From assembly GCA_026398815.1 (NCBI GenBank), contig JAPLSA010000032.1, forward strand, positions 1 through 64,000: 64,000 nt of DNA, in the 5' to 3' direction. Of the stretch, positions 1 through 64,000 are shown one piece after another. This DNA is from Gammaproteobacteria bacterium. GTDB lineage: Bacteria > Pseudomonadota > Gammaproteobacteria > Nevskiales > Nevskiaceae. Position 1 is the first letter of the stretch; each line of letters opens with the position of its first letter. Made by a program: the position numbers and the translations under genes. Under the pieces are notes generated by a model. The model saw nothing but the letters and a program-made list of their open reading frames with translations, did not search any database and had not been told where the DNA came from.

Positions 1-123
1 ATGGCCGAAGACTGGCGGTATCGCTACAACCACCACCGACCACATCGCGCACTCGGGGGGTTGCCGCCTGTTCCGTACGCCTTGGCAATATCATCCACAA
101 CCTCTATCCCAGGCTGTCTCTGA
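1..123 (+). CDS. IS3-family transposase OrfB, C-terminal fragment
   Basis: This is the open 5' edge of the window. The 40 visible residues begin M-A-E-D-W and contain YNHHRPHRALGGLPP followed by a short tail and TGA at 121-123. This tail, in which the DDE catalytic glutamate lies some 40 residues upstream, is diagnostic of IS3-family DNA strand transferases. The rest of the gene, including the catalytic residues, is off the left edge. The initial ATG is internal and not a start. Confidence 0.8.
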   Translation: MAEDWRYRYNHHRPHRALGGLPPVPYALAISSTTSIPGCL

Positions 124-140
124 AAAACGAGGACGCTTCA
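1..140 (+). mobile_element. Right end of an IS3-family insertion sequence (partial)
   Basis: Positions 1-123 read in frame as the last 40 residues of an IS3-type transposase: the W-x-x-x-YN-x-x-RPH-x-ALGG-x-PP-x-x-YA signature that closes the DDE integrase core of OrfB proteins. After the stop the DNA runs to ...GCTTCA at 131-140, and from 141 leftover codons of a diguanylate cyclase begin. IS3 elements end in 5'-TG...CA-3', so CA at 139-140 is the likely right terminus (on the other strand TGAAGCGTCC). The left end and the target duplication lie outside the window. Confidence 0.8.
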
Positions 141-3100
141 CCACGAACTCGTCGCCGCCGAGGCGCGCCACGGTATCCGAGGCACGTACCGTCTGCTGCA
201 GCCGCTTCGCCACTTCGACCAGCAGCAGGTCGCCGACGTGATGACCCAGCGAATCGTTGATCCGCTTGAAATGATCGAGATCGAGCATCATCACCGCCAG
301 CCGGCTCCGGTGGCGGCGCGCGCTTTCCATTGCCACCGCCAGACGATCGTTGAGCAGCATGCGGTTCGGCAGGCCGGTCAGGAAGTCGTGATGGGCGACG
401 TGCCGGGTGTACTCCTCGCGGCGCTTGCGCTCGGTGATGTCGTAGGCAATGCCGAGAAAGCCGTTGACTTCACCGTCCGCGTCGCGCAATGCAGTGACCG
501 CCATGCTGGCCAGGAAGCGCGAACCGTCCTTGCGGATCAACGTCCACTCGCGCTCTTCCGACAGGCCATGCCGTGGCCGGTGCACGAACACGTCGAAACC
601 GGGCTCGATGCGGCGGCCCAGCTCCTCGCTCAGTTCGGCGGCCCGGGCCTCGACTTCCTGGGGGTCCCAGAAGCGGTCCGGCGTCCGGCCGATCACCTCT
701 TCGGGGCGATACCAGAGCATGCGAGCGGCGGCCGGGTTGAATGCCGTGATCACGCCGTCGACATCGGTCGATATGAGCATGAACGGCGCGCTGTCGAGGA
801 TCGCTTCGCGCAGGCGGCCGGCATCGGCCAGCTGCTGTTCGATGGCGCGGCGGGCGCTGAGATCGCGGATCACCTTGGTGAAGCCGATCAACTGTCCGTC
901 GTCGCCGCGCATGGCGCTGGTCACCGCATTCGACCAGATGCGGCGGCCGTCACTGCGCACCCGCCAGCCCTCGGACTCGTGCCGGCCTTCGCGTTCGGCA
1001 AGGTCGAGATGGCGCTGCGGTTCGCCGGCCTTGCGATCCTCGTCGGTGAAGAACGCGGCGTAGCTGCGGCCCAGAATCTGTTCCTTGCCGTAACCGGTGA
1101 TCCGCTCGGCACCGGGATTCCAGGACACGATCTCGCCACGCAGCCCCAGCATCAGCACACCGTAGTCGCTGATGCTGTCGATCATCAGACGGAAACGCTG
1201 CTCCAGCTGCCGGGTCAGCGCGCCGCTGCGTCGCAGATCGCTGATGTCGGTGAATGACACCACCACGTTGCGGCGGGTACCGGTCGCGTCGGAGCCAATA
1301 TCGCCAGCCATCGTGGTGTCGACGCTGAGCCAGCGGTGCTCGCCGTCGGTGCGGAGCACGCGCAACACCTCGCCGAGCACCGGAATGCCGCTGGCCAGCG
1401 TTCGCATCGCTGGCAGCTGATCGAACGTCAGCCGCTCGCCGCGCTCGTCGAAGACCTCGAAGACCAGATCACGGACATGGCGGCCGCAGACCTGATCGGC
1501 GCGGATATCGAGCATGCGCTCGCCCGCCGGGTTGATGGCCAGCATGCGGCCGTTGGCGTCGACCAGCATCAGCCCTTCGCTGAGACCTTCGACCACCGCG
1601 TGGTAACGGTCTTCGCTGCGCGCCAGGCGGTCGACCAGCGGTGCCAATCGTGAACGAAGCAGCAGCACGGCCAGTACGGTGAAGATCCCGACCAGCAGGA
1701 AGCCCCAGAACAGACCGCGCCGGACCGGGGCGTACAGCTCCGCACTGTTCAGCGACAGGCTCAGGTACAGACCGCTGTCGCCTGCGGGCTCCCAGGTCGA
1801 CAGGCGCTTGTCCACACTTCTCTGCAGGATGTCTGCGGCAGAACTGGCGGCAATCGAGGGCGGCAACGCGTCGGTGACCTGCTGTCCGGCGGCACCGGCA
1901 CAGACGACATCAGGACCGCTGCCGCACAGCAGGCTGCGCGCACTATCACCAAGCCGCTTTCCCGAAGCCAGGATCGCCGCCATTTCGGGCAGCGGCTGTT
2001 CGGTGATCAGCGTGGCGCGCACGCCGTCGCCGGCATCGACGGTGCCACGATGGCGCAGCAGGAAGCCGTCGTCGATCTGAAGCTCGGCACGACCACCGGG
2101 CAGACCGGTCAGCGCCAGCACCGGCCTGCCAGCCGCCGACGGCGCCCCGACATGAACCAGTGGTCGGCCGTCGGCACCGATCAGTGCGATATAGGAGAAG
2201 CCGTAGGCCAAAAAGCCTTCGATGTGGAGGCGAGTCGCGGCTTGTGCCTCGCGATCATCGGGCGCTTCCGCCAAACGATGGACGCCGGCGCGCAGCAGCG
2301 GCCGGGTGGTGATGATCGAGGCGCGGGTGCTGCGCAGGCTCAGCACGGTCTGCACGCCTTCGGCCATGCTGCTGCGGGCAATCGACAGGCTGCCTTCGAG
2401 CGCCCGCTCGCCTTCAATGCGGAACACCGCGACTGCAGTCACCGAAGCGATTACCGCCGTCAGCACCAGCGCCATCGACACTAGGCTGCGCAGTTCGCGC
2501 GCTTCCGCGCCGTCACGGGTTTCCAGCGCATCCCAGCGCCACCACAGCGCCGCCGCGACCATCAGCAGCCCGAGCGCGGTATGCAGCGCCATCTTTGAAA
2601 ATACATACCAGTTGACCAGCCATTCGATGCGCAGCGCGTAGCCGGCAATCGCCGCCAGCGCGATCAGGAACAGCAGCGCCGCCGAGGCACGGCCGATGGC
2701 GACCTGGCGCGGCAGGGGCTTGCGCAGCGCGGTAAGGGCCAGCGCGGACAGTGCCGCGATCAGGAAACTGCACGAGGTCGCCATCGACTGCTGCCCGGGC
2801 CGCGGGTTGTCGTCGGCGGCCCAGTCATGGAACCCACTCAGGTTGATGCCCAGTTCCAGTCCGGAGGCGATCTGGAGCAGATTGATCGCCACCAGCAGCA
2901 GGATCAGCGCTGACGGCAGCAGCACCACGAGCCGGCCGGTCTCGACGCGTCGCGGCACCAGCACGGCGCAGCCGAACAGGATGAAGTCCAGCGCCGTCTG
3001 CGCCACCATGCCGGTCATGCCGGGAATCAAATGGGTCAGCGACGGCCACCGCCCGAACCAGCCGGCCAGCACCAAGCCGCCGAGCACGATCATCAGCGTT

Positions 3101-3216
3101 GCCAGCAGGCGCGGTGCGCGGCGCCCCAGCGACGTTTGATTAGACGACGGCATCGCGCTCGCCGGGGCGGCACCATCATCTGGCGGCAGAAGTGCGCGCC
3201 TGGCAGGGATTGACAC
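141..3216 (-). pseudogene. Membrane PAS-GGDEF diguanylate cyclase, cut inside GGDEF by an IS
   Basis: The protein starts at a GTG (3214-3216) with a GAGG about 9 nt upstream. It has roughly seven hydrophobic segments in residues 35-260, an extracytoplasmic sensor region (about 265-495), a membrane segment near 500-520, three PAS domains (about 535-665, 670-795, 800-930) and a GGDEF domain from about 945. The reading frame breaks right after GGDEFV, where the IS3 end begins; the last 16 codons (to 91) are IS sequence. Most of the catalytic domain after the signature is lost, so cyclic-di-GMP synthesis should be abolished. No EAL domain is visible, although one could have followed originally. 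Confidence 0.85.
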
Positions 3217-3379
3217 GACAGGAATCCTCGGGTGGTGCGGCGCGGCGCCGCCGCGACCATCGGTTATCGGCCGAATCCGTTCTCGCTGAATAGTCTGTTT
3301 TTGCCTATCCCGGCGCAGCGTATCGAACTCGCCTCACGGGGACGCCACGACGCGAGCAACGGCGTGCTCGCTCCGGCGC

Positions 3380-3784
3380 TTGCTGGAGCAGGTGAGGCCG
3401 AATGCCGAGCTGCTGTCGTTCCTGATCGTCGCAGCCGCAAAGCTGTCCGGCTATCCGGAGATTGTGGTCGCCGAGCTGCCGCCAGTGCGGATGGCGCCGG
3501 TCGACACCATCGCCGGCGCGACCTGCCCCGAGGAACCGGCCGGCTGCACCGGCATCACGGCGACCTTCGAGACCGAGGCTCCGGTGATCCTGATCTGCGA
3601 CTCGTTGAATCTCGAGGACTCCGCCGACAACTCCTTCCGGCTGCACGCGTTTGTGGACGCCCTGCAGTAAAAGGCGCGCGACGACGACAGCTTCCGCGAC
3701 TGCACGACAACGCCGAAAACCGAGGCCTACCGGGCGCAGAACGCCTATGTGAAATGCGAAAGCGAATTCCTGCGCCTCGGCGAG
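3380..3784 (+). pseudogene. Decayed gene, possibly metallopeptidase-like (DUF6647-like?)
   Basis: An open frame from a TTG at 3380 reads 96 residues to TAA (3668-3670). The same frame continues past the stop with clearly protein-like sequence (KARDDDSFRDC... EAYRAQNAYVKCESEFLRLGE) to about 3784. The residues before the stop, LHAFVDALQ, look like a degraded L-H-E-x-x-H-x-L-Q zinc-binding helix, and TAA replaces what may have been a tyrosine codon. There is no good start site and no ribosome-binding site. It looks like a broken gene for a small secreted or cytosolic hydrolase-like protein. The family suggestion is recalled from motif layout only. Confidence 0.4.
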
Positions 3785-3982
3785 AGGCGGGCCGACCAGC
3801 GATGCGCCGAGGACACTGGCACGCTGTCCGTCGTGATCCGATGTCGACCCCCGACGCGGGCAAGCCAGCGGCGACACCTGAACGGCTGGGGCCGCTGCCG
3901 TGAATCGCTGGCTTCGCCACCGGTCGCTGACGGCGGCGGCTTCAGCTCACCGCGCGGACACGATCAGCAACAGAGGCGCGCT

Positions 3983-5572
3983 TCAACCGCCGGCAATGAA
4001 CAGCTTGTAAGCCGGATTCTCGCTTTCGTCGTGGTACTCGTAGCCGAGCGCGTCGAGCGCGCGCCGGCATTCGCTGCGTTCCTTCTTCGGCACCTGCAGG
4101 CCGCACAGCACGCGGCCGTAGGCGGCGCCGTGGTTGCGGTAGTGGAACAGCGAGATGTTCCAGCGCCCGCCGACCGCCGAGAGGAAATCGGCCAGCGCGG
4201 CCGGCCGTTCCGGGAATTCGAAGCGGAACAGGCGTTCGTCGGCCAGCCCCGGTGCGCGGCCGCCGACCATGTAGCGGATGTGGACCTTGGCCATCTCGTC
4301 GTCGGTCAGGTCGGTGACCGCCATGCCCTCGCCGCGCAGCGCCTCGATGGTCGCGTCGCGGGCGGCGCGGTCATCGAAATGGACACCAGCGAAGACGTGC
4401 GCCTCGGTGGCCGAACCGTAGCGGTAGTTGAACTCGGTGATCGAGCGCCGGCCGAGCAGCTTCAGGAACTTGCGGAAGCTGCCGGGCTTTTCGGGAATGG
4501 TCACCGCGAGCAGGGTTTCGCGGCCGTCGCCCAGCTCCGCGCGCTCGGCGATGTGACGCAGGCGGTCGAAATTCAGGTTGGCGCCGCTGATCGTCGCGAC
4601 ATAGGTCTTGCCGGTTTCGCCGGTCTGGGCGACCCATTTCTTGATGCCGGCCACGGCCAGCGCGCCGGCCGGTTCGGGCAGGCTGCGGTTCTCGGCGAAG
4701 ACATCGCGGATCGCCGCGCAGATCTCGTCGGCCGACACCCGCAGGCAGGCGTCCACAGTGTCCTTGCAGACCTTGAACGGCTCCGCTCCCGCCTGGCGCA
4801 CGGCCACACCATCGGCGAACAGGCCGACCTGCGGCAGCTTGACCCGGCGGCCGGCTTCCAGCGCCTGCGCCATGCAGTCGGAATCGTCCGGCTCGACGCT
4901 GATCACCTTGATGCCGGGACGCACCGCCTTGATCCACGCCGCGATGCCGGCCAGCAGGCCGCCGCCGCCAGTGCAGACGAAGACCGCATCGCAGGGGCCG
5001 TCGCCGATCTGCTCGAGGATTTCCTTGGCCACCGTGCCCTGGCCGGCGATGACATCGGCATCGTCGTACGGCGGGATCATGGTCAGGCCCTTGGTCTCGG
5101 CCAGCTCGGCGGCATGGGCCGCGGCATCGTCGAAGGCATCGCCATGCAGCACGATCTTGCCGCCGAGCGCGCGCACCGAATCGACCTTCACCGATGGCGT
5201 GGTGCGCGGCATCACGATCCAGGCCGGGATGCCGAGCCGCTTGCCCGCCAGCGCCACGCCCTGGGCGTGATTGCCGGCGCTGGCGCAGATGACGCCGCGG
5301 GCGCGCGCCGCATCCGGCAGCTGGACGATCTTGTTGTAGGCGCCGCGAAGCTTGAACGAGCGCACCGACTGGGTGTCCTCGCGCTTCAGCCACAGCTTGT
5401 TGGCCAGCCGGGCCGACAGCTTCGGGGCGAATTCCAGCGCCGAAACGATCGCCACGTCGTAGACCCGGGCGCGCTCGATGCGCGACTTGTAGTCGGCGAG
5501 CAGGCGCTCGCGGTCGGAACGGCCGGACTTGGCGGCGGAAGGCGGAGACGCGGGCGCGGCGGAATCGGTCAC
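3983..5572 (-). CDS. ilvA: Threonine ammonia-lyase (threonine deaminase), biosynthetic
   Basis: IlvA converts threonine to 2-oxobutanoate with pyridoxal phosphate, the first step of isoleucine synthesis. The 529-residue product has the PLP lysine in SFKLRGAYN, the ASAGNHAQG substrate loop and the GGGGL phosphate-binding loop. These are followed by two ACT-like regulatory domains (EKPGSFRKF and ERPAALADF), the layout of the isoleucine-inhibited long form (E. coli IlvA is 514 residues). The start is taken as GTG at 5572, since no ATG lies close to the conserved region; the open frame extending to 6625 is an artefact across proC. It lies divergent from proC with 147 bp between starts. Confidence 0.93.
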   Translation of the reverse strand: MTDSAAPASPPSAAKSGRSDRERLLADYKSRIERARVYDVAIVSALEFAPKLSARLANKLWLKREDTQSVRSFKLRGAYNKIVQLPDAARARGVICASAGNHAQGVALAGKRLGIPAWIVMPRTTPSVKVDSVRALGGKIVLHGDAFDDAAAHAAELAETKGLTMIPPYDDADVIAGQGTVAKEILEQIGDGPCDAVFVCTGGGGLLAGIAAWIKAVRPGIKVISVEPDDSDCMAQALEAGRRVKLPQVGLFADGVAVRQAGAEPFKVCKDTVDACLRVSADEICAAIRDVFAENRSLPEPAGALAVAGIKKWVAQTGETGKTYVATISGANLNFDRLRHIAERAELGDGRETLLAVTIPEKPGSFRKFLKLLGRRSITEFNYRYGSATEAHVFAGVHFDDRAARDATIEALRGEGMAVTDLTDDEMAKVHIRYMVGGRAPGLADERLFRFEFPERPAALADFLSAVGGRWNISLFHYRNHGAAYGRVLCGLQVPKKERSECRRALDALGYEYHDESENPAYKLFIAGG

Positions 5573-5719
5573 GGCGTTCGAAGCTCTGGATGACGAGGGG
5601 CCAGACGGCGCCCGGTGCGGTCCGAATCGCGGCCGGACACTGGCTGGAGACGGGCGGGTCGAGGGCGGGGGTCGCGTATCATACCGTCCGCTCTTTCGTG
5701 CCCTTCCCCCGCGAGCCCG

Positions 5720-6586
5720 ATGTCCCAGACGCCCTCCCCTGCACCCGCGCCTGCCGCGAGCGCCGACACCATCGCTTTCATCGGCGGCGGCAACATGGCT
5801 GCCAGCCTGATCGGCGGCCTCGTCGCGGCCGGTCATCCGGCGGCCCTCATCCGCGTGTCCGAGCCGGATGCCGACCGCGCCGCCGCGCTGCAGGCCCGCT
5901 TCGGGCTGGTCGTCGCCGCCGACAATGCGGCCGCCGTCGGCGGTGCCGACATCATCGTGCTGGCGACCAAGCCGCAGCAGGTCGCGGATGCGATCCGCGG
6001 GCTCGCGCTGTCTGCCGACGCCACGCTGATCTCGATCTGCGCCGGCGTCCGCATCGCCAGTCTGCGGGCGCTGATCGGCACCGGCGGCTGGAGCGGCGCG
6101 ATCGTCCGCGCGATGCCGAACACGCCGGCGCTGTTCGGCGCCGGCATCACCGGCCTGCATGCCTCCGAAGCTGCGGCGCCGCGTGCGCGGATGCAGGCGG
6201 AAACGGTGCTGAAGGCGGCCGGCCAGGTCTGCTGGGTCGACACCGAACAGCTGATGGATGCAGTGACCGCCGTCTCCGGCAGCGGCCCGGCGTACTTCTT
6301 CCTGCTGACCGAAGCGATGGCCGAAGCCGGCGTCGCGCTGGGCCTGACGCCGGCCGATGCGAAGGCGCTGGCGCTGCAGACCTTCATCGGCGCCGCGAAG
6401 ATGGCCGAGGGCACCGGCACCGACGTCGCCACGCTGCGGGCCCAGGTGACCTCGAAGGGCGGCACCACGCAGGCGGCGCTGGAAAGCCTTGAAGCGGCCG
6501 GATTCCGCCGCATTCTTGGCGACGCGTTGCAGGCCGCCGACCGCCGGGGCGCGCAGCTCGGCGACGAACTCGCCGCCACGATCTGA
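5720..6586 (+). CDS. proC: Pyrroline-5-carboxylate reductase
   Basis: ProC makes proline from 1-pyrroline-5-carboxylate using NAD(P)H. The 288-residue protein opens with an Ala/Pro-rich stretch and then IAFIGGGNMAASLIGGL, the Rossmann dinucleotide loop. It contains the MPNTPAL substrate motif and the C-terminal AVSGSGPAYFF and TSKGGTTQAAL signatures of the family. Length matches the usual 270-290. The ATG at 5720 places the Rossmann loop about 20 residues in. It is followed closely by yggT, a common neighbour of proC in proteobacteria. Confidence 0.95.
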   Translation: MSQTPSPAPAPAASADTIAFIGGGNMAASLIGGLVAAGHPAALIRVSEPDADRAAALQARFGLVVAADNAAAVGGADIIVLATKPQQVADAIRGLALSADATLISICAGVRIASLRALIGTGGWSGAIVRAMPNTPALFGAGITGLHASEAAAPRARMQAETVLKAAGQVCWVDTEQLMDAVTAVSGSGPAYFFLLTEAMAEAGVALGLTPADAKALALQTFIGAAKMAEGTGTDVATLRAQVTSKGGTTQAALESLEAAGFRRILGDALQAADRRGAQLGDELAATI

Positions 6587-6611
6587 CCCACGATCCGACG
6601 AGGACCGCGCC

Positions 6612-7160
6612 ATCATCAACGTCATCTACAGCCTGTTCACCACCCTGCTGGATCTGGTGATCTGCGCGTTCCTGCTGCGCGTGCTGCTGCAGCTGGTCAA
6701 GGCCAATTTCTACAACCCGATCTCGCAGCTGATCTGGAAGGTCACCCAGCCGGTGACGATGCCGCTGGTGCGCTTCGTGCCGCGCATCCGCAACGTCGAC
6801 ACGCCGGCCGTGCTGGTGCTGGGGGTGGTGGCGCTGCTCGACATCTGGATCGTCGCCAGCCTCTACGGCCAGCCGCTGGCGTTCTCGACCATCGCCGGGC
6901 TGGCGGCGCTGAAGGTGATCAGCCTCGGCCTGCGCATCTTCACCTTGAGCCTGCTGGTGGTGACGATCCTGTCCTGGGTCGGGCCGGGTGTGTCGAACCC
7001 GGCGGCCAACGTGCTGTGGAGCCTGACCGAGCCGGTGCTGAAGCCGGTGCGCCGGGTGATTCCGCTGGTCGCCGGCCTGGACCTGTCGCCGATCCCGGTG
7101 ATGATCCTGTTCCAGGCGCTGGACACCTGGATGCGCGCGCTGCTGGGCCTGTTCCACTGA
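6612..7160 (+). CDS. yggT: YggT family membrane protein
   Basis: This small integral membrane protein (182 residues from the chosen start) has two YggT repeats. Each has hydrophobic helices around a WVGPGVSNP or FYNPISQ-type loop, with the L-x-P-(V/L)-R-R-(V/I)-I-P segment in the C-terminal repeat. YggT proteins are linked to osmotic-shock tolerance; the molecular role is not established. The first conserved residues ([15 protein letters not shown]) are preceded by ATC-ATC with no ATG, GTG or TTG nearby, so the start is assigned to ATC at 6612, which gives the family length. The nearest canonical alternative is a TTG near 6516 deep inside proC. It overlaps metX by one base. Confidence 0.85.
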
Positions 7161-8308
7161 TGGCCGTGGCTGCGGATTCGGTCGGCGTCGTCACGCCCCG
7201 CAGGATCGCCATCGCCACGCCGCTGCTGCTGGCCTGCGGCCGCGTGCTGCCGGGCTTCGAGCTGATGGTGGAAACCTACGGCACGCTCAACGTGGCGCGC
7301 TCCAACGCCGTGCTGATCTGCCACGCGCTGTCCGGCGACCATCACGCCGCCGGCTACCACGCCGCCGACGACCGCAAGCCCGGCTGGTGGGATTCGGCGA
7401 TCGGCCCCGGCAAGCCGATCGATACGACCAAGTTCTTCGTCGTCTGCCTGAACAACCTCGGCGGCTGCCGCGGCTCGACCGGGCCGACGACGATCAACCC
7501 GGAAACCGGCGCGCTGTGGGGGCCGGACTTCCCGATCGTCACCGTGCGCGACTGGGTCGCCTCGCAGGCACTGCTGGCCGACCACCTCGGCATCGACGTC
7601 TGGGCAGCGGTGATCGGCGGCAGCCTCGGCGGCATGCAGGTCATGCAATGGACCATCGATTGCCCGAACCGCGTGCGCCACGCGCTGGTGATCGCCGCAG
7701 CCCCCAGAATCTCGGCGCAGAACATCGCCTTCAACGAGATCGCCCGGCAGGCGATCCTGTCCGACCCCGATTTCCACGGCGGCCGCTACATCGAGGCCGG
7801 CGTGCGGCCGGAGCGCGGGCTCAAGCTGGCGCGGATGCTCGGCCACATCACCTACCTGTCCGATACCGCGATGCGCGCCCGCTTCGGCCGCATGCTGCGC
7901 GACGGCGATGGCCAGTACAACTTCAACTACGACGTCGAGTTCGAGGTCGAAAGCTACCTGCGCCACCAGGGCAATTCCTTCGTCGACCGCTTCGACGGCA
8001 ACACCTACCTGCTGATGACCAAGGCGCTGGACTACTTCGATCCGGCGCGCGAATACGGCGACGATCTGGCCGGCGCCTTCCGCACCGCCACCGCCCGCTT
8101 CCTGGTGATCAGCTTCTCGGTCGACTGGCGCTTCTCCCCGGCCCGCTCGCGGGAAATCGTCAATGCGCTGATCGCCGCCGGCCGCGACGTGTCGTACGCG
8201 ATGATCGATTCGCAGCTCGGCCATGACGATTTCCTGATGCCGATCCCGCAGTACCACGCGGTGCTGCGCAACTACCTCGACCGGGTCGCGGCGGAGAGCG
8301 CCTCATGA
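7160..8308 (+). CDS. metX: Homoserine O-acyltransferase (acetyl- or succinyltransferase)
   Basis: MetX activates homoserine for methionine synthesis. The 382-residue alpha/beta hydrolase shows [12 protein letters not shown] (oxyanion region), [12 protein letters not shown], and the nucleophile elbow [10 protein letters not shown] with the serine near residue 154. The late SVDWRFSP and GHDDFL segments carry the acid and histidine of the triad. The start ATG overlaps the yggT stop (TGATG at 7158-7162). It is translationally coupled to metW, the usual pair in proteobacteria. Many members next to metW are succinyltransferases, and the acyl donor cannot be settled by eye. Confidence 0.93.
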
Positions 8309-8910
8309 GCACGCCGCTGCGTCCCGACCTGCAGCTGATTTCCGGCTGGATCGCGCCGGGCTCGCGGATTCTCGATCTCGGCTGCGGCGACGGCGCCCTG
8401 CTCGCCCATCTGGCCCGCACCCGGCAGGTGCGCGGCTACGGGCTGGAGATCGACGACGACAACGTCGCCGCCTGCGTCGCCGCCGGCATCAACGTGATCC
8501 AGGCCGACGTCGACGACGGCCTGGCGGCGTTCGCCGACCGCTCGTTCGACTATGTGGTGATGACCCAGGCGCTGCAGGCGCTGGTGCGGCCGGATCAGGT
8601 GCTGGCGGAAATGCTGCGGGTGGGGCGCGAGGTGATCGTCACCTTCCCGAACTTCGGCCACTGGCGGGTCCGAGTGGCGCTGCTCGGCGGCCACATGCCG
8701 CACACGCCGGCGCTGCCGGCGAACTGGTACGACACCGAGAACATCCACCTGTGCACGCTGGCCGATTTCGATGCGCTGTGCCGCGATTCGCACTGGCAGG
8801 TGCTGGAACGCGCGCTGCTCGACCGCAGCCACCGCACCGGCGCCAGCATCCGCATCGCGCCGAACCTGTTCTGCGAGATCGCGCTGTACAAGCTGCGCCT
8901 GCCGGGCTGA
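8305..8910 (+). CDS. metW: Methionine biosynthesis protein MetW
   Basis: MetW is a small methyltransferase-fold protein that in proteobacteria is required together with MetX for homoserine acylation. The 201-residue product has the SAM-type loop [15 protein letters not shown], the ...[28 protein letters not shown] segment and the conserved [11 protein letters not shown] motif. It starts inside the metX stop codon (ATGA overlap at 8305-8308), which indicates coupled translation and a joint complex. The stop codon lies inside a hairpin that separates it from the convergent REC-GGDEF gene. Confidence 0.95.
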
Positions 8911-8933
8911 GGCGCTGAACTGACGCCTCAGCC
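8905..8933. terminator. Hairpin at convergent gene ends (metW / REC-GGDEF)
   Basis: A 10-bp perfect stem GGCTGAGGCG / CGCCTCAGCC (8905-8914 and 8924-8933) with a 9-nt loop overlaps the stop codons of both convergent genes. There is no T-run on either side, so it may slow or stabilise transcript ends rather than act as a classical intrinsic terminator. Confidence 0.55.
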
Positions 8934-9956
8934 GGGCACGGCCAGCAGGCAGCGGTTGCGGCCGGCGCGCTTGGCGGCATACATCGCTTCGTCCGCCGCG
9001 CGGATCAGCTGCTCGCGGTTGTCGCCATGCGGCGGGAACATCGCCAGCCCGACGCTGGCGCCGATGGTCACCGTCACCGGCCCGAGCGCGCTGTCCAGCA
9101 GGTACGGGCGGCGCAGGTCGTGGACGATCACCTCGCAGACCCGCAGGCCGGCCGCCTCGCCCTCGTCGAGGCTTTCGAGGATCACCGCGAATTCATCGCC
9201 GCCGAGCCGGGCCACGGTGTCCTCGGTGCGCAGCAGCCCGCGCAGGCGGTCGGCGATCGCCTTCAGCAGTTCGTCGCCGACCGGATGGCCGTGGGTGTCG
9301 TTGACCGGCTTGAAACCATCGATGTCGATGTAGGCCAGGCCGAACTTGCGCTGGTGCCGGCGGCTGCGCTCGATGGCACTGTCGAGCCGGTCCATGAACA
9401 GCATGCGGTTCGGCAGGTCGGTCAGCACATCGTGGCTGGCGCGGTGCCAGGCGAGCTTCTCGGTTTCCCGGCGCAGCGCCACCTCGCGCTCCAGCGCCCG
9501 CATGTGCTGCGACAGCTGCTCCAGCGCGTCCTGCAGCTCCGACTTGCGCCGGTACAGCTCCAGGAACACGGCGACCTTGGATTTCAGGATCGTCTCGTTG
9601 ACCGGCTTGGCGATGTAGTCCACCGCGCCGGAGCCGTAGCCACGCAGCCGGTGCAGGTCGTCGTAGGCGGCGCTGATGAAGATGATCGGCGTATCGCGGC
9701 TGCCTTCGTCCTCGCCGAGCAGTTCGGCGACTTCGAAGCCGTCCATCTCCGGCATGTTGACGTCGAGCAGGATCAGCGCGAAGTCGTGATCGAGGCAGGC
9801 GGCCAGCGCCTCGTTGCCGGAATCGGCCTCGATCAGCTCGGCGCCGGAACGGGCCAGCAGCCGGCGCAGCGCCAGCCGGTTCGGCGCGTGGTCGTCGACG
9901 ATCAGGATCTTCGGCAGGGCCGGCGATCCGGCAGGCGGGGCGTCGAGGTCAGTCAT
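8928..9956 (-). CDS. Response regulator with diguanylate cyclase output (REC-GGDEF)
   Basis: The 342-residue protein has an N-terminal receiver domain (ILIVDDHAPNR, phospho-acceptor Asp in LILLDVNMPEMDGF, lysine in AKPVN), a coiled-coil linker (about 145-175) and a C-terminal GGDEF domain with an intact GGDEFAV signature. It should make cyclic di-GMP when phosphorylated. It is the last gene of the minus-strand signalling operon and overlaps cheB by 4 bp (ATGA at 9953-9956). The likely phosphodonor is the hybrid kinase encoded two genes upstream. No allosteric RxxD site is obvious, although this was not checked exhaustively. Confidence 0.93.
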   Translation of the reverse strand: MTDLDAPPAGSPALPKILIVDDHAPNRLALRRLLARSGAELIEADSGNEALAACLDHDFALILLDVNMPEMDGFEVAELLGEDEGSRDTPIIFISAAYDDLHRLRGYGSGAVDYIAKPVNETILKSKVAVFLELYRRKSELQDALEQLSQHMRALEREVALRRETEKLAWHRASHDVLTDLPNRMLFMDRLDSAIERSRRHQRKFGLAYIDIDGFKPVNDTHGHPVGDELLKAIADRLRGLLRTEDTVARLGGDEFAVILESLDEGEAAGLRVCEVIVHDLRRPYLLDSALGPVTVTIGASVGLAMFPPHGDNREQLIRAADEAMYAAKRAGRNRCLLAVPG

Positions 9957-10525
9957 GGGCAGCGGTCGTTGATCCTGGTTGCAAGGCTGGCGAGCCCGGC
10001 CACGGCGTCGGCACCGGCGCGCTCGAGCGCGGCCAGCGGCATTTGCGGCGCGATGGCCTCGGCCGGTTCCTGCACCAGCGCGTAGCCACCGGCGCGGCGG
10101 ACGGCGGCCAGGCCGTCGGCACCGTCGTCGTTGGCGCCGGTCAGCACCACGGCCAGCAGGCCATCGCCATAGACATCGGCCGCCGCCTCGAACAGCACAT
10201 CGACCGACGGACGGACGTGGCGGACGCGCGGATCAGCGGACAGCATGAAGCAGCCGCCGGCATCGATCAGCAGGTGATAGCCGGGCGGCGCGACATGCAC
10301 CACGCCCGCTTCCACCGGCTGCCGTTCGCCCGCCTCGCGCACCGGCAGCGCCGAAGCCCGCGCCAGCAGCTCGACGAGCAGCGCCCCGTCATCGTCCTGG
10401 CCGCGATGGCAGACGACGATCACCGGCGCGCCGAGATCGCCGCGCAGGCCGGCCAGCACGGTCGACAGCGCCTGCAGGCCGCCGGTGGAACAGCCGATCA
10501 CGACCGCCGTGCTGGGCACCGGCAT
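9953..10525 (-). CDS. cheB: CheB-type methylesterase domain protein (no receiver domain)
   Basis: The 190-residue product covers only the catalytic domain of CheB. It has the STAVVIGCSTGGLQAL nucleophile loop, the CHRG loop containing the catalytic histidine, and VLTGANDDGADGL with the aspartate. Standard CheB (about 350 residues) carries an N-terminal receiver, which is absent here; such stand-alone forms occur in hybrid-kinase/CheR loci. The start is ATG at 10525, 8 bp after the cheR stop. No chemoreceptor, CheA or CheW is encoded nearby, so its esterase or deamidase target is unknown. Confidence 0.9.
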   Translation of the reverse strand: MPVPSTAVVIGCSTGGLQALSTVLAGLRGDLGAPVIVVCHRGQDDDGALLVELLARASALPVREAGERQPVEAGVVHVAPPGYHLLIDAGGCFMLSADPRVRHVRPSVDVLFEAAADVYGDGLLAVVLTGANDDGADGLAAVRRAGGYALVQEPAEAIAPQMPLAALERAGADAVAGLASLATRINDRCP

Positions 10526-10533
10526 GCGGGTGC

Positions 10534-11370
10534 TCAGGCCGCCGCGCCGAGCCGGTAGATCCGGGCCTGGGCATCGAGTTCGGTGAATTCCGCAGCGCTG
10601 GGCGCGAAGGCGATGCTTTCCTTGTTGCCCAGCACCAGGTAGCCGCCGCGCACCAGACTGTCGCGAAACAGGCCGAGCACCCGGTCCTGCAGAGCGTTGG
10701 TGAAGTAGATCAGCACGTTGCGGCACAGGATCAGCTGCGCTTCGCAGAACACGCCATCGGCCACCAGGTTGTGGTTGGCGAAGGTGATGTTGCGTTTCAG
10801 CCGCTCATCGAGCTTCAGGTGCTCGTAACGGGCGTGCCAGTAATCGCTGAGCGAATGCTGGCCGCCGGCGGCGAGATAGTTGGCCGACCAGGTACGCGCC
10901 TCGGCGAGCGGGAAGATGCCTTCCTGCGCCTGCGCGAGCGCGGCGTCGTTGAAGTCGGTGGCGTAGATCTGGCAGCGGGCGTAGAGCCCGGCTTCCTCGA
11001 GCAGGATCGCCAGCGTGTAGACCTCTTCGCCGCGGGCGCAGCCGGCCTGCCAGATGTTGATGTGCGGGTACGAGGCCAGCACCGGCAGCACCTCGGCCGC
11101 CAACGCCTTGAACACCGAGGGATTGCGGAACATCTCCGACACCGGCACCGACAGTCCGGCGATCACCGCCGGCAACAGGCCGTCGTCGTGCACCACGCGG
11201 GTGGTCAGCTCGCCGATGGTCCGGCATTGCCGCGCCGCCGCCACCGCCTGCACGCGCCGCTTCAGCGAGGCCCGGGCATAGCCGCTGAAGTCGTAGCCGT
11301 GGCGCAGCTGCAGCGCCTGGATGAACAGCTCCAGTTCGATGTCGTCGGCGGCAGGGCGGCTCAGTGGCAT
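10534..11370 (-). CDS. cheR: CheR-type protein-glutamate methyltransferase
   Basis: The protein has the small all-helical N-terminal domain (IELELFIQALQLRHGYDFSGYARASLKRR, with its receptor-binding and arginine-rich helix). This is followed by the SAM-dependent domain with IWQAGCARGEEVYTLAILLEE, IYATDFNDAALAQA and ILCRNVLIYF. ATG at 11370 gives 278 residues, the usual CheR length. The frame is open up to 11538, just 6 bp from the kinase stop, so a longer form cannot be excluded, but those residues look non-conserved. It pairs with the downstream cheB. Confidence 0.9.
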   Translation of the reverse strand: MPLSRPAADDIELELFIQALQLRHGYDFSGYARASLKRRVQAVAAARQCRTIGELTTRVVHDDGLLPAVIAGLSVPVSEMFRNPSVFKALAAEVLPVLASYPHINIWQAGCARGEEVYTLAILLEEAGLYARCQIYATDFNDAALAQAQEGIFPLAEARTWSANYLAAGGQHSLSDYWHARYEHLKLDERLKRNITFANHNLVADGVFCEAQLILCRNVLIYFTNALQDRVLGLFRDSLVRGGYLVLGNKESIAFAPSAAEFTELDAQARIYRLGAAA

Positions 11371-11544
11371 CCGGCGCCCGTCCCTGCCGTCGGCAACGGC
11401 CTGTGCGGCGAGCCGCGCCGCAAGCGGTGCTCGTTTGTTCTGCCGAAGGTGCGCGGCCATCCCGCGCGCGACGGTCGCCTCGTTCGGAGAAACCGGACTG
11501 GCCATCCATGGCCAGTCATTCGTTCTCGTGGCGAGCAATGCTCG

Positions 11545-14500
11545 CTACGCACGAGCACTCATCCAGACCCGCATCATCGACAGCAGCTTGTCGACGTCGA
11601 TCGGCTTCGACAGATAATCGCTGGCGCCGGCTTCGAGGCATTTCTCGCGGTCGCCGCGCATCGCCTTGGCGGTCAGCGCGATGATCGGCAACGCCCGCAG
11701 CGCCGGCCGCGCGCGGATCTCGCGAGTGGTTTCGTAGCCGTCCATGCCGGGCATCATGATGTCCATCAGCACCAGATCGATCCTCGGGTTGTCGTCGATC
11801 TGGCGCAGCGCCTTCTGCCCGTCCTGGGCCATCAGCACCTTCAGGCCCCGGGCGCGCAGGGCTTTCGACAGCGCGAAGATGTTGCGCATGTCGTCGTCGA
11901 CGATCAGCACCGTGCGGCCGTTCAGGCTGGCGTCGACCTCGCGCACCGGCGGCGCGGCCGCCGGCTTCAGCGAGTGCAGGAACAGGCTGACCTCGTCGAG
12001 CAGGCGTTCCGGCGAGCGGGCGCCCTTGATGACGATGGCATCGGTGTACTGCCGCAGGCTCAGGGATTCCTCGCGCGACAGCTCGCGCCCGGAATGGATC
12101 ACCACCGGCGGCAGCGTGCCGCGCCGCGACGCCGCCTCGAGGAACTCCTGGCCCGACATGCCGGGCAGGCCGAGGTCGAGGACGATGCCGTCGATCCGGC
12201 CGCGCGCCAGTTCGTCGAGCCCCGCTTCGGCGCTGGCCGCGTCGACCAGTTCGACGCCGGCATCGTGCAGCAGCGTGTGCATCGCCCGGCGCGAAGCCTC
12301 GTCGTCATCGATCAGCAGCACACGGCGCAGGGTCGGCGCGGAGGCATCGGCCTGCGGGTGCAGCAGGCGATCGAAGGCCGACAGCAACGCGGCCTTCGAT
12401 ACCGGCTTGGTCAGGAAGCCGATGGCGCCCGCTTCCAGCCCGCGCGCGGCGTCGTCGGTGGCCGAGATGAAATGCACCGGGATGCCCGACAGCGACGGAT
12501 CGGCCTTCATGCGGTCGATCACCGCCCAGCCGTCCATGCCGGGCAGCATGACGTCCAGCAGCACGCCGGTCGGCCGGAACGCTCGCGCCAGCTGCAGGCC
12601 GGTTTCGCCATCGCCGGCAGCCAGCACCCGGTAGCCCCGGCGGCGAATCAGCTCGGCCAGGATCCGCGCGAATGCCGGATCGTCCTCGACGATCAGGATC
12701 GTGGTGTCGCCGTCGCGGATCAGTTCGCGGTCATCGACGATGGTCGGCGTCGGCGCCAGCCCCAGGGTCTGCGCCGGTGTCGGCGCGGCAGCACGGGCGG
12801 CAGGCAGGCTCGCCGCCGCCGTCGACAGCGCCCCTTCCGGCAGCGGCTCGAGCAGCGGCGCGGCGTGGCGGTCGTCGTCGCGGGCGGGCTCGGCCGGCGG
12901 TGTTTCCGGAAGCACCACGGTGAAGGTGCTGCCGCTGCCGAACTGGCTGCTCATGACGATGTCGCCGCCCAGCCGGCGAGCCATGCCCCGGGCGATCGAC
13001 AGGCCCAGCCCGGTGCCGCCGAACTGGCGGCTGGTGCCGGCATCGATCTGCTGGAAGTTCTGGAACAGCTTGTGGAACTTGTCCGCCGGGATGCCGATGC
13101 CGGTGTCGGTGACGGCGATCGCGATGCTGTGCTCGCGCACCAGCCCCGGCGGCAGCGGAAGGGCTGGCGCCGGCCGGCCGATCTGCACATCGACACTGCC
13201 GCTGCGGGTGAACTTGAAGGCGTTGCCGAGCAGGTTGTTGGCGATCTGCTCCAGGCGGCTGCCATCGGTGCGGATCACGTCCGGCAACCCGTCGTCGATG
13301 CGCACTTCGAACGCCAGGCCCTTGTCGCGGGCGACATGGCGGAAGTTGCGGCGCAGCGTCTGCGCCAGCGCGCCGAGTTCCAGCGGGTCGATCATCACTT
13401 CCAGCTTGCCGGCCTCGACCTTGGATAGGTCGAGGATGTCGTTGATCAGCTGCAGCAGCTTGGTGCCGCTTTCGTGGATGACGTTGGCCGATTCCACCTC
13501 GTCCGGCGACAGGTGGCCATCGTCGTTGTCGGCCAGGCTGCGCGACAGGATCAGCAGGCTGTTGAGCGGCGTGCGCGGCTCGTGCGACATGTTGGCCAGG
13601 AACTCGCTCTTGTACTGGCTGGCCCGGGCCAGCGCATCGGCCTTGTCCTGCGTCTCCCGCTGCAGCTCCTGCAGGATCAGCTGCTGTTCCTGCAGCGTGG
13701 CGCCGCGATTGACCAGCGATTCGTTGGTGACCTTGAGCTCTTCGGACTGCAGCCGCAGCTCCTCTTCGGACGCGCGCAGCCGCGTCGACTGTTCCTCCAG
13801 CAGGCGGGTCTTGGCTTCCAGCGCCTCGTTGGTCGCGCGCAGTTCTTCCTGCTGCACGCGCAGCGATTCCTCCGAGGCCTGCAGCTCTTCGGACTGCGCC
13901 TGCGTCTCGGCCAGCAGTTCCTGGGTGCGCAGCGCCCGGCCCAGGTTGTCGAACGACAGCGCGGCGATCGGCAGCAGTTCGTCCAGCAACTGCTGCTGCT
14001 CGTCGGTGAACGGCGCGAACGAAGCGATTTCCAGCACCGCCAGCGGCTGCCCCTTGAGCAGCAGCGGCTGCAGCAGCAGGGCGGACGGCGCGGCGGCACC
14101 GAGGCCGGAGCCGATGTTCAGATAGCCGGCCGGCAGCGGGTGGACCTGCAGCGGCTTCAGGCTGCGCAGGCACTGGCCGATCAGGCCGTCGTCAGCGCGG
14201 ATGTCGCGGCGGCCTGCGAACCCCGCCGGCAGGCCATGGCCGCCGAGGCACTGCAGGCGCGGGTCGCCGGCGTCGTGGCCGTACATCGCTGCCGCGACGG
14301 CACCCAGCCGGGGCGCCAGCGCATCGGTCAGCACCCGGGCGAACTCGCCGCTGTCACGCGCTTGCTGCAGCGTTGCCGCAATCTCGCCGACCGCCGTCTT
14401 GACCCAGGTCTGCCGGTGGGTGGCGACGACCATGCCCTTGAACACGGCGAGCGCGCGGGCGATGTTGCCGATCTCGTCGCCGCGCTGCTGGTCAGGCACG

Positions 14501-15240
14501 ACGATGGTGTGGTCGCCGCCGGCCAGCCGCGTCATCAGGCCGGTGAGCGTTTCGATCGGCGCGGCGATCAGCGATCGCACCTTGCGGATGGCATAGGCGG
14601 CGATCAGCACCGCGAGGATCAGCAGCAGCAGGGTCAGGCGGCGCGCCAGGTCGACGCTGTCGCGCAGGCTGGCGCTGCGCTGGCCGAGCAGCAGGCGTTC
14701 AGTGACCTGGGTCTCGGCGATGATCGCCCGCAGCTCGTCGCGAAAAGCCTTGCCCTTGATGGTCAGCGCCACCGACGCCGGTCCCGGGCCGTTGCTGCGG
14801 ACCAGCGCGATCGCCGGCTCGGCGATCTGCCGGTTCCAAGTGGTCATCACCGCGTCGATGCGATCCAGCTGGGTCTGCTGCGCCGGGTTGTCGACCACCA
14901 GCCCGCGCAGCCGCAGCAGCACCGTGCGGTAGGCCTCGCTGCCATCGGCGTACGGCTTCAGGAACGCCGCATCGCCGGTGAGCTGGAAGCCGCGCACGCC
15001 GGTCTGCTGGTTCAGGGTCTGCACTTCGAGATCGCGCAGCGCCTCGATCACTTCGTAGCTGTGGCCGGTCCAGTCGCGCTGGATTTCCTCGTTGTGCTGG
15101 ATCACGAAGAACGAGGTGGCGTTGATCACCAGCAGCGCGGTGACCAGACCGAAGCCGAGGCCGAGCTTGGCGGCGATCGGCCAGTCGGCCAGCCGCCGGA
15201 TCCGGCGACGGAGCGCGGGCGCCGCCGCCTGCGGGCTCAC
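11545..15240 (-). CDS. Hybrid sensor histidine kinase with three C-terminal receivers
   Basis: The domains of this 1231-residue protein, in order: membrane segment (about 20-45); CHASE3-like periplasmic sensor (about 45-190); second membrane segment (about 200-220); HAMP; GAF (about 280-430); long coiled coil rich in Glu/Gln (about 430-540); HisKA with phospho-His near 551 in SHEPRTPLN; and HATPase with GTGLGLSIA near 743. Receiver domains follow at about 843-955, 973-1085 and 1103-1225, each with its aspartate (LLDVMLPGMDG, VLDLGLPGMSG, LMDIMMPGMDG). The H-box reads HEPRT instead of the usual HELRT. The start is GTG at 15240, overlapping the terB-like stop by 4 bp. Confidence 0.93.
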   Translation of the reverse strand: MSPQAAAPALRRRIRRLADWPIAAKLGLGFGLVTALLVINATSFFVIQHNEEIQRDWTGHSYEVIEALRDLEVQTLNQQTGVRGFQLTGDAAFLKPYADGSEAYRTVLLRLRGLVVDNPAQQTQLDRIDAVMTTWNRQIAEPAIALVRSNGPGPASVALTIKGKAFRDELRAIIAETQVTERLLLGQRSASLRDSVDLARRLTLLLLILAVLIAAYAIRKVRSLIAAPIETLTGLMTRLAGGDHTIVVPDQQRGDEIGNIARALAVFKGMVVATHRQTWVKTAVGEIAATLQQARDSGEFARVLTDALAPRLGAVAAAMYGHDAGDPRLQCLGGHGLPAGFAGRRDIRADDGLIGQCLRSLKPLQVHPLPAGYLNIGSGLGAAAPSALLLQPLLLKGQPLAVLEIASFAPFTDEQQQLLDELLPIAALSFDNLGRALRTQELLAETQAQSEELQASEESLRVQQEELRATNEALEAKTRLLEEQSTRLRASEEELRLQSEELKVTNESLVNRGATLQEQQLILQELQRETQDKADALARASQYKSEFLANMSHEPRTPLNSLLILSRSLADNDDGHLSPDEVESANVIHESGTKLLQLINDILDLSKVEAGKLEVMIDPLELGALAQTLRRNFRHVARDKGLAFEVRIDDGLPDVIRTDGSRLEQIANNLLGNAFKFTRSGSVDVQIGRPAPALPLPPGLVREHSIAIAVTDTGIGIPADKFHKLFQNFQQIDAGTSRQFGGTGLGLSIARGMARRLGGDIVMSSQFGSGSTFTVVLPETPPAEPARDDDRHAAPLLEPLPEGALSTAAASLPAARAAAPTPAQTLGLAPTPTIVDDRELIRDGDTTILIVEDDPAFARILAELIRRRGYRVLAAGDGETGLQLARAFRPTGVLLDVMLPGMDGWAVIDRMKADPSLSGIPVHFISATDDAARGLEAGAIGFLTKPVSKAALLSAFDRLLHPQADASAPTLRRVLLIDDDEASRRAMHTLLHDAGVELVDAASAEAGLDELARGRIDGIVLDLGLPGMSGQEFLEAASRRGTLPPVVIHSGRELSREESLSLRQYTDAIVIKGARSPERLLDEVSLFLHSLKPAAAPPVREVDASLNGRTVLIVDDDMRNIFALSKALRARGLKVLMAQDGQKALRQIDDNPRIDLVLMDIMMPGMDGYETTREIRARPALRALPIIALTAKAMRGDREKCLEAGASDYLSKPIDVDKLLSMMRVWMSARA

Positions 15241-15695
15241 GCGCCGGGCTCGTCGTGTGCCGCTGCCGCTGCCGCCACGGCTTCGCGGGCGCGGATGTAA
15301 TCGGCCATCGGGATGTACAGCAGGTCGACGAGGCGGCGCAGCAGATGCTCTTCGTACTTGTCGACCCGGCCATCGGCCCAGGCCACCTGCCAGAGCATGG
15401 TGATCAGCGCCCGCTTGCCGTCGGCATCGAGCCGTTCGTTGAGCGTGCCGACATAGGCGTGCAGCGACACCGATTCGCGGGCCCGGGCACGGGCCTCGTC
15501 CAGCAGCGCATCAAGCGCCGCCGCGTCGAGCGCGAAGTGCGCCTGCAGCACTTCGCGGATGCGGGCCATCTCGACGTCGTCGAACGAGAAATCGGCGCGC
15601 CCGAGTTCCAGCAGCAGCAGCGCGGTCGACAGGGCTTCGGACGGCGGCTGCGGCGCCGATGGTGCGGCCAGCAGGTTTTTCAGACGGTTCAGCAC
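15237..15695 (-). CDS. TerB-like (tellurite-resistance fold) protein
   Basis: The protein has 152 residues from a GTG at 15695. It is helical, with acidic metal-site-like segments (FSFDDVEMARIREVLQAHF and WQVAWADGRVDKYEEHLLRRLVDLLYIP) typical of the TerB/DjlA-like family, in which paired acidic helices bind divalent metal. Its function here is not known. It sits 16 bp after the alpha/beta hydrolase gene and overlaps the hybrid kinase start (GTGA), so it is co-transcribed with the signalling operon. Confidence 0.8.
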   Translation of the reverse strand: MLNRLKNLLAAPSAPQPPSEALSTALLLLELGRADFSFDDVEMARIREVLQAHFALDAAALDALLDEARARARESVSLHAYVGTLNERLDADGKRALITMLWQVAWADGRVDKYEEHLLRRLVDLLYIPMADYIRAREAVAAAAAAHDEPGA

Positions 15696-15711
15696 CGGGA
15701 ACGGCTCCTGC

Positions 15712-16383
15712 TCAGGGGGCGGCCAGCAAGGGCGTGAGGAAGTCGCGCACCGCCGCTTCCACCTCGCCGAGCCGGCCGTGGAAGAAGTGGCCGGCGTCGT
15801 CGAAATGGATGAACTGCGGCGGCGGGTCGTAGGTCGCCAGCGCCGCCCGGGTTTCGGCGTACGACACGACATCGTCGTCGGCGCTGTGCACGGCCAGCCA
15901 GGGCACGCCCGGATGGGCAGGCGGTTCGGTGGTTTTCAGGTAGCGGCCCATCGGCGGTGCGATCGTCACGAGGGCCGCAGTATCCAGCTGCGCCGCCGCC
16001 TTCAGCGCCACGTGGCCGCCGAACGAGAAGCCGGCCATGACCAGCGGAAGACCGGGCGCCGTGGCCTGCAGCTGTTCGGCCACGGCGCAGGCGTCGGCGG
16101 TTTCGCCGAGGGTGTCGTCGAACAGCCCTTCGCTGCGGCCGACGCCACGAAAATTGAAGCGCACCGTGCGCAGGCCGCACTTCAGCGCCGCGTTAGACAG
16201 CGTCCAGACGACCTTGTTGGTCATCGTGCCGCCAAACAGCGGATGCGGATGGCAGACCACGCAGACCCCGCGCAGCCGATCCTTCGGCGAGGCGATCAGG
16301 GCTTCGAGGCGTCCGGTCGGGCCGGACAGCAGAAGGTCGGCGCTGGCGCCGGGTTTCAGGGCAGCTTCGGGGATGGCTTGCAT
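15712..16383 (-). CDS. Alpha/beta hydrolase (COG2945-like)
   Basis: This 223-residue serine hydrolase has VVCHPHPLFGGTMTNKVV near the N-terminus and RTVRFNFRGVGRSEG. The nucleophile elbow is AGFSFGGHVAL, with a late acid (HSADDDVV) and the histidine in DDAGHFFHG. This is the signature of the small cytosolic COG2945 group; the substrate is unknown. ATG at 16383 matches the family N-terminus (the frame upstream to 16500 is not conserved). It appears to be the first gene of the minus-strand signalling operon, divergent from the exported protein gene at 16606. Confidence 0.88.
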   Translation of the reverse strand: MQAIPEAALKPGASADLLLSGPTGRLEALIASPKDRLRGVCVVCHPHPLFGGTMTNKVVWTLSNAALKCGLRTVRFNFRGVGRSEGLFDDTLGETADACAVAEQLQATAPGLPLVMAGFSFGGHVALKAAAQLDTAALVTIAPPMGRYLKTTEPPAHPGVPWLAVHSADDDVVSYAETRAALATYDPPPQFIHFDDAGHFFHGRLGEVEAAVRDFLTPLLAAP

Positions 16384-16502
16384 GGCCGAAAGTCTAGACC
16401 AGGCGTCGGCCGCAGTCGGGCGGTTGCGCAGCGTCGACGCCGATCCGGCACCGGCCTTCGATTGATGAACCGTGTGGCAGCGCCGGCGCCGGCACGGCAA
16501 AC

Positions 16503-16531
16503 TTGCAGCCCCCGGACCGCAAACCTATAGT
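16503..16531 (+). promoter_or_regulatory. Sigma-70-type promoter for the exported glycine-rich protein
   Basis: TTGCAG (16503-16508), a 17-bp spacer and TATAGT (16526-16531) lie 74 bp upstream of the ATG at 16606. Each hexamer differs from consensus by one or two bases and the spacing is optimal. Confidence 0.6.
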
Positions 16532-16605
16532 CCGCCGGTCGGAATGGCCTAGGAGCCTTCCGTTTCTCGCTCACACAAATCAAACCAGACAGGGAGAAGG
16601 ATGCA

Positions 16606-17265
16606 ATGCGCAAGCTCGCCGTGATCTCGGGAGCCGCTCTGCTGCTCACCGGTACCTGGACCGCAATCGCCGGCCAGAACGATGGAATCAGCACGCAGCC
16701 CTCGGCGAACGCCTACCTCAGCCTCGATTTCGGCCATCCGAACCCGACCAAGGCCACGTTCTCGCCGCTGCACTACGGCCTGCGGATGTCGTACGACAAC
16801 CGCCTGCTGTCGGCCACCGGCAACGCGCTGCCGCCGCTCGCGCAGCTCGACTTCGATGCCCGCGGCAACCGCGTCGGCGCCGTTGGCGGCGTGCCATTCA
16901 TGGCCCGCATCCGTCCGCCGATGAAGCAGAACGACGGTGAAGGCGGCGGCGACGCGCCGGCTGCCGGCGGCTCGGGCGGCATCGAGTTCTTCGACGTGGC
17001 GCTGCTCGGCGTCGGCGTTGCCGGCCTCGGCTACCTGATCTACGAAGTGTCGAAGAACGACGAAAGCCGTGACCCGGGTCCGGGCGCGACCACCAGCGGC
17101 TCGACCGGCGGCACCACCGGCGGTCTGCTGGGTGGCCTGCTCGGCGGTCTGCTGGGCGGCGGCGGCTTCGCCGGTGCCCAGGGCCAGATCCCGGGCGAGA
17201 ACGACCTCGAGCGCCAGCGCTGGCTCGATGGCGGCACCGGCCAGATGGGCGATCTGAATCCCTGA
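16606..17265 (+). CDS. Exported glycine-rich protein of unknown function
   Basis: The 219-residue product begins with a clear signal peptide (MRKLAVISGAALLLTGTWTAIAG), preceded by GGGAGAAGG. A soluble segment follows (about 25-110), then an acidic Gly-rich linker and a hydrophobic helix at about 126-146 (FFDVALLGVGVAGLGYLIYEV). Next come a Gly/Thr/Ser-rich stretch with repeated GGLLGG units (about 160-185) and a short charged tail. The gene has its own promoter and terminator, so it is monocistronic. I do not recognise the family; an envelope-anchored role is inferred. Confidence 0.8.
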   Translation: MRKLAVISGAALLLTGTWTAIAGQNDGISTQPSANAYLSLDFGHPNPTKATFSPLHYGLRMSYDNRLLSATGNALPPLAQLDFDARGNRVGAVGGVPFMARIRPPMKQNDGEGGGDAPAAGGSGGIEFFDVALLGVGVAGLGYLIYEVSKNDESRDPGPGATTSGSTGGTTGGLLGGLLGGLLGGGGFAGAQGQIPGENDLERQRWLDGGTGQMGDLNP

Positions 17266-17303
17266 TCGGTCGTCTGCTGCGCCGCTGTGATGTCAAGCTG
17301 AGC

Positions 17304-17329
17304 AAAAGGGAGCCGCAAGGCTCCCTTTT
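17304..17329 (+). terminator. Rho-independent terminator after the glycine-rich protein gene
   Basis: An 11-bp perfect stem AAAAGGGAGCC / GGCTCCCTTTT with a GCAA tetraloop is followed by CG-TTT. It lies 38 bp after the stop at 17265 and before the ATG at 17369. Confidence 0.85.
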
Positions 17330-17368
17330 CGTTTCCCCCACCGAACCTGCGCCTCGCAAGACTTTCCG

Positions 17369-19180
17369 ATGATTTCCGACTGGCTCAAAGCACGACTCGA
17401 CTCGCTCTTCAGCGTCGACCTGCGCTCCCTGGCGCTGTTCCGCGTGCTGCTCGGCGGCGTGCTGTTCGTCGATCTCTGCAACCGCGCCGTCGACCTGCGG
17501 ACCTTCTACACCGACGTCGGCGTGATGCCGCGCGACTGGCTGCTGGCGGTCAACGGCCTGTGGCGGATCAGCTTCCACTCGGCCAACGGCGAAACCTGGT
17601 TCATCGCCGCGCTGTTCGCGGCGGAGATGCTGGCGGCGCTGGCGATCCTGATCGGCTGGCGGACACGGACAGCGCTGGTGGTCGCCTTCGTGCTCAACGC
17701 CAGCCTGCTGAACCGCAACCCGATGGTGCTGCTGGGCGGCGACATCCTGCTGACCTGCCTGCTGTTCTGGGCGATCTTCCTGCCGGTGGCGGCGCGCCAC
17801 AGCCTCGACGCCGCGCTGTCGCGGACACCGCCGCCCGTCGACAACCGGCACCGCTCCTGGGCCTCGGCCGGCGTGCTGCTGCAGGTGATGTCGGTGTACT
17901 TCTTCAGCGCCCTGCTGAAGACCGGCGCCGACTGGCACAACGGCACGGCGGTCTACTACGCGCTGTCGATCGACGGCTATTCCACCGCGCTCGGCCAGTG
18001 GCTGAAAGGCTTTCCGCTGCTGACCACGGCGCTGAGCCACTGGGTGTACTGGCTGGAACTGCTCGGCCCGATCCTGGTGTTCCTACCGGTGTTCAGCCGG
18101 ACGCTGCGCTTCGCGGTGATGCTGCAGCTGATGCTGATGCACACCGGCTTCATCTTCTGCCTCGAACTCGGGCCGTTCCCGTACATCAGCCTGACCTCGC
18201 TGACCACCCTGGCCGGCGGCTGGATCTGGGACAGCCTCGGCGACTGGCGCGCCCGCCGCGACGCGCGCCGAGGCCCGCACGGCTTGCGCATCTACTACGA
18301 CCGCGACTGCGGCTTCTGCCTGAAGAGCGTGCTGATCCTCAAGCAACTGCTGCTGCTCGGCCGGGCCGGGATCGCGCCGGCGCAGGACACGCCGCGCGCC
18401 CGCAAGCTGCTGGAGGACAACTATTCCTGGGTGATCATCGATCACGACGACCGCGCCTACCTCAAGTGGCCGGCCTTCGTGATCCTGCTGAAGCGCTCGC
18501 CGCTGTTCGCGCCGCTGGGCCTGCTGCTGTCAGGGCAATGGGCGGTGCCGCCGGGCAACGCCGTCTACGACTTCGTCGGCCGCAACCGGGGCGGCTTCGG
18601 AAAGCTCAGCGGCGCGCTGCTGCCGTTCCATGACCGGCCGTTCGAGACCGGCCCGATCGCCCAGTTCATGGCCGGCTTCGCGCTGGTGGTGCTCGGCACC
18701 TGGAATTTCTGCACCATCCACTGGCTGCCGGAGCGGCTCTACGCGTTCCTGACGCCGCCGCTGCGCGCCGTGCGGCTGGACCAGTACTGGGACATGTTCG
18801 CGCCGTTTCCGTCGCGCGAGGACGGCTGGTTCGTGATTCCGGCGCGGCTCCGCGACGGCACCGAGTTCGATCTGCTGCATCCGGAGCGCAGCGGCGTCAG
18901 CTACGACAAGCCGGCGCAAGTCAACCTTGAGTGGCGGAACATCCGCTGGCACAAGTACCTGGAGCGGATCTGGTCGGCGCAGTTCGCCAACAACCGCCTG
19001 CACTACGGCCGCTACCTGTGCCGCAACTGGAACAGCACGCACGGCGACGGCCAGCAGCTCGACACCTTCAAGATCATCTACATGCTCGAGCGCTCGATGC
19101 CGCCGGGCGAGACGCCGAAGGTGGAGCAGAACGTGCTGTGGCGGCACGGCTGTTTCGCCGTTCCCAGCGACGGCAAGTGA
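17369..19180 (+). CDS. HTTM-DCC fusion: multipass membrane protein with thiol-oxidoreductase-like domain
   Basis: Residues 1-300 form an HTTM domain (horizontally transferred transmembrane domain, related to vitamin-K-dependent gamma-carboxylase). It has LRSLALFRVLLGGVLFVDL, several membrane helices and YFFSALLKTGADWHNGTAVYYAL. A DCC (DUF393) domain follows, with YYDRDCGFC near residues 308-316, a CxxC-like thiol motif after an aspartate. The C-terminal part (about 430-603) has another membrane segment and a soluble region. The substrate is unknown; proteins of this architecture occur widely but remain uncharacterised. Confidence 0.85.
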   Translation: MISDWLKARLDSLFSVDLRSLALFRVLLGGVLFVDLCNRAVDLRTFYTDVGVMPRDWLLAVNGLWRISFHSANGETWFIAALFAAEMLAALAILIGWRTRTALVVAFVLNASLLNRNPMVLLGGDILLTCLLFWAIFLPVAARHSLDAALSRTPPPVDNRHRSWASAGVLLQVMSVYFFSALLKTGADWHNGTAVYYALSIDGYSTALGQWLKGFPLLTTALSHWVYWLELLGPILVFLPVFSRTLRFAVMLQLMLMHTGFIFCLELGPFPYISLTSLTTLAGGWIWDSLGDWRARRDARRGPHGLRIYYDRDCGFCLKSVLILKQLLLLGRAGIAPAQDTPRARKLLEDNYSWVIIDHDDRAYLKWPAFVILLKRSPLFAPLGLLLSGQWAVPPGNAVYDFVGRNRGGFGKLSGALLPFHDRPFETGPIAQFMAGFALVVLGTWNFCTIHWLPERLYAFLTPPLRAVRLDQYWDMFAPFPSREDGWFVIPARLRDGTEFDLLHPERSGVSYDKPAQVNLEWRNIRWHKYLERIWSAQFANNRLHYGRYLCRNWNSTHGDGQQLDTFKIIYMLERSMPPGETPKVEQNVLWRHGCFAVPSDGK

Positions 19181-19244
19181 GCCCGGTGACAGCCCGCTGC
19201 GCCCGCCGCCACACCGGCCCGGGCAGCGCAGGCGAGTACCGCCC

Positions 19245-20042
19245 ATGGCGCTGATCGACATCGGCGCCAATCTGGCGCACGACAGCTTCGCCGCCGATCT
19301 CGATGCCGTGCTGGCGCGCGCCATCGCCGCCGGGGTCGAGGCGATCGTCGTCACCGGCTCCTGCGCGGCCAGCAACGAGGTGGCGGCCCGCCTCGCCGGC
19401 CGCGACCACGACGGCGGCCCGCACCTGCATGCGACCGCCGGCCTGCACCCGCACCATGCGGCGGACTGGAACGATGCGCTCGGCGCCCGCATCGCCGAGC
19501 TGGCGCGCACACCGGGCGTGGTGGCCGTCGGCGAATGCGGGCTCGACTACTTCCGCGACCTGTCGCCACGCGCCGCTCAGCGCCAGGCCTTCGTCGCCCA
19601 GCTGGAACTGGCGATCGCCGCCGGCAAGCCGGTGTTCCTGCATCAGCGCGACGCGCATGCCGATTTCCTCGCCATCGTCCGCGAACACCGCGCGGCGCTG
19701 CCCGATGCCATCGTCCACTGCTTCACCGACAGCGCCGAGGCCTGCACCGACTACCTGGCGCTCGACTGCCACATCGGCATCACCGGCTGGATCTGCGACG
19801 AGCGGCGCGGCAGCCATCTGCAGGAAGTCGTGCGGCTGATTCCGGCGCAGCGGCTGCTGATTGAGACCGATGCCCCGTACCTGCTGCCGCGCACGCTGAA
19901 ACCGAAGCCGAAGGATCGCCGCAACGAGCCGGCCTTCCTGCCGGCCGTGCTCGACGCCGTCGCCGCCGCGCGCGGCGAGCCCCCGGCAGCAATGGCCGCG
20001 CAGACCAGCGCCAACGCCCGGCGGGTGTTCGGCCTGTCCTGA
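19245..20042 (+). CDS. tatD: TatD family metal-dependent DNase
   Basis: The 265-residue TIM-barrel hydrolase starts MALIDIGANLAHDSF, the DIGxNL variant typical of true TatD rather than YcfH/YjjV. It carries the metal and active-site motifs GLHPHHA, VGECGLDYFRD, FLHQRDAH, HCFTD and IETDAPYLLPR. E. coli TatD (260 residues) is a 3'-5' exonuclease and is not needed for Tat export. It starts 64 bp after the HTTM-DCC gene and may be co-transcribed with it. Confidence 0.93.
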   Translation: MALIDIGANLAHDSFAADLDAVLARAIAAGVEAIVVTGSCAASNEVAARLAGRDHDGGPHLHATAGLHPHHAADWNDALGARIAELARTPGVVAVGECGLDYFRDLSPRAAQRQAFVAQLELAIAAGKPVFLHQRDAHADFLAIVREHRAALPDAIVHCFTDSAEACTDYLALDCHIGITGWICDERRGSHLQEVVRLIPAQRLLIETDAPYLLPRTLKPKPKDRRNEPAFLPAVLDAVAAARGEPPAAMAAQTSANARRVFGLS

Positions 20043-20145
20043 ACAGCGCTCCGGCGGCGCGGGCCGCTACGGCCGCAGGCGCGCGCGGCAACCGATACGC
20101 CGCGCGGCGCGTCTACACTGCAGCCCTGCCCCGCTCCCGCCTGCC

Positions 20146-21060
20146 ATGAATCCTCGCCGTCGCCTGCTTGCCGCCCTGATCGCCATCGGCAGCCTGATCG
20201 CCACCGCCTGCAGCAGCACGCCGCCGGCCGCGCCACCGCCGGTCGTCGAGGTGCCGAGCGGCCCGCTGATCGCACCGGCCCCGGTGCCGCCGAAGATCGC
20301 GCTGGCGCTTGGCGGCGGCGCAGCACGCGGCTTCGCCCATGTCGGCGTCATCAAGATGTTGGAATCGCAAGGCATCAAGTTCGATCTGATCATCGGCACC
20401 AGCGCCGGCAGCGTGGTCGGCGCGCTGTACGCGGCCGGCTACAACGGCTTCGAGCTGCAGGAAAAGACCTTCGATCTCGAACGCGCCGCGTTCGCCGACT
20501 GGCAGCTGTTCAACCGCGGCCTGCTGAAGGGCGAGAAGCTGCAGAACTTCGTCAACGAACAGGTGGGCCGGCGCAAGATCCAGCAGCTGCCGCGCCGCTT
20601 CGCCGCCGTTGCCGCCAAGTTGCGCACCGGCGAAGCAGCGGTGTTCACGGCCGGCGATGTCGGCCTGGCGGTGCGCGCATCGTCGGCGATTCCCGGCGTC
20701 TTCCAGCCGGCGGTGATCGACAACGAGGAATACGTCGACGGCGGCACCGTCAGCCCGGTGCCGGTGCGCTTCGCCCGCGATCTGGGTGCGGATCTGGTGA
20801 TTGCCGTCGACGTCTCGGCACCGGTCGAGGAAGCCCGCGAAGACTCCACGCTCGGCACCGTGCTGAAGGCCTTCGACATCATGGGTTCGAGCCTGCGCCG
20901 CGCCGAGCTGCCGGCCGCCGACGTGGTGATCTCGCCCGACGTGCACGGCATCAAGGCCGCCGACTTCGAATCCAAGCAGCGGGCGATCCTGGCCGGCGAG
21001 AAGGCAGCGCTGGCCGCCGTGCCGGCGATCCGCGCGGCGATCGTCGCCAAGACCCATTGA
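20146..21060 (+). CDS. Patatin-like phospholipase lipoprotein (RssA-like)
   Basis: This 304-residue protein has a lipoprotein signal: basic N-terminus, hydrophobic core and lipobox IATAC with Cys22. A Pro-rich linker is followed by a patatin domain with the oxyanion loop GGGAARGFAHVG, the nucleophile elbow GTSAGS (Ser near 85) and the catalytic aspartate in YVDGGTVSP (near 198). It should be a serine-aspartate dyad lipid acyl hydrolase held at the envelope. DUF2804 starts one base after its stop, so the two are an operon. Confidence 0.92.
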   Translation: MNPRRRLLAALIAIGSLIATACSSTPPAAPPPVVEVPSGPLIAPAPVPPKIALALGGGAARGFAHVGVIKMLESQGIKFDLIIGTSAGSVVGALYAAGYNGFELQEKTFDLERAAFADWQLFNRGLLKGEKLQNFVNEQVGRRKIQQLPRRFAAVAAKLRTGEAAVFTAGDVGLAVRASSAIPGVFQPAVIDNEEYVDGGTVSPVPVRFARDLGADLVIAVDVSAPVEEAREDSTLGTVLKAFDIMGSSLRRAELPAADVVISPDVHGIKAADFESKQRAILAGEKAALAAVPAIRAAIVAKTH

Positions 21061-21061
21061 G

Positions 21062-22030
21062 ATGACCGCCGAACTGCCACCCGCGCCGCCCGCGCTCGAT
21101 GCCGGCGAGGGCCGGCCGGTGCCGTCCGGCCGCTATCGCGGCGCCATCGCCGACCTGTCGACGGCCGCCTGGGATGGCGGTGGCCGCCGCCGTCTGCAGC
21201 GCAAGGGCTGGATGTACCTGTCGGCCAGCACGCCGCGCCATGCGGTCGGCTTCGCGATCGTCGACGCCGGGCTGGTCGCCACGGCCTTCGTCTACCTGTT
21301 CGATCGCCAGACCGGACGGCTGATCGAGGAAAAGGCCGCCGTGCCGTTCGGCTTTCCGACCGCCTTCGCACCGGACTGGCGCGGCGACTGGCAGCTGGCG
21401 CAGCGTGGCCGGCGCTGGCGGATCAGCCCGCGCGAGAACGGCGGCTGGCGCTGCCAGCACAGCGGACCGCAGCTGGAATTACAGCTGGACGTCGACGCCG
21501 GCGGCGACGGCCTGAGCGCTGTCAGCAGCGCGCCGGGCCGGCCATTCGCGCACACCTGGAAGCTGTGCGCACTGGACTCGACGCTGCGCTTCACGGTCGA
21601 TGGCCAGACGCAGGAAACGCCGTCGAGCAGCGCCGTCGATTTCACGCTCGGCTACCCGCCGCGCAGCACCATCTGGAACTGGGCCAGCCTCGACGGCCGC
21701 ACCGACGATGGCCGCCGGGTCGGCCTGAACCTGGTCGCCCACTTCAACAACGGGCTGGAGAACGCGCTGTGGCTGGACGGCGAACTGCAGCCGCTGGCCC
21801 AGGCCTGCTTCGATTACGACCGCCGCGACCTGACCCGGCCGTGGCGGGTCAGCACCGTCGACGGCATCGTCGACCTGTATTTCACGCCGGACGGCCAGCG
21901 CGCCGAGAATCTCAATGCGCTGCTGCTGAAGAGCCGCTTCGCGCAGCCGTTCGGCCGCTTCGAGGGACGCGTCGGGGACGCTCAGGTGTCCGGCTACGGC
22001 GTGGTCGAGGAGCATGCGGCGCTGTGGTGA
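21062..22030 (+). CDS. DUF2804 family protein
   Basis: The 322-residue protein carries the RRLQRKGWMYLSASTPRHAVGFAIVDAGLVATAFVYLFDR segment diagnostic of DUF2804 (RxxRKxWxY...D.GY...F.Y..D). It is followed by beta-rich sequence with WNWASLDGRTDDGRRVGLNL and a terminal GYGVVEEHAALW. There is no signal peptide. Family members resemble lipocalin-like AttH folds and have no assigned activity. It is coupled to the patatin-like lipoprotein gene. It ends 18 bp from the convergent pstB stop. Confidence 0.85.
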   Translation: MTAELPPAPPALDAGEGRPVPSGRYRGAIADLSTAAWDGGGRRRLQRKGWMYLSASTPRHAVGFAIVDAGLVATAFVYLFDRQTGRLIEEKAAVPFGFPTAFAPDWRGDWQLAQRGRRWRISPRENGGWRCQHSGPQLELQLDVDAGGDGLSAVSSAPGRPFAHTWKLCALDSTLRFTVDGQTQETPSSSAVDFTLGYPPRSTIWNWASLDGRTDDGRRVGLNLVAHFNNGLENALWLDGELQPLAQACFDYDRRDLTRPWRVSTVDGIVDLYFTPDGQRAENLNALLLKSRFAQPFGRFEGRVGDAQVSGYGVVEEHAALW

Positions 22031-22048
22031 GCGCCGCGCGCGGATCAC

Positions 22049-22885
<837 letters not shown>

Positions 22886-22896
22886 GGCAGGCGTTT

Positions 22897-23754
22897 TCAG
22901 TCTTTCTTGAGGCGGGTCGACGACAGCGCGCGCGCCACGATGTTCAGGATCAGCACGGTCACGGTGATCAGCAGCGCCGCCGTCCAGGCCAGTTGCTGCC
23001 ACTCAGGATACGGACTCAGTGCGAACTGGAAGATGACGACCGGCAGGTTCGCCATCGGAGCGTTCATGTCGGTCGACATGAACTGGTTGTTCAGCGCAGT
23101 GAACAGCAGCGGCGCGGTTTCGCCGGTGACGCGGGCAACGGCCAGCAGCACGCCGGTGATCATGCCGGCCTTGGCGGCGCGGTAGCAGACCTTGGAGATC
23201 ACCATCCAGCGCGGCGAGCCGAGCGCGCTGGCCGCTTCGCGCAGGCCGTCCGGCACCAGCAGCAGCATGTCCTCGGTGGTCCGCACCACGACCGGCAGCA
23301 CCAGCAGTGCCAGCGCGCAGCCGCCCGCCCAGGCCGAGAAATGGCCCATCGTCACCACCATCACCTCGTAGACGAACAGGCCGATGACGATCGACGGCGC
23401 CGAAAGCAGGATGTCGTTGATGAAACGGATGGTGGTGGCCAGCCGCGAGTTGCGGCCGTACTCGGCCATCCAGGTGCCGGCCAGGATGCCGAGCGGCGTG
23501 CCCAGCGCGGTGCCGAGTACGGTCATCATCACCGAGCCGAAGATCGCGTTCAGCAAGCCGCCGGCGGCGCCCGGCGGCGGCGTCGATTCGGTGAACACGG
23601 CCAGATTCAGGCCGCCGACACCGCGCCAGAACAAGGTGAACAGGATCAGGCCGAGGATCGCCAGACCGGCGACGGCGGCGCACCAGGAGCCGATCATCAG
23701 CAGGCTGCTGAGCCGGCGGCGGCGGTGGTAGCGGCCCATGTCGAAGTTCTGCAT
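22897..23754 (-). CDS. pstA: Phosphate ABC transporter permease PstA
   Basis: The 285-residue product has six predicted membrane helices and the EAA-type cytoplasmic loop ([25 protein letters not shown]). It contains the PstA features [36 protein letters not shown] and [18 protein letters not shown]. The start ATG at 23754 is 4 bp after the pstC stop, and pstB starts 11 bp downstream. It forms the phosphate channel with PstC. Confidence 0.96.
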
Positions 23755-23758
23755 GGCC

Positions 23759-24748
23759 TTATTTCCCCGCCTGTCGCTGCAGGCGCAGCAGCATCAGCCG
23801 CGCGATCGCCAGCACCGTGAAGGTGATCAGGAACAGCAGCAGGCCGAGCGAGATCAGGCTCGACGTATAGAGCGCCGTCTCGGCCTCGGTGAATTCGTTG
23901 GCGATCGACGCCGAGATGGTGGTGCCCGGCGCCAGGATCGAGCCGGCGATCTTGTGGGCGTTGCCGATCACGAAGGTCACCGCCATGGTTTCGCCGAGCG
24001 CGCGGCCGAGGCCGAGCATGATGCCGCCGATGACGCCGGTGGAGGTGAACGGCAGCACGATCTTGCGCACCACTTCCCAGGTCGTGCAGCCGAGCGCGTA
24101 GGCCGATTCCTTCAGGGTCGGCGGCACGGTCTCGAAGACATCACGGGTCACCGAGGTGATGTACGGCAGCACCATGATCGACAGGATGATGCCGGCCGTG
24201 AAGATGCCGATGCCGTACGGCGGCCCGGCGAACAGGCCGCCGAGCAGCGGCACGCCGGCGAAAGCTTCGATCATCAGCGGCTGGACATGCGCCTGCAGGA
24301 ACGGCGCGAGCACGAACAGGCCCCAGATGCCGTAGATGATCGACGGGATGCCGGCCAGCAGTTCGATGGCGGTGGAAATCGCCCGCTTCAGTCGCGGCGG
24401 GCAGAGTTCGGTCAGGAAGATGGCGATGCCGATCGAGATCGGGATGCCGATCAGCATCGCGATCAGCGAGGTCAGCAAGGTGCCGTAGATCGGCGCCAGC
24501 GCGCCGAACTCCTCGGACACCGGGTTCCACTTCTCGGTGGTCAGGAAGCCGGGGCCGAAGGTCGACAGGCTCAGCCAGGAGCCCTGCACCAGCGTGGCGA
24601 TGACGCCGCCGAGCAGCAGCAGCACGGTGATCGCGGCGGAGCGGGTGCCGTGCTTCAGCACCGCATCCCAGAGGGTGTGACGACGCAGCGCAGACGCGGT
24701 GATGGAATTCGCGGGGGCGGGCGTTGCCACTGAGGCGACCTGGTTCAC
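23759..24748 (-). CDS. pstC: Phosphate ABC transporter permease PstC
   Basis: The 329-residue permease has the [23 protein letters not shown] motif and [20 protein letters not shown], both typical of PstC. The EAA loop is [20 protein letters not shown]. The start is GTG at 24748. It is separated from pstS by a strong hairpin terminator, so its transcription is expected to be lower than that of pstS. Confidence 0.96.
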
Positions 24749-24780
24749 GGAGGGGTCCGGGCGAGACTTTACACAAAGAA

Positions 24781-24807
24781 GGGAGACCGGTTCGCACCGG
24801 CCTCCCT
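24781..24807 (-). terminator. Intra-operon terminator between pstS and pstC
   Basis: On the minus strand, GGGAGGCCGGT and ACCGGTCTCCC form an 11-bp stem (one mismatch or bulge position) around a GCGA tetraloop, followed by TTCTTT. It lies 17 bp after the pstS stop and before the pstC GTG, which fits attenuation that favours the periplasmic binding protein. Confidence 0.8.
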
Positions 24808-24823
24808 TTCGCGACCGCAGGGC

Positions 24824-25906
24824 TCAGCGATACAGCGGCTGGCCGGCGGAATCCTTCAGGCTGTCCTTCCACAGCTGGCGCACCAGCGTGGTGACGGCTT
24901 CGGGCATCGGCACATAGTCCAGCGCGATGGCTTCGGCCGAACCCTTGGCGTAGGCCCAGTCGAAGAACTTGATCGCCGAGGCGAGGTTCTCCGGCTTCTC
25001 CGGCTGCTTGTGGAAGAACACGAACACGGCGCCGGTGATCGGCCAGCTGGCGTCGCCCTCGGCATTGGTCAGCACCAGGTTCATGCCCGGGGCAGCGGCC
25101 CAGTCGGCATTGGCGGCGGCGGCCTGGAATGACGCGATGCCCGGCTCGACGATCTTGCCGGCCTTGTTGCTCATGCGCACGTGCGACATCGCGTTCTGCT
25201 TGGCGTAGGCGTACTCGACGTAGCCGATCGAGGCGGCGGTCTGCTTGACCACGCCCGCCACGCCTTCGTTGCCCTTGGCGCCGATGCCGGCCGGCCATTC
25301 GACGGCCGAGTTGGCGCCGACCTTGGCCTTCCAGTTGTCGTCGACCTTCGACAGGTAGTCGGTGAACAGGAAGGTGGTGCCCGAGCCATCCGAGCGGTGG
25401 ACGATGGCGATGTCGGCCGACGGCAGCTTGACGTCCGGGTTCAGCGCCTTGATCGCCGCGTCATCCCACTTCTTGATGTTGCCGACGAAGATCGCGGCCA
25501 GGGTCTTGCCGTCCAGCACCAGCTGGCCCGGGGTCACGCCTTCGAGATTCACCACCGGGATCACGCCGCCGATGATGGCCGGGAACTGGATCAGGCCGGC
25601 CTCGTTGAGTTCCTCGACGCTCAGCGGCTTGTCGGACGCACCGAAGGTGACGGTCTTCGACTTGATCTGCTTGATGCCGCCGCCGGAGCCGATCGACTGG
25701 TAGTTCAGGCCGGTGCCGGTTTCCTTCTTGTAGGTATCGGCCCACTTCGAGGCGATCGGGTAGAAGAAGGTCGAGCCGGCGCCCGAGATGTCCTTGTCGC
25801 CCGAGGCAACGGCGGCGGGAGCAGTCGGGGCGGACTTCGAGCAGGCGGCGATCGTCAGCAGGCTGGCGATCAGACTGGGCAGCAGGGCTGCGCGGGGGAA
25901 TCTCAA
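24824..25906 (-). CDS. pstS: Phosphate-binding lipoprotein PstS
   Basis: PstS binds phosphate in the periplasm for PstCAB. The 360-residue precursor begins at a TTG (25906) with GGAG seven bases upstream, giving LRFPRAALLPSLIASLLTIAAC: a lipoprotein signal with Cys near residue 22. The mature part has ISGAGSTFFYPIASKWADTYK and HRSDGSGTTFLFTDYL, both phosphate-loop motifs of the family. The frame is open to 26020 but contains no better start. Two Pho boxes lie upstream, and a terminator follows. Confidence 0.95.
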   Translation of the reverse strand: MRFPRAALLPSLIASLLTIAACSKSAPTAPAAVASGDKDISGAGSTFFYPIASKWADTYKKETGTGLNYQSIGSGGGIKQIKSKTVTFGASDKPLSVEELNEAGLIQFPAIIGGVIPVVNLEGVTPGQLVLDGKTLAAIFVGNIKKWDDAAIKALNPDVKLPSADIAIVHRSDGSGTTFLFTDYLSKVDDNWKAKVGANSAVEWPAGIGAKGNEGVAGVVKQTAASIGYVEYAYAKQNAMSHVRMSNKAGKIVEPGIASFQAAAANADWAAAPGMNLVLTNAEGDASWPITGAVFVFFHKQPEKPENLASAIKFFDWAYAKGSAEAIALDYVPMPEAVTTLVRQLWKDSLKDSAGQPLYR

Positions 25907-26042
25907 GGTGTATCTCCGGATATGAGGGACATGCCGCCGACCATCGCCACCACGGCGACGATCCTGCGCCCGAGCGCGCCCGAACCGGCGCGCGCCGTCG
26001 AGCGTGTGCAAGCGCGGCATGGGTGCAGTCTTTCGCGCTTCG

Positions 26043-26060
26043 ATGACAGAATCATGACAA
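26043..26060 (-). promoter_or_regulatory. Pho box (PhoB-binding site) of pstS
   Basis: On the minus strand the site reads TTGTCAT-GATT-CTGTCAT: two TGTCAT repeats 11 bp apart, as in the E. coli consensus CTGTCAT-A/T-rich 4-CTGTCAT. It lies 137 bp upstream of the pstS TTG. Confidence 0.85.
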
Positions 26061-26144
26061 GCCCGCGAAAGCCTTGAAGGACGGTGCTTTCAAGGCATCT
26101 CGCGGCGGCGGCGGGCGCCAACCCGCGCAACCTGGGCCGGTCGA

Positions 26145-26162
26145 ATGACAGTTCGGTGACAG
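26145..26162 (-). promoter_or_regulatory. Second Pho box upstream of pstS
   Basis: On the minus strand the site reads CTGTCAC-CGAA-CTGTCAT, with the same 7-4-7 layout. It lies 102 bp further upstream than the first box and 39 bp after the HMG-CoA synthase stop. It may add PhoB cooperativity. Confidence 0.75.
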
Positions 26163-26200
26163 CCTCGCGCGCCTCGGCCACCGGCCCGGACGGCGCGCTA

Positions 26201-27670
26201 TCAGACCGGCAGCGTGTAGTAGGCGATGCCGTAATCCTGCAGCGCGCCGGTGCGGCGCTCGCCGACGTGGTCGATGCGCACGCCGGTGCAGGCCGGTGAC
26301 AGGCCCGGCGCCGGACGACCTTCGTGCAGCGCCTCGTACTGGGCCTGCGCCAGCGGCACGTGGCTGGCGAGCGCACCGGCCAGGTGGATGCGCTTGGCGG
26401 CGTCCTGCCAGCCCGGCACCACGCGCGCCGGAATCGCTTCCGAGGCATCACCGCTGCCGTAGCCGATCAGCAGGATTTCCCGGCCGGCCAGGTCGCGGCC
26501 GGCATTGGCGGCTTCCTCGAGACCCGCCGCCAGCCAGCCCGGCAACGCCGCCGAGTACAGGTTGCCCATCGCCATCATCGACTTGGCACCCAGGCGCATC
26601 TTGTCGTCGACCACCGCCTTGTAGGTCGGCGTTTCGCGGAAGGCCTTGAGCAGTGCGGCGGTCAGCGGATACGGCTCGGCGACGGTGCCGTCGAAATCGG
26701 CCTCGAAGGCGCGGGTCGGCACGGTGGCCATTTCGGCGGCGACGGCGGCCGGGTCAATGCCGGCGCGCAGGCAGTAGTCGTTCAACTCGTCGACGCCCAG
26801 CGCGCCATCGGCGCCGAGCGCGAACAGGTAGCCCATCGCCCAGGCCGTCACCGGCATCTTGTGGTACGGCCGGTGCATGAATACCGCTTCCAGTTCGCGG
26901 AAGTAGCGGCCACGCGCGCCGCCGTGCTTGGTCAGCAGCTGGTCGAGTGCGGACATGGTCTCGTCGACATAGCAGGCCGTCGAATACTTGCCGTTGAACA
27001 CCGGGAAGTCCGACAGGCGGCCGCTGACGCTCGGCGTCTGGCCGGCGTAGCGCTGGAACGGCTTGCGGAAGTCCAGGCCGCGGAAGGTCGAGGCGCTGCC
27101 GGCATTGCGCAGGTCGAGCGCGACGATCTTCGGGTCGCGCTCCAGCAGCATCGCCACGGCGCCGGCGCCCTGCGTCGGCTCACCGCTCGAGCCGCGCTCG
27201 TACTCGGCGATGTCGGCGGCAACCACCACGGCCTGGCGGTCGTAGCCGTCGTGGGCGAGGTAGCGGATCGCGCCCTTGATGCCGTAGACGCCGGCCAGGC
27301 AGGCCTGCTTGAACTCCGGCACCTCGCAGTCGCGGGCGATGCGCGGCTTGCCCTTGGCGGCCAGCGCGCGATCGACGAGGCCGCGGACGATCACCGCGCC
27401 GGTGGCGTTGTCGACGCTCGACTCGGTACCCAGCGCCAGATAGCCGATCTTGGCCGGGTCGACCGCATTGCGGTCGATCAGCGCCAGCACCGCGTTGGCG
27501 GCCATTGTGTAGACGTCTTCCTCGATACCCGGCACGCGGAAGCTTTCGCCGATCACCGCGCGGGTCTTGTCCCAGCTGTTGCCGGTCCAGTCGCACCATT
27601 CGCGCAGGTCCACGCGGTACGGCGGCACGTAGGCTGCAAAAGCGCTGATGCCGAACTCTGCCTTGCTCAT
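26201..27670 (-). CDS. mvaS: Hydroxymethylglutaryl-CoA synthase
   Basis: This enzyme condenses acetoacetyl-CoA with acetyl-CoA to HMG-CoA, the first committed mevalonate step. The 489-residue thiolase-fold protein has the general-base Glu83 in GTESSVD, the acyl-accepting Cys124 in EFKQACLAG and the histidine near 266 in FMHRPYHKM. Bacterial MvaS is commonly near 390 residues; this protein is about 100 longer, with inserts in the second half. The start ATG at 27670 follows GGAGAAGAGAGAG. It is the distal gene of the minus-strand mevalonate/hopanoid operon. Confidence 0.92.
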   Translation of the reverse strand: MSKAEFGISAFAAYVPPYRVDLREWCDWTGNSWDKTRAVIGESFRVPGIEEDVYTMAANAVLALIDRNAVDPAKIGYLALGTESSVDNATGAVIVRGLVDRALAAKGKPRIARDCEVPEFKQACLAGVYGIKGAIRYLAHDGYDRQAVVVAADIAEYERGSSGEPTQGAGAVAMLLERDPKIVALDLRNAGSASTFRGLDFRKPFQRYAGQTPSVSGRLSDFPVFNGKYSTACYVDETMSALDQLLTKHGGARGRYFRELEAVFMHRPYHKMPVTAWAMGYLFALGADGALGVDELNDYCLRAGIDPAAVAAEMATVPTRAFEADFDGTVAEPYPLTAALLKAFRETPTYKAVVDDKMRLGAKSMMAMGNLYSAALPGWLAAGLEEAANAGRDLAGREILLIGYGSGDASEAIPARVVPGWQDAAKRIHLAGALASHVPLAQAQYEALHEGRPAPGLSPACTGVRIDHVGERRTGALQDYGIAYYTLPV

Positions 27671-27704
27671 GTTTTCTCTCTCTTCTCCAGGCGCCCGACG
27701 TCGG

Positions 27705-28838
27705 TCACGAGTGGACTTCGTAGGTGCGGTTTTTCCATTTGGAGCGCACGCCGCGCCAGCTGCGCAGCGCGGAACTCCAGGTCATCGCGAGGTACAGCGC
27801 CCCGATCAGGGGTGAGGCCAGCGCCCAGACTGGCGACAGGCCGTAATAACGCAAGGTCGGCACATAGGCCGCGCACATCGCCAGCAGCGCCGCCGCCGCC
27901 AGCCACGAGCCCTGCGCCAGCGCCACCAACGGCAGCCAGTAGGCCATCGCGAACAGCGCGGTGACGACCAGCAGCAGCAGGTTCGAGTAGCGCAGCTGGG
28001 TAAAGGCCGAGCGGGCGACCATGTCGTGCACGCTCTTCAGGGTGCCGTAGGGGCGCAGGGAAATGACGCCGCGGGACAGGCCGATCCAGGTCTGGTGGCC
28101 GCCATCCTTGATCCGCCGGGCCAAGGTGCAGTCGTCGATCAGCGCGTCCTTCAGACACTCGAAGGCGTTGACCTTGTGCAGGGCGGCAGTATCGACCAGT
28201 ACGCAGCCGCCAGCGGCGGCAGCCACCCACTTCGACGGCGAGTTCGACACCGCGAACGGGTAGATCAGCTTGAAGTAGTAGACGAAGGCGGGCAGCAGCA
28301 GGCGATCCCAGAACGAGGTGCGGCGCAGGTCGGCCATCAGGGACACGAAGTGCGCGCCGGTCGCCCGCTTGTGGGCCAGCAGCGCCGCCAGCATGCCGGG
28401 TTCAAGCGCGATGTCGGCGTCCAGCAGACACGTCATCGCGGTCTGGACCCGGCCCTTGCCCTGCTCCAGCGCCCACAGCTTGCCGGCCCAGCCCTTGGGC
28501 AGCGGCTGACCGGAAATGACCTCGACATTCGGATAGCGGCGGGCGATGTCGCCGGTGCCGTCATCGGACTGGTCGTCGATGACGACGATCCTCAGGTCGT
28601 GTGCCGAGCCCTCGCGCTGGGCCTGCAGGCTGTCGAGCGTGCGCTGGATGACCTCGGCCTCGTTGCGTGCCGGAATCAGCACGGTGACCTGGTCCAGATC
28701 AGCCAGGCCCAGCCGCGAAGCCGGCCCGGGAGCGGCCGGCTCGAGCTGCTCGCGGACGCTCCACGGCCGCCACGGCGTCAGCCACAGGCCGAACCACATG
28801 ACAGCCGCAGGAACGGCCAACCAGAACGCGAAATCCAT
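27705..28838 (-). CDS. hpnB: Hopanoid-associated glycosyltransferase HpnB
   Basis: This 377-residue family 2 glycosyltransferase has an N-terminal membrane helix and a GT-A domain with VTVLIPARNEAEVIQRTLDSL. It also has the first acidic motif VIDDQSDDGT, the acceptor-region LLDADIAL, and LIDDCTLARRIKDGG. Three C-terminal hydrophobic segments end the protein. HpnB occurs in hopanoid clusters, but its acceptor has not been established. It lies between hpnH and mvaS on the same strand. Confidence 0.88.
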   Translation of the reverse strand: MDFAFWLAVPAAVMWFGLWLTPWRPWSVREQLEPAAPGPASRLGLADLDQVTVLIPARNEAEVIQRTLDSLQAQREGSAHDLRIVVIDDQSDDGTGDIARRYPNVEVISGQPLPKGWAGKLWALEQGKGRVQTAMTCLLDADIALEPGMLAALLAHKRATGAHFVSLMADLRRTSFWDRLLLPAFVYYFKLIYPFAVSNSPSKWVAAAAGGCVLVDTAALHKVNAFECLKDALIDDCTLARRIKDGGHQTWIGLSRGVISLRPYGTLKSVHDMVARSAFTQLRYSNLLLLVVTALFAMAYWLPLVALAQGSWLAAAALLAMCAAYVPTLRYYGLSPVWALASPLIGALYLAMTWSSALRSWRGVRSKWKNRTYEVHS

Positions 28839-28890
28839 GGCGATTGCTAGCGAGCATCGGCCGCCGCGCAGCGCGCGACGGCCGTCGTGC

Positions 28891-30039
28891 TCAGTGGCCG
28901 GCCTTTTCGGTTGCCGGCTTGGCCTTCTTCTTCACGGTGATCGCGCTGACCGGCACCTTGACGGCCGAGGCATCGGCGCGGTTGCCGTACAGCACCGGCA
29001 GGTCGGGGGCCATCGGGCCATCGATGTCCGGGCCGAGCAGTGCCACCTTGGCCGCCTTCAGCGGGTTGGCGAAGGTGTCGTTGACCGCCGTGCCCTCGAA
29101 GCCGCAGTGCGCCATGCAGTTATCGCACTTCGGGTTGCGGCCGACGCCGTAGGCTTCCCAGTTGGTGGTTTCCATCAGCTCCTTGTAGGAGCTGCAATGG
29201 CCTTCATCAACCAGCAGGTAGCAGGGCTTCTGCCAGCCGAACACGTTGTAGGTCACCGTGCCCCAGGGCTCGCACTGGTAGGCCTGGTTGCCGGCGATGA
29301 AGTCCAGGAACATCGGCGACTGGTTGAACTTCCACTGGCTCTTGCGCTCGCGGCCGATCTTGAACACGTCACGGAACAGCTGCTTCGACGCGGTGCGGCC
29401 CAGGAACACGTCCTGGCGCGGCGCGTGCTGGTAGCTGTAGCCCGGCGACACGGTGATGCCCTCGATACCGAGGCTCATCGCGTAGTCGAAGAAATCGGCG
29501 ATTTCCTGCGGCGGTTCGCCGGAGAACAGCGTGCAGTTGATGGTCACGCGGAAGCCGCGCTCGACGCACATCTTGATCGCCTCGACCGCCTTGACGAACA
29601 CGCCTTCCATGCACACCGACTCGTCATGGCGCTTTTCCATGCCGTCGAGATGGATCGACATGGTCAGGTACGGGCTCGGGGTGTACTCGTCGATGTGCTT
29701 CTTCAGCAGGATCGCGTTGGTGCACAGGTAGACGAATTTCTTCATCTTCACCAGGCCGGCCACGATCTGCGGCATTTCCTTGTGAATCAGCGGTTCGCCG
29801 CCCGGGATCGAGACCATCGGCGCGCCGCATTCCTCGGCAGCGCGCAGCGCCTGCTCGACGCTGACGCGCTGCTGCAGGATGTCCTTCTCGTAATCGATCT
29901 TGCCGCAGCCGGCACAGGCCAGATTGCACTGGAACAGAGGCTCCAGCATCAGCACCAGCGGGTAGCGTTTCTCGCCTTTCAGCTTCTTGCCGAGAAGGTA
30001 GCGCGCGACGGTGACCTGCTGGATAAGCGGAACGCCCAT
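28891..30039 (-). CDS. hpnH: Adenosyl-hopene transferase HpnH (radical SAM)
   Basis: HpnH joins 5'-deoxyadenosine to diploptene to give adenosylhopane, the first step of C35 side-chain synthesis. The 382-residue protein has the 4Fe-4S motif CNLACAGC (Cys38, 42, 45), SIPGGEPL and the HpnH-typical CGKIDYEKDIL. A Cys-rich C-terminal stretch contains CEPWG and PKCDNCMAHCGFEG. GGAG precedes the ATG at 30039. It lies 129 bp after idi on the same strand. Confidence 0.95.
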   Translation of the reverse strand: MGVPLIQQVTVARYLLGKKLKGEKRYPLVLMLEPLFQCNLACAGCGKIDYEKDILQQRVSVEQALRAAEECGAPMVSIPGGEPLIHKEMPQIVAGLVKMKKFVYLCTNAILLKKHIDEYTPSPYLTMSIHLDGMEKRHDESVCMEGVFVKAVEAIKMCVERGFRVTINCTLFSGEPPQEIADFFDYAMSLGIEGITVSPGYSYQHAPRQDVFLGRTASKQLFRDVFKIGRERKSQWKFNQSPMFLDFIAGNQAYQCEPWGTVTYNVFGWQKPCYLLVDEGHCSSYKELMETTNWEAYGVGRNPKCDNCMAHCGFEGTAVNDTFANPLKAAKVALLGPDIDGPMAPDLPVLYGNRADASAVKVPVSAITVKKKAKPATEKAGH

Positions 30040-30168
30040 GTGTTCTCCGAATTGCGGTAGCGCACTCGCGTGGCTGCGAGGCTTCAGGTGAAGGCCGGCG
30101 AGCCAAGGCTCACCGGCGCCAATGTTGCGGCTCAGGTGCGACTCGAAACAGCCCGCGAATCGCGCATT

Positions 30169-30765
30169 TTATGCCAAAGACGCCGCCGGCTGCCGCGCAT
30201 ACACGCCGGCATGCTGCGCCCGGATGCGCGCCCATTCGATCTTGAACCACGGCGTGAACTGCTCCGGCCGGGTTTCGATCTCGGCATCGAGCGCGTCTGG
30301 CGCGATATAGCGCACCGCCGAGATCTCGTTGGCGTTGACCACCGGCTGCACGTCGCTGCGCCCGGCGTAGACCCAGCACAGTTCGTGCTCGGCGCCGGTT
30401 TCGTCGAACTGCGCCTGGTACTGGAACTTGAACAGGTAGTCGAAGCGGCACTCGAAGCCGAGTTCTTCCTTCAACCGCCGGTGGATCGCGATGTCCATGG
30501 TCTCGCCGCGACGCGGATGCGAGCAGCAGGTGTTCGACCAGAACTGGCCCCACAGCCGCTTGCCAGCCGCGCGCCGCTGCAGCAGCAGTTCGCCGTCGCT
30601 GTTGAACACGAACAGCGAGAACGCCCGGTGCAGCGTGCCGTGGCCGACATGAGCCTCGGCCTTCGGCAGGAAGCCGACCTCGTTGTCCTGCTCGTCGACC
30701 AGGATCAGCGGCTCGTCGTCGAACGAGACGATCTGGTGTCCGGTATTCAGCGTCGTGTTGTTCAT
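30169..30765 (-). CDS. idi: Isopentenyl-diphosphate delta-isomerase, type I
   Basis: Idi interconverts IPP and DMAPP, which is essential when isoprenoids come from mevalonate. The 198-residue Nudix-fold protein has TLHRAFSLFVF, the catalytic cysteine in NTCCSHPRRGE, RRLKEELG (the Nudix-like glutamates) and a late AVRYI... EFTPWFKIEW-type ending. ATG at 30765 lies 13 bp after the reductase-kinase fusion gene. No flavin-type (type II) isomerase is present. Confidence 0.95.
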   Translation of the reverse strand: MNNTTLNTGHQIVSFDDEPLILVDEQDNEVGFLPKAEAHVGHGTLHRAFSLFVFNSDGELLLQRRAAGKRLWGQFWSNTCCSHPRRGETMDIAIHRRLKEELGFECRFDYLFKFQYQAQFDETGAEHELCWVYAGRSDVQPVVNANEISAVRYIAPDALDAEIETRPEQFTPWFKIEWARIRAQHAGVYARQPAASLA

Positions 30766-30778
30766 GCCTGCCGTGTTG

Positions 30779-33106
30779 TCAGCCAATGCGCACCTCCATG
30801 CCCGAATAGCCGGCGTCGCGCAGCGCGCCGATGACTCTTTCGGGGTGTTCCGGGGCCAGCGCGATGATCGAACCGCCACCACCGCCGCCGGTCAGCTTGG
30901 CACCGATCGCGCCCTGCTCGCGGCAGATCTGCACCATTTCCTCGATTTCCCAGCTCGACACGCGCAGCGCGTTGAGCAGGCCGTGACAGACATTCATCAG
31001 ATCGCCGAGCCGCTCAAGCTGGTAGTTCTGGATCGCCTCGACGCCCTGGAGCGTCAGCGCGTCGATCTGCCGGAAGATGTTCTCGTACAGCTCCGGGTTC
31101 TTCTGCCAGGCCGTGCGCACGCCGCCGACGGTCTTGGCGGTCAGGCTTTCCTTGCCGGAAATGCCGACCACCAGCGGAATCGGCCGGGCCAGCGACAGGG
31201 TCTGCATCAGCAGCGGCTTGCCTTCGTGGGCACGCCGGTACAGCAGCGGCTTGCCGTAGGTGGCCACCGTGTTGTCGATGCCGCTCGGCGTGCCGTGGGC
31301 CACCTTCTCGCACTCGAAGGCGAGCTGGTTGATCTCCTCGTCGGTGTGGCCGAGCTTGAAATGGGTGTCGATGGCGCGGATCACCGCCACCGCCATCGCC
31401 GCCGAGCCGCCCAGGCCCATGCCGCGCGGCACGTTCGGGAACACCTCGATGCGCAGGCTCTTCTCGGTCAGGCCGAGCTTGTCGAAGACGATGCCGAGGC
31501 TGCGCTGGAAAGAATCGCGGTGCGCCGGGTCCTTGTGCAGGCGCGACTCGACGCCCCAGCGCGGAATGATCAGATCGACGCCCGGATTGGCGCTGTTGCG
31601 GTCGCCGTCCTGCACCGAGGCTTCGATCGCCAGCGGCACCGGCGCGGCGATGGCATGGCTGCCGTAGACCACCGCGTGCTCGCCGAGCAGGATGATCTTG
31701 CCGTGGCCCTGCGAACGCGGCGCGTTCGATATCGTTTCCGGCTCGCCGGCTTCCTGGCGCGCGGCCTTGCGCACCTGCACGACGATTTCCTGCGCTTTCC
31801 AGATCTTGATGTCGCCGCCTTCGATCAGCCGCTCGACCACGGTCTCGAAGATTTCCGGCGACGCGCCGGCAGCCAGCGCCACCGAGCGCGCGTGCAGGGT
31901 CATGTGGCCCTGCTGGATGCCTTCGGTGGCCAGCGCGCGGATCGCCGAGAAGTTCTGCGCCAGGCCGACCGTGCCCATCACCATCGCCAGTTCGCGCGCC
32001 GAACGGGCGCCGAGCAGGCGGTGGTTGAGCGCCACCGTCGGGTTCGACTGCAGCGGCCCGCCAACGGTGCCGACCTTCATCGGGATCTCGATCTCGCCGA
32101 CCAGCGCGCCATCGTCGCCCTTGTACCAGCGGGTCAGCGAGGTGTAGCGGCCGCTGCGCGCGGCATAGGCGTGGGCGCCGGCCTCGATCGCCCGCCAGTC
32201 GTTGCCGGTGGCCAGCGCGACGGCATCGATGCCGTTCATCACGCCCTTGTTGTGGGTCGCGGCGCGATACGGATCGACACTCGCGAAGTCGGTGGCCAGC
32301 ACGATGCCGTCGCGCACTTCCTCGCCGGAAAAGCCCTTGCCGGCCAGCTTGTCGACCGGGATCACGCACTTGGCGCGGACCAGCGAGCGATCGGTCAGGT
32401 TCGACAGGATGCGCAGGAACACCTTGCCGCCGGTGACCTGCTCGACCAGCGAGGCCAGGCCCTCGCACATGGTGTTGACCAGGTTCGCGCCCATCGCGTC
32501 GCAGGTGTCGACGACCAGATGGACGATCAGCATGTCGCCGTGGCCGTCCGGTCGCGGGTAGACGTGCAGTTCGACGTCGCGAGCGCCGCCACCGCGCGCC
32601 ACCATCTGCGGGTGCAGCGAGTTGGCAAGGTTCAGCAGCTCCGCCTTGCGCGCCAGCAGCGCTGACTGCGCGCGCGGCACGTTGGGGATGTCGACCACCT
32701 GGATCTGGCCGATCAGCAGCGACTCGTCCATCTCGGCAGTGAAGCCGCCGGAGGCGCGGACCAGCTTGGCGCAGGACGAGAGTGCTGCGACGATCGACGG
32801 CTCCTCGACCACCAGCGGCACCACGTAGTCGCGGCCATTGATCAGGAAGTTCAGGCCGAGGCCTACGGGCAAGCCCATCACGCCGACGACGTTCTCGATC
32901 ATCTTGTCGGCGCGGTGCAGCGACAAGGTGTGATCGCCGGAGATCATCTGCTGGTAGTCGGCTTCCGACACCCAGCCGCGCTCGCGCATCAGCCGCACGC
33001 GATCGCTGACCGACAGCTTGTAGAACTCCGGGATTCGCGACTTGTCGGGCGATGGGTTCGACGCCGGCACCGCGCCGGGCGCGGCAGGCTGGGCTTCTGC
33101 AGTCAT
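30779..33106 (-). CDS. Bifunctional HMG-CoA reductase (class II) / mevalonate kinase fusion
   Basis: The single 775-residue frame has two complete enzymes. Residues about 20-445 form a class II HMG-CoA reductase with the glutamate in VEEPSIVA (about 102), Lys287 in THNKGVM, Asp303 in TGNDWR and the histidine His401 in QQGHMTL. This half reduces HMG-CoA to mevalonate. After a linker (about 448-466), residues 467-775 form a GHMP mevalonate kinase with GKIILLGEHAVVYG, PRGMGLGGSAAM and TGGGGGGS. There is no stop or frame change between them. The gene overlaps the phosphomevalonate kinase stop by 4 bp (ATGA). Confidence 0.94.
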   Translation of the reverse strand: MTAEAQPAAPGAVPASNPSPDKSRIPEFYKLSVSDRVRLMRERGWVSEADYQQMISGDHTLSLHRADKMIENVVGVMGLPVGLGLNFLINGRDYVVPLVVEEPSIVAALSSCAKLVRASGGFTAEMDESLLIGQIQVVDIPNVPRAQSALLARKAELLNLANSLHPQMVARGGGARDVELHVYPRPDGHGDMLIVHLVVDTCDAMGANLVNTMCEGLASLVEQVTGGKVFLRILSNLTDRSLVRAKCVIPVDKLAGKGFSGEEVRDGIVLATDFASVDPYRAATHNKGVMNGIDAVALATGNDWRAIEAGAHAYAARSGRYTSLTRWYKGDDGALVGEIEIPMKVGTVGGPLQSNPTVALNHRLLGARSARELAMVMGTVGLAQNFSAIRALATEGIQQGHMTLHARSVALAAGASPEIFETVVERLIEGGDIKIWKAQEIVVQVRKAARQEAGEPETISNAPRSQGHGKIILLGEHAVVYGSHAIAAPVPLAIEASVQDGDRNSANPGVDLIIPRWGVESRLHKDPAHRDSFQRSLGIVFDKLGLTEKSLRIEVFPNVPRGMGLGGSAAMAVAVIRAIDTHFKLGHTDEEINQLAFECEKVAHGTPSGIDNTVATYGKPLLYRRAHEGKPLLMQTLSLARPIPLVVGISGKESLTAKTVGGVRTAWQKNPELYENIFRQIDALTLQGVEAIQNYQLERLGDLMNVCHGLLNALRVSSWEIEEMVQICREQGAIGAKLTGGGGGGSIIALAPEHPERVIGALRDAGYSGMEVRIG

Positions 33107-34197
33107 GCTTCTTCACTCTCCGTGGACGTCACCCGCAGACCGGTCGGATCGACGGTCAGCGGCACATGGGCGAATCCGGCGGCCGCCAGCCGGGAGACGG
33201 CGGCCGCGAGATCGTCCGGGTTCATTGCAAACACCACGCCGACGTCGCCGCCGCCGGCCCCGCAAGGCTTGTAGACGACGCCGTCATGGGCGTGGGCGAT
33301 GGCGCCGATCGCCTCGTGTTCGGTCGACCAGATGCTGACGCCGCTGGCCGCGCCGAGCGCACGCAGCTCTCGGGCATAGCCGCCGGCATGGTCGATGAAG
33401 GCGGCCGCGTCGCCGTGCTCGATCGCCGTGACGGCGGCTTCGGCGGTCGCGGTCAGCGTGTCCATGCGGGCGCGGTACTCGGCCTCATGGCTGGCGCTCT
33501 GGTGCCGCCAGTCGCGCAGGATCGACAGGAACTTCGGCGTCGAAGCCGAGCGGCCGGACCAGATGAAGGCGCTGTGCACGGCCGCCGGCCAGGCCAGCGG
33601 CCGGGCCACCGGCGCGGCATCTCCGCCCGGCAGCCGGTAGGCCAGCACGCCGCCGTAGAGACTGGTCGCCACGTCCACGCCGCTGCCCTGCCCGCCCTGG
33701 AACTGGCGGTGCAGGCCGAGCAGCCGGTGCAGCCAGACGGCGCGATCGCGCGCCGCCTGATGATGCCCCGCCTGCGTGACCAGCGCCGAGGCCAGCGCCA
33801 CGGTCAATGCGGCACTCGACCCGAGCCCGAGCTTGGCGCGGCCGGCGCCGCTGCCATCGAAGAACGCCGAGGTGTCGAGCGCCAGGTCGAAGCCGCTGCC
33901 GGCGGCCACGCCGAGCTGCTCGGCAGCCAGCCCGCGCAGCACCTCGTCGACCAGGTTCAGCCGCGCCGCCGCGTCGCCGGCTGCGGACCAGTCCGGCAGT
34001 CCGTCGGCGCCGATGGCAAAGCGCAGCGGCGCCTCGAGCACGTCCGGCGCCCGCGCCTCGCAGCGGGCGTCCGTGCGCGGCTTGACCTGCACCGTGGCCC
34101 GGCGGTCGACGGCCATGGTGATGGCCGGCGCGCCTTCCAGCACCGCGTATTCGCCGAGCAGCACCAGCTTGCCGGGCGCGCTGGCGACGAGCGTCAT
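33103..34197 (-). CDS. Phosphomevalonate kinase (GHMP family)
   Basis: The enzyme phosphorylates 5-phosphomevalonate to the diphosphate. The 364-residue GHMP kinase opens ASAPGKLVLLGEYAVLEGAPAITMAVDRRA. It has the ATP loop KLGLGSSAALTVAL, a GQGSGVDVATSLYGG motif specific to phosphomevalonate kinases, and C-terminal KPCGAGGGDVGVVF. It is coupled by ATGA overlaps to mvaD upstream (34194-34197) and the fusion gene downstream. Its position between those two enzymes supports the assignment over mevalonate kinase. Confidence 0.92.
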   Translation of the reverse strand: MTLVASAPGKLVLLGEYAVLEGAPAITMAVDRRATVQVKPRTDARCEARAPDVLEAPLRFAIGADGLPDWSAAGDAAARLNLVDEVLRGLAAEQLGVAAGSGFDLALDTSAFFDGSGAGRAKLGLGSSAALTVALASALVTQAGHHQAARDRAVWLHRLLGLHRQFQGGQGSGVDVATSLYGGVLAYRLPGGDAAPVARPLAWPAAVHSAFIWSGRSASTPKFLSILRDWRHQSASHEAEYRARMDTLTATAEAAVTAIEHGDAAAFIDHAGGYARELRALGAASGVSIWSTEHEAIGAIAHAHDGVVYKPCGAGGGDVGVVFAMNPDDLAAAVSRLAAAGFAHVPLTVDPTGLRVTSTESEEA

Positions 34198-35222
34198 GCC
34201 GCGACCGCGTCGGCGACCGCGATCCGCGTCGCCGGGCCGCCGAGTCCGGTTTCGAGCACGTTCAGCACGCCGGGAATCTCGCGCAGCGCAGCAGCCACCT
34301 GGGTCGCCGCCGACGGCAGGCAGATCGCCTTGACCTGCGGGCCAGCATCGACGGTGAAGAACACCGGCACGCCCGCCGCCCGCAGCCGCCGCACTTCGTG
34401 CATCGCCGCCATGGTCGCCGCGTTCCAGTACAGCAGGCCCGGCCGGGCCGCCATCGCCAGCGCGTGCATCTTCAGGCAGCTGAATTCGGAGATGTCGGCT
34501 AGTCGTTCGAAATCGCGAGCGACGATCGCCGCGCGGGCTTCGGCCAGATCGGCTTCCTGGGTGTCGATCCAGGCCCGCTGGTACGGACTGGTGTCGGCCG
34601 TGCGGTTCATGCCCTCGGTCGAGCCGATGGCCTTTTCGGCCGTCGAGGTGATCGCCACCGCGACCCGCAGCGGCCAGGCCGCCGCCTCGAGAATCGGCCG
34701 GGCGACCGAATCCTCGCCATCGGCGCGGTCACCGAGCGCCCATTCGACATAGCCGCCGAAGATCGAGCGCGACGCCGAACCGGAGCCGCGTCTGGCGAAT
34801 TCCGACAGCGTCGCCGGCGGCAAGCCCAGCCCCAGTGCGGCATCGGCGGCCAGCACCAGCGCAGCGAAACCGGATGCCGACGACGCCAGCCCGGCGCCGG
34901 TCGGGAAGTTGTTGTAGCTGGTCACCTCGGCGCGCAGGCCGGTGCTGGCGCGGGCGCGCAGCAGGTCGAGACAGGCGCTGACCTTGCGCAGCTGCTTGGC
35001 GTCCTCGCGGCCGTTCAGGCGCAGGCGGTCGGCCGGCAGCTCGGCCGCGAAGCGGACCGTCGTGCGCGTCCACAGCGTGTCGAGCGTGATCGACAGCGAG
35101 CCGACGACCGGCAGGTTCAGCGGCACGTCGCGCTTGCCCCAGTACTTGATCAGCGCGATGTTGGGATGTGCCTGGGCGGCAGCACAAAGGTCGGCGTCAA
35201 GCGTCGTGGACATGACGCTCAT
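34194..35222 (-). CDS. mvaD: Diphosphomevalonate decarboxylase
   Basis: MvaD converts 5-diphosphomevalonate to isopentenyl diphosphate with ATP. The 342-residue product has AHPNIALIKYWGKRD near the N-terminus and SLSITLDTLWT. The phosphate loop and catalytic region reads YNNFPTGAGLASSASGFAALVLA, followed by ARRGSGSASRSIFGGYVEW. It is the first gene of the minus-strand mevalonate operon. Starts at 35222 or 35213 (second ATG) are both possible; neither has a strong ribosome-binding site. Confidence 0.94.
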   Translation of the reverse strand: MSVMSTTLDADLCAAAQAHPNIALIKYWGKRDVPLNLPVVGSLSITLDTLWTRTTVRFAAELPADRLRLNGREDAKQLRKVSACLDLLRARASTGLRAEVTSYNNFPTGAGLASSASGFAALVLAADAALGLGLPPATLSEFARRGSGSASRSIFGGYVEWALGDRADGEDSVARPILEAAAWPLRVAVAITSTAEKAIGSTEGMNRTADTSPYQRAWIDTQEADLAEARAAIVARDFERLADISEFSCLKMHALAMAARPGLLYWNAATMAAMHEVRRLRAAGVPVFFTVDAGPQVKAICLPSAATQVAAALREIPGVLNVLETGLGGPATRIAVADAVAA

Positions 35223-35530
35223 GAGTGGTGCATGGGGCGGGAAACCGGCGGAGGTGCGACGTCATCCGGAACGGAGCGACGCGCGGAGGGCAATCGGGGC
35301 AGTCGTGAACAGGACGAAAGTTTACAGGACGGTGGCAACAAGAACGAATATGGGACCCCCATGAAGCGCTGCTTACATTCCTGGAATCAGCAACTTGGGG
35401 GCCAGATCAGCAGCCACGCGGTCGTGCACCGGTTCGGGGCATGAACCCCTCGCAGCAGCCAATGTGATCCTGATCACGGCCCGTCACGGTCGGCGACCGA
35501 GGCCTTCGGTACGATGGTGTCTTCCTCGAA
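35223..35530. other. Divergent intergenic region between mevalonate and hpnI operons
   Basis: These 308 bases between divergently transcribed mvaD and hpnI contain no convincing coding frame. They should hold both promoters, although I found no clear -35/-10 pair for either. A CRP-like dyad sits at 35463-35478. Confidence 0.6.
35463..35478 (+). promoter_or_regulatory. CRP/Vfr-like dyad upstream of hpnI
   Basis: TGTGA-TCCTGA-TCACG matches the TGTGA-N6-TCACA binding pattern of CRP-family regulators at nine of ten half-site bases. It lies 53 bp upstream of the hpnI TTG. Confidence 0.4.
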
Positions 35531-36685
35531 TTGCTCTGGCCCTTGTCCGTTTTGCCGATCCTTCCGACGCTGGGCCACGCATTGCTGCTAGCGACCGCTG
35601 CCTACGCGGTACTGGCGCTGGCCACCCGCCAGCAGTGGCGCCGCCGCGCCACCACCATTCCGCAGCCGCCGGCCGGGGCCCCGGTCAGCGTGCTGAAGCC
35701 GCTGGCCGGCAGCGAGCCCCGCCTGTACGAAAACCTGCGCAGCTTCTGCCTGCAGGACCACCCGCAATTCCAGGTGCTGTTCGGGCTGCACGCGGCCAGC
35801 GACGCCGCGCTGGCCGTGGTCACCCGGCTGGCGCGGGAATTCCCGGCGCTGGATATCGGCATCGTCATCGACGAGCGCAGCCACGGCATCAATCTGAAGG
35901 TCGCCAACCTGATCAATCTGCTGCCGCATGCCCGCCATGACTGGCTGCTGCTGGCCGACAGCGACATCGATGCCCCGCCGGACCTGCTGCGCCGGGCCAC
36001 GGCGCCGCTCGCCGACCCCGGCGTCGGCGTGGTCACCTGCCTGTACGGCGGCCATCCGGTCGGCGGCCTGTGGTCGCGGCTGGGCAGCCAGTTCATCGAC
36101 GACTGGTTCGCCGCCGCCGTCTGTGTCGGCCGCGCCTTCGGCGCTCACCGGCATTCGTTCGGCGCCACGCTGGCGCTGCGCCGCGAAGTACTGGTCGCCA
36201 GCGGCGGCTTCGAGGCGCTGTCCCGCCATGTGGCCGACGACTGGTGGCTGGGCGAACTGAGCCGGCGCGCCGGCTTTCGCACGGTGCTGTCGGAATGCGA
36301 AGTCACCACCGACGTGATCGAAGTGCGGTTCGCCGATCTCGCCGCCCGCGAACTGCGCTGGCTGCGCTCGATCCGGCGCATCGAACCGCTCGGCTACGCC
36401 TTCACCTTCATCTGCTTCACGACGCCGGTGGCCGCCGCCGGCTGGCTGCTGGCCGGCGGTGGCGCGGCCGCCACGGCGCTGGCGCTGACCGCGCTCGCGG
36501 CACGCCTCATGCTACGGTTTGATGGCCGACGCCCGCCGGCTACACGGCTGGTCGGGGCGCTGCTGGTGCCGCTGCGCGACAGCCTGTCGCTGCTGCTCTG
36601 GGCGCTGGCCCTGGCCGGCAACGGCGTGCACTGGCGAGGCCGTCCGATGAAGATCGCGCCCACCGCTCCCCGCCTCCGCAGTTGA
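35531..36685 (+). CDS. hpnI: Hopanoid N-acetylglucosaminyltransferase HpnI
   Basis: HpnI adds N-acetylglucosamine to bacteriohopanetetrol. The 384-residue family 2 glycosyltransferase resembles ceramide glucosyltransferase. It has an N-terminal membrane helix, VSVLKPLAGSEPRLYENLRSF, LLADSDIDAPPDLL, HSFGATLALRREVL, the ADDWWLG motif and a QxxRW-like LRWLRSIRR. C-terminal membrane segments follow. The start is a TTG at 35531 because no in-frame ATG is available nearby; a few residues either way are possible. It leads a plus-strand hpnIJKL operon. Confidence 0.9.
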   Translation: MLWPLSVLPILPTLGHALLLATAAYAVLALATRQQWRRRATTIPQPPAGAPVSVLKPLAGSEPRLYENLRSFCLQDHPQFQVLFGLHAASDAALAVVTRLAREFPALDIGIVIDERSHGINLKVANLINLLPHARHDWLLLADSDIDAPPDLLRRATAPLADPGVGVVTCLYGGHPVGGLWSRLGSQFIDDWFAAAVCVGRAFGAHRHSFGATLALRREVLVASGGFEALSRHVADDWWLGELSRRAGFRTVLSECEVTTDVIEVRFADLAARELRWLRSIRRIEPLGYAFTFICFTTPVAAAGWLLAGGGAAATALALTALAARLMLRFDGRRPPATRLVGALLVPLRDSLSLLLWALALAGNGVHWRGRPMKIAPTAPRLRS

Positions 36686-36696
36686 AGGACCGCCGC

Positions 36697-38151
36697 ATGC
36701 CTGCCCCCGATTCAGCCCCGTTGAAAACGCTGTTCCTGCAAGCGCCATCGTTCGATGGCTTCGATGGCGGCGCCGGCTCGCGCTACCAGGCCAAGCGCGA
36801 GATCAAGAGCTTCTGGTACCCGACCTGGCTCGCCCAGCCGGCCGCGCTGGTGCCCGGCAGCCGGGTCGTCGATGCGCCGGCCGACGAGCTGTCGGTCGAC
36901 GCCACGCTGGCGCTGGCCAGCGACTACGCGCTGGTCATCATCCATACCTCGACGCCGTCGTTCCCGACCGATGCCAAGTTCGCCGAGCTGCTGAAAGCGC
37001 GCTGTCCGGACATCGTCATCGGCATGGTCGGCGCCAAGGTCGCGGTCGATCCGGCCGGCTCGCTGAAGGCCTCGACGGCGATCGATTTCGTCGCCCGCGA
37101 GGAGTTCGACTACACCTGCGCCGAACTGGCCGCCAACCAGCGGCCATGGGCCGAGATCACCGGCATCAGCTACCGGCTGCCCGATGGCCAGCTGGCCCAC
37201 AACCCGCCGCGCGCGACGATCGAGGACATGGACGCGCTACCGTTCGTGGCACCGGTCTACCAGCGCGATCTGACCATCCGCAACTACTTCATCGGCTACC
37301 TGCAGCACCCGTACGTGTCGCTGTACACCGGCCGCGGCTGCCGTTCCAAGTGCACGTTCTGCCTGTGGCCGCAGACCGTCGGCGGCCACCGCTACCGGGT
37401 GCGTTCGGCCGCCAACGTGATCGCCGAGGCGGCCTGGATCAAGGAGAACATGCCGGAGGTGAAGGAGCTGATGTTCGACGACGACACCTTCACCGATTCC
37501 TCGAACATGGCGCGTGTCCACGAGATCGCCATCGGTCTCGGCAAGCTGGGCTGGACCTGGAGCTGCAACGCCAAGGCCAACGTGCCGTACGAGTCGCTGA
37601 AACTGATGAAGGAGAACGGCCTGCGGCTGCTGCTGGTCGGTTACGAATCCGGCGACGACCAGATCCTGCACAACATCAAGAAGGGCCTGAAGACCGACAT
37701 CGCCGAGCGCTTCACCGAAGACTGCCGGCGCCTCGGCATCGTCATCCACGGCACCTTCATCCTCGGCCTGCCGGGCGAGACGCGCGACACGATCGAAAAG
37801 ACCATCGAGTGGGCGAAGGCGATCAACCCCCACACCATCCAGGTCTCGCTGGCTGCACCCTACCCCGGCACCACGCTGTACAAGCAGGCGGTCGACAACG
37901 GCTGGCTGGCCGAGAACGAGGCGGTGAACCTGGTCAATTCGCAGGGCGTGCAGCTGGCGGCGATCAGCTATCCGCACCTGTCGAAGGACGAGATCTTCGC
38001 GGCGATGGAAGTGTTCTACCGGCGCTTCTACTTCCGGCCGTCGAAGATCTGGGAAATCGTCCGCGAGATGCTCACAGACTGGGACATGATGAAGCGGCGG
38101 CTGCGCGAAGGGGTCGAGTTCTTCCGCTTCCTGCGCGCCCGCGCGGCCTGA
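36697..38151 (+). CDS. hpnJ: Hopanoid radical SAM protein HpnJ (cyclitol-forming)
   Basis: HpnJ contracts the sugar of the glucosaminyl hopanoid to the cyclitol ether. The 484-residue product has an N-terminal cobalamin-binding-like region (about 10-160), the radical SAM cluster CRSKCTFC (near residues 215-222) after YTGRG, and FDDDTFT. The C-terminal region has FYRRFYFRPSKI. ATG at 36697 has GAAGGA seven bases upstream; the TTG 15 bp earlier lies inside hpnI. It is 11 bp from hpnI and 29 bp from hpnK. Confidence 0.93.
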   Translation: MPAPDSAPLKTLFLQAPSFDGFDGGAGSRYQAKREIKSFWYPTWLAQPAALVPGSRVVDAPADELSVDATLALASDYALVIIHTSTPSFPTDAKFAELLKARCPDIVIGMVGAKVAVDPAGSLKASTAIDFVAREEFDYTCAELAANQRPWAEITGISYRLPDGQLAHNPPRATIEDMDALPFVAPVYQRDLTIRNYFIGYLQHPYVSLYTGRGCRSKCTFCLWPQTVGGHRYRVRSAANVIAEAAWIKENMPEVKELMFDDDTFTDSSNMARVHEIAIGLGKLGWTWSCNAKANVPYESLKLMKENGLRLLLVGYESGDDQILHNIKKGLKTDIAERFTEDCRRLGIVIHGTFILGLPGETRDTIEKTIEWAKAINPHTIQVSLAAPYPGTTLYKQAVDNGWLAENEAVNLVNSQGVQLAAISYPHLSKDEIFAAMEVFYRRFYFRPSKIWEIVREMLTDWDMMKRRLREGVEFFRFLRARAA

Positions 38152-38180
38152 TCGCGACCCCGCTGCGGCCCGAGCAGCGC

Positions 38181-38987
38181 GTGATCCGGCTGATCCTCAC
38201 CGCCGACGATTTCGGCCTCGACGACGCGGTCAACGAGGCCGTCGAGCAGGCCCATGTCGACGGCGAACTGACCAGCGCCAGCCTGATGGTCGGCGCGCCC
38301 GCCGCCGCCGGCGCCGTGGCGATCGCCAGACGGCTGCCGACGCTCGGCGTCGGCCTGCACCTGGTGCTGGCCGACGGCTGGGCGGTGTCGCCGAGGCGGC
38401 TGATTCCCGATCTGGTCGATGCCGAAGGCCGCTTCGGCGACCACATGGTCCGCGACGGTTGCCGCTACTTCTTCCTGCCCCGCATCCGCCGCCAGCTGGC
38501 GATCGAGATCCGGGCCCAGTTCCAGGCCTTCGCGGCCACCGGGCTGGCGCTGGATCACGCCGACACCCACAAGCATTTCCACCTGCACCCGACCGTGCTC
38601 GGCCTGATGCTCGACATCGGCCGCGACTTCGGCCTGCAGGCAGTGCGGCTGCCGCACGAGCCCGGCACCACGCCGTGGCTGACGCCGTGGATCGCGCTGA
38701 CCCGGCGCCGGCTGCACCGCGCCGGCGTGGCCAGCAACGACACGCTGGCCGGACTGGCCTCGACCGGCGCCACCGACGAAGCCGCGCTGCTGTCGGCGAT
38801 CGACCGGCTGCCGCCCGGCCTGCACGAGATCTACCTGCACCCAGCGACCCGCCGTGGCCTGACCGCGACGATGGCCGGCTACCGGCACGACGACGAACTG
38901 GCGGCCCTGCTGTCGCCCCGCGTCCGCGACGCGATCGCCGCGCGCGGCATCGTCACCGGCCGCTGGGCCGACTTCCTCGCGCCGTGA
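38181..38987 (+). CDS. hpnK: Hopanoid-associated deacetylase HpnK (YdjC family)
   Basis: HpnK removes the acetyl group from the N-acetylglucosaminyl hopanoid made by HpnI, before HpnJ acts. The 268-residue YdjC/ChbG-type protein has the metal-binding TADDFG at residues 7-12, VGLHLVLADGW, DHADTHKHFHLHP and EIYLHPA. The start is GTG at 38181; the open frame in hpnJ is a shadow. Its stop overlaps the start of hpnL (GTGA at 38984-38987). Confidence 0.92.
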   Translation: MIRLILTADDFGLDDAVNEAVEQAHVDGELTSASLMVGAPAAAGAVAIARRLPTLGVGLHLVLADGWAVSPRRLIPDLVDAEGRFGDHMVRDGCRYFFLPRIRRQLAIEIRAQFQAFAATGLALDHADTHKHFHLHPTVLGLMLDIGRDFGLQAVRLPHEPGTTPWLTPWIALTRRRLHRAGVASNDTLAGLASTGATDEAALLSAIDRLPPGLHEIYLHPATRRGLTATMAGYRHDDELAALLSPRVRDAIAARGIVTGRWADFLAP

Positions 38988-39991
38988 TCAGCCGCTGGCT
39001 GCCGGCGCTGTTCGGCCTGCTCGGGCTGGCGCTGCTGATCGGCCTGGTGGTGCACGGCGGCAGCGCGGAAATCCTCGCGCTGCTGGCCACCGCCGGCTGG
39101 GGGCTGCTGTGGCTGGTGCCGTTCCACGCGCTGCCGATCGCGCTGGATGCCGAAGGCTGGCGGGTGCTGCTGCGCCATCGTGATGCCGGCGGCGGGGCGC
39201 ATCTGCCGTTCCTGTGGTGGATCGCCTCGGTCCGCGAAGCGGTGGGGCGGCTCTTGCCGGTCGGCGGCGTCGGCGGCGAAGTGGTCGGCATCCGGCTGAC
39301 CCTGTGGCGGGTGCCGGATGGCGCGGCGGTGACCGCCAGCGTGGTGATGGAAACCCTGCTGACCATCGTCAACGTCTACCTGTTCGTCGCCGCCGGGCTG
39401 TGCCTGGCAATCGCGCTCGACGGCGGCGATCTGGCCGGCGCGCTGCTCGGCGGGCTGACCGCCACCCTGCCGGTGCCGCTGCTGCTGTACGCGCTGCTGC
39501 GCCACGGCGCGGTGTTCGCGCGGATCGAGCGGGCGATGATCGGCATGCTCGGCGAAGAGAGCCGCGTGGCGGCGCTGTTCGGCGATGCCGCGCGGCTGGA
39601 CACCGAACTGCTGGCCCTGTTCGCGCGCCGGCGCGACCTGCTGGTCAGCCTCGTGTGGCAGCTGGCCGGCATGGTCGCCGGCAGCTTCGAGGTCTGGCTG
39701 GCGCTGCAGCTGCTCGGCCAGCCGATCAGCCCGCTGGCGGCGATCGCACTCGAAGCGCTGGGCCTGTCGGTGCGCCATTTCGCGTTCTTCGTGCCGGCCG
39801 GGCTCGGCGTGCAGGAGATGGGCTTCGTGCTGTTCGGCCGGCTGCTCGGCGTGCCGCCCGATGCGGCGGTGGCGCTGTCGCTGGCCAAGCGGACCCGCGA
39901 ACTCGGCTACGGCATCCCGGCGCTGCTGAGCTGGCAGTGGGCCGAGCTGCGCCGCGCGTGGCGGCGCAAGCGGCCCGGCGATCAGAGATAA
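38984..39991 (+). CDS. hpnL: HpnL-type membrane protein (LPG synthase transmembrane family)
   Basis: The 335-residue multipass protein belongs to the UPF0104/lysylphosphatidylglycerol-synthase membrane family. It has GRLLPVGGVGGEVVGIRL (the family P-x-x-(G)GxG-x-E motif), VVMETLLTIVNVYLF and FVPAGLGVQEMGFVLFGRLLGV near the end. HpnL occurs next to hpnIJK in hopanoid clusters, and a transport role has been proposed but not shown. It starts at GTG 38984 inside the hpnK stop. Its last codons overlap the convergent hpnA by 10 bp. Confidence 0.87.
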   Translation: MISRWLPALFGLLGLALLIGLVVHGGSAEILALLATAGWGLLWLVPFHALPIALDAEGWRVLLRHRDAGGGAHLPFLWWIASVREAVGRLLPVGGVGGEVVGIRLTLWRVPDGAAVTASVVMETLLTIVNVYLFVAAGLCLAIALDGGDLAGALLGGLTATLPVPLLLYALLRHGAVFARIERAMIGMLGEESRVAALFGDAARLDTELLALFARRRDLLVSLVWQLAGMVAGSFEVWLALQLLGQPISPLAAIALEALGLSVRHFAFFVPAGLGVQEMGFVLFGRLLGVPPDAAVALSLAKRTRELGYGIPALLSWQWAELRRAWRRKRPGDQR

Positions 39992-40980
39992 CCGTTGTCG
40001 CGGAACCAGGCCACGGCATCTTCGAGTGCTGCGCGCGCCGGGCGCGGCGCGTAGCCGAGTTCGCGCCGGGCCTTGGCGCAGGAGAAGTACATGCGCTTCT
40101 TCGACATGCGGATTTCCTCGACCGTCGCCACCGGCGCGCGGCCGGTGAAGCGGGCCAGGAATTCCGCCGCACGCGCCACCGGCATCACCGCCGCATGCGG
40201 CAGCTGGAGCGTCGGCGCACGGCGGCCGGTGATCTCGGCGATGGTGGCGAGAATCTGCTTGAGGCTCATGTCCTCGCCACCCAGCACGTAGCGCTGGCCG
40301 ATCGCGCCGCGCGTGTAGGCCAGCCAGTGGCCCTCGGCGACGTCATCGACATGGGCGATGTTCAGGCCGGTGTCGACGAAGGCCGGCATCTTGCCGGCGG
40401 CGGCATCGCGCACCACGCGGCCGGTCGGCGTCGGCTTGACATCGCGCGGGCCGATCGGCGTGGACGGGTTGACGATCACCACCGGCGCGCCCTTCGCGGC
40501 CAGCTCGCGCACCGCTTCCTCGGCCAGGTACTTGGAGCGCTTGTAGTGGCCGATCATGTCGGCAACGGTGACCGGCGTGTCCTCGTCACCCGGTCGGCCA
40601 TCCTTCGGAATGCCGAGCACAGCGACGCTGGAGGTGTAGACGATGCGCTGCACGCCGGCCGCATGGGCCGCCGCCACCAGCGCCCGCGAGCCGTCGACAT
40701 TGGCCTGGTACAGCTCGTCCGGATTGGGCGCCCACAGCCGGTAGTCGGCGGCGACGTGAAACACCGCGTCGCAGCCTTTCACCGCCTTCTTCAGCGAAGC
40801 CGGATCGGTCAGGTCGCCTTCGACGACCGTGGCCTCGAGGCCGGCCAGATTGCGGCGATCCGAATTCGGCCGGCTCAGCAGCCGCAGCGTGAAGCCTTCG
40901 GCGAGCAGGCGGCGGGCGACGGCGGAGCCGACGAAGCCGGTCGCGCCGGTGACAAGGGCAGTGGTCTGCGGCTGGGGCAT
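39982..40980 (-). CDS. hpnA: Hopanoid-associated sugar epimerase-like protein HpnA
   Basis: HpnA is an extended short-chain dehydrogenase, 332 residues from ATG 40980. It has the Rossmann loop TGATGFVGSAVARRL, VEGDLTDP, HVAADYRLWAPNP, YTSSVAVLG, the active-site YKRSKYLAE (YxxxK), and NPSTPIGPRDVKPTPTGR, which is characteristic of HpnA. Its substrate is not proven; a role in hopanoid side-chain modification is assumed from clustering. It is the last gene of the sqs-shc-hpnG-hpnA operon, 7 bp after hpnG. Confidence 0.92.
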   Translation of the reverse strand: MPQPQTTALVTGATGFVGSAVARRLLAEGFTLRLLSRPNSDRRNLAGLEATVVEGDLTDPASLKKAVKGCDAVFHVAADYRLWAPNPDELYQANVDGSRALVAAAHAAGVQRIVYTSSVAVLGIPKDGRPGDEDTPVTVADMIGHYKRSKYLAEEAVRELAAKGAPVVIVNPSTPIGPRDVKPTPTGRVVRDAAAGKMPAFVDTGLNIAHVDDVAEGHWLAYTRGAIGQRYVLGGEDMSLKQILATIAEITGRRAPTLQLPHAAVMPVARAAEFLARFTGRAPVATVEEIRMSKKRMYFSCAKARRELGYAPRPARAALEDAVAWFRDNGYL

Positions 40981-40987
40981 CGTCGAT

Positions 40988-41701
40988 TCAGGAATGGAAG
41001 GCAAACGCCGGCGCGGCGCGGGCGACCTCGCGCAGGCTGGCTTGCGCGGCGTTGAACGAGCGCGCCAGCCCCGGCAGCTTGGCAATCTGCCACGGCGCCT
41101 TCAGCAGGCCGCCGATCATGCTCGCCGCCTTCGGCCGGCCATAGGCGTCGACGCCGTCGATCACCGCGTTCGGCAAGGTCGCTTCGGCGTCGTCGACGAT
41201 CGCGCGCACGACCAGGAACGGCAGGCCGCGCGCCTTGGCGACATCGCCGACCGCCGAGCTTTCCTGGTCCACCGCCACCGCCTGGCTCTGGGTGTGCGCC
41301 AGGTACTTGATGCCGGCGTTCAGCAAGGTCTGGCGGGTGGTCAGCAGGCGGCCGTCGACCAGGCTGATGTCGGCGTCGGCGCAGCAGGCGGCGAGCCGGG
41401 CGCGCCAGCCAGCGTCGGTGTCGAGCTGGTGACCATCCATGAACAGCACGGTGGTCGGGCAGACGACATCGCCGGGCTGCAGCGCAGCATCGAGCGCTCC
41501 GGCCGTGCCGAAGCTCAGCAGCGCGCAGCAGCCGGCATCCGCCAGCGCCAGCGCCGCCATCGCGGCAGCGGCTTCGCCGATCCCGGACACGAACACCCGC
41601 AGGCCGTCGACCTCGTTGGCACCCGGCTGCGGATGGCGCAAGCCGAGTGCCTTGGCTTCCGACAGCAGCGCCACGACGACGCCGACCCGAGCTTGCGTCA
41701 T
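40988..41701 (-). CDS. hpnG: Adenosylhopane nucleosidase HpnG
   Basis: HpnG removes adenine from adenosylhopane to give ribosylhopane. The 237-residue product resembles nucleoside phosphorylases: VVALLSEAKAL near the N-terminus, FGTAGALDAALQPGDVV, AVAVDQESSAVGDVAKARGLPFLVVRAIVDDA (the substrate-binding E-x-x motif) and a shortened C-terminus. It lies between shc (16 bp) and hpnA (7 bp) on the same strand. Confidence 0.92.
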   Translation of the reverse strand: MTQARVGVVVALLSEAKALGLRHPQPGANEVDGLRVFVSGIGEAAAAMAALALADAGCCALLSFGTAGALDAALQPGDVVCPTTVLFMDGHQLDTDAGWRARLAACCADADISLVDGRLLTTRQTLLNAGIKYLAHTQSQAVAVDQESSAVGDVAKARGLPFLVVRAIVDDAEATLPNAVIDGVDAYGRPKAASMIGGLLKAPWQIAKLPGLARSFNAAQASLREVARAAPAFAFHS

Positions 41702-41717
41702 CGCCGCAGCTGCCGGA

Positions 41718-43775
41718 TCAGGCCGAAGCGCGGCGGCCGCGCAGCTGGCGATAGCGCGCCAGCGCCCACAGCGGAAAGTAGGCGTCGTAGCCGTAGTACT
41801 TCATGTAGAACACGCGCGGGAAGCCCGGCGCGTTGTGGCCGGGGTCATGCCACAGGCCTTCGTGGCGGCCTTCGGAATGCTGGTTGGCGATCAGCCAGTC
41901 GATGCCGGCGGCGACCGCCGGATGCTCGACGCCGTGCACGGCCATCAGCGCCAGCAGCGCCCAGGCGGTGCTGTTCGGGGTCGAGATCAGCTCGCTGCCG
42001 TTCGGGCCGGGACGCGGCATGGTGCCGCTCAGCTTCGGGTCGAGATAGGTGTCGTTGGTCTCGCCCCAGCCGCCGTCCGGGTTCTGCCTCGATTCCAGAT
42101 AGCGGATCGCCCGGGCGATGTACGGCGCCTCCGGCTTTTCGCCGACCAGCGCCAGCCCGGCCAGTGCCGACCAGGTGCCGTAGATGTAGTTGGTGCCCCA
42201 GCGGCCCCACCAGGAGCCGTCCGGCTGCTGCGCCTTCTTCAGGTAGCGGATCGCGCGGGTGATCGCCGGGCGATCCTGCGGCCGCTTCAGCACGCCGAGA
42301 TAGGCCAGCACGCGGCCGGTGACGTCCTCGGTCGGCGGATCGAGCATCGCCTTGTGGTCGGCGAACGGGATCTCGTTGATCCAGTAGTGCGTGTTGTCGG
42401 CGTCGTAGGCGCCGAAGCCGCCGTTCTTCGACTGCAGGCCGAGCAGCCACTCGGCGGCGCGCGACACGGCCTCGTCGTTGTGGTTGCTGCCGTTCGGCTC
42501 GCGGCCGACCAGGTGCATGACGCCGGCGACGACCGCCGTGTCATCGAGATCCGGGTAGTACTCGTTCCAGTACTGGAACGCCCAGCCGCCCGGTCGCAGC
42601 TTCTTGTTCGGTGCGGCTTCGATCCAGTCGCCGACGTGGTCGAGGATCTGCCGGGGCCGCAGCCAGTTCTCGGCGCGCTTCAGTGCTTCGCGGGTCTTGG
42701 CGCGGCTCGAGCCGTCCGGCGAATCGGCGTGCAGCAGCGCCATCATCGCCCAGCCGGTGTCCCAGGTCGGCGACAGGCAGGGCTGCACGTAGGCGCTGCC
42801 CTCAGGCGTGAACTGGATCAGCTTCTGGATCGATTTCAGGCAGGTCGCGCGCAGCGGGTGTTCGGCCGGGTAGCCGAGCAGCGCCAGCGCCTCGTAGGCA
42901 TTGACCATCGCCGGGAAGATGCCGTTGATGCCGTCCTCGCCGTTGAGGCGAGCGACGAACCAGTTCTCGGCCCGCTTGATCGCCAGCTCGCGCAGCTTCT
43001 TCGGCGCGAAGCGGTCCATCGTCCGGCCGAACTTGTCGAGCCCGAGGAACACCTTGGCGAACAGGGTGTCGTTGCGGAACCACTGTGTTTCCAGCTCCGG
43101 CGGCCGCACGAACAGCTCGGCGATCTGCACGCCGCGCGGGTTCTTGGCCGTCGCCTTCAAGCTGCACAGCACGAACAGCGGCACCATCACCGCACGCGCC
43201 CAGGTCGCGACCTTGTAGATCTCGAACGGGAACCAGCGCGGGAACAGCACGATCTCCACCGGCACGTACGGCGCGGCCGTCCACGGCACCTGCTGGAACA
43301 TCGCCAGCAGGATGCGGGTGAAGACATTGGCCTTGGCCGCGCCGCCCAGCGCCAGGATCGCCGCACGGGCGCGCACCATGTGCGGCGCGTCTTCGTCATC
43401 GCCGGCGCACTTCAGCGCGTAGTAGCTCTTGACCGTGCACGACAGGTCGATCGCGCCCGGCCGGTCGTAGTTGCGGTACTGCGGCCAGCCGCCGTGGCCG
43501 CCGTCCGGGCCGTCGAGCACCTGCTGGGCGCGGATGAAGGTCGCGATCTTGGCCTGCAGCGACTCGTCGATCTCATCCATGAAATGCATCATCAGGATGT
43601 ATTCGGCCGGGATCGTGCAGTCGGCCTCGAACTCGAAGCACCACTCGCCGTCCGGCTTCTGCAGCTTCAGCAGCGCTTCGCGGGCAGCGTCGATCGCCTG
43701 ATGCAGGCGGCTTTCGGCTTCGGCGGCGAGCTGGCGCGGATTGCGTCGGAGACGGACGACAGTCGGTGCGTTCAT
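41718..43775 (-). CDS. shc: Squalene-hopene cyclase
   Basis: Shc cyclises squalene to hop-22(29)-ene and hopanol at the inner membrane. The 685-residue product has repeated QW motifs (KPDGEW, SKNGGF, QPDGSWWGRW, NPDGGW) and the catalytic acid motif DLDDTA near residue 408. It also shows the family stretches GGHGGWPQYRN and YVPVEIVLFPRWFPF. The length is typical of the bacterial enzyme. It is co-transcribed with the squalene synthase gene upstream (67 bp) and hpnG downstream. Confidence 0.97.
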   Translation of the reverse strand: MNAPTVVRLRRNPRQLAAEAESRLHQAIDAAREALLKLQKPDGEWCFEFEADCTIPAEYILMMHFMDEIDESLQAKIATFIRAQQVLDGPDGGHGGWPQYRNYDRPGAIDLSCTVKSYYALKCAGDDEDAPHMVRARAAILALGGAAKANVFTRILLAMFQQVPWTAAPYVPVEIVLFPRWFPFEIYKVATWARAVMVPLFVLCSLKATAKNPRGVQIAELFVRPPELETQWFRNDTLFAKVFLGLDKFGRTMDRFAPKKLRELAIKRAENWFVARLNGEDGINGIFPAMVNAYEALALLGYPAEHPLRATCLKSIQKLIQFTPEGSAYVQPCLSPTWDTGWAMMALLHADSPDGSSRAKTREALKRAENWLRPRQILDHVGDWIEAAPNKKLRPGGWAFQYWNEYYPDLDDTAVVAGVMHLVGREPNGSNHNDEAVSRAAEWLLGLQSKNGGFGAYDADNTHYWINEIPFADHKAMLDPPTEDVTGRVLAYLGVLKRPQDRPAITRAIRYLKKAQQPDGSWWGRWGTNYIYGTWSALAGLALVGEKPEAPYIARAIRYLESRQNPDGGWGETNDTYLDPKLSGTMPRPGPNGSELISTPNSTAWALLALMAVHGVEHPAVAAGIDWLIANQHSEGRHEGLWHDPGHNAPGFPRVFYMKYYGYDAYFPLWALARYRQLRGRRASA

Positions 43776-43842
43776 CGTTCGGAAGGTCTTCGGTCAGCGA
43801 AAAGATCAAAGGCGCGCACGGCCGCAGCCGCGACGCGCCGAT

Positions 43843-44916
43843 TCAGGCTTCGAGCGGCGCCTGGGCCGGCAAGGTCGCCACGCGCGGCAGGCCGCTGGCG
43901 GCGCGCTTGAACAGGAAGCGCAGCCAGGTATTGCTGCGGATGCCGATCGAGGTCAGCGCCATCGTCCACATCACCGACTTGCGCGAGATCTTGACGTCAT
44001 TGGCCGTGCGGTAGCCCGGCGTGGCGACGATCTTGCGCAAGGTCAGCAGCGCCATGCCGATGTTCCATGCGCAGAACTTGCGGATGCCGGTGTCGCTGGC
44101 GGAGATCGCCAAGGTGAACTCCAGCGCGTAGCCGAGCTGCGCGTGGGTGACCGCCACCAGCTCGTGCAGCGCGCGGGTCACCGCCGGGTCCTGGCGCGAG
44201 GGATCGAGCCGGCCCGGGTCGATGCCGTGCTGGGCGAACTCGCGCGCCGGCATCCAGCTGACGCCGCGGGCGCGGTCTTCCCAGATGTCCTTCAGGATGT
44301 TGGTCATCTGCAGGCCCTGGCCGAAGGCCACGGCGTAGCGCGCCAGATCATCGCGGCGGCGGGCGGTTTCCGGTGCATAGGCGCAGAACAGGTCGCGCAG
44401 CATTTCGCCGACCACGCCAGCCACGTAGTAGCAGTAGCGGCCGAGATCATCGAGATCGCGCAGCCCCTGCGGGCCGGCCTGCATCGAATAGCGGTGCATG
44501 CCACGGCACATGATGCGCACGCAGCGCTCGATCGCCGCGCGGGCGGCCGGTTCGAAGCTGCTGGTCATGGTCAGCACCAGCTGGGTGTTGCGGACCAGTT
44601 CGACTTCGGTCGCCAAGGTCGCCGACGACAACTTGGCGGTGAGTTCCTCGACGAAAGCCGGCACCGAACCACGGCCGCCGACCAGATCGGCGAAGGCTTC
44701 CGTGAGCCGCACCTTGTCGTCCGACGACAGCGCCGGCTCGTCTTCGATGGTGTCGGCGATCCGGCACAGCAGGTAGGCGTTCGACACCACGCCGCCGAGC
44801 GGCTGCGGCAGCTGCGGAATGGTCAGCGCGAAGGTGCGCGACACGCCGGGCAGGATGTGCGCCTGGAACGCGGACGCGATCAGCAGCGCGTCCGTGGTGG
44901 TGTGCTCAATCGTCAT
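43843..44916 (-). CDS. sqs: Squalene synthase (farnesyl-diphosphate farnesyltransferase)
   Basis: The enzyme joins two FPP molecules, most probably all the way to squalene. The 357-residue trans-isoprenyl synthase has SRTFALTIPQLP, the first Asp-rich motif CRIADTIEDE, YCYYVAGVVGEML, and the second motif LQMTNILKDIWEDRARGVSWMP. This layout resembles one-step squalene synthases rather than the HpnC/HpnD pair. No HpnC, HpnD or HpnE is present in the window. ATG at 44916 is chosen; a TTG one codon earlier is also open. A presqualene synthase-only role cannot be excluded. Confidence 0.88.
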   Translation of the reverse strand: MTIEHTTTDALLIASAFQAHILPGVSRTFALTIPQLPQPLGGVVSNAYLLCRIADTIEDEPALSSDDKVRLTEAFADLVGGRGSVPAFVEELTAKLSSATLATEVELVRNTQLVLTMTSSFEPAARAAIERCVRIMCRGMHRYSMQAGPQGLRDLDDLGRYCYYVAGVVGEMLRDLFCAYAPETARRRDDLARYAVAFGQGLQMTNILKDIWEDRARGVSWMPAREFAQHGIDPGRLDPSRQDPAVTRALHELVAVTHAQLGYALEFTLAISASDTGIRKFCAWNIGMALLTLRKIVATPGYRTANDVKISRKSVMWTMALTSIGIRSNTWLRFLFKRAASGLPRVATLPAQAPLEA

Positions 44917-45147
44917 CAAGAAAGTCGAGGCGTTGGCCGGCAGCCGGATCGGAGCGCGCGCCGCGATGTCGGTTCCCAGCGCCGAATCGAGCGGTTCATG
45001 TGCAAGTCACGGCGTGGATGTTCATGCGAAACAGGCAAGCCCGCCGATCATTTCTGCGCCGCATTCTAGCAATGTTGCATCGCAGTGCGTCCAAACCCCG
45101 GCGGCCGGCTGTCTCGCCTGCGTGACACCACGCCCTGACACACGGCG

Positions 45148-45693
<546 letters not shown>

Positions 45694-45847
45694 GGCGTAC
45701 GGAGGCGGGATGCTTGTTCGGGCTTGTCCGTTCGGTTCACACTTCGCGCCCCTGAAACGCTGGCCAGACGGACTTCGACCGGAAGTTTGGCAGCTTCGCG
45801 CAGCCCCGTCAGCGACGCGGCCGGCGCCCCACCACCGAGTTCCGCAC

Positions 45848-46747
45848 TTGAACCACGCTGCCCGCTTCGCCGATCGCCTGCCCGCCTACCGCAGCCGCCT
45901 CGATGCCGCGCTTGATCGCGCGCTGCCGCCGCTCGGCACCGACCCGGCCGCGCTGCATGAAGCGATGCGCTACACCTGCAACGGCGGCAAGCGCCTGCGT
46001 GCGCTGCTGGTCTACGCCGCTGGCGAGGCGCTGGGCCTTGATGCCGCGCAGCTTGATGCGCCAGCGGTCGCGGTCGAGCTGATCCACGCCTACTCGCTGG
46101 TCCACGACGATCTGCCGGCGATGGACGACGACGACCTGCGCCGCGGCCAGCCGACCGTGCACAAGGTCTGGGACGAGGCGATGGGCGTGCTGGTCGGCGA
46201 CGCGCTGCAGACGCTGGCTTTCGAGACGCTGACCCGCGAGATCCCGGCCGATGGTGAAGCGGCCCGGCGCCTGCTCGGCGTGATCGCGGCACTCGGCCAC
46301 GCCTCCGGCTCGATGGGCATGGTCGGCGGCCAGGCCGTGGACATCGAATCGGAAGGCCAGCGCATCGCGCTGGAACGGCTCAAGTCACTGCACGCGCGCA
46401 AGACCGGCGCCTTGATCCTGGCCTGCCTGAAGATGCCGCTGGCGCTGGCCGCAGCCGACGCGGCCGTGACCACGGCACTGGAAAGCTACGGCCGCCTGCT
46501 CGGGCTGGCCTATCAGATCCAGGACGACGTGCTCGACATCACCCAGTCCACCGAACAGCTCGGCAAGACCGCCGGCAAGGACGTGGCGCAGGAGAAGTCG
46601 ACCTACCCTGCCCTGCTCGGCTTCGACACCGCCAAGGCGCTGGCCGAATCGACCTTCGCCGACGCTCGCACCGCGCTCGACGCGCTGGGCGATCACGCCG
46701 ACGGCCTGCGCTGGCTGGCACTGGAAATCCAGGGCCGCAATCACTGA
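45848..46747 (+). CDS. ispA: Farnesyl diphosphate synthase (short-chain prenyltransferase)
   Basis: IspA condenses DMAPP with two IPP to FPP, the substrate of squalene synthase. The 299-residue product (TTG at 45848, the same length as E. coli IspA) has [11 protein letters not shown] and the first Asp-rich motif [15 protein letters not shown]. It also has [11 protein letters not shown] and the second Asp-rich motif [10 protein letters not shown], followed by GKTAGKD. The long upstream frame overlaps apt and is not used. A paired palindromic repeat follows the stop. Confidence 0.94.
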
Positions 46748-46767
46748 GGTCCCAGCCCTGCCTGGAT

Positions 46768-46836
46768 CGTCACCCCGGCGAAAGCCGGGGTCCAGGGCCT
46801 TGAAAGCACTGGATTCCGGCTTTCGCCGGAATGACG
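46768..46836. repeat. Inverted pair of REP-like palindromes
   Basis: Two 28-bp units in opposite orientation (46768-46795 and 46809-46836) each form a hairpin around CCGGCGAAAGCCGG. Unit 1 has CC..GG where unit 2 has TT..AA, so the stem is kept. The pair lies between convergent ispA and oprB and probably marks transcript ends. Confidence 0.85.
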
Positions 46837-46880
46837 AGTGAATCTGCGCAGAGATTCCCTAGCGCCCGACTAGCGCCCGA

Positions 46881-48173
46881 TCAGTGGCTGATCGCCTCGA
46901 TCGCCGGCGTCAAAGCCAAGTCGACGCGCAGGCCGACCACCAGCGCGTCGTCGAGATTGCGGGTCCGCGTCGGCGCGCTGAAGCCGTCCGGGTGAATGAT
47001 GTAGTGCAGGTTCGGCGCAACTCTCAGCAGCTGGGTCAGCTGCACGCCGTAGCTCAGCTCCATCAGGTACTGATCCTTGGCCGGCGCCTCGCCACCGCCG
47101 AGTGCTGCTCGCTGCAGGCGCAGGTTTTCCAGCGCCGCGCCGCTGTAGCGCTGGCGGTTGATGACGAAGGCGAGGCTGTCCAGCGAGCGCCCGGCGAAGG
47201 TGCCCTTCTGCACGAAGCCCAGCTCCAGAAAGCGATCCTGGCTCAGCTCGCCGGAGGTGCCCCACAACGCAGCAGCAAACACCACGAGGCCACGCGGGCT
47301 CATCCGGTCGGGCCGGGTCAGCTGCTGCTCGAAGCGGGCGAACAGCCCGGAGCGCTCGCTGCGCGAGGCGTACGGCTGGCCGCTGAGGATCGCCGCGTTG
47401 CCATCGGCATCGCGTAGCGGATCGAGATAGCGCGAGGTATCGCGCCAGCCGCCGATCTCGTAGAACGCCGGCAGCCGTGCGGTGGCCGCTGTGCTGCGAT
47501 AGCCGATCGCGATGGGTGCGATCACGCCGGTGGCATCGGCGATACCCCAGTTCAGGCCGTGCTGATTGTCGCGGGCCTGCAACGGGTTGATCTCGAAGAC
47601 GCCGGCATGGACATAGACCTGCGGCGTGATGAAGGCCTTGGCGTAGCCGCCCCAGCTCGACACCGGCCAGTAAGTGAAACCGCTGGTGCGGAACACGAAG
47701 GTCGGATTGCCGCAAGCCGAATTGGTCTGGAAGTAGCTGCATAGCTCCGAGCCGAGGAAATGGATGTTGGCCACCGTGCGCCCGGCCTCGACGATCAGGC
47801 GGTTATCGAACAGCCGCTGCTCGATCGTCAGATTGGCCAGCCGCTCGGTCTGCGCGCCCCAGATTTCCTGCACCGACACGCTGTTGCCGATCTCGTCGAT
47901 CGCCAGGTTGTCGCCATGCCGGCTGGCGACATACAGCTTGAGCTTGGCGCCGGTCCAGCCGAACGGCCGGCCGGCGTCGGCCTCGGCGCCGACGAAGAAC
48001 TGGCCGGCATAGGCGCTGCCGCGCCGCTGACCGCCTTCGACGAGAAAGGCCGATTCGCCGGTGTAACTCGCCAGCAAGGCGTAGCCGCGTTCCTCGTAAA
48101 GACCGGCGAACGCTGACAGCGGGCACAGCAGGGCCAGCAGCGCCGCCAGACGGCGCCGGAAAAATGTGTTCAT
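46881..48173 (-). CDS. oprB: OprB-family carbohydrate-selective porin
   Basis: The 430-residue outer-membrane protein starts with a signal peptide (MNTFFRRRLAALLALLCPLSAFAG; ATG at 48173). It has OprB features: YVASRHGDNLAIDEIGNSVSVQEIWG, INPLQARDNQHGLNWGIADATGV, RPDRMSPRGLVVFA and a beta-barrel tail. It lies 41 bp after fruA on the same strand, so it probably supplies the outer-membrane entry route for fructose or a related sugar. Confidence 0.9.
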   Translation of the reverse strand: MNTFFRRRLAALLALLCPLSAFAGLYEERGYALLASYTGESAFLVEGGQRRGSAYAGQFFVGAEADAGRPFGWTGAKLKLYVASRHGDNLAIDEIGNSVSVQEIWGAQTERLANLTIEQRLFDNRLIVEAGRTVANIHFLGSELCSYFQTNSACGNPTFVFRTSGFTYWPVSSWGGYAKAFITPQVYVHAGVFEINPLQARDNQHGLNWGIADATGVIAPIAIGYRSTAATARLPAFYEIGGWRDTSRYLDPLRDADGNAAILSGQPYASRSERSGLFARFEQQLTRPDRMSPRGLVVFAAALWGTSGELSQDRFLELGFVQKGTFAGRSLDSLAFVINRQRYSGAALENLRLQRAALGGGEAPAKDQYLMELSYGVQLTQLLRVAPNLHYIIHPDGFSAPTRTRNLDDALVVGLRVDLALTPAIEAISH

Positions 48174-48214
48174 GAGTGCGCTCGTGGCGGGCATGGCCCG
48201 CCGTCAGGTAGGAA

Positions 48215-49912
48215 TCAGGCGGCGACGGGGGCCGGCTTCTTGAGGATGCGAAGGGCGACGGCGGTCAGCAGCGTGCCGACCACCAGCGCCACGACATAGC
48301 CGCCGAGATGGGTCACCGCGTTCGGGATCGGCAGCACGAACACGCCGCCGTGCGGCACCTTCAGTTCCGCGCCGACCACCATCGAGATCGCCCCGGCCAC
48401 GGCTGATCCCAGCACCAGCGACGGAATCACCCGCAGCGGATCGCGGGCCGCGAACGGGATCGCGCCTTCGGTGACGAAGGCCAGACCAAGCACGCCAGCG
48501 GCGCTGCCGGCCTCGCGCTCCTCGGCGGTGAAGCGGTCAGCGAACAGCCGGGTGGCCAGCGCCACGCCGAGCGGTGCGGTCATGCCGCCGACCATCGCCG
48601 CCGCCATCGGGCTGTAGACCTCGCTGGCCAACAGGCCCGTGGAGAACGCATAGGCCGCCTTGTTGACCGGCCCGCCCATGTCGAAGGCCATCATGCCGCC
48701 GAGCAGCAGGCCCAGCAGCAGCGCGCTCGATCCCTGCATGCCGCGCAGCCAGGCGGTCAGCGCGGCCAGTGCCTCGGCCACCGGCCCGCCAACGACATAG
48801 ATCATCGAAAGCCCGGTGATCAGCGTGCCGAGCACCGGCAGAATCAGCACCGGTTTCAGACCTTCGAGATTGCGCGGCAGCTGGATCTTGCGGTTCAGCC
48901 AGTCGGTGCCGTAGCCGGCGATGAAGCCGGCCGCGATGCCGCCGAGAAAGCCGGCGCCGAGATTGGCCGCCACCAGCCCGCCGATCATTCCGGGCGCGAT
49001 GCCCGGCCGGTCGGCGATCGAATAGGCCAGCCAGCCGGCCAGCGCCGGCACCATCAGCACCAGCGCGGCCTTGCCGCCGATCTGGAACAGCGCGTGCGCC
49101 AAGGTGCCGCGATGGGCGTCGTCGTAGGCGTAGATGCCGCCGAAGGCGAAGGCGAGCGCGATCAGCAAGCCGCCGGCCACCACGAACGGCAGCATGAACG
49201 ACACGCCGGTCATCAGATGCTTGTACGGGCCGCTGCGGCTGCCGGTGTCGGCCTTCTTCGCAGCGGCCGCCTGGCCGTGATGGATCGTCGCTTCGGCCAG
49301 CGCCCGCGCCAGCAGCGCCTGACCATCGTTGATCGCCGGCTTGGTTGCCGACTTCAGCAGCCGCTTGCCGGCAAAGCGCGCGAGGTCTACTTCGCGATCG
49401 GCGGCGATCACCACGACATCGGCGTCGCGGATTTCCTCATCGCTCAGACCATCACGCGCACCGACCGAACCCTGGGTCTCGACCCGGATCGCATGGCCCA
49501 GCGCCTTCGCCGCCTGCAGCAGGCCTTCGGCGGCCATGAAGGTGTGGGCGATGCCGGTCGGGCACGAGGTGATGGCGACAATGCGCGCCGGGCGCACCAC
49601 CGCTTTCGCGACCGGCTCCGGCAGTTGCGCAAGCACGCCGGAGGCGTCGCCGAGCACCTCCTCGATGCTGGCGCTGCGGCTCGGCAGGCTGGCGAAGCGG
49701 CCGGCGTCGAGATCCTCGTCGCCGACCAGCAGCACGCGGCCGGCGGTGGCGATATCGGCATCGGCGAGCGCATTGAGCACGCCCTGATGGCTGCGTACTT
49801 CGACGGTGAACGCCGCGCCGATCTGCTGCGCGGCGCGGCGCAGCGCCTCGGCAGCGAGCACCGCGTGGGTGCTGCGGGTCCCGGCGCCGATGACGGCAAT
49901 GGTGGTGCTCAT
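48215..49912 (-). CDS. fruA: Fructose PTS transporter subunit EIIBC
   Basis: FruA imports fructose and phosphorylates it to fructose 1-phosphate. The 565-residue product has an N-terminal IIB-like domain without the cysteine (1-100), then the active IIB with Cys117 in [20 protein letters not shown] membrane domain follows (about 225-560, with [15 protein letters not shown] and [17 protein letters not shown]). Its start overlaps fruK by 4 bp (ATGA). Confidence 0.96.
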
Positions 49913-50880
49913 GGCGTGACTCCGTGCGGCGTGGATTCCAGACGATCGACGCGAACCTCGGCGGCCAGCGCTCGCACCCTGTCCGGCGCGGGCAGATGAG
50001 CGCCGATGCCGCCGAGCTTGGCGGCGGCGAACGCGGTGGCCAGCCGCGCCAGGTCTTCCAGCGGGGCCTCGGCGAGCAGGCCGGCGACCAGGCCGGCGAC
50101 CATCGCGTCCCCGGCCCCGACGGTGCTGCCGACCGCGACCGGCAGCGGCTGCGCCTGCACGATCTCGTCTCCGCGCAGCAGCAGCGCACCATCGGCACCG
50201 AGCGAGATCGCGACCAGCCGGATACCGCGTGCCAGCAGCGTCTGCGCGGCGGCGATCAGCTCGCGCCGCGTCGACAGCGCATGGCCGGCCCAGGCTTCGA
50301 GTTCGTGGCGATTCGGCTTGATCGCGTACGGCAGCACCTCCGCCGCCAGCGCCGCCGCCAGCGGCGCACCGCTGGTGTCGAGCAGCGCGCGGCCGCCGCG
50401 CCGGGCGATGTCGGCAGTCAGCTGCGCGTAGCTGTCATCGGGCAGCCCGGCCGGCAGGCTGCCGGCCAGCACCACGAGGCTGTCGCCGCCGCCGTGCGCA
50501 GCCAGCTGCGCGCGCACCGCATCGAGTGCTGTCGCCTCGACCTGCAGGCCCGGCAGGTTGATGTCGGTGGTGTCGGCGGCTTCCCGATCGAGCAGCTTGA
50601 CGTTGGTGCGGGTGTCGCCCGGGCAGCGCACGAAGGCATCGCCGATGCCCTTGGCGGCGAACAGGCTCGCGAACGGCTCGGCGTTGCCGGCGCCGAGCAG
50701 GCCGGTGGCGGTGCAGGCGATGCCCCAGTCGGCGAGACAGGACGCGACATTGACGCCCTTGCCGGCGGCCTCGATCCGCGAAGCCTGCGCGCGGTGCACG
50801 TCGCCGAGGCGCAGGCGATCGAGCGTGATCGTCTGGTCGAGCGCCGGATTCAGCGTGACGGTGATGACCGGCGCGCTCAT
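49909..50880 (-). CDS. fruK: 1-phosphofructokinase
   Basis: FruK converts fructose 1-phosphate to fructose 1,6-bisphosphate. The 323-residue PfkB-family protein has [47 protein letters not shown] and the anion-hole motif [19 protein letters not shown] with the catalytic aspartate. It overlaps both neighbours by 4 bp in the fruB-fruK-fruA operon. Confidence 0.96.
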
Positions 50881-53393
50881 GCGGCACTCCGGTCCAGCGC
50901 CCGCACTTCGGCGGCGGTTTCGCAGGCCAGCGCCTGTTCGGCCAGACCTTTCAGCGCATCGAAGCGGCTGCCGCGCAGCCGCGATTTCACGGCGGCGATC
51001 TCGCGCGGCGTCATCGACAGCTCCTGCACGCCCAAGCCCGCCAGCAGCGCGGCACCGAAGGGGTCGCCGGCCAGCCCGCCGCAGACGCCGACCCAGCGGC
51101 CGTGGCGGGCCGCGCCATCGACGGTCATCCGGATCAGCCGCAGCACCGCCGGGTGCAGGCTGTCAGCCTCGGCGGCCAGTTCCGGGTTCTGGCGGTCGAT
51201 CGCCAAGGTGTACTGGGTGAGGTCGTTGGTGCCGATCGAGAAGAAGTCGGCATGGCGGGCCAGCACATCGGCTTCGATCGCCGCCGCCGGCACCTCGATC
51301 ATGATGCCGAGCGGCACGATGGGTGCCGCGAGTTCGATGCGGATGCGTTCGCAGATCGCGCGCAGCGCGACGATCTCCGGCACCGAGGTGATCATCGGAA
51401 ACATGATCTTCAGCGCCGCGCCCGCTTTCGCCGCGCGATACAGCGCGCGCAGCTGCGGCTCCAAGAGATCGGCACGGCGCAGCAGCAGGCGCGCGCCGCG
51501 TACGCCGAGGAACGGGTTGTCCTCGTGCGGCAGATCGAGATGGGCGACCTGCTTGTCGCCACCGATGTCGAGCGCGCGGACGATCAGCGGCCGGCCGCCG
51601 ATCGCCTCGGCCATCGCGACGTAGATCGCGAACTGCTCGTCCTCGCTCGGCGTGCGGGCACGTTCCAGGAACAGGAATTCGGTGCGCATCAGGCCGACGC
51701 CTTCCGCGCCCTGTTCAAGCGCGGTGGCGGCCTGTTCCGGCAGGTTGATGTTGGCGCCGATGTCGATCGCGTGGCCGTCGGTAGTCAGCGCCGGCTGGCG
51801 GCGGCCTTCGGCTTCGCGGGCGCGGGTCGCGGCCTGCTCGGCGATGCTGGCGCGCGCCGAAGCCAGCGCCGCCGGCGACGGATCGAGATACAGCCGGCCG
51901 CTGCCGCCATCGACGATCGCCGGCGTGCCGTCGGCGACGTCGAGCAGCGCCGCACCGGCGCCGACCAGCGCCGGCAGGCCGAGCGTGCGGGCGAGGATCG
52001 CGGTGTGCGAGGTCGGCCCGCCCTGCGCGGTGGCCAGACCGATGACCTTGGTGGTGTCGAGCATTGCGGTGTCGGACGGCGACAAGTCGGCGGCCAGCAG
52101 CACGCAGTGCTGCGGCAGGCTGCCGAGCGCATCGCGGACCAGACTCGGGTCGATGTTGGCGAGCACGCGGCGGCCGACATCGCGCAGGTCTGCCGCCCGC
52201 CCGGCCAGCACCGCGTTGCCGAGTGCCGACAGCTTCGCCGCCAGCCGCTCGACCGCCGCGTTCCACGACCAGGCCACGCCATGGCCTTCGACCATCAGCT
52301 GGCAGGTCAGCGTGATCAGGTCGGTGTCGTTGAGCAGCTCGCCGTGGGCCTTGAAGATCGCGGCGTCGGCAGCGCCGAGCCGGCGCGCGGTGTCGTCGGC
52401 CAGCGCCTCGAGCTGCTGACGGGTCGCGCACAGCGCCTCGTGCAGGCGGCTGCCACCTTCGGCCAGCGCGACCGGATGGTCCGGAATCGGCGCTTCATCG
52501 GCCGCCAGCCGGTGCACGACGCCGATCGCCAGCCCCGGGCTGGCGCCGATACCGGCAATGCAGACCGGCGCATCGGGCGGCGTCCAGCCGGCGGCCTTCG
52601 GCTGGGCGGCGCGCTGCGCGGCCAGCGCGGCATCGGCCTTTTCCTGCGCGGTGAGGCCGTCGATGACGGCGCGGAAGCGGGCCAGCGCGGCGGCGGCATC
52701 GCGGCCTTCGGCGGAGATATGCAGACGATCGCCAGCGCGCGCGCCGAGCTGCAGCAGCGCCAGCAGGTTCTTGGCGTCGGCCACTTCGTTGCCGTGGCGG
52801 ACCTGCATCCGCGCGGCATGGGCCCGCGCGGCCTCGACCCAGCGCGACGCCGGCCGGGCGTGCAGGCCGGCCGGATAGCCGACGATCCATTCGACCGTTT
52901 CGGCAAGGTCCACCGCCTCGGCCGCGCTGCCGGCATCGGCGGCGGCCGGCGGGTCGTCGAGCGCGGCGATCAGCGCGGTGGCGTCGTCGGTGCTGGCCAG
53001 CCGGGCCAGGGTCGCTTCGTCCTGGATCAGCCGGGTCAGCCGCCGCAGGATCGCGATATGGGCGTCGGACTGCGCCGCGATGGCGACCACCAGATGGGCG
53101 CGCTGGCCGGGGTTCCATTCGACGCCAGCCGGCACCTGCAGGATCGCGATGCCGTTGCGGCGCACCAGGTGACGGTCCTCGCCGAGCCCGTGCGGAATCG
53201 CCACGCCGTGGCCGAGGAAGGTGTTCGCCACCGCTTCGCGGCGCGCCATGCTGTCGGCATAGGCGGCATCGACGCAGCCACTGGCGACCAGCAGCTGGGC
53301 GGCTTCGGCAATCGCCTGCTGCTTGTCGGCCGGGCTTGCGCCGAGGCGAACCCTTTCGCCGGACAGCAGACCTTCGGTGATGTGAATGGACAT
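50877..53393 (-). CDS. fruB: Fructose PTS multiphosphoryl transfer protein (EIIA-HPr-EI)
   Basis: The 838-residue phosphotransfer protein passes phosphate from PEP to FruA. The EIIA domain (1-145) has the active histidine His68 in VAIPHGLG. The HPr domain (about 165-255) has His178 in AGLHARPAS. The enzyme I domain (about 275-835) has GGPTSHTAILAR with the phospho-histidine near 460, the PEP-site MRTEFLF and GVCGGLAGDP. It thus needs no separate ptsH/ptsI. AAGGAGGAG precedes ATG at 53393, and a FruR operator lies 40 bp upstream. Confidence 0.96.
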   Translation of the reverse strand: MSIHITEGLLSGERVRLGASPADKQQAIAEAAQLLVASGCVDAAYADSMARREAVANTFLGHGVAIPHGLGEDRHLVRRNGIAILQVPAGVEWNPGQRAHLVVAIAAQSDAHIAILRRLTRLIQDEATLARLASTDDATALIAALDDPPAAADAGSAAEAVDLAETVEWIVGYPAGLHARPASRWVEAARAHAARMQVRHGNEVADAKNLLALLQLGARAGDRLHISAEGRDAAAALARFRAVIDGLTAQEKADAALAAQRAAQPKAAGWTPPDAPVCIAGIGASPGLAIGVVHRLAADEAPIPDHPVALAEGGSRLHEALCATRQQLEALADDTARRLGAADAAIFKAHGELLNDTDLITLTCQLMVEGHGVAWSWNAAVERLAAKLSALGNAVLAGRAADLRDVGRRVLANIDPSLVRDALGSLPQHCVLLAADLSPSDTAMLDTTKVIGLATAQGGPTSHTAILARTLGLPALVGAGAALLDVADGTPAIVDGGSGRLYLDPSPAALASARASIAEQAATRAREAEGRRQPALTTDGHAIDIGANINLPEQAATALEQGAEGVGLMRTEFLFLERARTPSEDEQFAIYVAMAEAIGGRPLIVRALDIGGDKQVAHLDLPHEDNPFLGVRGARLLLRRADLLEPQLRALYRAAKAGAALKIMFPMITSVPEIVALRAICERIRIELAAPIVPLGIMIEVPAAAIEADVLARHADFFSIGTNDLTQYTLAIDRQNPELAAEADSLHPAVLRLIRMTVDGAARHGRWVGVCGGLAGDPFGAALLAGLGVQELSMTPREIAAVKSRLRGSRFDALKGLAEQALACETAAEVRALDRSAA

Positions 53394-53432
53394 GTCAGAA
53401 CTCCTCCTTGCACGTCTCGTTGTGGCGCTAAT

Positions 53433-53444
53433 GAAATCGTTTTC
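53433..53444. promoter_or_regulatory. FruR operator upstream of fruB
   Basis: GAAATCGTTTTC (in ATGAAATCGTTTTCAT, 53431-53446) is a near-palindrome of the LacI-family type, 40 bp upstream of the fruB ATG. It is the exact reverse complement of the site at 53545-53556. Confidence 0.75.
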
Positions 53445-53544
53445 ATAACGGCTGTCAAGCGACGGTCATGCTGCCTCTCAACGAAAAATCGACATCCCAT
53501 TGCATTTTCAGGATTTATTGTTCGACAATCCGCTTCTCATTTCT

Positions 53545-53556
53545 GAAAACGATTTC
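53545..53556. promoter_or_regulatory. FruR operator upstream of fruR
   Basis: GAAAACGATTTC lies 12 bp upstream of the fruR ATG, over its probable promoter or leader. It mirrors the fruB operator and suggests autoregulation. Confidence 0.75.
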
Positions 53557-53567
53557 TGAAACGCGCC

Positions 53568-54554
53568 ATGACGGTCGGAATCAAGGACGTCGCCAAGGCC
53601 GCCGGCGTATCGCCGGCCACGGTGTCGCGGGCGCTGTCCGGCGGGCCGGTCAGCGAGGAGCTGCGCGCCCAGGTCGAGGCGGCGGTGAAGGCCACCGGCT
53701 ACCGGCCGAACCTGGCGGCGCGGCGGCTGCGCTCGCAGCAGAGCGGCACCATCGGGCTGGTGGTCGCCGATCTGCGCAATCCGTTCTTCACGGCGGTGTC
53801 GCGGGCGGTGGAAGACAGCGCCTACCGCGCCGGCATGCGGGTGATCCTCTGCAACACCGACGAGGACCCGGCGCGCGAAGCCCTGTACCTGCAGCTGATG
53901 CAGGAGGAGCGGATCACCGGCCTGATCTTCGCGCCGACGCGCAGCACGCTGGACCAGCTCGGCCGCCGCCGGCTGGAGTTCCCGACCGTGCTGATCGACC
54001 GCGCCAGCCCGGCCGGCCTGTACGACTGCGTGGTGCTCGACAACGCGGCCGCGATGGCCGAGCTGGTTCGGCATCTGATCAGCCGCGGCTACCGGCGCAT
54101 CGGCGGGCTGTTCGGCAATGCCAGCGTCACCGGGCTGGAGCGCCGTGACGGCTATGTCGCGGCGATGCAGGCGGCCGGGCTGGTCGCCGATTTCCGGCTC
54201 TGCGCGCCGTCGGCGGATGCTGCCCGCAGCGCGCTGGCGGACTGGTTCTCGAACCCGGCACGGCCGGAAGCGCTGGTGGTCAGCAACAGCCTGTTCCTGT
54301 CGGCGGCGGTGCGCGCCGCGCGGGCGGCGAACCTTGCGATCCCGAAGGACCTGGCGCTGGCCGGCTTCGACAACGAGGTCTGGACCGAACTGGTCGAACC
54401 CGGGCTGACGGTGATCGAGCAACCGGTGGAGGACATCGGCCGGCAGGCGATGGCGCTGCTGTTCGAACGCCTGCAGACGCCGAACCTGCCGGTGCGCAAG
54501 CTGGTGCTGAGCGGCCGCTGCGTGGAACGCGGGTCGACCGCAGCGCGTGCCTGA
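53568..54554 (+). CDS. fruR: LacI-family fructose operon repressor (FruR/Cra-like)
   Basis: The 328-residue repressor has a helix-turn-helix at residues 5-24 (KDVAKAAGVSPATVSRALSG) and the hinge-helix region YRPNLAARRL. The periplasmic-binding-protein effector domain includes GLVVADLRNPFF, VLIDR and LALAGFDNEVW. It lies divergent from fruBKA with 174 bp between the starts; both sides of that interval carry its putative operator. The effector is probably fructose 1-phosphate or bisphosphate, by analogy with Cra/FruR. Its stop is 3 bp from the msrA stop. Confidence 0.93.
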   Translation: MTVGIKDVAKAAGVSPATVSRALSGGPVSEELRAQVEAAVKATGYRPNLAARRLRSQQSGTIGLVVADLRNPFFTAVSRAVEDSAYRAGMRVILCNTDEDPAREALYLQLMQEERITGLIFAPTRSTLDQLGRRRLEFPTVLIDRASPAGLYDCVVLDNAAAMAELVRHLISRGYRRIGGLFGNASVTGLERRDGYVAAMQAAGLVADFRLCAPSADAARSALADWFSNPARPEALVVSNSLFLSAAVRAARAANLAIPKDLALAGFDNEVWTELVEPGLTVIEQPVEDIGRQAMALLFERLQTPNLPVRKLVLSGRCVERGSTAARA

Positions 54555-54557
54555 AGG

Positions 54558-55202
54558 CTATTCGTCCTTGCCGGCAGCCGGCCCGTACAACTGCTGCAGC
54601 CGCTGGTCGCGCCCGCACTGGCTGCGGTAGATGCGATAGCGCAGCGCCTGCTTGCGGGCGTAATCCTGGTGGTAGGCCTCGGCCGGCCAGAACGCCGTGA
54701 AAGCGGTGATTTCGGTGGTGATCGGCGCGCCGCGCAGCGCGCCCGACGCCGCCAGCGCATCGCGCGATGCCGCGGCCGCTTTGCGCTGCGCCTCGTCGTG
54801 GAAAAAGATCGCGGTACGGTACTGGTCGCCGTGATCGCAGAACTGCTGCTTGGGCGTGGTCGGATCGATGTTGCGCCAGAACACCGCCAGCAGCTCGGCG
54901 TAGCCGATGCGCGCCGGGTCGTAGATCACCTGGATCGCTTCGGCATGGCCGGTATCGCCGCGCGACACCTGCTCGTAGCTCGGCTGGTCGACATGGCCGC
55001 CGCTGTAGCCGGAGACCACCGACAGCACGCCCGGCAGTTTCCGGAACGGCGGCTCCATGCACCAGAAGCAGCCGCCGGCGAAGGTGGCGACCGCGTTGGC
55101 GGGCGGCAGCGGCGAATCCCCGGCGGCGAACGTGGCGGGCGCAGCACCCCGGGCGGCAGCGGCGATCAGCAGGGTCGACAGCAGCGTGGCGAGCAGGCGC
55201 AT
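54558..55202 (-). CDS. msrA: Exported peptide methionine-S-sulfoxide reductase
   Basis: MsrA repairs methionine S-sulfoxide in proteins. The 214-residue product starts with a cleavable signal peptide ([23 protein letters not shown] at 55202, 8 codons after an alternative start), so it should act in the periplasm. The catalytic Cys45 lies in [11 protein letters not shown], with [27 protein letters not shown] and a C-terminal cysteine ([11 protein letters not shown]) as possible resolving residue. Confidence 0.94.
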
Positions 55203-55330
55203 GGCAATCCGGATTTCGGCAGGCATTGCCGCAGCTTACGGCGCGTGCCCCGGTCCGGATGACGACCTCGGTGGCCGCTGGCACACTCGCCGCCCGAACT
55301 CCCGCGCCACATCCACACGAGGCCCGACCG

Positions 55331-56107
55331 ATGACGCTGATCCGCACGCTGGTCGCCGCGCTGTCGCTGGCCTTCGCCGGCATCGCCGCAGCGGCGCCGG
55401 AGGCGCTGGTCATCGGCGTGGTGCCGAGCCTGGGGCCAGCCGCCGAGGTGCTGCAGCAGCGCTTCGCCGAAGCGCATCCGGAGGTGGCGATCACGCGACA
55501 GGTCGCGCCGGCGGCAACGCTGGTCAAGGCGGGCGATGCCGGCCCCGGCGCGCCGCAGCTGCTGCTGCTCGACAGCCGGGCCTCCGCCGAAGCGTTGGTG
55601 GCCGCGCAAGGCGCGCCGGGCGACAGCCTGACGGTGCTCGGCGACGGCCTGCTGGCGATCTACTCGAACACGCCGGGCATCAACACCGGCCGGGGCGCGC
55701 CGCTGTTCATCGCCGACTACATCACCGGCATCGCGATCGGCGATCCGGCCACCTCGCCGTTCGGCGGCATCATCCGCAGCGTGATGGAACGCCTGACCGT
55801 GCTGGACACCGCCGAAAAGAAGTTCCGGCCGTTTCCGGACGAGGCCGCCGCTGCCGCTGCGGTGCAAGCCGCACAGGTCGACATCGGCCTGATTCCGGTG
55901 CCGCTGCTGGTCTCCCCCGCCTACCGCAACACCGGTTCCAAAACCGCGCTGCCGCTTGGCCTGTACACGCCGGCCCGCTATGTCGCGGTGATCACCGCTG
56001 CCGGCCGGGAGTCCGCCGCCGCCCGCGCGTTCATCGCCTTCCTGCGCGCCGACAGCACGCGCCCGGTGCTGACCGAGATCGGCATTCCGCCCGCATCGGC
56101 CCCGTGA
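55331..56107 (+). CDS. modA: Molybdate-type periplasmic substrate-binding protein
   Basis: The 258-residue protein has a signal peptide (MTLIRTLVAALSLAFAGIAAAA) and a type II binding-protein fold. It includes LVIGVVPSLGPAAEVLQQRF, LLLLDSRASAEALVA, IAIGDPATSPFGGIIRSVMERL (the DP-x-x-(V/S)P motif of ModA-like proteins) and a C-terminal AFIAFLRADSTRPVL helix. Substrate serines expected near the N-terminus are not obvious, so a related oxyanion is possible. It is 13 bp upstream of modB. Confidence 0.82.
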   Translation: MTLIRTLVAALSLAFAGIAAAAPEALVIGVVPSLGPAAEVLQQRFAEAHPEVAITRQVAPAATLVKAGDAGPGAPQLLLLDSRASAEALVAAQGAPGDSLTVLGDGLLAIYSNTPGINTGRGAPLFIADYITGIAIGDPATSPFGGIIRSVMERLTVLDTAEKKFRPFPDEAAAAAAVQAAQVDIGLIPVPLLVSPAYRNTGSKTALPLGLYTPARYVAVITAAGRESAAARAFIAFLRADSTRPVLTEIGIPPASAP

Positions 56108-56120
56108 GCCGCGCCCGCCA

Positions 56121-56837
56121 ATGAGCGATGCGCCGACGTTCGCGGCCCTGACGCCGGCGCTGTGGCAGTCGCTGTGGCTGACCGTGCGGCTGGCGGCGAT
56201 CTCCACCGCGATCCTGCTGGCCATCGCCGTGCCGCTGGCCGGCTGGCTGGATCGCACGCGGCTCAGGATCGCGCCGTGGATCGAAGCGCTGGTGACCTTG
56301 CCGATCGTGCTGCCGCCGACGGTGATCGGCTTCTATCTGCTGGTCGGCTTCGGCAGCAACAGCCTGCTGGGCGACGCCTGGCGCGCGGTGTTCGGCAGCA
56401 CCCTGGCGTTCAGCTTCGCGGGCCTCGTGGTCGGCTCGGTGATCTACAGCCTGCCGTTCGCGGTGCAGCCGATCCAGAACGCGATCCGCGATGTCGAGGC
56501 CGCGCTGATCGAGGCCGGCTGCGCGCTCGGCGCCACGCCCCGGCAGGTGTTCTGGCGGGTGATCGTGCCGGCCGCCCGCAACGGCGTGCTGACCGGCGCA
56601 GCGCTGAGCTTCGCCCACACGATCGGCGAGTTCGGCGTGGTGCTGATGCTCGGCGGCAACATCCCCGGCGTCACCCGCGTCGCCTCGATCGCGCTGTACG
56701 ACGAGACCCAGACGCTGAACTACCCGCTCGCCCACAGCTACGCGCTGCTGCTGCTGGCGATCTCGTTCGCGATGCTGATGCTGATCGGCGCGCTGCGCCG
56801 GGGCGCACGGCAGCTGGCACGGCCGAAGCTGCGCTAA
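56121..56837 (+). CDS. modB: Molybdate-type ABC transporter permease
   Basis: The 238-residue inner-membrane permease has about five or six helices. It carries LPIVLPPTVIGFYLLVGFG, GSVIYSLPFAVQPIQNAIRDV, the EAA loop EAGCALGATPRQVFWRVIVPAARNG and the ModB-typical FAHTIGEFGVVLMLGGNIPG. It follows modA, but no modC ATPase gene comes next: the following gene is fic. The ATPase must be encoded elsewhere or be missing. Confidence 0.9.
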   Translation: MSDAPTFAALTPALWQSLWLTVRLAAISTAILLAIAVPLAGWLDRTRLRIAPWIEALVTLPIVLPPTVIGFYLLVGFGSNSLLGDAWRAVFGSTLAFSFAGLVVGSVIYSLPFAVQPIQNAIRDVEAALIEAGCALGATPRQVFWRVIVPAARNGVLTGAALSFAHTIGEFGVVLMLGGNIPGVTRVASIALYDETQTLNYPLAHSYALLLLAISFAMLMLIGALRRGARQLARPKLR

Positions 56838-56895
56838 AGCAGGGGCTTGAAGCCGGCTGCGAAGCAGCCTTGCCGTTCATCGACGCCTCCTGATG

Positions 56896-57043
56896 AACAA
56901 CAAGCGGATTTGTTGTTCGCCTGTTCGATACAAGCCGGCTTGTTGTTAACGATCCGCGGATTCTTGATCACGAACCATCTCGATCGTCATCCGTGAACAA
57001 CAAAGTTCTTTGTTGTTTGTACTTCTGAATTTATTGACAACAA
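56896..57043. promoter_or_regulatory. Phased palindromic operator array upstream of fic
   Basis: AACAACAA-N6-TTGTTGTT occurs perfectly at 56896-56917 and 56996-57017. A degenerate copy (right half perfect) lies at 56926-56947, and a left half-site GACAACAA lies at 57036-57043. The starts are 30, 70 and 40 bp apart, all multiples of ten, so the sites fall near the same helix face. TTGACA (57034-57039) may be a -35 element. The fic ATG is at 57070. Confidence 0.75.
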
Positions 57044-57069
57044 AAAGCCGCCCGCTCGATGATCGCGGC

Positions 57070-58197
57070 ATGAAGCTCGATACCCGCGAAGCGGTCCGCT
57101 ATCACCTTGGCCAGTTCCCGCCGCCGACACCCGACCTCGCACGGCTGATGCCGGGACTGCTCGCTGCCACCAGCGCACTGGCCCGCTACGACCAGGCGCT
57201 GCGCGGCATGCACAACAGCGAGCTGTTCCTGGCACCGCTGCGCGGCCAGGAAGCGGTGATCTCCTCGCGCATGGAAGGCACGATCAGCACGCTGGACGAA
57301 ATTCTGCAGCTCGAAGCCGAGTTCGGCGATGACGCCGGCACTGGCAACTCCGGCGGCATCCGATCCGATGCGATGGAGACCGTCCTCTACCGGCGCGCGC
57401 TGAACAGCGCGCAGCAGCGGATGACGCAGGGCCAGCCGCTGTCGGAATCGCTGCTCAAGATGGCGCATCACCAGCTGCTGTCATGGGGACGCGGGGCGGA
57501 CAAGTCGCCGGGGGCCTACAAGCGCGAGCAGAACTATGTCGGCGAACTTGGCAGCGGCCGGGTCAGCTTCATGCCGATTGCGCCGGAACATCTGGCCGGC
57601 GGCATGGAGGCGCTGTTCCGGCTGATCGGCGATGTCGGCATGCCGGTGCTGCTGCGCACCGCGCTGGCCCATGCCGAGTTCGAGGCGCTGCATCCCTTCG
57701 AGGACGGCAACGGCCGCATCGGCCGGATGCTGATCACGCTGATGCTGTGGAACGGCGGCGCCATCAGCGAACCGCACTTCTACATCAGCCGCTACTTCGA
57801 GAATCACAAGGACGAGTACATCGAGCGTCTGCGCCGCGTGTCGTCCGATCGCGACTGGGACGGCTGGTGCGCGTTCTTCTTCGACGCTGTCGAGCAGCAG
57901 GCGATCCGCAATCTCGAAGCAGCGCAGGCGATCCGCGCGTTCTACGAAGAGATGAAACCGCGCTTCAGCACACTGCTGGCCTCGCGCTTCGCGGTGGCCG
58001 CGCTCGACTACCTGTTTTCCCAGCCGGTGTTCAACAACAGCCGCTTCACTCGCGAGGCTGGCATTCCGCCGCAGACGGCGGCCCGCTTCACCCGCGTGCT
58101 GCTTTCCGAAGGGCTGCTGCAGACCGTCGTCGAACCTGCGGGCCGCCGCTCCGCGATCTATCGCTTCGAGCCGCTGATGCAACGGGTGCGCGTCTGA
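57070..58197 (+). CDS. fic: Fic family protein with class II inhibitory motif and C-terminal winged helix
   Basis: Fic enzymes transfer AMP or a related group to target hydroxyls. The 375-residue product has a Fic_N region with the inhibitory motif SSRMEG (near residues 65-70, S-x-x-x-E-G). The catalytic loop is HPFEDGNGRIGRM (His near 209). A C-terminal winged-helix-like region (about 310-370) has FTREAGIPPQTAARFTRVLLSEG. The in-cis helix means activity is normally self-inhibited. The HTH and the operator array upstream suggest it regulates its own gene. Confidence 0.93.
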   Translation: MKLDTREAVRYHLGQFPPPTPDLARLMPGLLAATSALARYDQALRGMHNSELFLAPLRGQEAVISSRMEGTISTLDEILQLEAEFGDDAGTGNSGGIRSDAMETVLYRRALNSAQQRMTQGQPLSESLLKMAHHQLLSWGRGADKSPGAYKREQNYVGELGSGRVSFMPIAPEHLAGGMEALFRLIGDVGMPVLLRTALAHAEFEALHPFEDGNGRIGRMLITLMLWNGGAISEPHFYISRYFENHKDEYIERLRRVSSDRDWDGWCAFFFDAVEQQAIRNLEAAQAIRAFYEEMKPRFSTLLASRFAVAALDYLFSQPVFNNSRFTREAGIPPQTAARFTRVLLSEGLLQTVVEPAGRRSAIYRFEPLMQRVRV

Positions 58198-58295
58198 CCC
58201 GCAGCCGAAGCGCTCTGGCCGCTGGCTGACGGCTACGGCGCGTGCGGCCGTGGCACTCGGCGCGGCGCGGCTGAGAGCAGGCTTTGAGAGCCGCC

Positions 58296-59330
<1,035 letters not shown>

Positions 59331-59499
59331 GGTCAGGTCGTTGGCGTGTGGTGGCGAGGTCGCAGAGCGTAATCGGAAGGACAGCCGATGCGGGCAAGCG
59401 ATGAGGGTTTGGCGCTGATTGGCTGGCTTTTTCGCGGTTCTTGTCTGTACAGAGCCACGCGCGCAACATATGACCATGTTTCGTGACTATGAGCGCCCC

Positions 59500-59760
59500 A
59501 TGGAAATCACCGCTGCCGAGTTCAAGGCGCGCTGCCTGAAGTTGATGGACCAGGTTCAGGCCACACAGGAGCCGATCACCGTGACCAAGCGCGGCCGCCC
59601 CGTGGCGCGTCTGGTCCCAATCGAGCCCGACGAAGTGCCACCGCTGTTCGGTTGTCTCAAGGGCAGCGTGACCGCAAACGACGATCTGACCGCGCCGATC
59701 GACCTCGATTGGGATGCCCAAGCCGATCCCGACATCGAACACCCGGGATCGCCCGGCTGA
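59500..59760 (+). CDS. Phd/YefM-type antitoxin
   Basis: The 86-residue product begins MEITAAEFKARCLKLMDQVQ and continues EPITVTKRGRPVARLVPIE, the DNA-binding and dimerising N-terminal pattern of Phd/YefM antitoxins. An acidic, Pro-rich C-terminal tail that would cover the toxin follows. An ATG 30 bp upstream (59470) would add ten residues. Its stop codon overlaps the toxin start (TGATG). Confidence 0.9.
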   Translation: MEITAAEFKARCLKLMDQVQATQEPITVTKRGRPVARLVPIEPDEVPPLFGCLKGSVTANDDLTAPIDLDWDAQADPDIEHPGSPG

Positions 59761-60182
59761 TGCCGCTCGTCCTCGATACCCATGCCCTGATCTGGCTCGT
59801 CGACGGCCGGGAGGGCGTGTTCTCGGCCGCCATGCTCGAGCGCATCGAACGCGCTGCGCGGAAAAGCGAGGTACTGATACCCGCCATCGTGTTCTGGGAA
59901 ATCGCGATGCTGGACGCACGAGGCCGCATCCAGCTTTCCCGGTCCTGCATCGCGTGGTGCGAGCAGGTTCAGGCGCGGCCCGGTGTCAGCATCGTGCCGT
60001 TGACGCCGGCGATCAGCATCGACAGCACCCGTCTTCCAGGCAATTTCCACAGCGATCCTGCCGACCGGATGATCGTGGCCACGGCCAGAGCGGAGAATGC
60101 GGTGCTGCTGAGCAACGACCAGAAGATTCTGGATTACGCCGCGACGGGTTCGGTGAGATCGGTGGCGTTGTTGGCGGGGTAA
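59760..60182 (+). CDS. vapC: PIN-domain toxin (VapC-like ribonuclease)
   Basis: The 140-residue PIN domain nuclease has the first acidic residue Asp6 in PLVLDTHALIWL, the glutamate in VFWEIAML and the third acidic cluster in DPADRMIVATARAENA, ending with LLSNDQKIL. All four acidic positions expected for Mg-dependent RNase activity appear present. It is translationally coupled to the Phd-type antitoxin gene. Confidence 0.92.
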   Translation: MPLVLDTHALIWLVDGREGVFSAAMLERIERAARKSEVLIPAIVFWEIAMLDARGRIQLSRSCIAWCEQVQARPGVSIVPLTPAISIDSTRLPGNFHSDPADRMIVATARAENAVLLSNDQKILDYAATGSVRSVALLAG

Positions 60183-60204
60183 CGTGAGGGTTCATGGCTC
60201 ATGC

Positions 60205-60405
60205 TCATGTCACGAGGCTCAATGTGTTCAGCATTTCGAGCCCGGCCTCTTTGATCCGTACCACATGAACATCGGATTTACCGTAACGCTGATCCTTCAC
60301 CCTCAAAAAAACGGATGCCGAGCGGCCAAGTCCGGACTCCAATATCTGAAATGGACTGGGCGGCACTCGCTGAATACATTTATCTACAGCCTCGTTAGAC
60401 CCCAA
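60205..60405 (-). other. Possible gene remnant (urate oxidase-like N-terminal segment?)
   Basis: A 66-codon minus-strand frame contains KDQRYGKSDVHVVRIKEAG followed by LNTLSLV. This recalls the YGKxxVRVxKVxRxGxxHxLxxLxV start of factor-independent urate oxidases but stops directly after it. The match is from memory and short. The rest of this 225-bp gap between vapC and the HNH gene shows nothing recognisable. Confidence 0.2.
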
Positions 60406-60407
60406 CC

Positions 60408-61388
60408 ATGAGCATCCACGCCGCCCTCAGCCTTATCCTTGACGAATATGCCAATGCTAAAGCTCAGGACTTCGCTCAGAACGCGATGGCGTCGATGCTA
60501 CGAGACGACCTTCCACAACAAGTCGCGGACGCGATCGCAAATGCTGACCGTTACGAAGTCGAAGGAAGTCCGGGCAAGGGTACTTGGGCCGACGTCCCGT
60601 GGATTGCAGTTCTTGATCGGCTGGTAACTGAGACCGCGCAGAAAGGCTATTACCTCGTCTATCTGACTAAAGAAGACGCCTCCGGCGTGTACCTGTCCCT
60701 CAATCAGGGCGTCACAACAATTCGACAGGAGTATGGCGCATCCACTAGGCACGCCCTCGAAACCAGGGCGAAGGACTTCGAGGCTCGGCTTGGCGTTCTG
60801 ACTAAAGGCTTGCTCTCCGGTCCGATCGATCTCGGCGCAAAGAAAGGGCTAGGGGCGGACTACCAGCGCGGATCAATCTGCGCCATTTACTACCCCAGAG
60901 AAGCCTTGCCCGATGAAGCAGTGTTGGTGTCAGATCTGCACCGGCTGCTTAAGCTGTACCAGCACCTGGTCGAACACGAGGCGACTCTCTTCGCGCGGGC
61001 CGAGGCTGAAGACGACGAAGTAGGCTTGGAAACCGAGCATCTCAAAAAGCTTCGAGAGCACAAACGCATCGAGCGGAACCGCAAGCTTGCGGCGCGCGTA
61101 AAGAAGCTTCAAGGGCATACCTGTAAGGCCTGTGGCTTTAACTTTGAGCACGCCTACGGCGATATTGGCGCAGACTTCATCGAGGCCCATCACTTGACGC
61201 CACTGAGTGAACTCTACGGTGACGTCGTTTTTTTAAACCCGAAGAAAGACTTTACGGTCCTGTGTTCGAACTGCCATCGAATGATCCATCGAAGTGAGTT
61301 CGTGAACAAAGTTGAGGAGTTTCGCGCCAAGTACGTGGTGAACAAGGGGCTCGAAACCATCTTTGAACCGCAACGATCAAGCTCGTAG
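60408..61388 (+). CDS. MrcB N-terminal domain-HNH endonuclease (modification-dependent restriction-like)
   Basis: The 326-residue product has an N-terminal DUF3578/MrcB-type domain (about 50-165) with WADVPWIAVLD, QKGYYLVYLTKEDASGVYLSLNQG and a C-terminal HNH nuclease. The nuclease has HTCKACGF (about 236), FIEAHHLTPLSE (about 258-268) and LCSNCHRMIHR (about 285), that is two CxxC zinc knuckles around the HH metal site. Such proteins resemble 5-methylcytosine-dependent nucleases without an McrBC motor. The base composition is visibly lower in GC than that of its neighbours, which suggests horizontal acquisition. Confidence 0.85.
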   Translation: MSIHAALSLILDEYANAKAQDFAQNAMASMLRDDLPQQVADAIANADRYEVEGSPGKGTWADVPWIAVLDRLVTETAQKGYYLVYLTKEDASGVYLSLNQGVTTIRQEYGASTRHALETRAKDFEARLGVLTKGLLSGPIDLGAKKGLGADYQRGSICAIYYPREALPDEAVLVSDLHRLLKLYQHLVEHEATLFARAEAEDDEVGLETEHLKKLREHKRIERNRKLAARVKKLQGHTCKACGFNFEHAYGDIGADFIEAHHLTPLSELYGDVVFLNPKKDFTVLCSNCHRMIHRSEFVNKVEEFRAKYVVNKGLETIFEPQRSSS

Positions 61389-61410
61389 GGCGGGTCTCGA
61401 CCCGCCCTAC
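61385..61410. repeat. Perfect palindrome at convergent gene ends
   Basis: GTAGGGCGGGTC and GACCCGCCCTAC form a 12-bp perfect stem around TC. It overlaps the stop codon of the HNH gene and ends 3 bp before the trmB stop. It is probably a dispersed palindromic repeat or a bidirectional transcript-end hairpin. Confidence 0.7.
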
Positions 61411-61412
61411 TG

Positions 61413-62141
61413 CTAGACCCGCACGAACTCCAGATCCGCCACTTCATGCCCGAGCCGCAGCCCACGGTTCTCGAAGCGGGTCAGCGGGCGGTCTTCCGGG
61501 CGCGGCACGAAGCGGCCGTCCGGGCTCAGGTTCTTGAGCCGCGGCTCGCTGGCGATGGCGTCCAGCATGTGTTCGGCGTACGGCGCCCAGTCGGTGGCGA
61601 GTTTGAAGCGGCCGCCGATCATCAGCGCATCGGCCACCGTGGCGACGAACGCCGGCTGGATGATCCGCCGCTTGTGGTGGCGAGTCTTGTGCCAGGGGTC
61701 GGGGAACTGCACGACGACTTCGCAGAACGCAGCCCTTGGCGCCGTCGTGCGCAGGAACTCGGCGGCGTCCGAGCACATGACACGGACATTGGTCAGCCCG
61801 CGCTTCTCGACCTCCTGGAGCACGCGGCCGACGCCGGGGCGGTGGACTTCGGCGCCGATGTGGTTGATCTCCGGGTGGCGTGCGGCAGCTTCGGCCAGAC
61901 GCTCGCCATTGCCGAAGCCGACTTCCAGCGACAGCGGCGCGGCACGGCCGAAGGCAACCGCGAAGTCGATCTCCGGCAGCGGGTGCACGTGCTCGCCGTC
62001 CGGCATCGGGCCCAGCCCGTACTGCGGCCACAGCCGCGCCAGCGCTTGTCCTTGCGCATCAGTGATGCGGCCTTCGCGGCGCACGAAGCTGCGGATCGCG
62101 CGGGCGCGGCGGTCGTTGTCGAGTTCTGGCAGGTCGGACAT
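61413..62141 (-). CDS. trmB: tRNA (guanine-N7-)-methyltransferase
   Basis: TrmB makes m7G46 in tRNA. The 242-residue SAM-dependent enzyme has LSLEVGFGNGERLAEAA, HIGAEVHRPGVG, the signature VVVQFPDPWHKTRHHKRRIIQP and a C-terminal TRFENRGLRLGHEVADLEF. The length and order of motifs are standard. Confidence 0.96.
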   Translation of the reverse strand: MSDLPELDNDRRARAIRSFVRREGRITDAQGQALARLWPQYGLGPMPDGEHVHPLPEIDFAVAFGRAAPLSLEVGFGNGERLAEAAARHPEINHIGAEVHRPGVGRVLQEVEKRGLTNVRVMCSDAAEFLRTTAPRAAFCEVVVQFPDPWHKTRHHKRRIIQPAFVATVADALMIGGRFKLATDWAPYAEHMLDAIASEPRLKNLSPDGRFVPRPEDRPLTRFENRGLRLGHEVADLEFVRV

Positions 62142-62180
62142 GAGATCAACCCTGGACTTTCGCCAAGCGCGGCAGGCGGA

Positions 62181-62990
62181 TCAGCCGATCACGCCGGCGA
62201 TCGGCGATGAGGCCGAGGCATAGCGACGCATCGGCATGCGGCCGGCGAGCTTGGCCTGGCGGCCGGCGATGATGGCGTGCTTCATGGCGCTCGCCATCAG
62301 CACCGGGTTCTGCGCTTCGGCGATTGCGGTGTTCATCAAGACACCGTCGCAGCCCAGTTCCATCGCAATCGCCGCATCGCTGGCGGTGCCGACGCCGGCA
62401 TCGACGATGATCGGCACTCGGGCGTTCTCGACGATGGCGAGGATGTTGTAGCGGTTCTGGATGCCGAGGCCCGAGCCGATCGGCGCGGCCAGCGGCATCA
62501 CCGCGACGCAGCCGATTTCTTCCAGCCGCCTGGCCAGCACCGGGTCATCCGAGCAATAGACCATCACGTCGAAGCCGTCCTTGACCAGGGTTTCGGCGGC
62601 AGCCAGCGTGCCGAGCACGTCCGGGTACAGGGTCTTCGGGTCGGCCAGCACTTCGAGCTTCACCAGCTTGCGGCCATCCAGCAGTTCGCGGGCCAGGCGG
62701 CAGGTGCGTACGGCGTCTTCGGCGGTGTAGCAGCCGGCGGTGTTTGGCAGGATCGTGTAGCGACTCGGCGGTACGACATCGAGCAGGCTCGGCTCGTTCG
62801 GGTTCTGGCCGATGTTCACGCGGCGGATCGCCACGGTGATGATTTCCGCGCCGCTGGCCTCGGTGGCCAGCCGGGTTTCCTCCAGGCTCTTGTACTTGCC
62901 GCTGCCGACCAGCAGGCGCGAGGCATAGCGGTGCCCGGCGATCACCAGGGCATCGTCGGCGGTGGACAACAGCGGTTCAGCCTGGCTCAT
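62181..62990 (-). CDS. thiG: Thiazole synthase ThiG
   Basis: ThiG forms the thiazole phosphate of thiamine from deoxyxylulose 5-phosphate, dehydroglycine and ThiS thiocarboxylate. The 269-residue TIM barrel has [39 protein letters not shown], the catalytic lysine in [31 protein letters not shown] and [30 protein letters not shown]. It lies downstream of thiS on the same strand. Its need for deoxyxylulose 5-phosphate implies a dxs gene elsewhere despite the mevalonate pathway. Confidence 0.97.
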
Positions 62991-63114
62991 CGGGAATCTC
63001 GTGTGTTGCGGGTGCGAAGGACGGGTTCCGGCAGCGGGCGGGTGAACAAGCTTGCCGCCCCGCGATCACCGCCATCGTCCGCACCGAAGGAAGAAGGGAA
63101 GGTCGTGGCGCTGT

Positions 63115-63315
63115 TCAGCCGCCGCCGATGGCGCGAACCACCTCGACGCGATCACCGGCCGCCAGCAGGCGCTGCGCCCAGCCGGTGCGGCTGACGATGT
63201 CGCCGTTCAGCTCCACCGCGCAGCGCTGGTTTTCCAGCCCCATCGCGCGCAGCAGCTCGGTGACGGAACAGGCTTCGGGTAGCTCGTACGGCGCGCCGTT
63301 GACAACGATCTGCAT
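63115..63315 (-). CDS. thiS: Thiamine biosynthesis sulfur carrier ThiS
   Basis: This 66-residue ubiquitin-like protein ends in GGG; the final Gly-Gly is the thiocarboxylated end that donates sulfur to ThiG. It has the ThiS pattern MQIVVNGAPYEL, SVTELL, VELNGDIVSRTGWAQRLLAAGDRVEVVRAIGGG (in part). It lies 124 bp upstream of thiG. No TPP riboswitch motif was seen upstream. Confidence 0.93.
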   Translation of the reverse strand: MQIVVNGAPYELPEACSVTELLRAMGLENQRCAVELNGDIVSRTGWAQRLLAAGDRVEVVRAIGGG

Positions 63316-63436
63316 GGCTGCGGAGGTGGTTTCGGAACGGCGCGGAGTTTACCCGACGAGGCCCGGCGCGATTCTCCGGCGCGGCTTGTCAGGCTGGCCG
63401 GGCGCGTGCATCCTTGCGCCCTGCAAAAGCACCCGA

Positions 63437-63510
63437 GCGGGTGTAGTTCAATGGTAGAACTGCAGCTTCCCAAGCTGCTAGCGTGGGTTCGATTCCCATC
63501 ACCCGCTCCA
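63437..63510 (+). tRNA. tRNA-Gly (anticodon CCC)
   Basis: The 74-nt cloverleaf begins GCGGGTG and pairs with CACCCGC. The D arm is AGTTCAATGGTAGAAC. The anticodon arm is GCAGC-TTCCCAA-GCTGC (CCC at loop positions 3-5), and the T arm is TGGGTTCGATTCCCA. The gene encodes U73 followed by CCA. It closely resembles glyU of E. coli. Confidence 0.97.
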
Positions 63511-63574
63511 CTTCCGGTCGCTCTCCCCGCTTCGCGCCCTTGCCTCGCCGCCGCCGTTCAGGGCCGCCAGGCGC

Positions 63575-64000
63575 TCACAGTTCGGCCACCAGCCGGAACA
63601 CCAGTTCCGCCGCCACGCTGCCTTCGCGCTTCTGGGTGCCAATGCCGAACTGGCTGGAAAAGCGCTGGCTCAGGCGGGCATGCACCTGCGGCATCACCAG
63701 CAGCGAAGCATTGCCGCGCGCCGTGTTGGCGTAGTTGGTTTCCAGGCCCAGCGTCCAGCGCGGGTCCATCTCGGCGAACAGCGTGGCGTTGACGATGCCG
63801 AGCGTGCGGCTGCCCGGATTGTCGCCGCCGAATTCGCGGTTGGCGCCGAGCATCGCCAGCGTGCTCCAGCGCGGCGAGAAGCGGTAACCGGCGAGGTACA
63901 GCAGCGAGCTGGCCATCGAATGGCTGCTCAGATCGTGGAACAAGATGCTCTGCACGCCGTGGCTGAACTGCCGGCTGGTACCGGCGCTGAAGGTGTACTG
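63575..64000 (-). CDS. Outer-membrane beta-barrel protein, C-terminal part
   Basis: The frame is open to the right edge and ends LVFRLVAEL at 63575. The visible 141 residues alternate hydrophobic and polar positions (SSLLYLAGYRFSPRWSTLAMLG, WTLGLETNYAN, ASLLVMPQVHARLSQRFSSQFGIG), as in transmembrane beta-strands. They end near a conserved C-terminal strand, although the last residue is Leu rather than Phe. The start is beyond the window and the family was not identified. Confidence 0.65.
   Translation of the reverse strand, partial: QYTFSAGTSRQFSHGVQSILFHDLSSHSMASSLLYLAGYRFSPRWSTLAMLGANREFGGDNPGSRTLGIVNATLFAEMDPRWTLGLETNYANTARGNASLLVMPQVHARLSQRFSSQFGIGTQKREGSVAAELVFRLVAEL

Follow-up and report, generated by a model that had tools for sequence, protein, structure and literature searches.

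A natural in-frame fusion of predicted class II HMG-CoA reductase and mevalonate kinase domains in a gammaproteobacterial mevalonate gene cluster

Are HMG-CoA reductase (HMGR) and mevalonate kinase (MK), which catalyze consecutive steps of the mevalonate pathway, joined by nature in one bacterial polypeptide, and if so, what would the joining do? The question is raised by a 64,000-nucleotide stretch of gammaproteobacterial DNA, referred to here as the window, where positions 30779-33106 of the minus strand hold a single frame of 775 amino acids that begins with ATG, ends with TGA and has no internal stops. The domain order in the protein is class II HMGR, linker and MK, as follows.

30779..33106, minus strand: HMGR::MK fusion, 775 amino acids, stop included (Pfam and NCBIfam)
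31766..33037, minus strand: class II HMGR domain, residues 24-447, including the C-terminal part with H401 (TIGR00532, 1qax, AlphaFold/Foldseek)
31715..31765, minus strand: linker, residues 448-464 (low model confidence at 452-460, variable sequence)
30782..31714, minus strand: MK domain, residues 465-775 (TIGR00549, and 2hfs by sequence and Foldseek)

The preliminary description had read this frame as a full class II HMGR with the catalytic Glu, Lys, Asp and His, followed after a short linker by a complete GHMP mevalonate kinase, and the domain searches bear out both halves of that reading. Pfam matches HMG-CoA_red at residues 35-406 and the N- and C-terminal GHMP kinase domains at residues 539-617 and 690-767. 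Against NCBIfam, the HMGR half scores 421.6 bits with TIGR00532 (curated cut-off 259.95) and the MK half 238.3 bits with the mevalonate kinase model TIGR00549 (curated cut-off 163.05). The thiolase family is absent among the Pfam and NCBIfam matches of the protein, and the architecture is thus not that of MvaE. The linker spans about 17 residues, where about 20 had been estimated, and in the 80 named loci described below the gap between the two domain matches ranges from 16 to 30 amino acids. Mean identity to the window protein is 13% in the linker, compared with 71% and 64% in the two domains, and because its sequence is not conserved, the linker looks more like a flexible tether than part of a tunnel.

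We made two alignments that include the window protein, A1 with 19 loci out of the 30 fusion loci L003-L032 and A2 with 62 out of the 80 named loci. E102, K287, D303 and H401 of the HMGR half align with residues 83, 267, 283 and 381 of Pseudomonas mevalonii HMGR (1qax; 413.6 bits for the HMGR half), which we take to be its catalytic residues, and all four are invariant in the 63 fusions of A2 and in 103/103 fused HMGR rows. Similarly, 12 motif positions of the MK half (470, 475-477, 564, 566, 568, 600, 611, 740, 742 and 745), whose roles we assume, are invariant in 63/63 fusions. The MK half matches Leishmania major MK (2hfs) with 157.7 bits. An AlphaFold model of the fusion monomer consists of two folded halves (mean pLDDT 82.7, pTM 0.52), and pLDDT falls below 50 at the N-terminus (1-23), at 66-79, at 396-401, which includes H401, and in the linker at 452-460. 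In a Foldseek search the 50 matches listed, out of 713, were all HMGRs or MKs, none with both domains; among them were P. mevalonii HMGR for the HMGR half and 2hfs for the MK half. The linker exits directly from the HMGR C-terminal domain, both in the 1qax alignment and in the AlphaFold model, and this domain is mobile in known class II HMGRs.

The same two-domain order, which the preliminary description had proposed to trace through sequence databases, occurs in records from several phyla. Both domains lie in one frame in 80/80 named-genome loci, the best 80 of 586 relatives, which excludes a sequencing error at the junction and upholds the proposal of a natural in-frame fusion. Named carriers by strain include Dyella, Rhodanobacter lindaniclasticus, Wenzhouxiangella, Marinobacter gelidimuriae and Litchfieldella; Nevskia is also among the carriers, and metagenome-assembled genomes (MAGs) with the fusion are labeled Acidobacteriota, Calditrichota, KSB1 and Nakamurella. 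Of the close named matches (92-97% identity), three are MAGs of Nevskia and the fourth is a Gammaproteobacteria MAG, and on this basis we assign the window to Nevskia. A fusion match of at least 690 residues was found in 31/61 related genomes, the source genome included, and 16/18 genomes of the window's genus are among these 31. One of the 31 (G003, locus L016) has an in-frame TAG within the HMGR half, away from the junction, which is either a base error or a broken gene. One further genome, outside the 31 (G009), shows the HMGR end only, at a contig edge where the fusion state is not visible. The fusion is uncommon in the wider samples, occurring in 10/369 genomes of the class (nine full-length and one cut at a contig edge) and 2/398 genomes of the phylum, with the source genome counted in each. 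Plasmid records gave 58 matches, none with one place covering at least 80% of the query.

We then considered the genes that surround the fusion in the window, assigned as follows.

26201..27670, minus strand: HMG-CoA synthase-like (HMGS), divergent (PF01154/PF08540 over cut-off; TIGR01835 185.6 bits, below 360.35; PDB matches to HMGS)
27705..28838, minus strand: HpnB-like hopanoid-associated glycosyltransferase (TIGR03469 365.2 bits, just under the cut-off of 379.25)
28891..30039, minus strand: hopanoid gene HpnH (TIGR03470 515.7 bits, over cut-off)
30169..30765, minus strand: isopentenyl-diphosphate isomerase type 1 (IDI) (NF002995 and TIGR02150 over cut-off)
33103..34197, minus strand: probable phosphomevalonate kinase (PMK) (TIGR01220 101.3 bits, below the cut-off of 165.7; PDB 3k17 'Lin0012 protein' 68.8 bits)
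34194..35222, minus strand: diphosphomevalonate decarboxylase (MDD) (TIGR01240 292.1 bits, over the cut-off of 171.35)
36682..38151, plus strand: hopanoid gene HpnJ (TIGR03471 815.4 bits, over cut-off)
41718..43775, minus strand: squalene-hopene cyclase (TIGR01507 719 bits, over cut-off)

PMK, MDD and IDI adjoin the fusion as a mevalonate gene cluster, with MDD and IDI over their cut-offs and PMK below. The genes are tightly spaced: the PMK stop overlaps the start codon of the fusion (ATGA), and the IDI ATG lies 13 bases beyond the fusion stop. The IDI family models were run on a longer frame, 30169-30882. A promoter scan returned 0 promoter-like sites, compared with 0.6 expected in shuffles. 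HMGS (26201-27670) and PMK (33103-34197) both score well under the curated NCBIfam cut-offs, yet their position fits. The fusion also sits amid hopanoid genes; HpnA, HpnG and HpnI are tentative labels.

This arrangement is conserved across the named loci, where the genes usually run from the decarboxylase through phosphomevalonate kinase and the fusion to the isomerase. A script placed IDI just downstream of the fusion in 77/80 loci; in the other three, IDI slightly overlaps the fusion end (L042), IDI is absent (L103) or the stretch lacks room (L047). PMK and MDD both lie upstream in 63/80 loci; of the others, 7 are on stretches too short to include them, and 10 have enough upstream sequence yet lack at least one of the two genes. 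Hopanoid-type genes were matched in 38/80 fetched stretches. Stretch length and the use of tblastn with the window proteins affect all of these counts. In seven loci (L087, L091, L092, L102, L106, L111 and L113) IDI follows the fusion and neither PMK nor MDD was recognised upstream despite room; similar other genes occupy the upstream side in L091, L102 and L106. In these seven, the genes for the later pathway steps may lie elsewhere or have diverged too far to be recognised.

We asked if carriers of the fusion also encode the methylerythritol phosphate (MEP) pathway. Among the 61 related genomes, dxr was matched in 0/32 carriers (the 31 with a long match plus G009) and in 27/29 non-carriers, 26 of the 27 over cut-off, and ispG/GcpE gave the same counts (0/32 and 27/29) with different exceptions; because every carrier belongs either to genus g1 with g10 or to family f6, the cases are not independent. 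Neither dxr nor ispG was matched in the source genome or in the 17 genus members searched. One genome (G010), 88% complete, has neither the fusion nor dxr or ispG. Outside the window's order the fusion and Dxr can coexist. In the class sample dxr was found in 1/10 carriers (G099), and Dxr was over cut-off in 6/23 named carriers tested (of the 80), namely Dokdonella, Litchfieldella, Marinobacter, R. lindaniclasticus, KSB1 and a Natronospirales MAG, which leads us to reject a universal either/or rule between fusion and MEP pathway. The rest of the 23 comprise four Dyella genomes with weaker full-length matches, one with a short weak match and 12 with none. The four Dyella matches (G807-G810, loci L048-L051) reach 204-256 bits, against a cut-off of 315.7, and Dyella L044-L046 gave no Dxr match. 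Going by these matches, dependence on the mevalonate route is most likely for Nevskia, whereas some other carriers have both routes.

A second, stand-alone HMGR is encoded in the source genome (G000 C11:98223-99326, L001); among NCBIfam models it scores best with the class I-like TIGR00533, though below that model's cut-off. An HMGR match is also present in 11 members of the order that have dxr and lack the fusion, so such copies of HMGR are probably not the main isoprenoid supply.

The cofactor helix of HMGR bears on the direction of the reaction. NADH-using enzymes carry the motif Dx(V/L)xxxL and NADPH-using enzymes (H/Y)xSxxxR (PMC13370337), and changing D154 of the R. pomeroyi HMGR to Lys gives NADPH use (PMC12292504). 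The NADH motif is absent from the fusion, where H165 and R171 replace the Asp and the Leu. R. pomeroyi D154 presumably corresponds to P. mevalonii D146. At the P. mevalonii D146 position, His is found in 102/103 fused rows and Asp in 12/12 P. mevalonii-like unfused rows. The last motif position, R171, is kept in 103/103 fused rows, and the middle position is Ser in 0/103 and Asn, Gln, Lys or Arg in 102, such that two of the three NADPH motif positions match in the fused HMGRs. A further unfused group of 13 rows has Ala, Leu or Ile at the Asp position and keeps the Arg, and the pattern of a helix lacking Asp and keeping Arg is therefore not exclusive to fused HMGRs. With moderate confidence, and from the helix residues, we predict that the fused HMGR prefers NADPH.

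To place the fused enzymes among HMGRs, we removed duplicates from 173 HMGR rows, which left the 128 used for the cofactor-helix counts; clustering at 85% then left 72. A quick tree built from these 72 has the 49 fused HMGRs as one side of a branch (SH-aLRT 99). The grouping recurs in a repeat tree that left out L142, the longest row and a very long branch; L123 is also long. The named loci are the best 80 of 586 relatives, a sample in which unfused members inside the fused group could be missed. Among the unfused rows, ten P. mevalonii-like HMGRs lie closest to the fused group, and a Dxr search that covered 4 of these 10 genomes matched in 4/4, one weakly. The tree contains no Gram-positive HMGRs, and the cofactor-helix change could have gone in either direction. 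Pairwise distances in the HMGR half track those in the MK half (correlation 0.84, 1953 pairs from 63 sequences), and the two halves of the fusion diverge together.

In a tree of the full fusion, Nevskia fusions group with those of Dyella (support 100), with Dyella placed among Nevskia; family f6 stands beside Calditrichota and KSB1 (support 99); and Acidobacteriota rows lie among gammaproteobacterial ones. The HMGR-only tree agrees for Dyella and part of f6, but in it two f6 rows branch separately, close to the base of the fused HMGRs. A single clade for the window's order was not rejected by the AU test (p 0.052 for the HMGR half and p 0.114 for the full fusion), and with these values horizontal transfer within the order is no more than suggestive. 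A broader history, in which HMGR::MK is a family of single origin, kin to the P. mevalonii-like HMGRs and with an NADPH-type helix, whose cassette spread between phyla and replaced the MEP pathway, for example in Nevskia, and whose tether couples the two catalytic cycles, is conceivable as a whole and rather doubtful.

Taken together, the domain, neighborhood and genome comparisons make it highly probable that the protein is a bifunctional biosynthetic enzyme, a reductase probably using NADPH with a flexibly tethered kinase, that would convert HMG-CoA to mevalonate-5-phosphate and feed the local genes for isopentenyl diphosphate (IPP) and dimethylallyl diphosphate (DMAPP). The N-terminal class II HMGR would reduce HMG-CoA to mevalonate, probably with NADPH, and the C-terminal kinase, held by its flexible linker to the mobile C-terminal domain of HMGR, would phosphorylate mevalonate to mevalonate-5-phosphate. 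The adjoining PMK, decarboxylase and isomerase would complete the route to IPP and DMAPP, which in the source genome would feed isoprenoids, hopanoids probably among them. The gain from fusion would presumably lie in a fixed 1:1 dosage and local concentration: immediate use of mevalonate could pull the reversible, CoA-releasing reduction forward with no need for a physical tunnel. Closer coupling of the two enzymes is plausible.

Other explanations would read the same locus differently. That two genes were joined by an assembly or frameshift artefact has a negligible probability: we found no support for it, the TAG of G003/L016 lying inside the HMGR half and off the junction, and we reject it given the single frame in many independent assemblies, with 80/80 loci fused, including the strain-named records of Dyella, Marinobacter gelidimuriae and Litchfieldella. 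A role in mevalonate catabolism, in which the HMGR half would work in reverse, like the P. mevalonii enzyme, with the kinase as a side branch, could draw on the NCBIfam label 'degradative' carried by TIGR00532, the model that the HMGR half matches, and on the P. mevalonii-like nature of the nearest unfused HMGRs, with Dxr matched, once weakly, in all four of their genomes searched. Nevertheless, the fusion clusters with PMK, MDD and IDI, dxr and ispG are unmatched in the window's genus, and the NADH-type Asp is absent from the cofactor helix. Given the biosynthetic neighbors and the missing Asp we hold a degradative role to be unlikely, and the full catabolic scheme very improbable.

The remaining two explanations concern what the joining itself does. 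In true substrate channelling, which the preliminary description had raised as a possibility, a fixed domain arrangement would pass mevalonate between the sites without bulk mixing, and both the placement of consecutive steps in one chain and the retention of the fusion in records of several phyla would suit it. The linker, however, varies in length (16-30 amino acids) and in sequence (13% identity), and the monomer model, which by its nature cannot exclude channelling, has no confident overall arrangement, with its pTM of 0.52 and a linker pLDDT below 50. Mevalonate, moreover, is not an intermediate that we know to be unstable or toxic, and we regard channelling as distinctly improbable. Somewhat less so, and still unlikely, is a regulatory or dosage device in which one translated unit fixes a 1:1 stoichiometry and feedback on the kinase acts on the reductase or the reverse. 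Here the linker follows straight on from the C-terminal domain of HMGR, so that kinase occupancy could bias closure of that domain, and gene spacing is tight on either side of the fusion; on the other hand, operons of separate genes already yield near-equal dosage. We retain the bifunctional, flexibly tethered biosynthetic enzyme as the preferred reading.

The preliminary description had allowed that such a fusion might already be well characterised in many bacteria. The fusion is indeed widespread, but literature searches judged by titles, abstract openings and term counts among the matches listed, a body of literature with subscription journals mostly outside it, returned no paper describing a reductase-kinase fusion. 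A preprint builds a network of 6,924 bacterial HMGR nodes, and the word 'kinase' never occurs in its main text (PMC13370337). Most mevalonate genes were reported in an acidobacterial genome of subdivision 22, in an article where 'fusion' is confined to the reference list (PMC5462960). A 2026 review names the Enterococcus faecalis thiolase-HMGR fusion and IspDF (PMC13001223). HMGR::MK is apparently uncharacterised within the literature searched, and domain databases may list the architecture.

The fusion matters in several respects. Within the mevalonate pathway HMGR is called rate-limiting, and the critical steps named as engineering targets are HmgR, Mvk and Idi (PMC13001223); a natural HMGR-MK fusion with IDI adjoining is a ready-made part, and with it one can ask directly if bringing enzymes close together increases flux. 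For annotation, the point is that a gene with biosynthetic neighbors matches an HMGR model whose name is 'degradative'. Because the Nevskia genomes searched gave no dxr or ispG match, drugs against the MEP pathway would be expected to be ineffective on Nevskia, and inhibitors of class II HMGR might act.

Known systems resemble the fusion in part. MvaE of Enterococcus faecalis joins HMGR to acetoacetyl-CoA thiolase, which acts two steps earlier, whereas in the window protein HMGR forms the N-terminal half and its partner, MK, catalyzes the step that follows. The class II HMGRs of P. mevalonii, Delftia acidovorans and Burkholderia cenocepacia are among the closest solved relatives, about 50% identical by Foldseek, and P. 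mevalonii-type solved HMGRs have their catalytic residues in common with the fused HMGR. These three enzymes use or prefer NADH (PMC12292504, PMC13370337) and are not fused to MK, while the fused enzyme lacks the NADH-type Asp. For the kinase half, the closest solved relatives by sequence are the MKs of L. major (2hfs, about 32% identical) and Staphylococcus aureus (2x7i), which share the GHMP motifs and, unlike the fusion, are free-standing. IspDF is likewise a bacterial fusion in an isoprenoid precursor pathway (PMC13001223), but it belongs to the MEP pathway and joins non-consecutive steps. Beside these systems, HMGR::MK is a real, intact and widespread variant of pathway-enzyme fusion.
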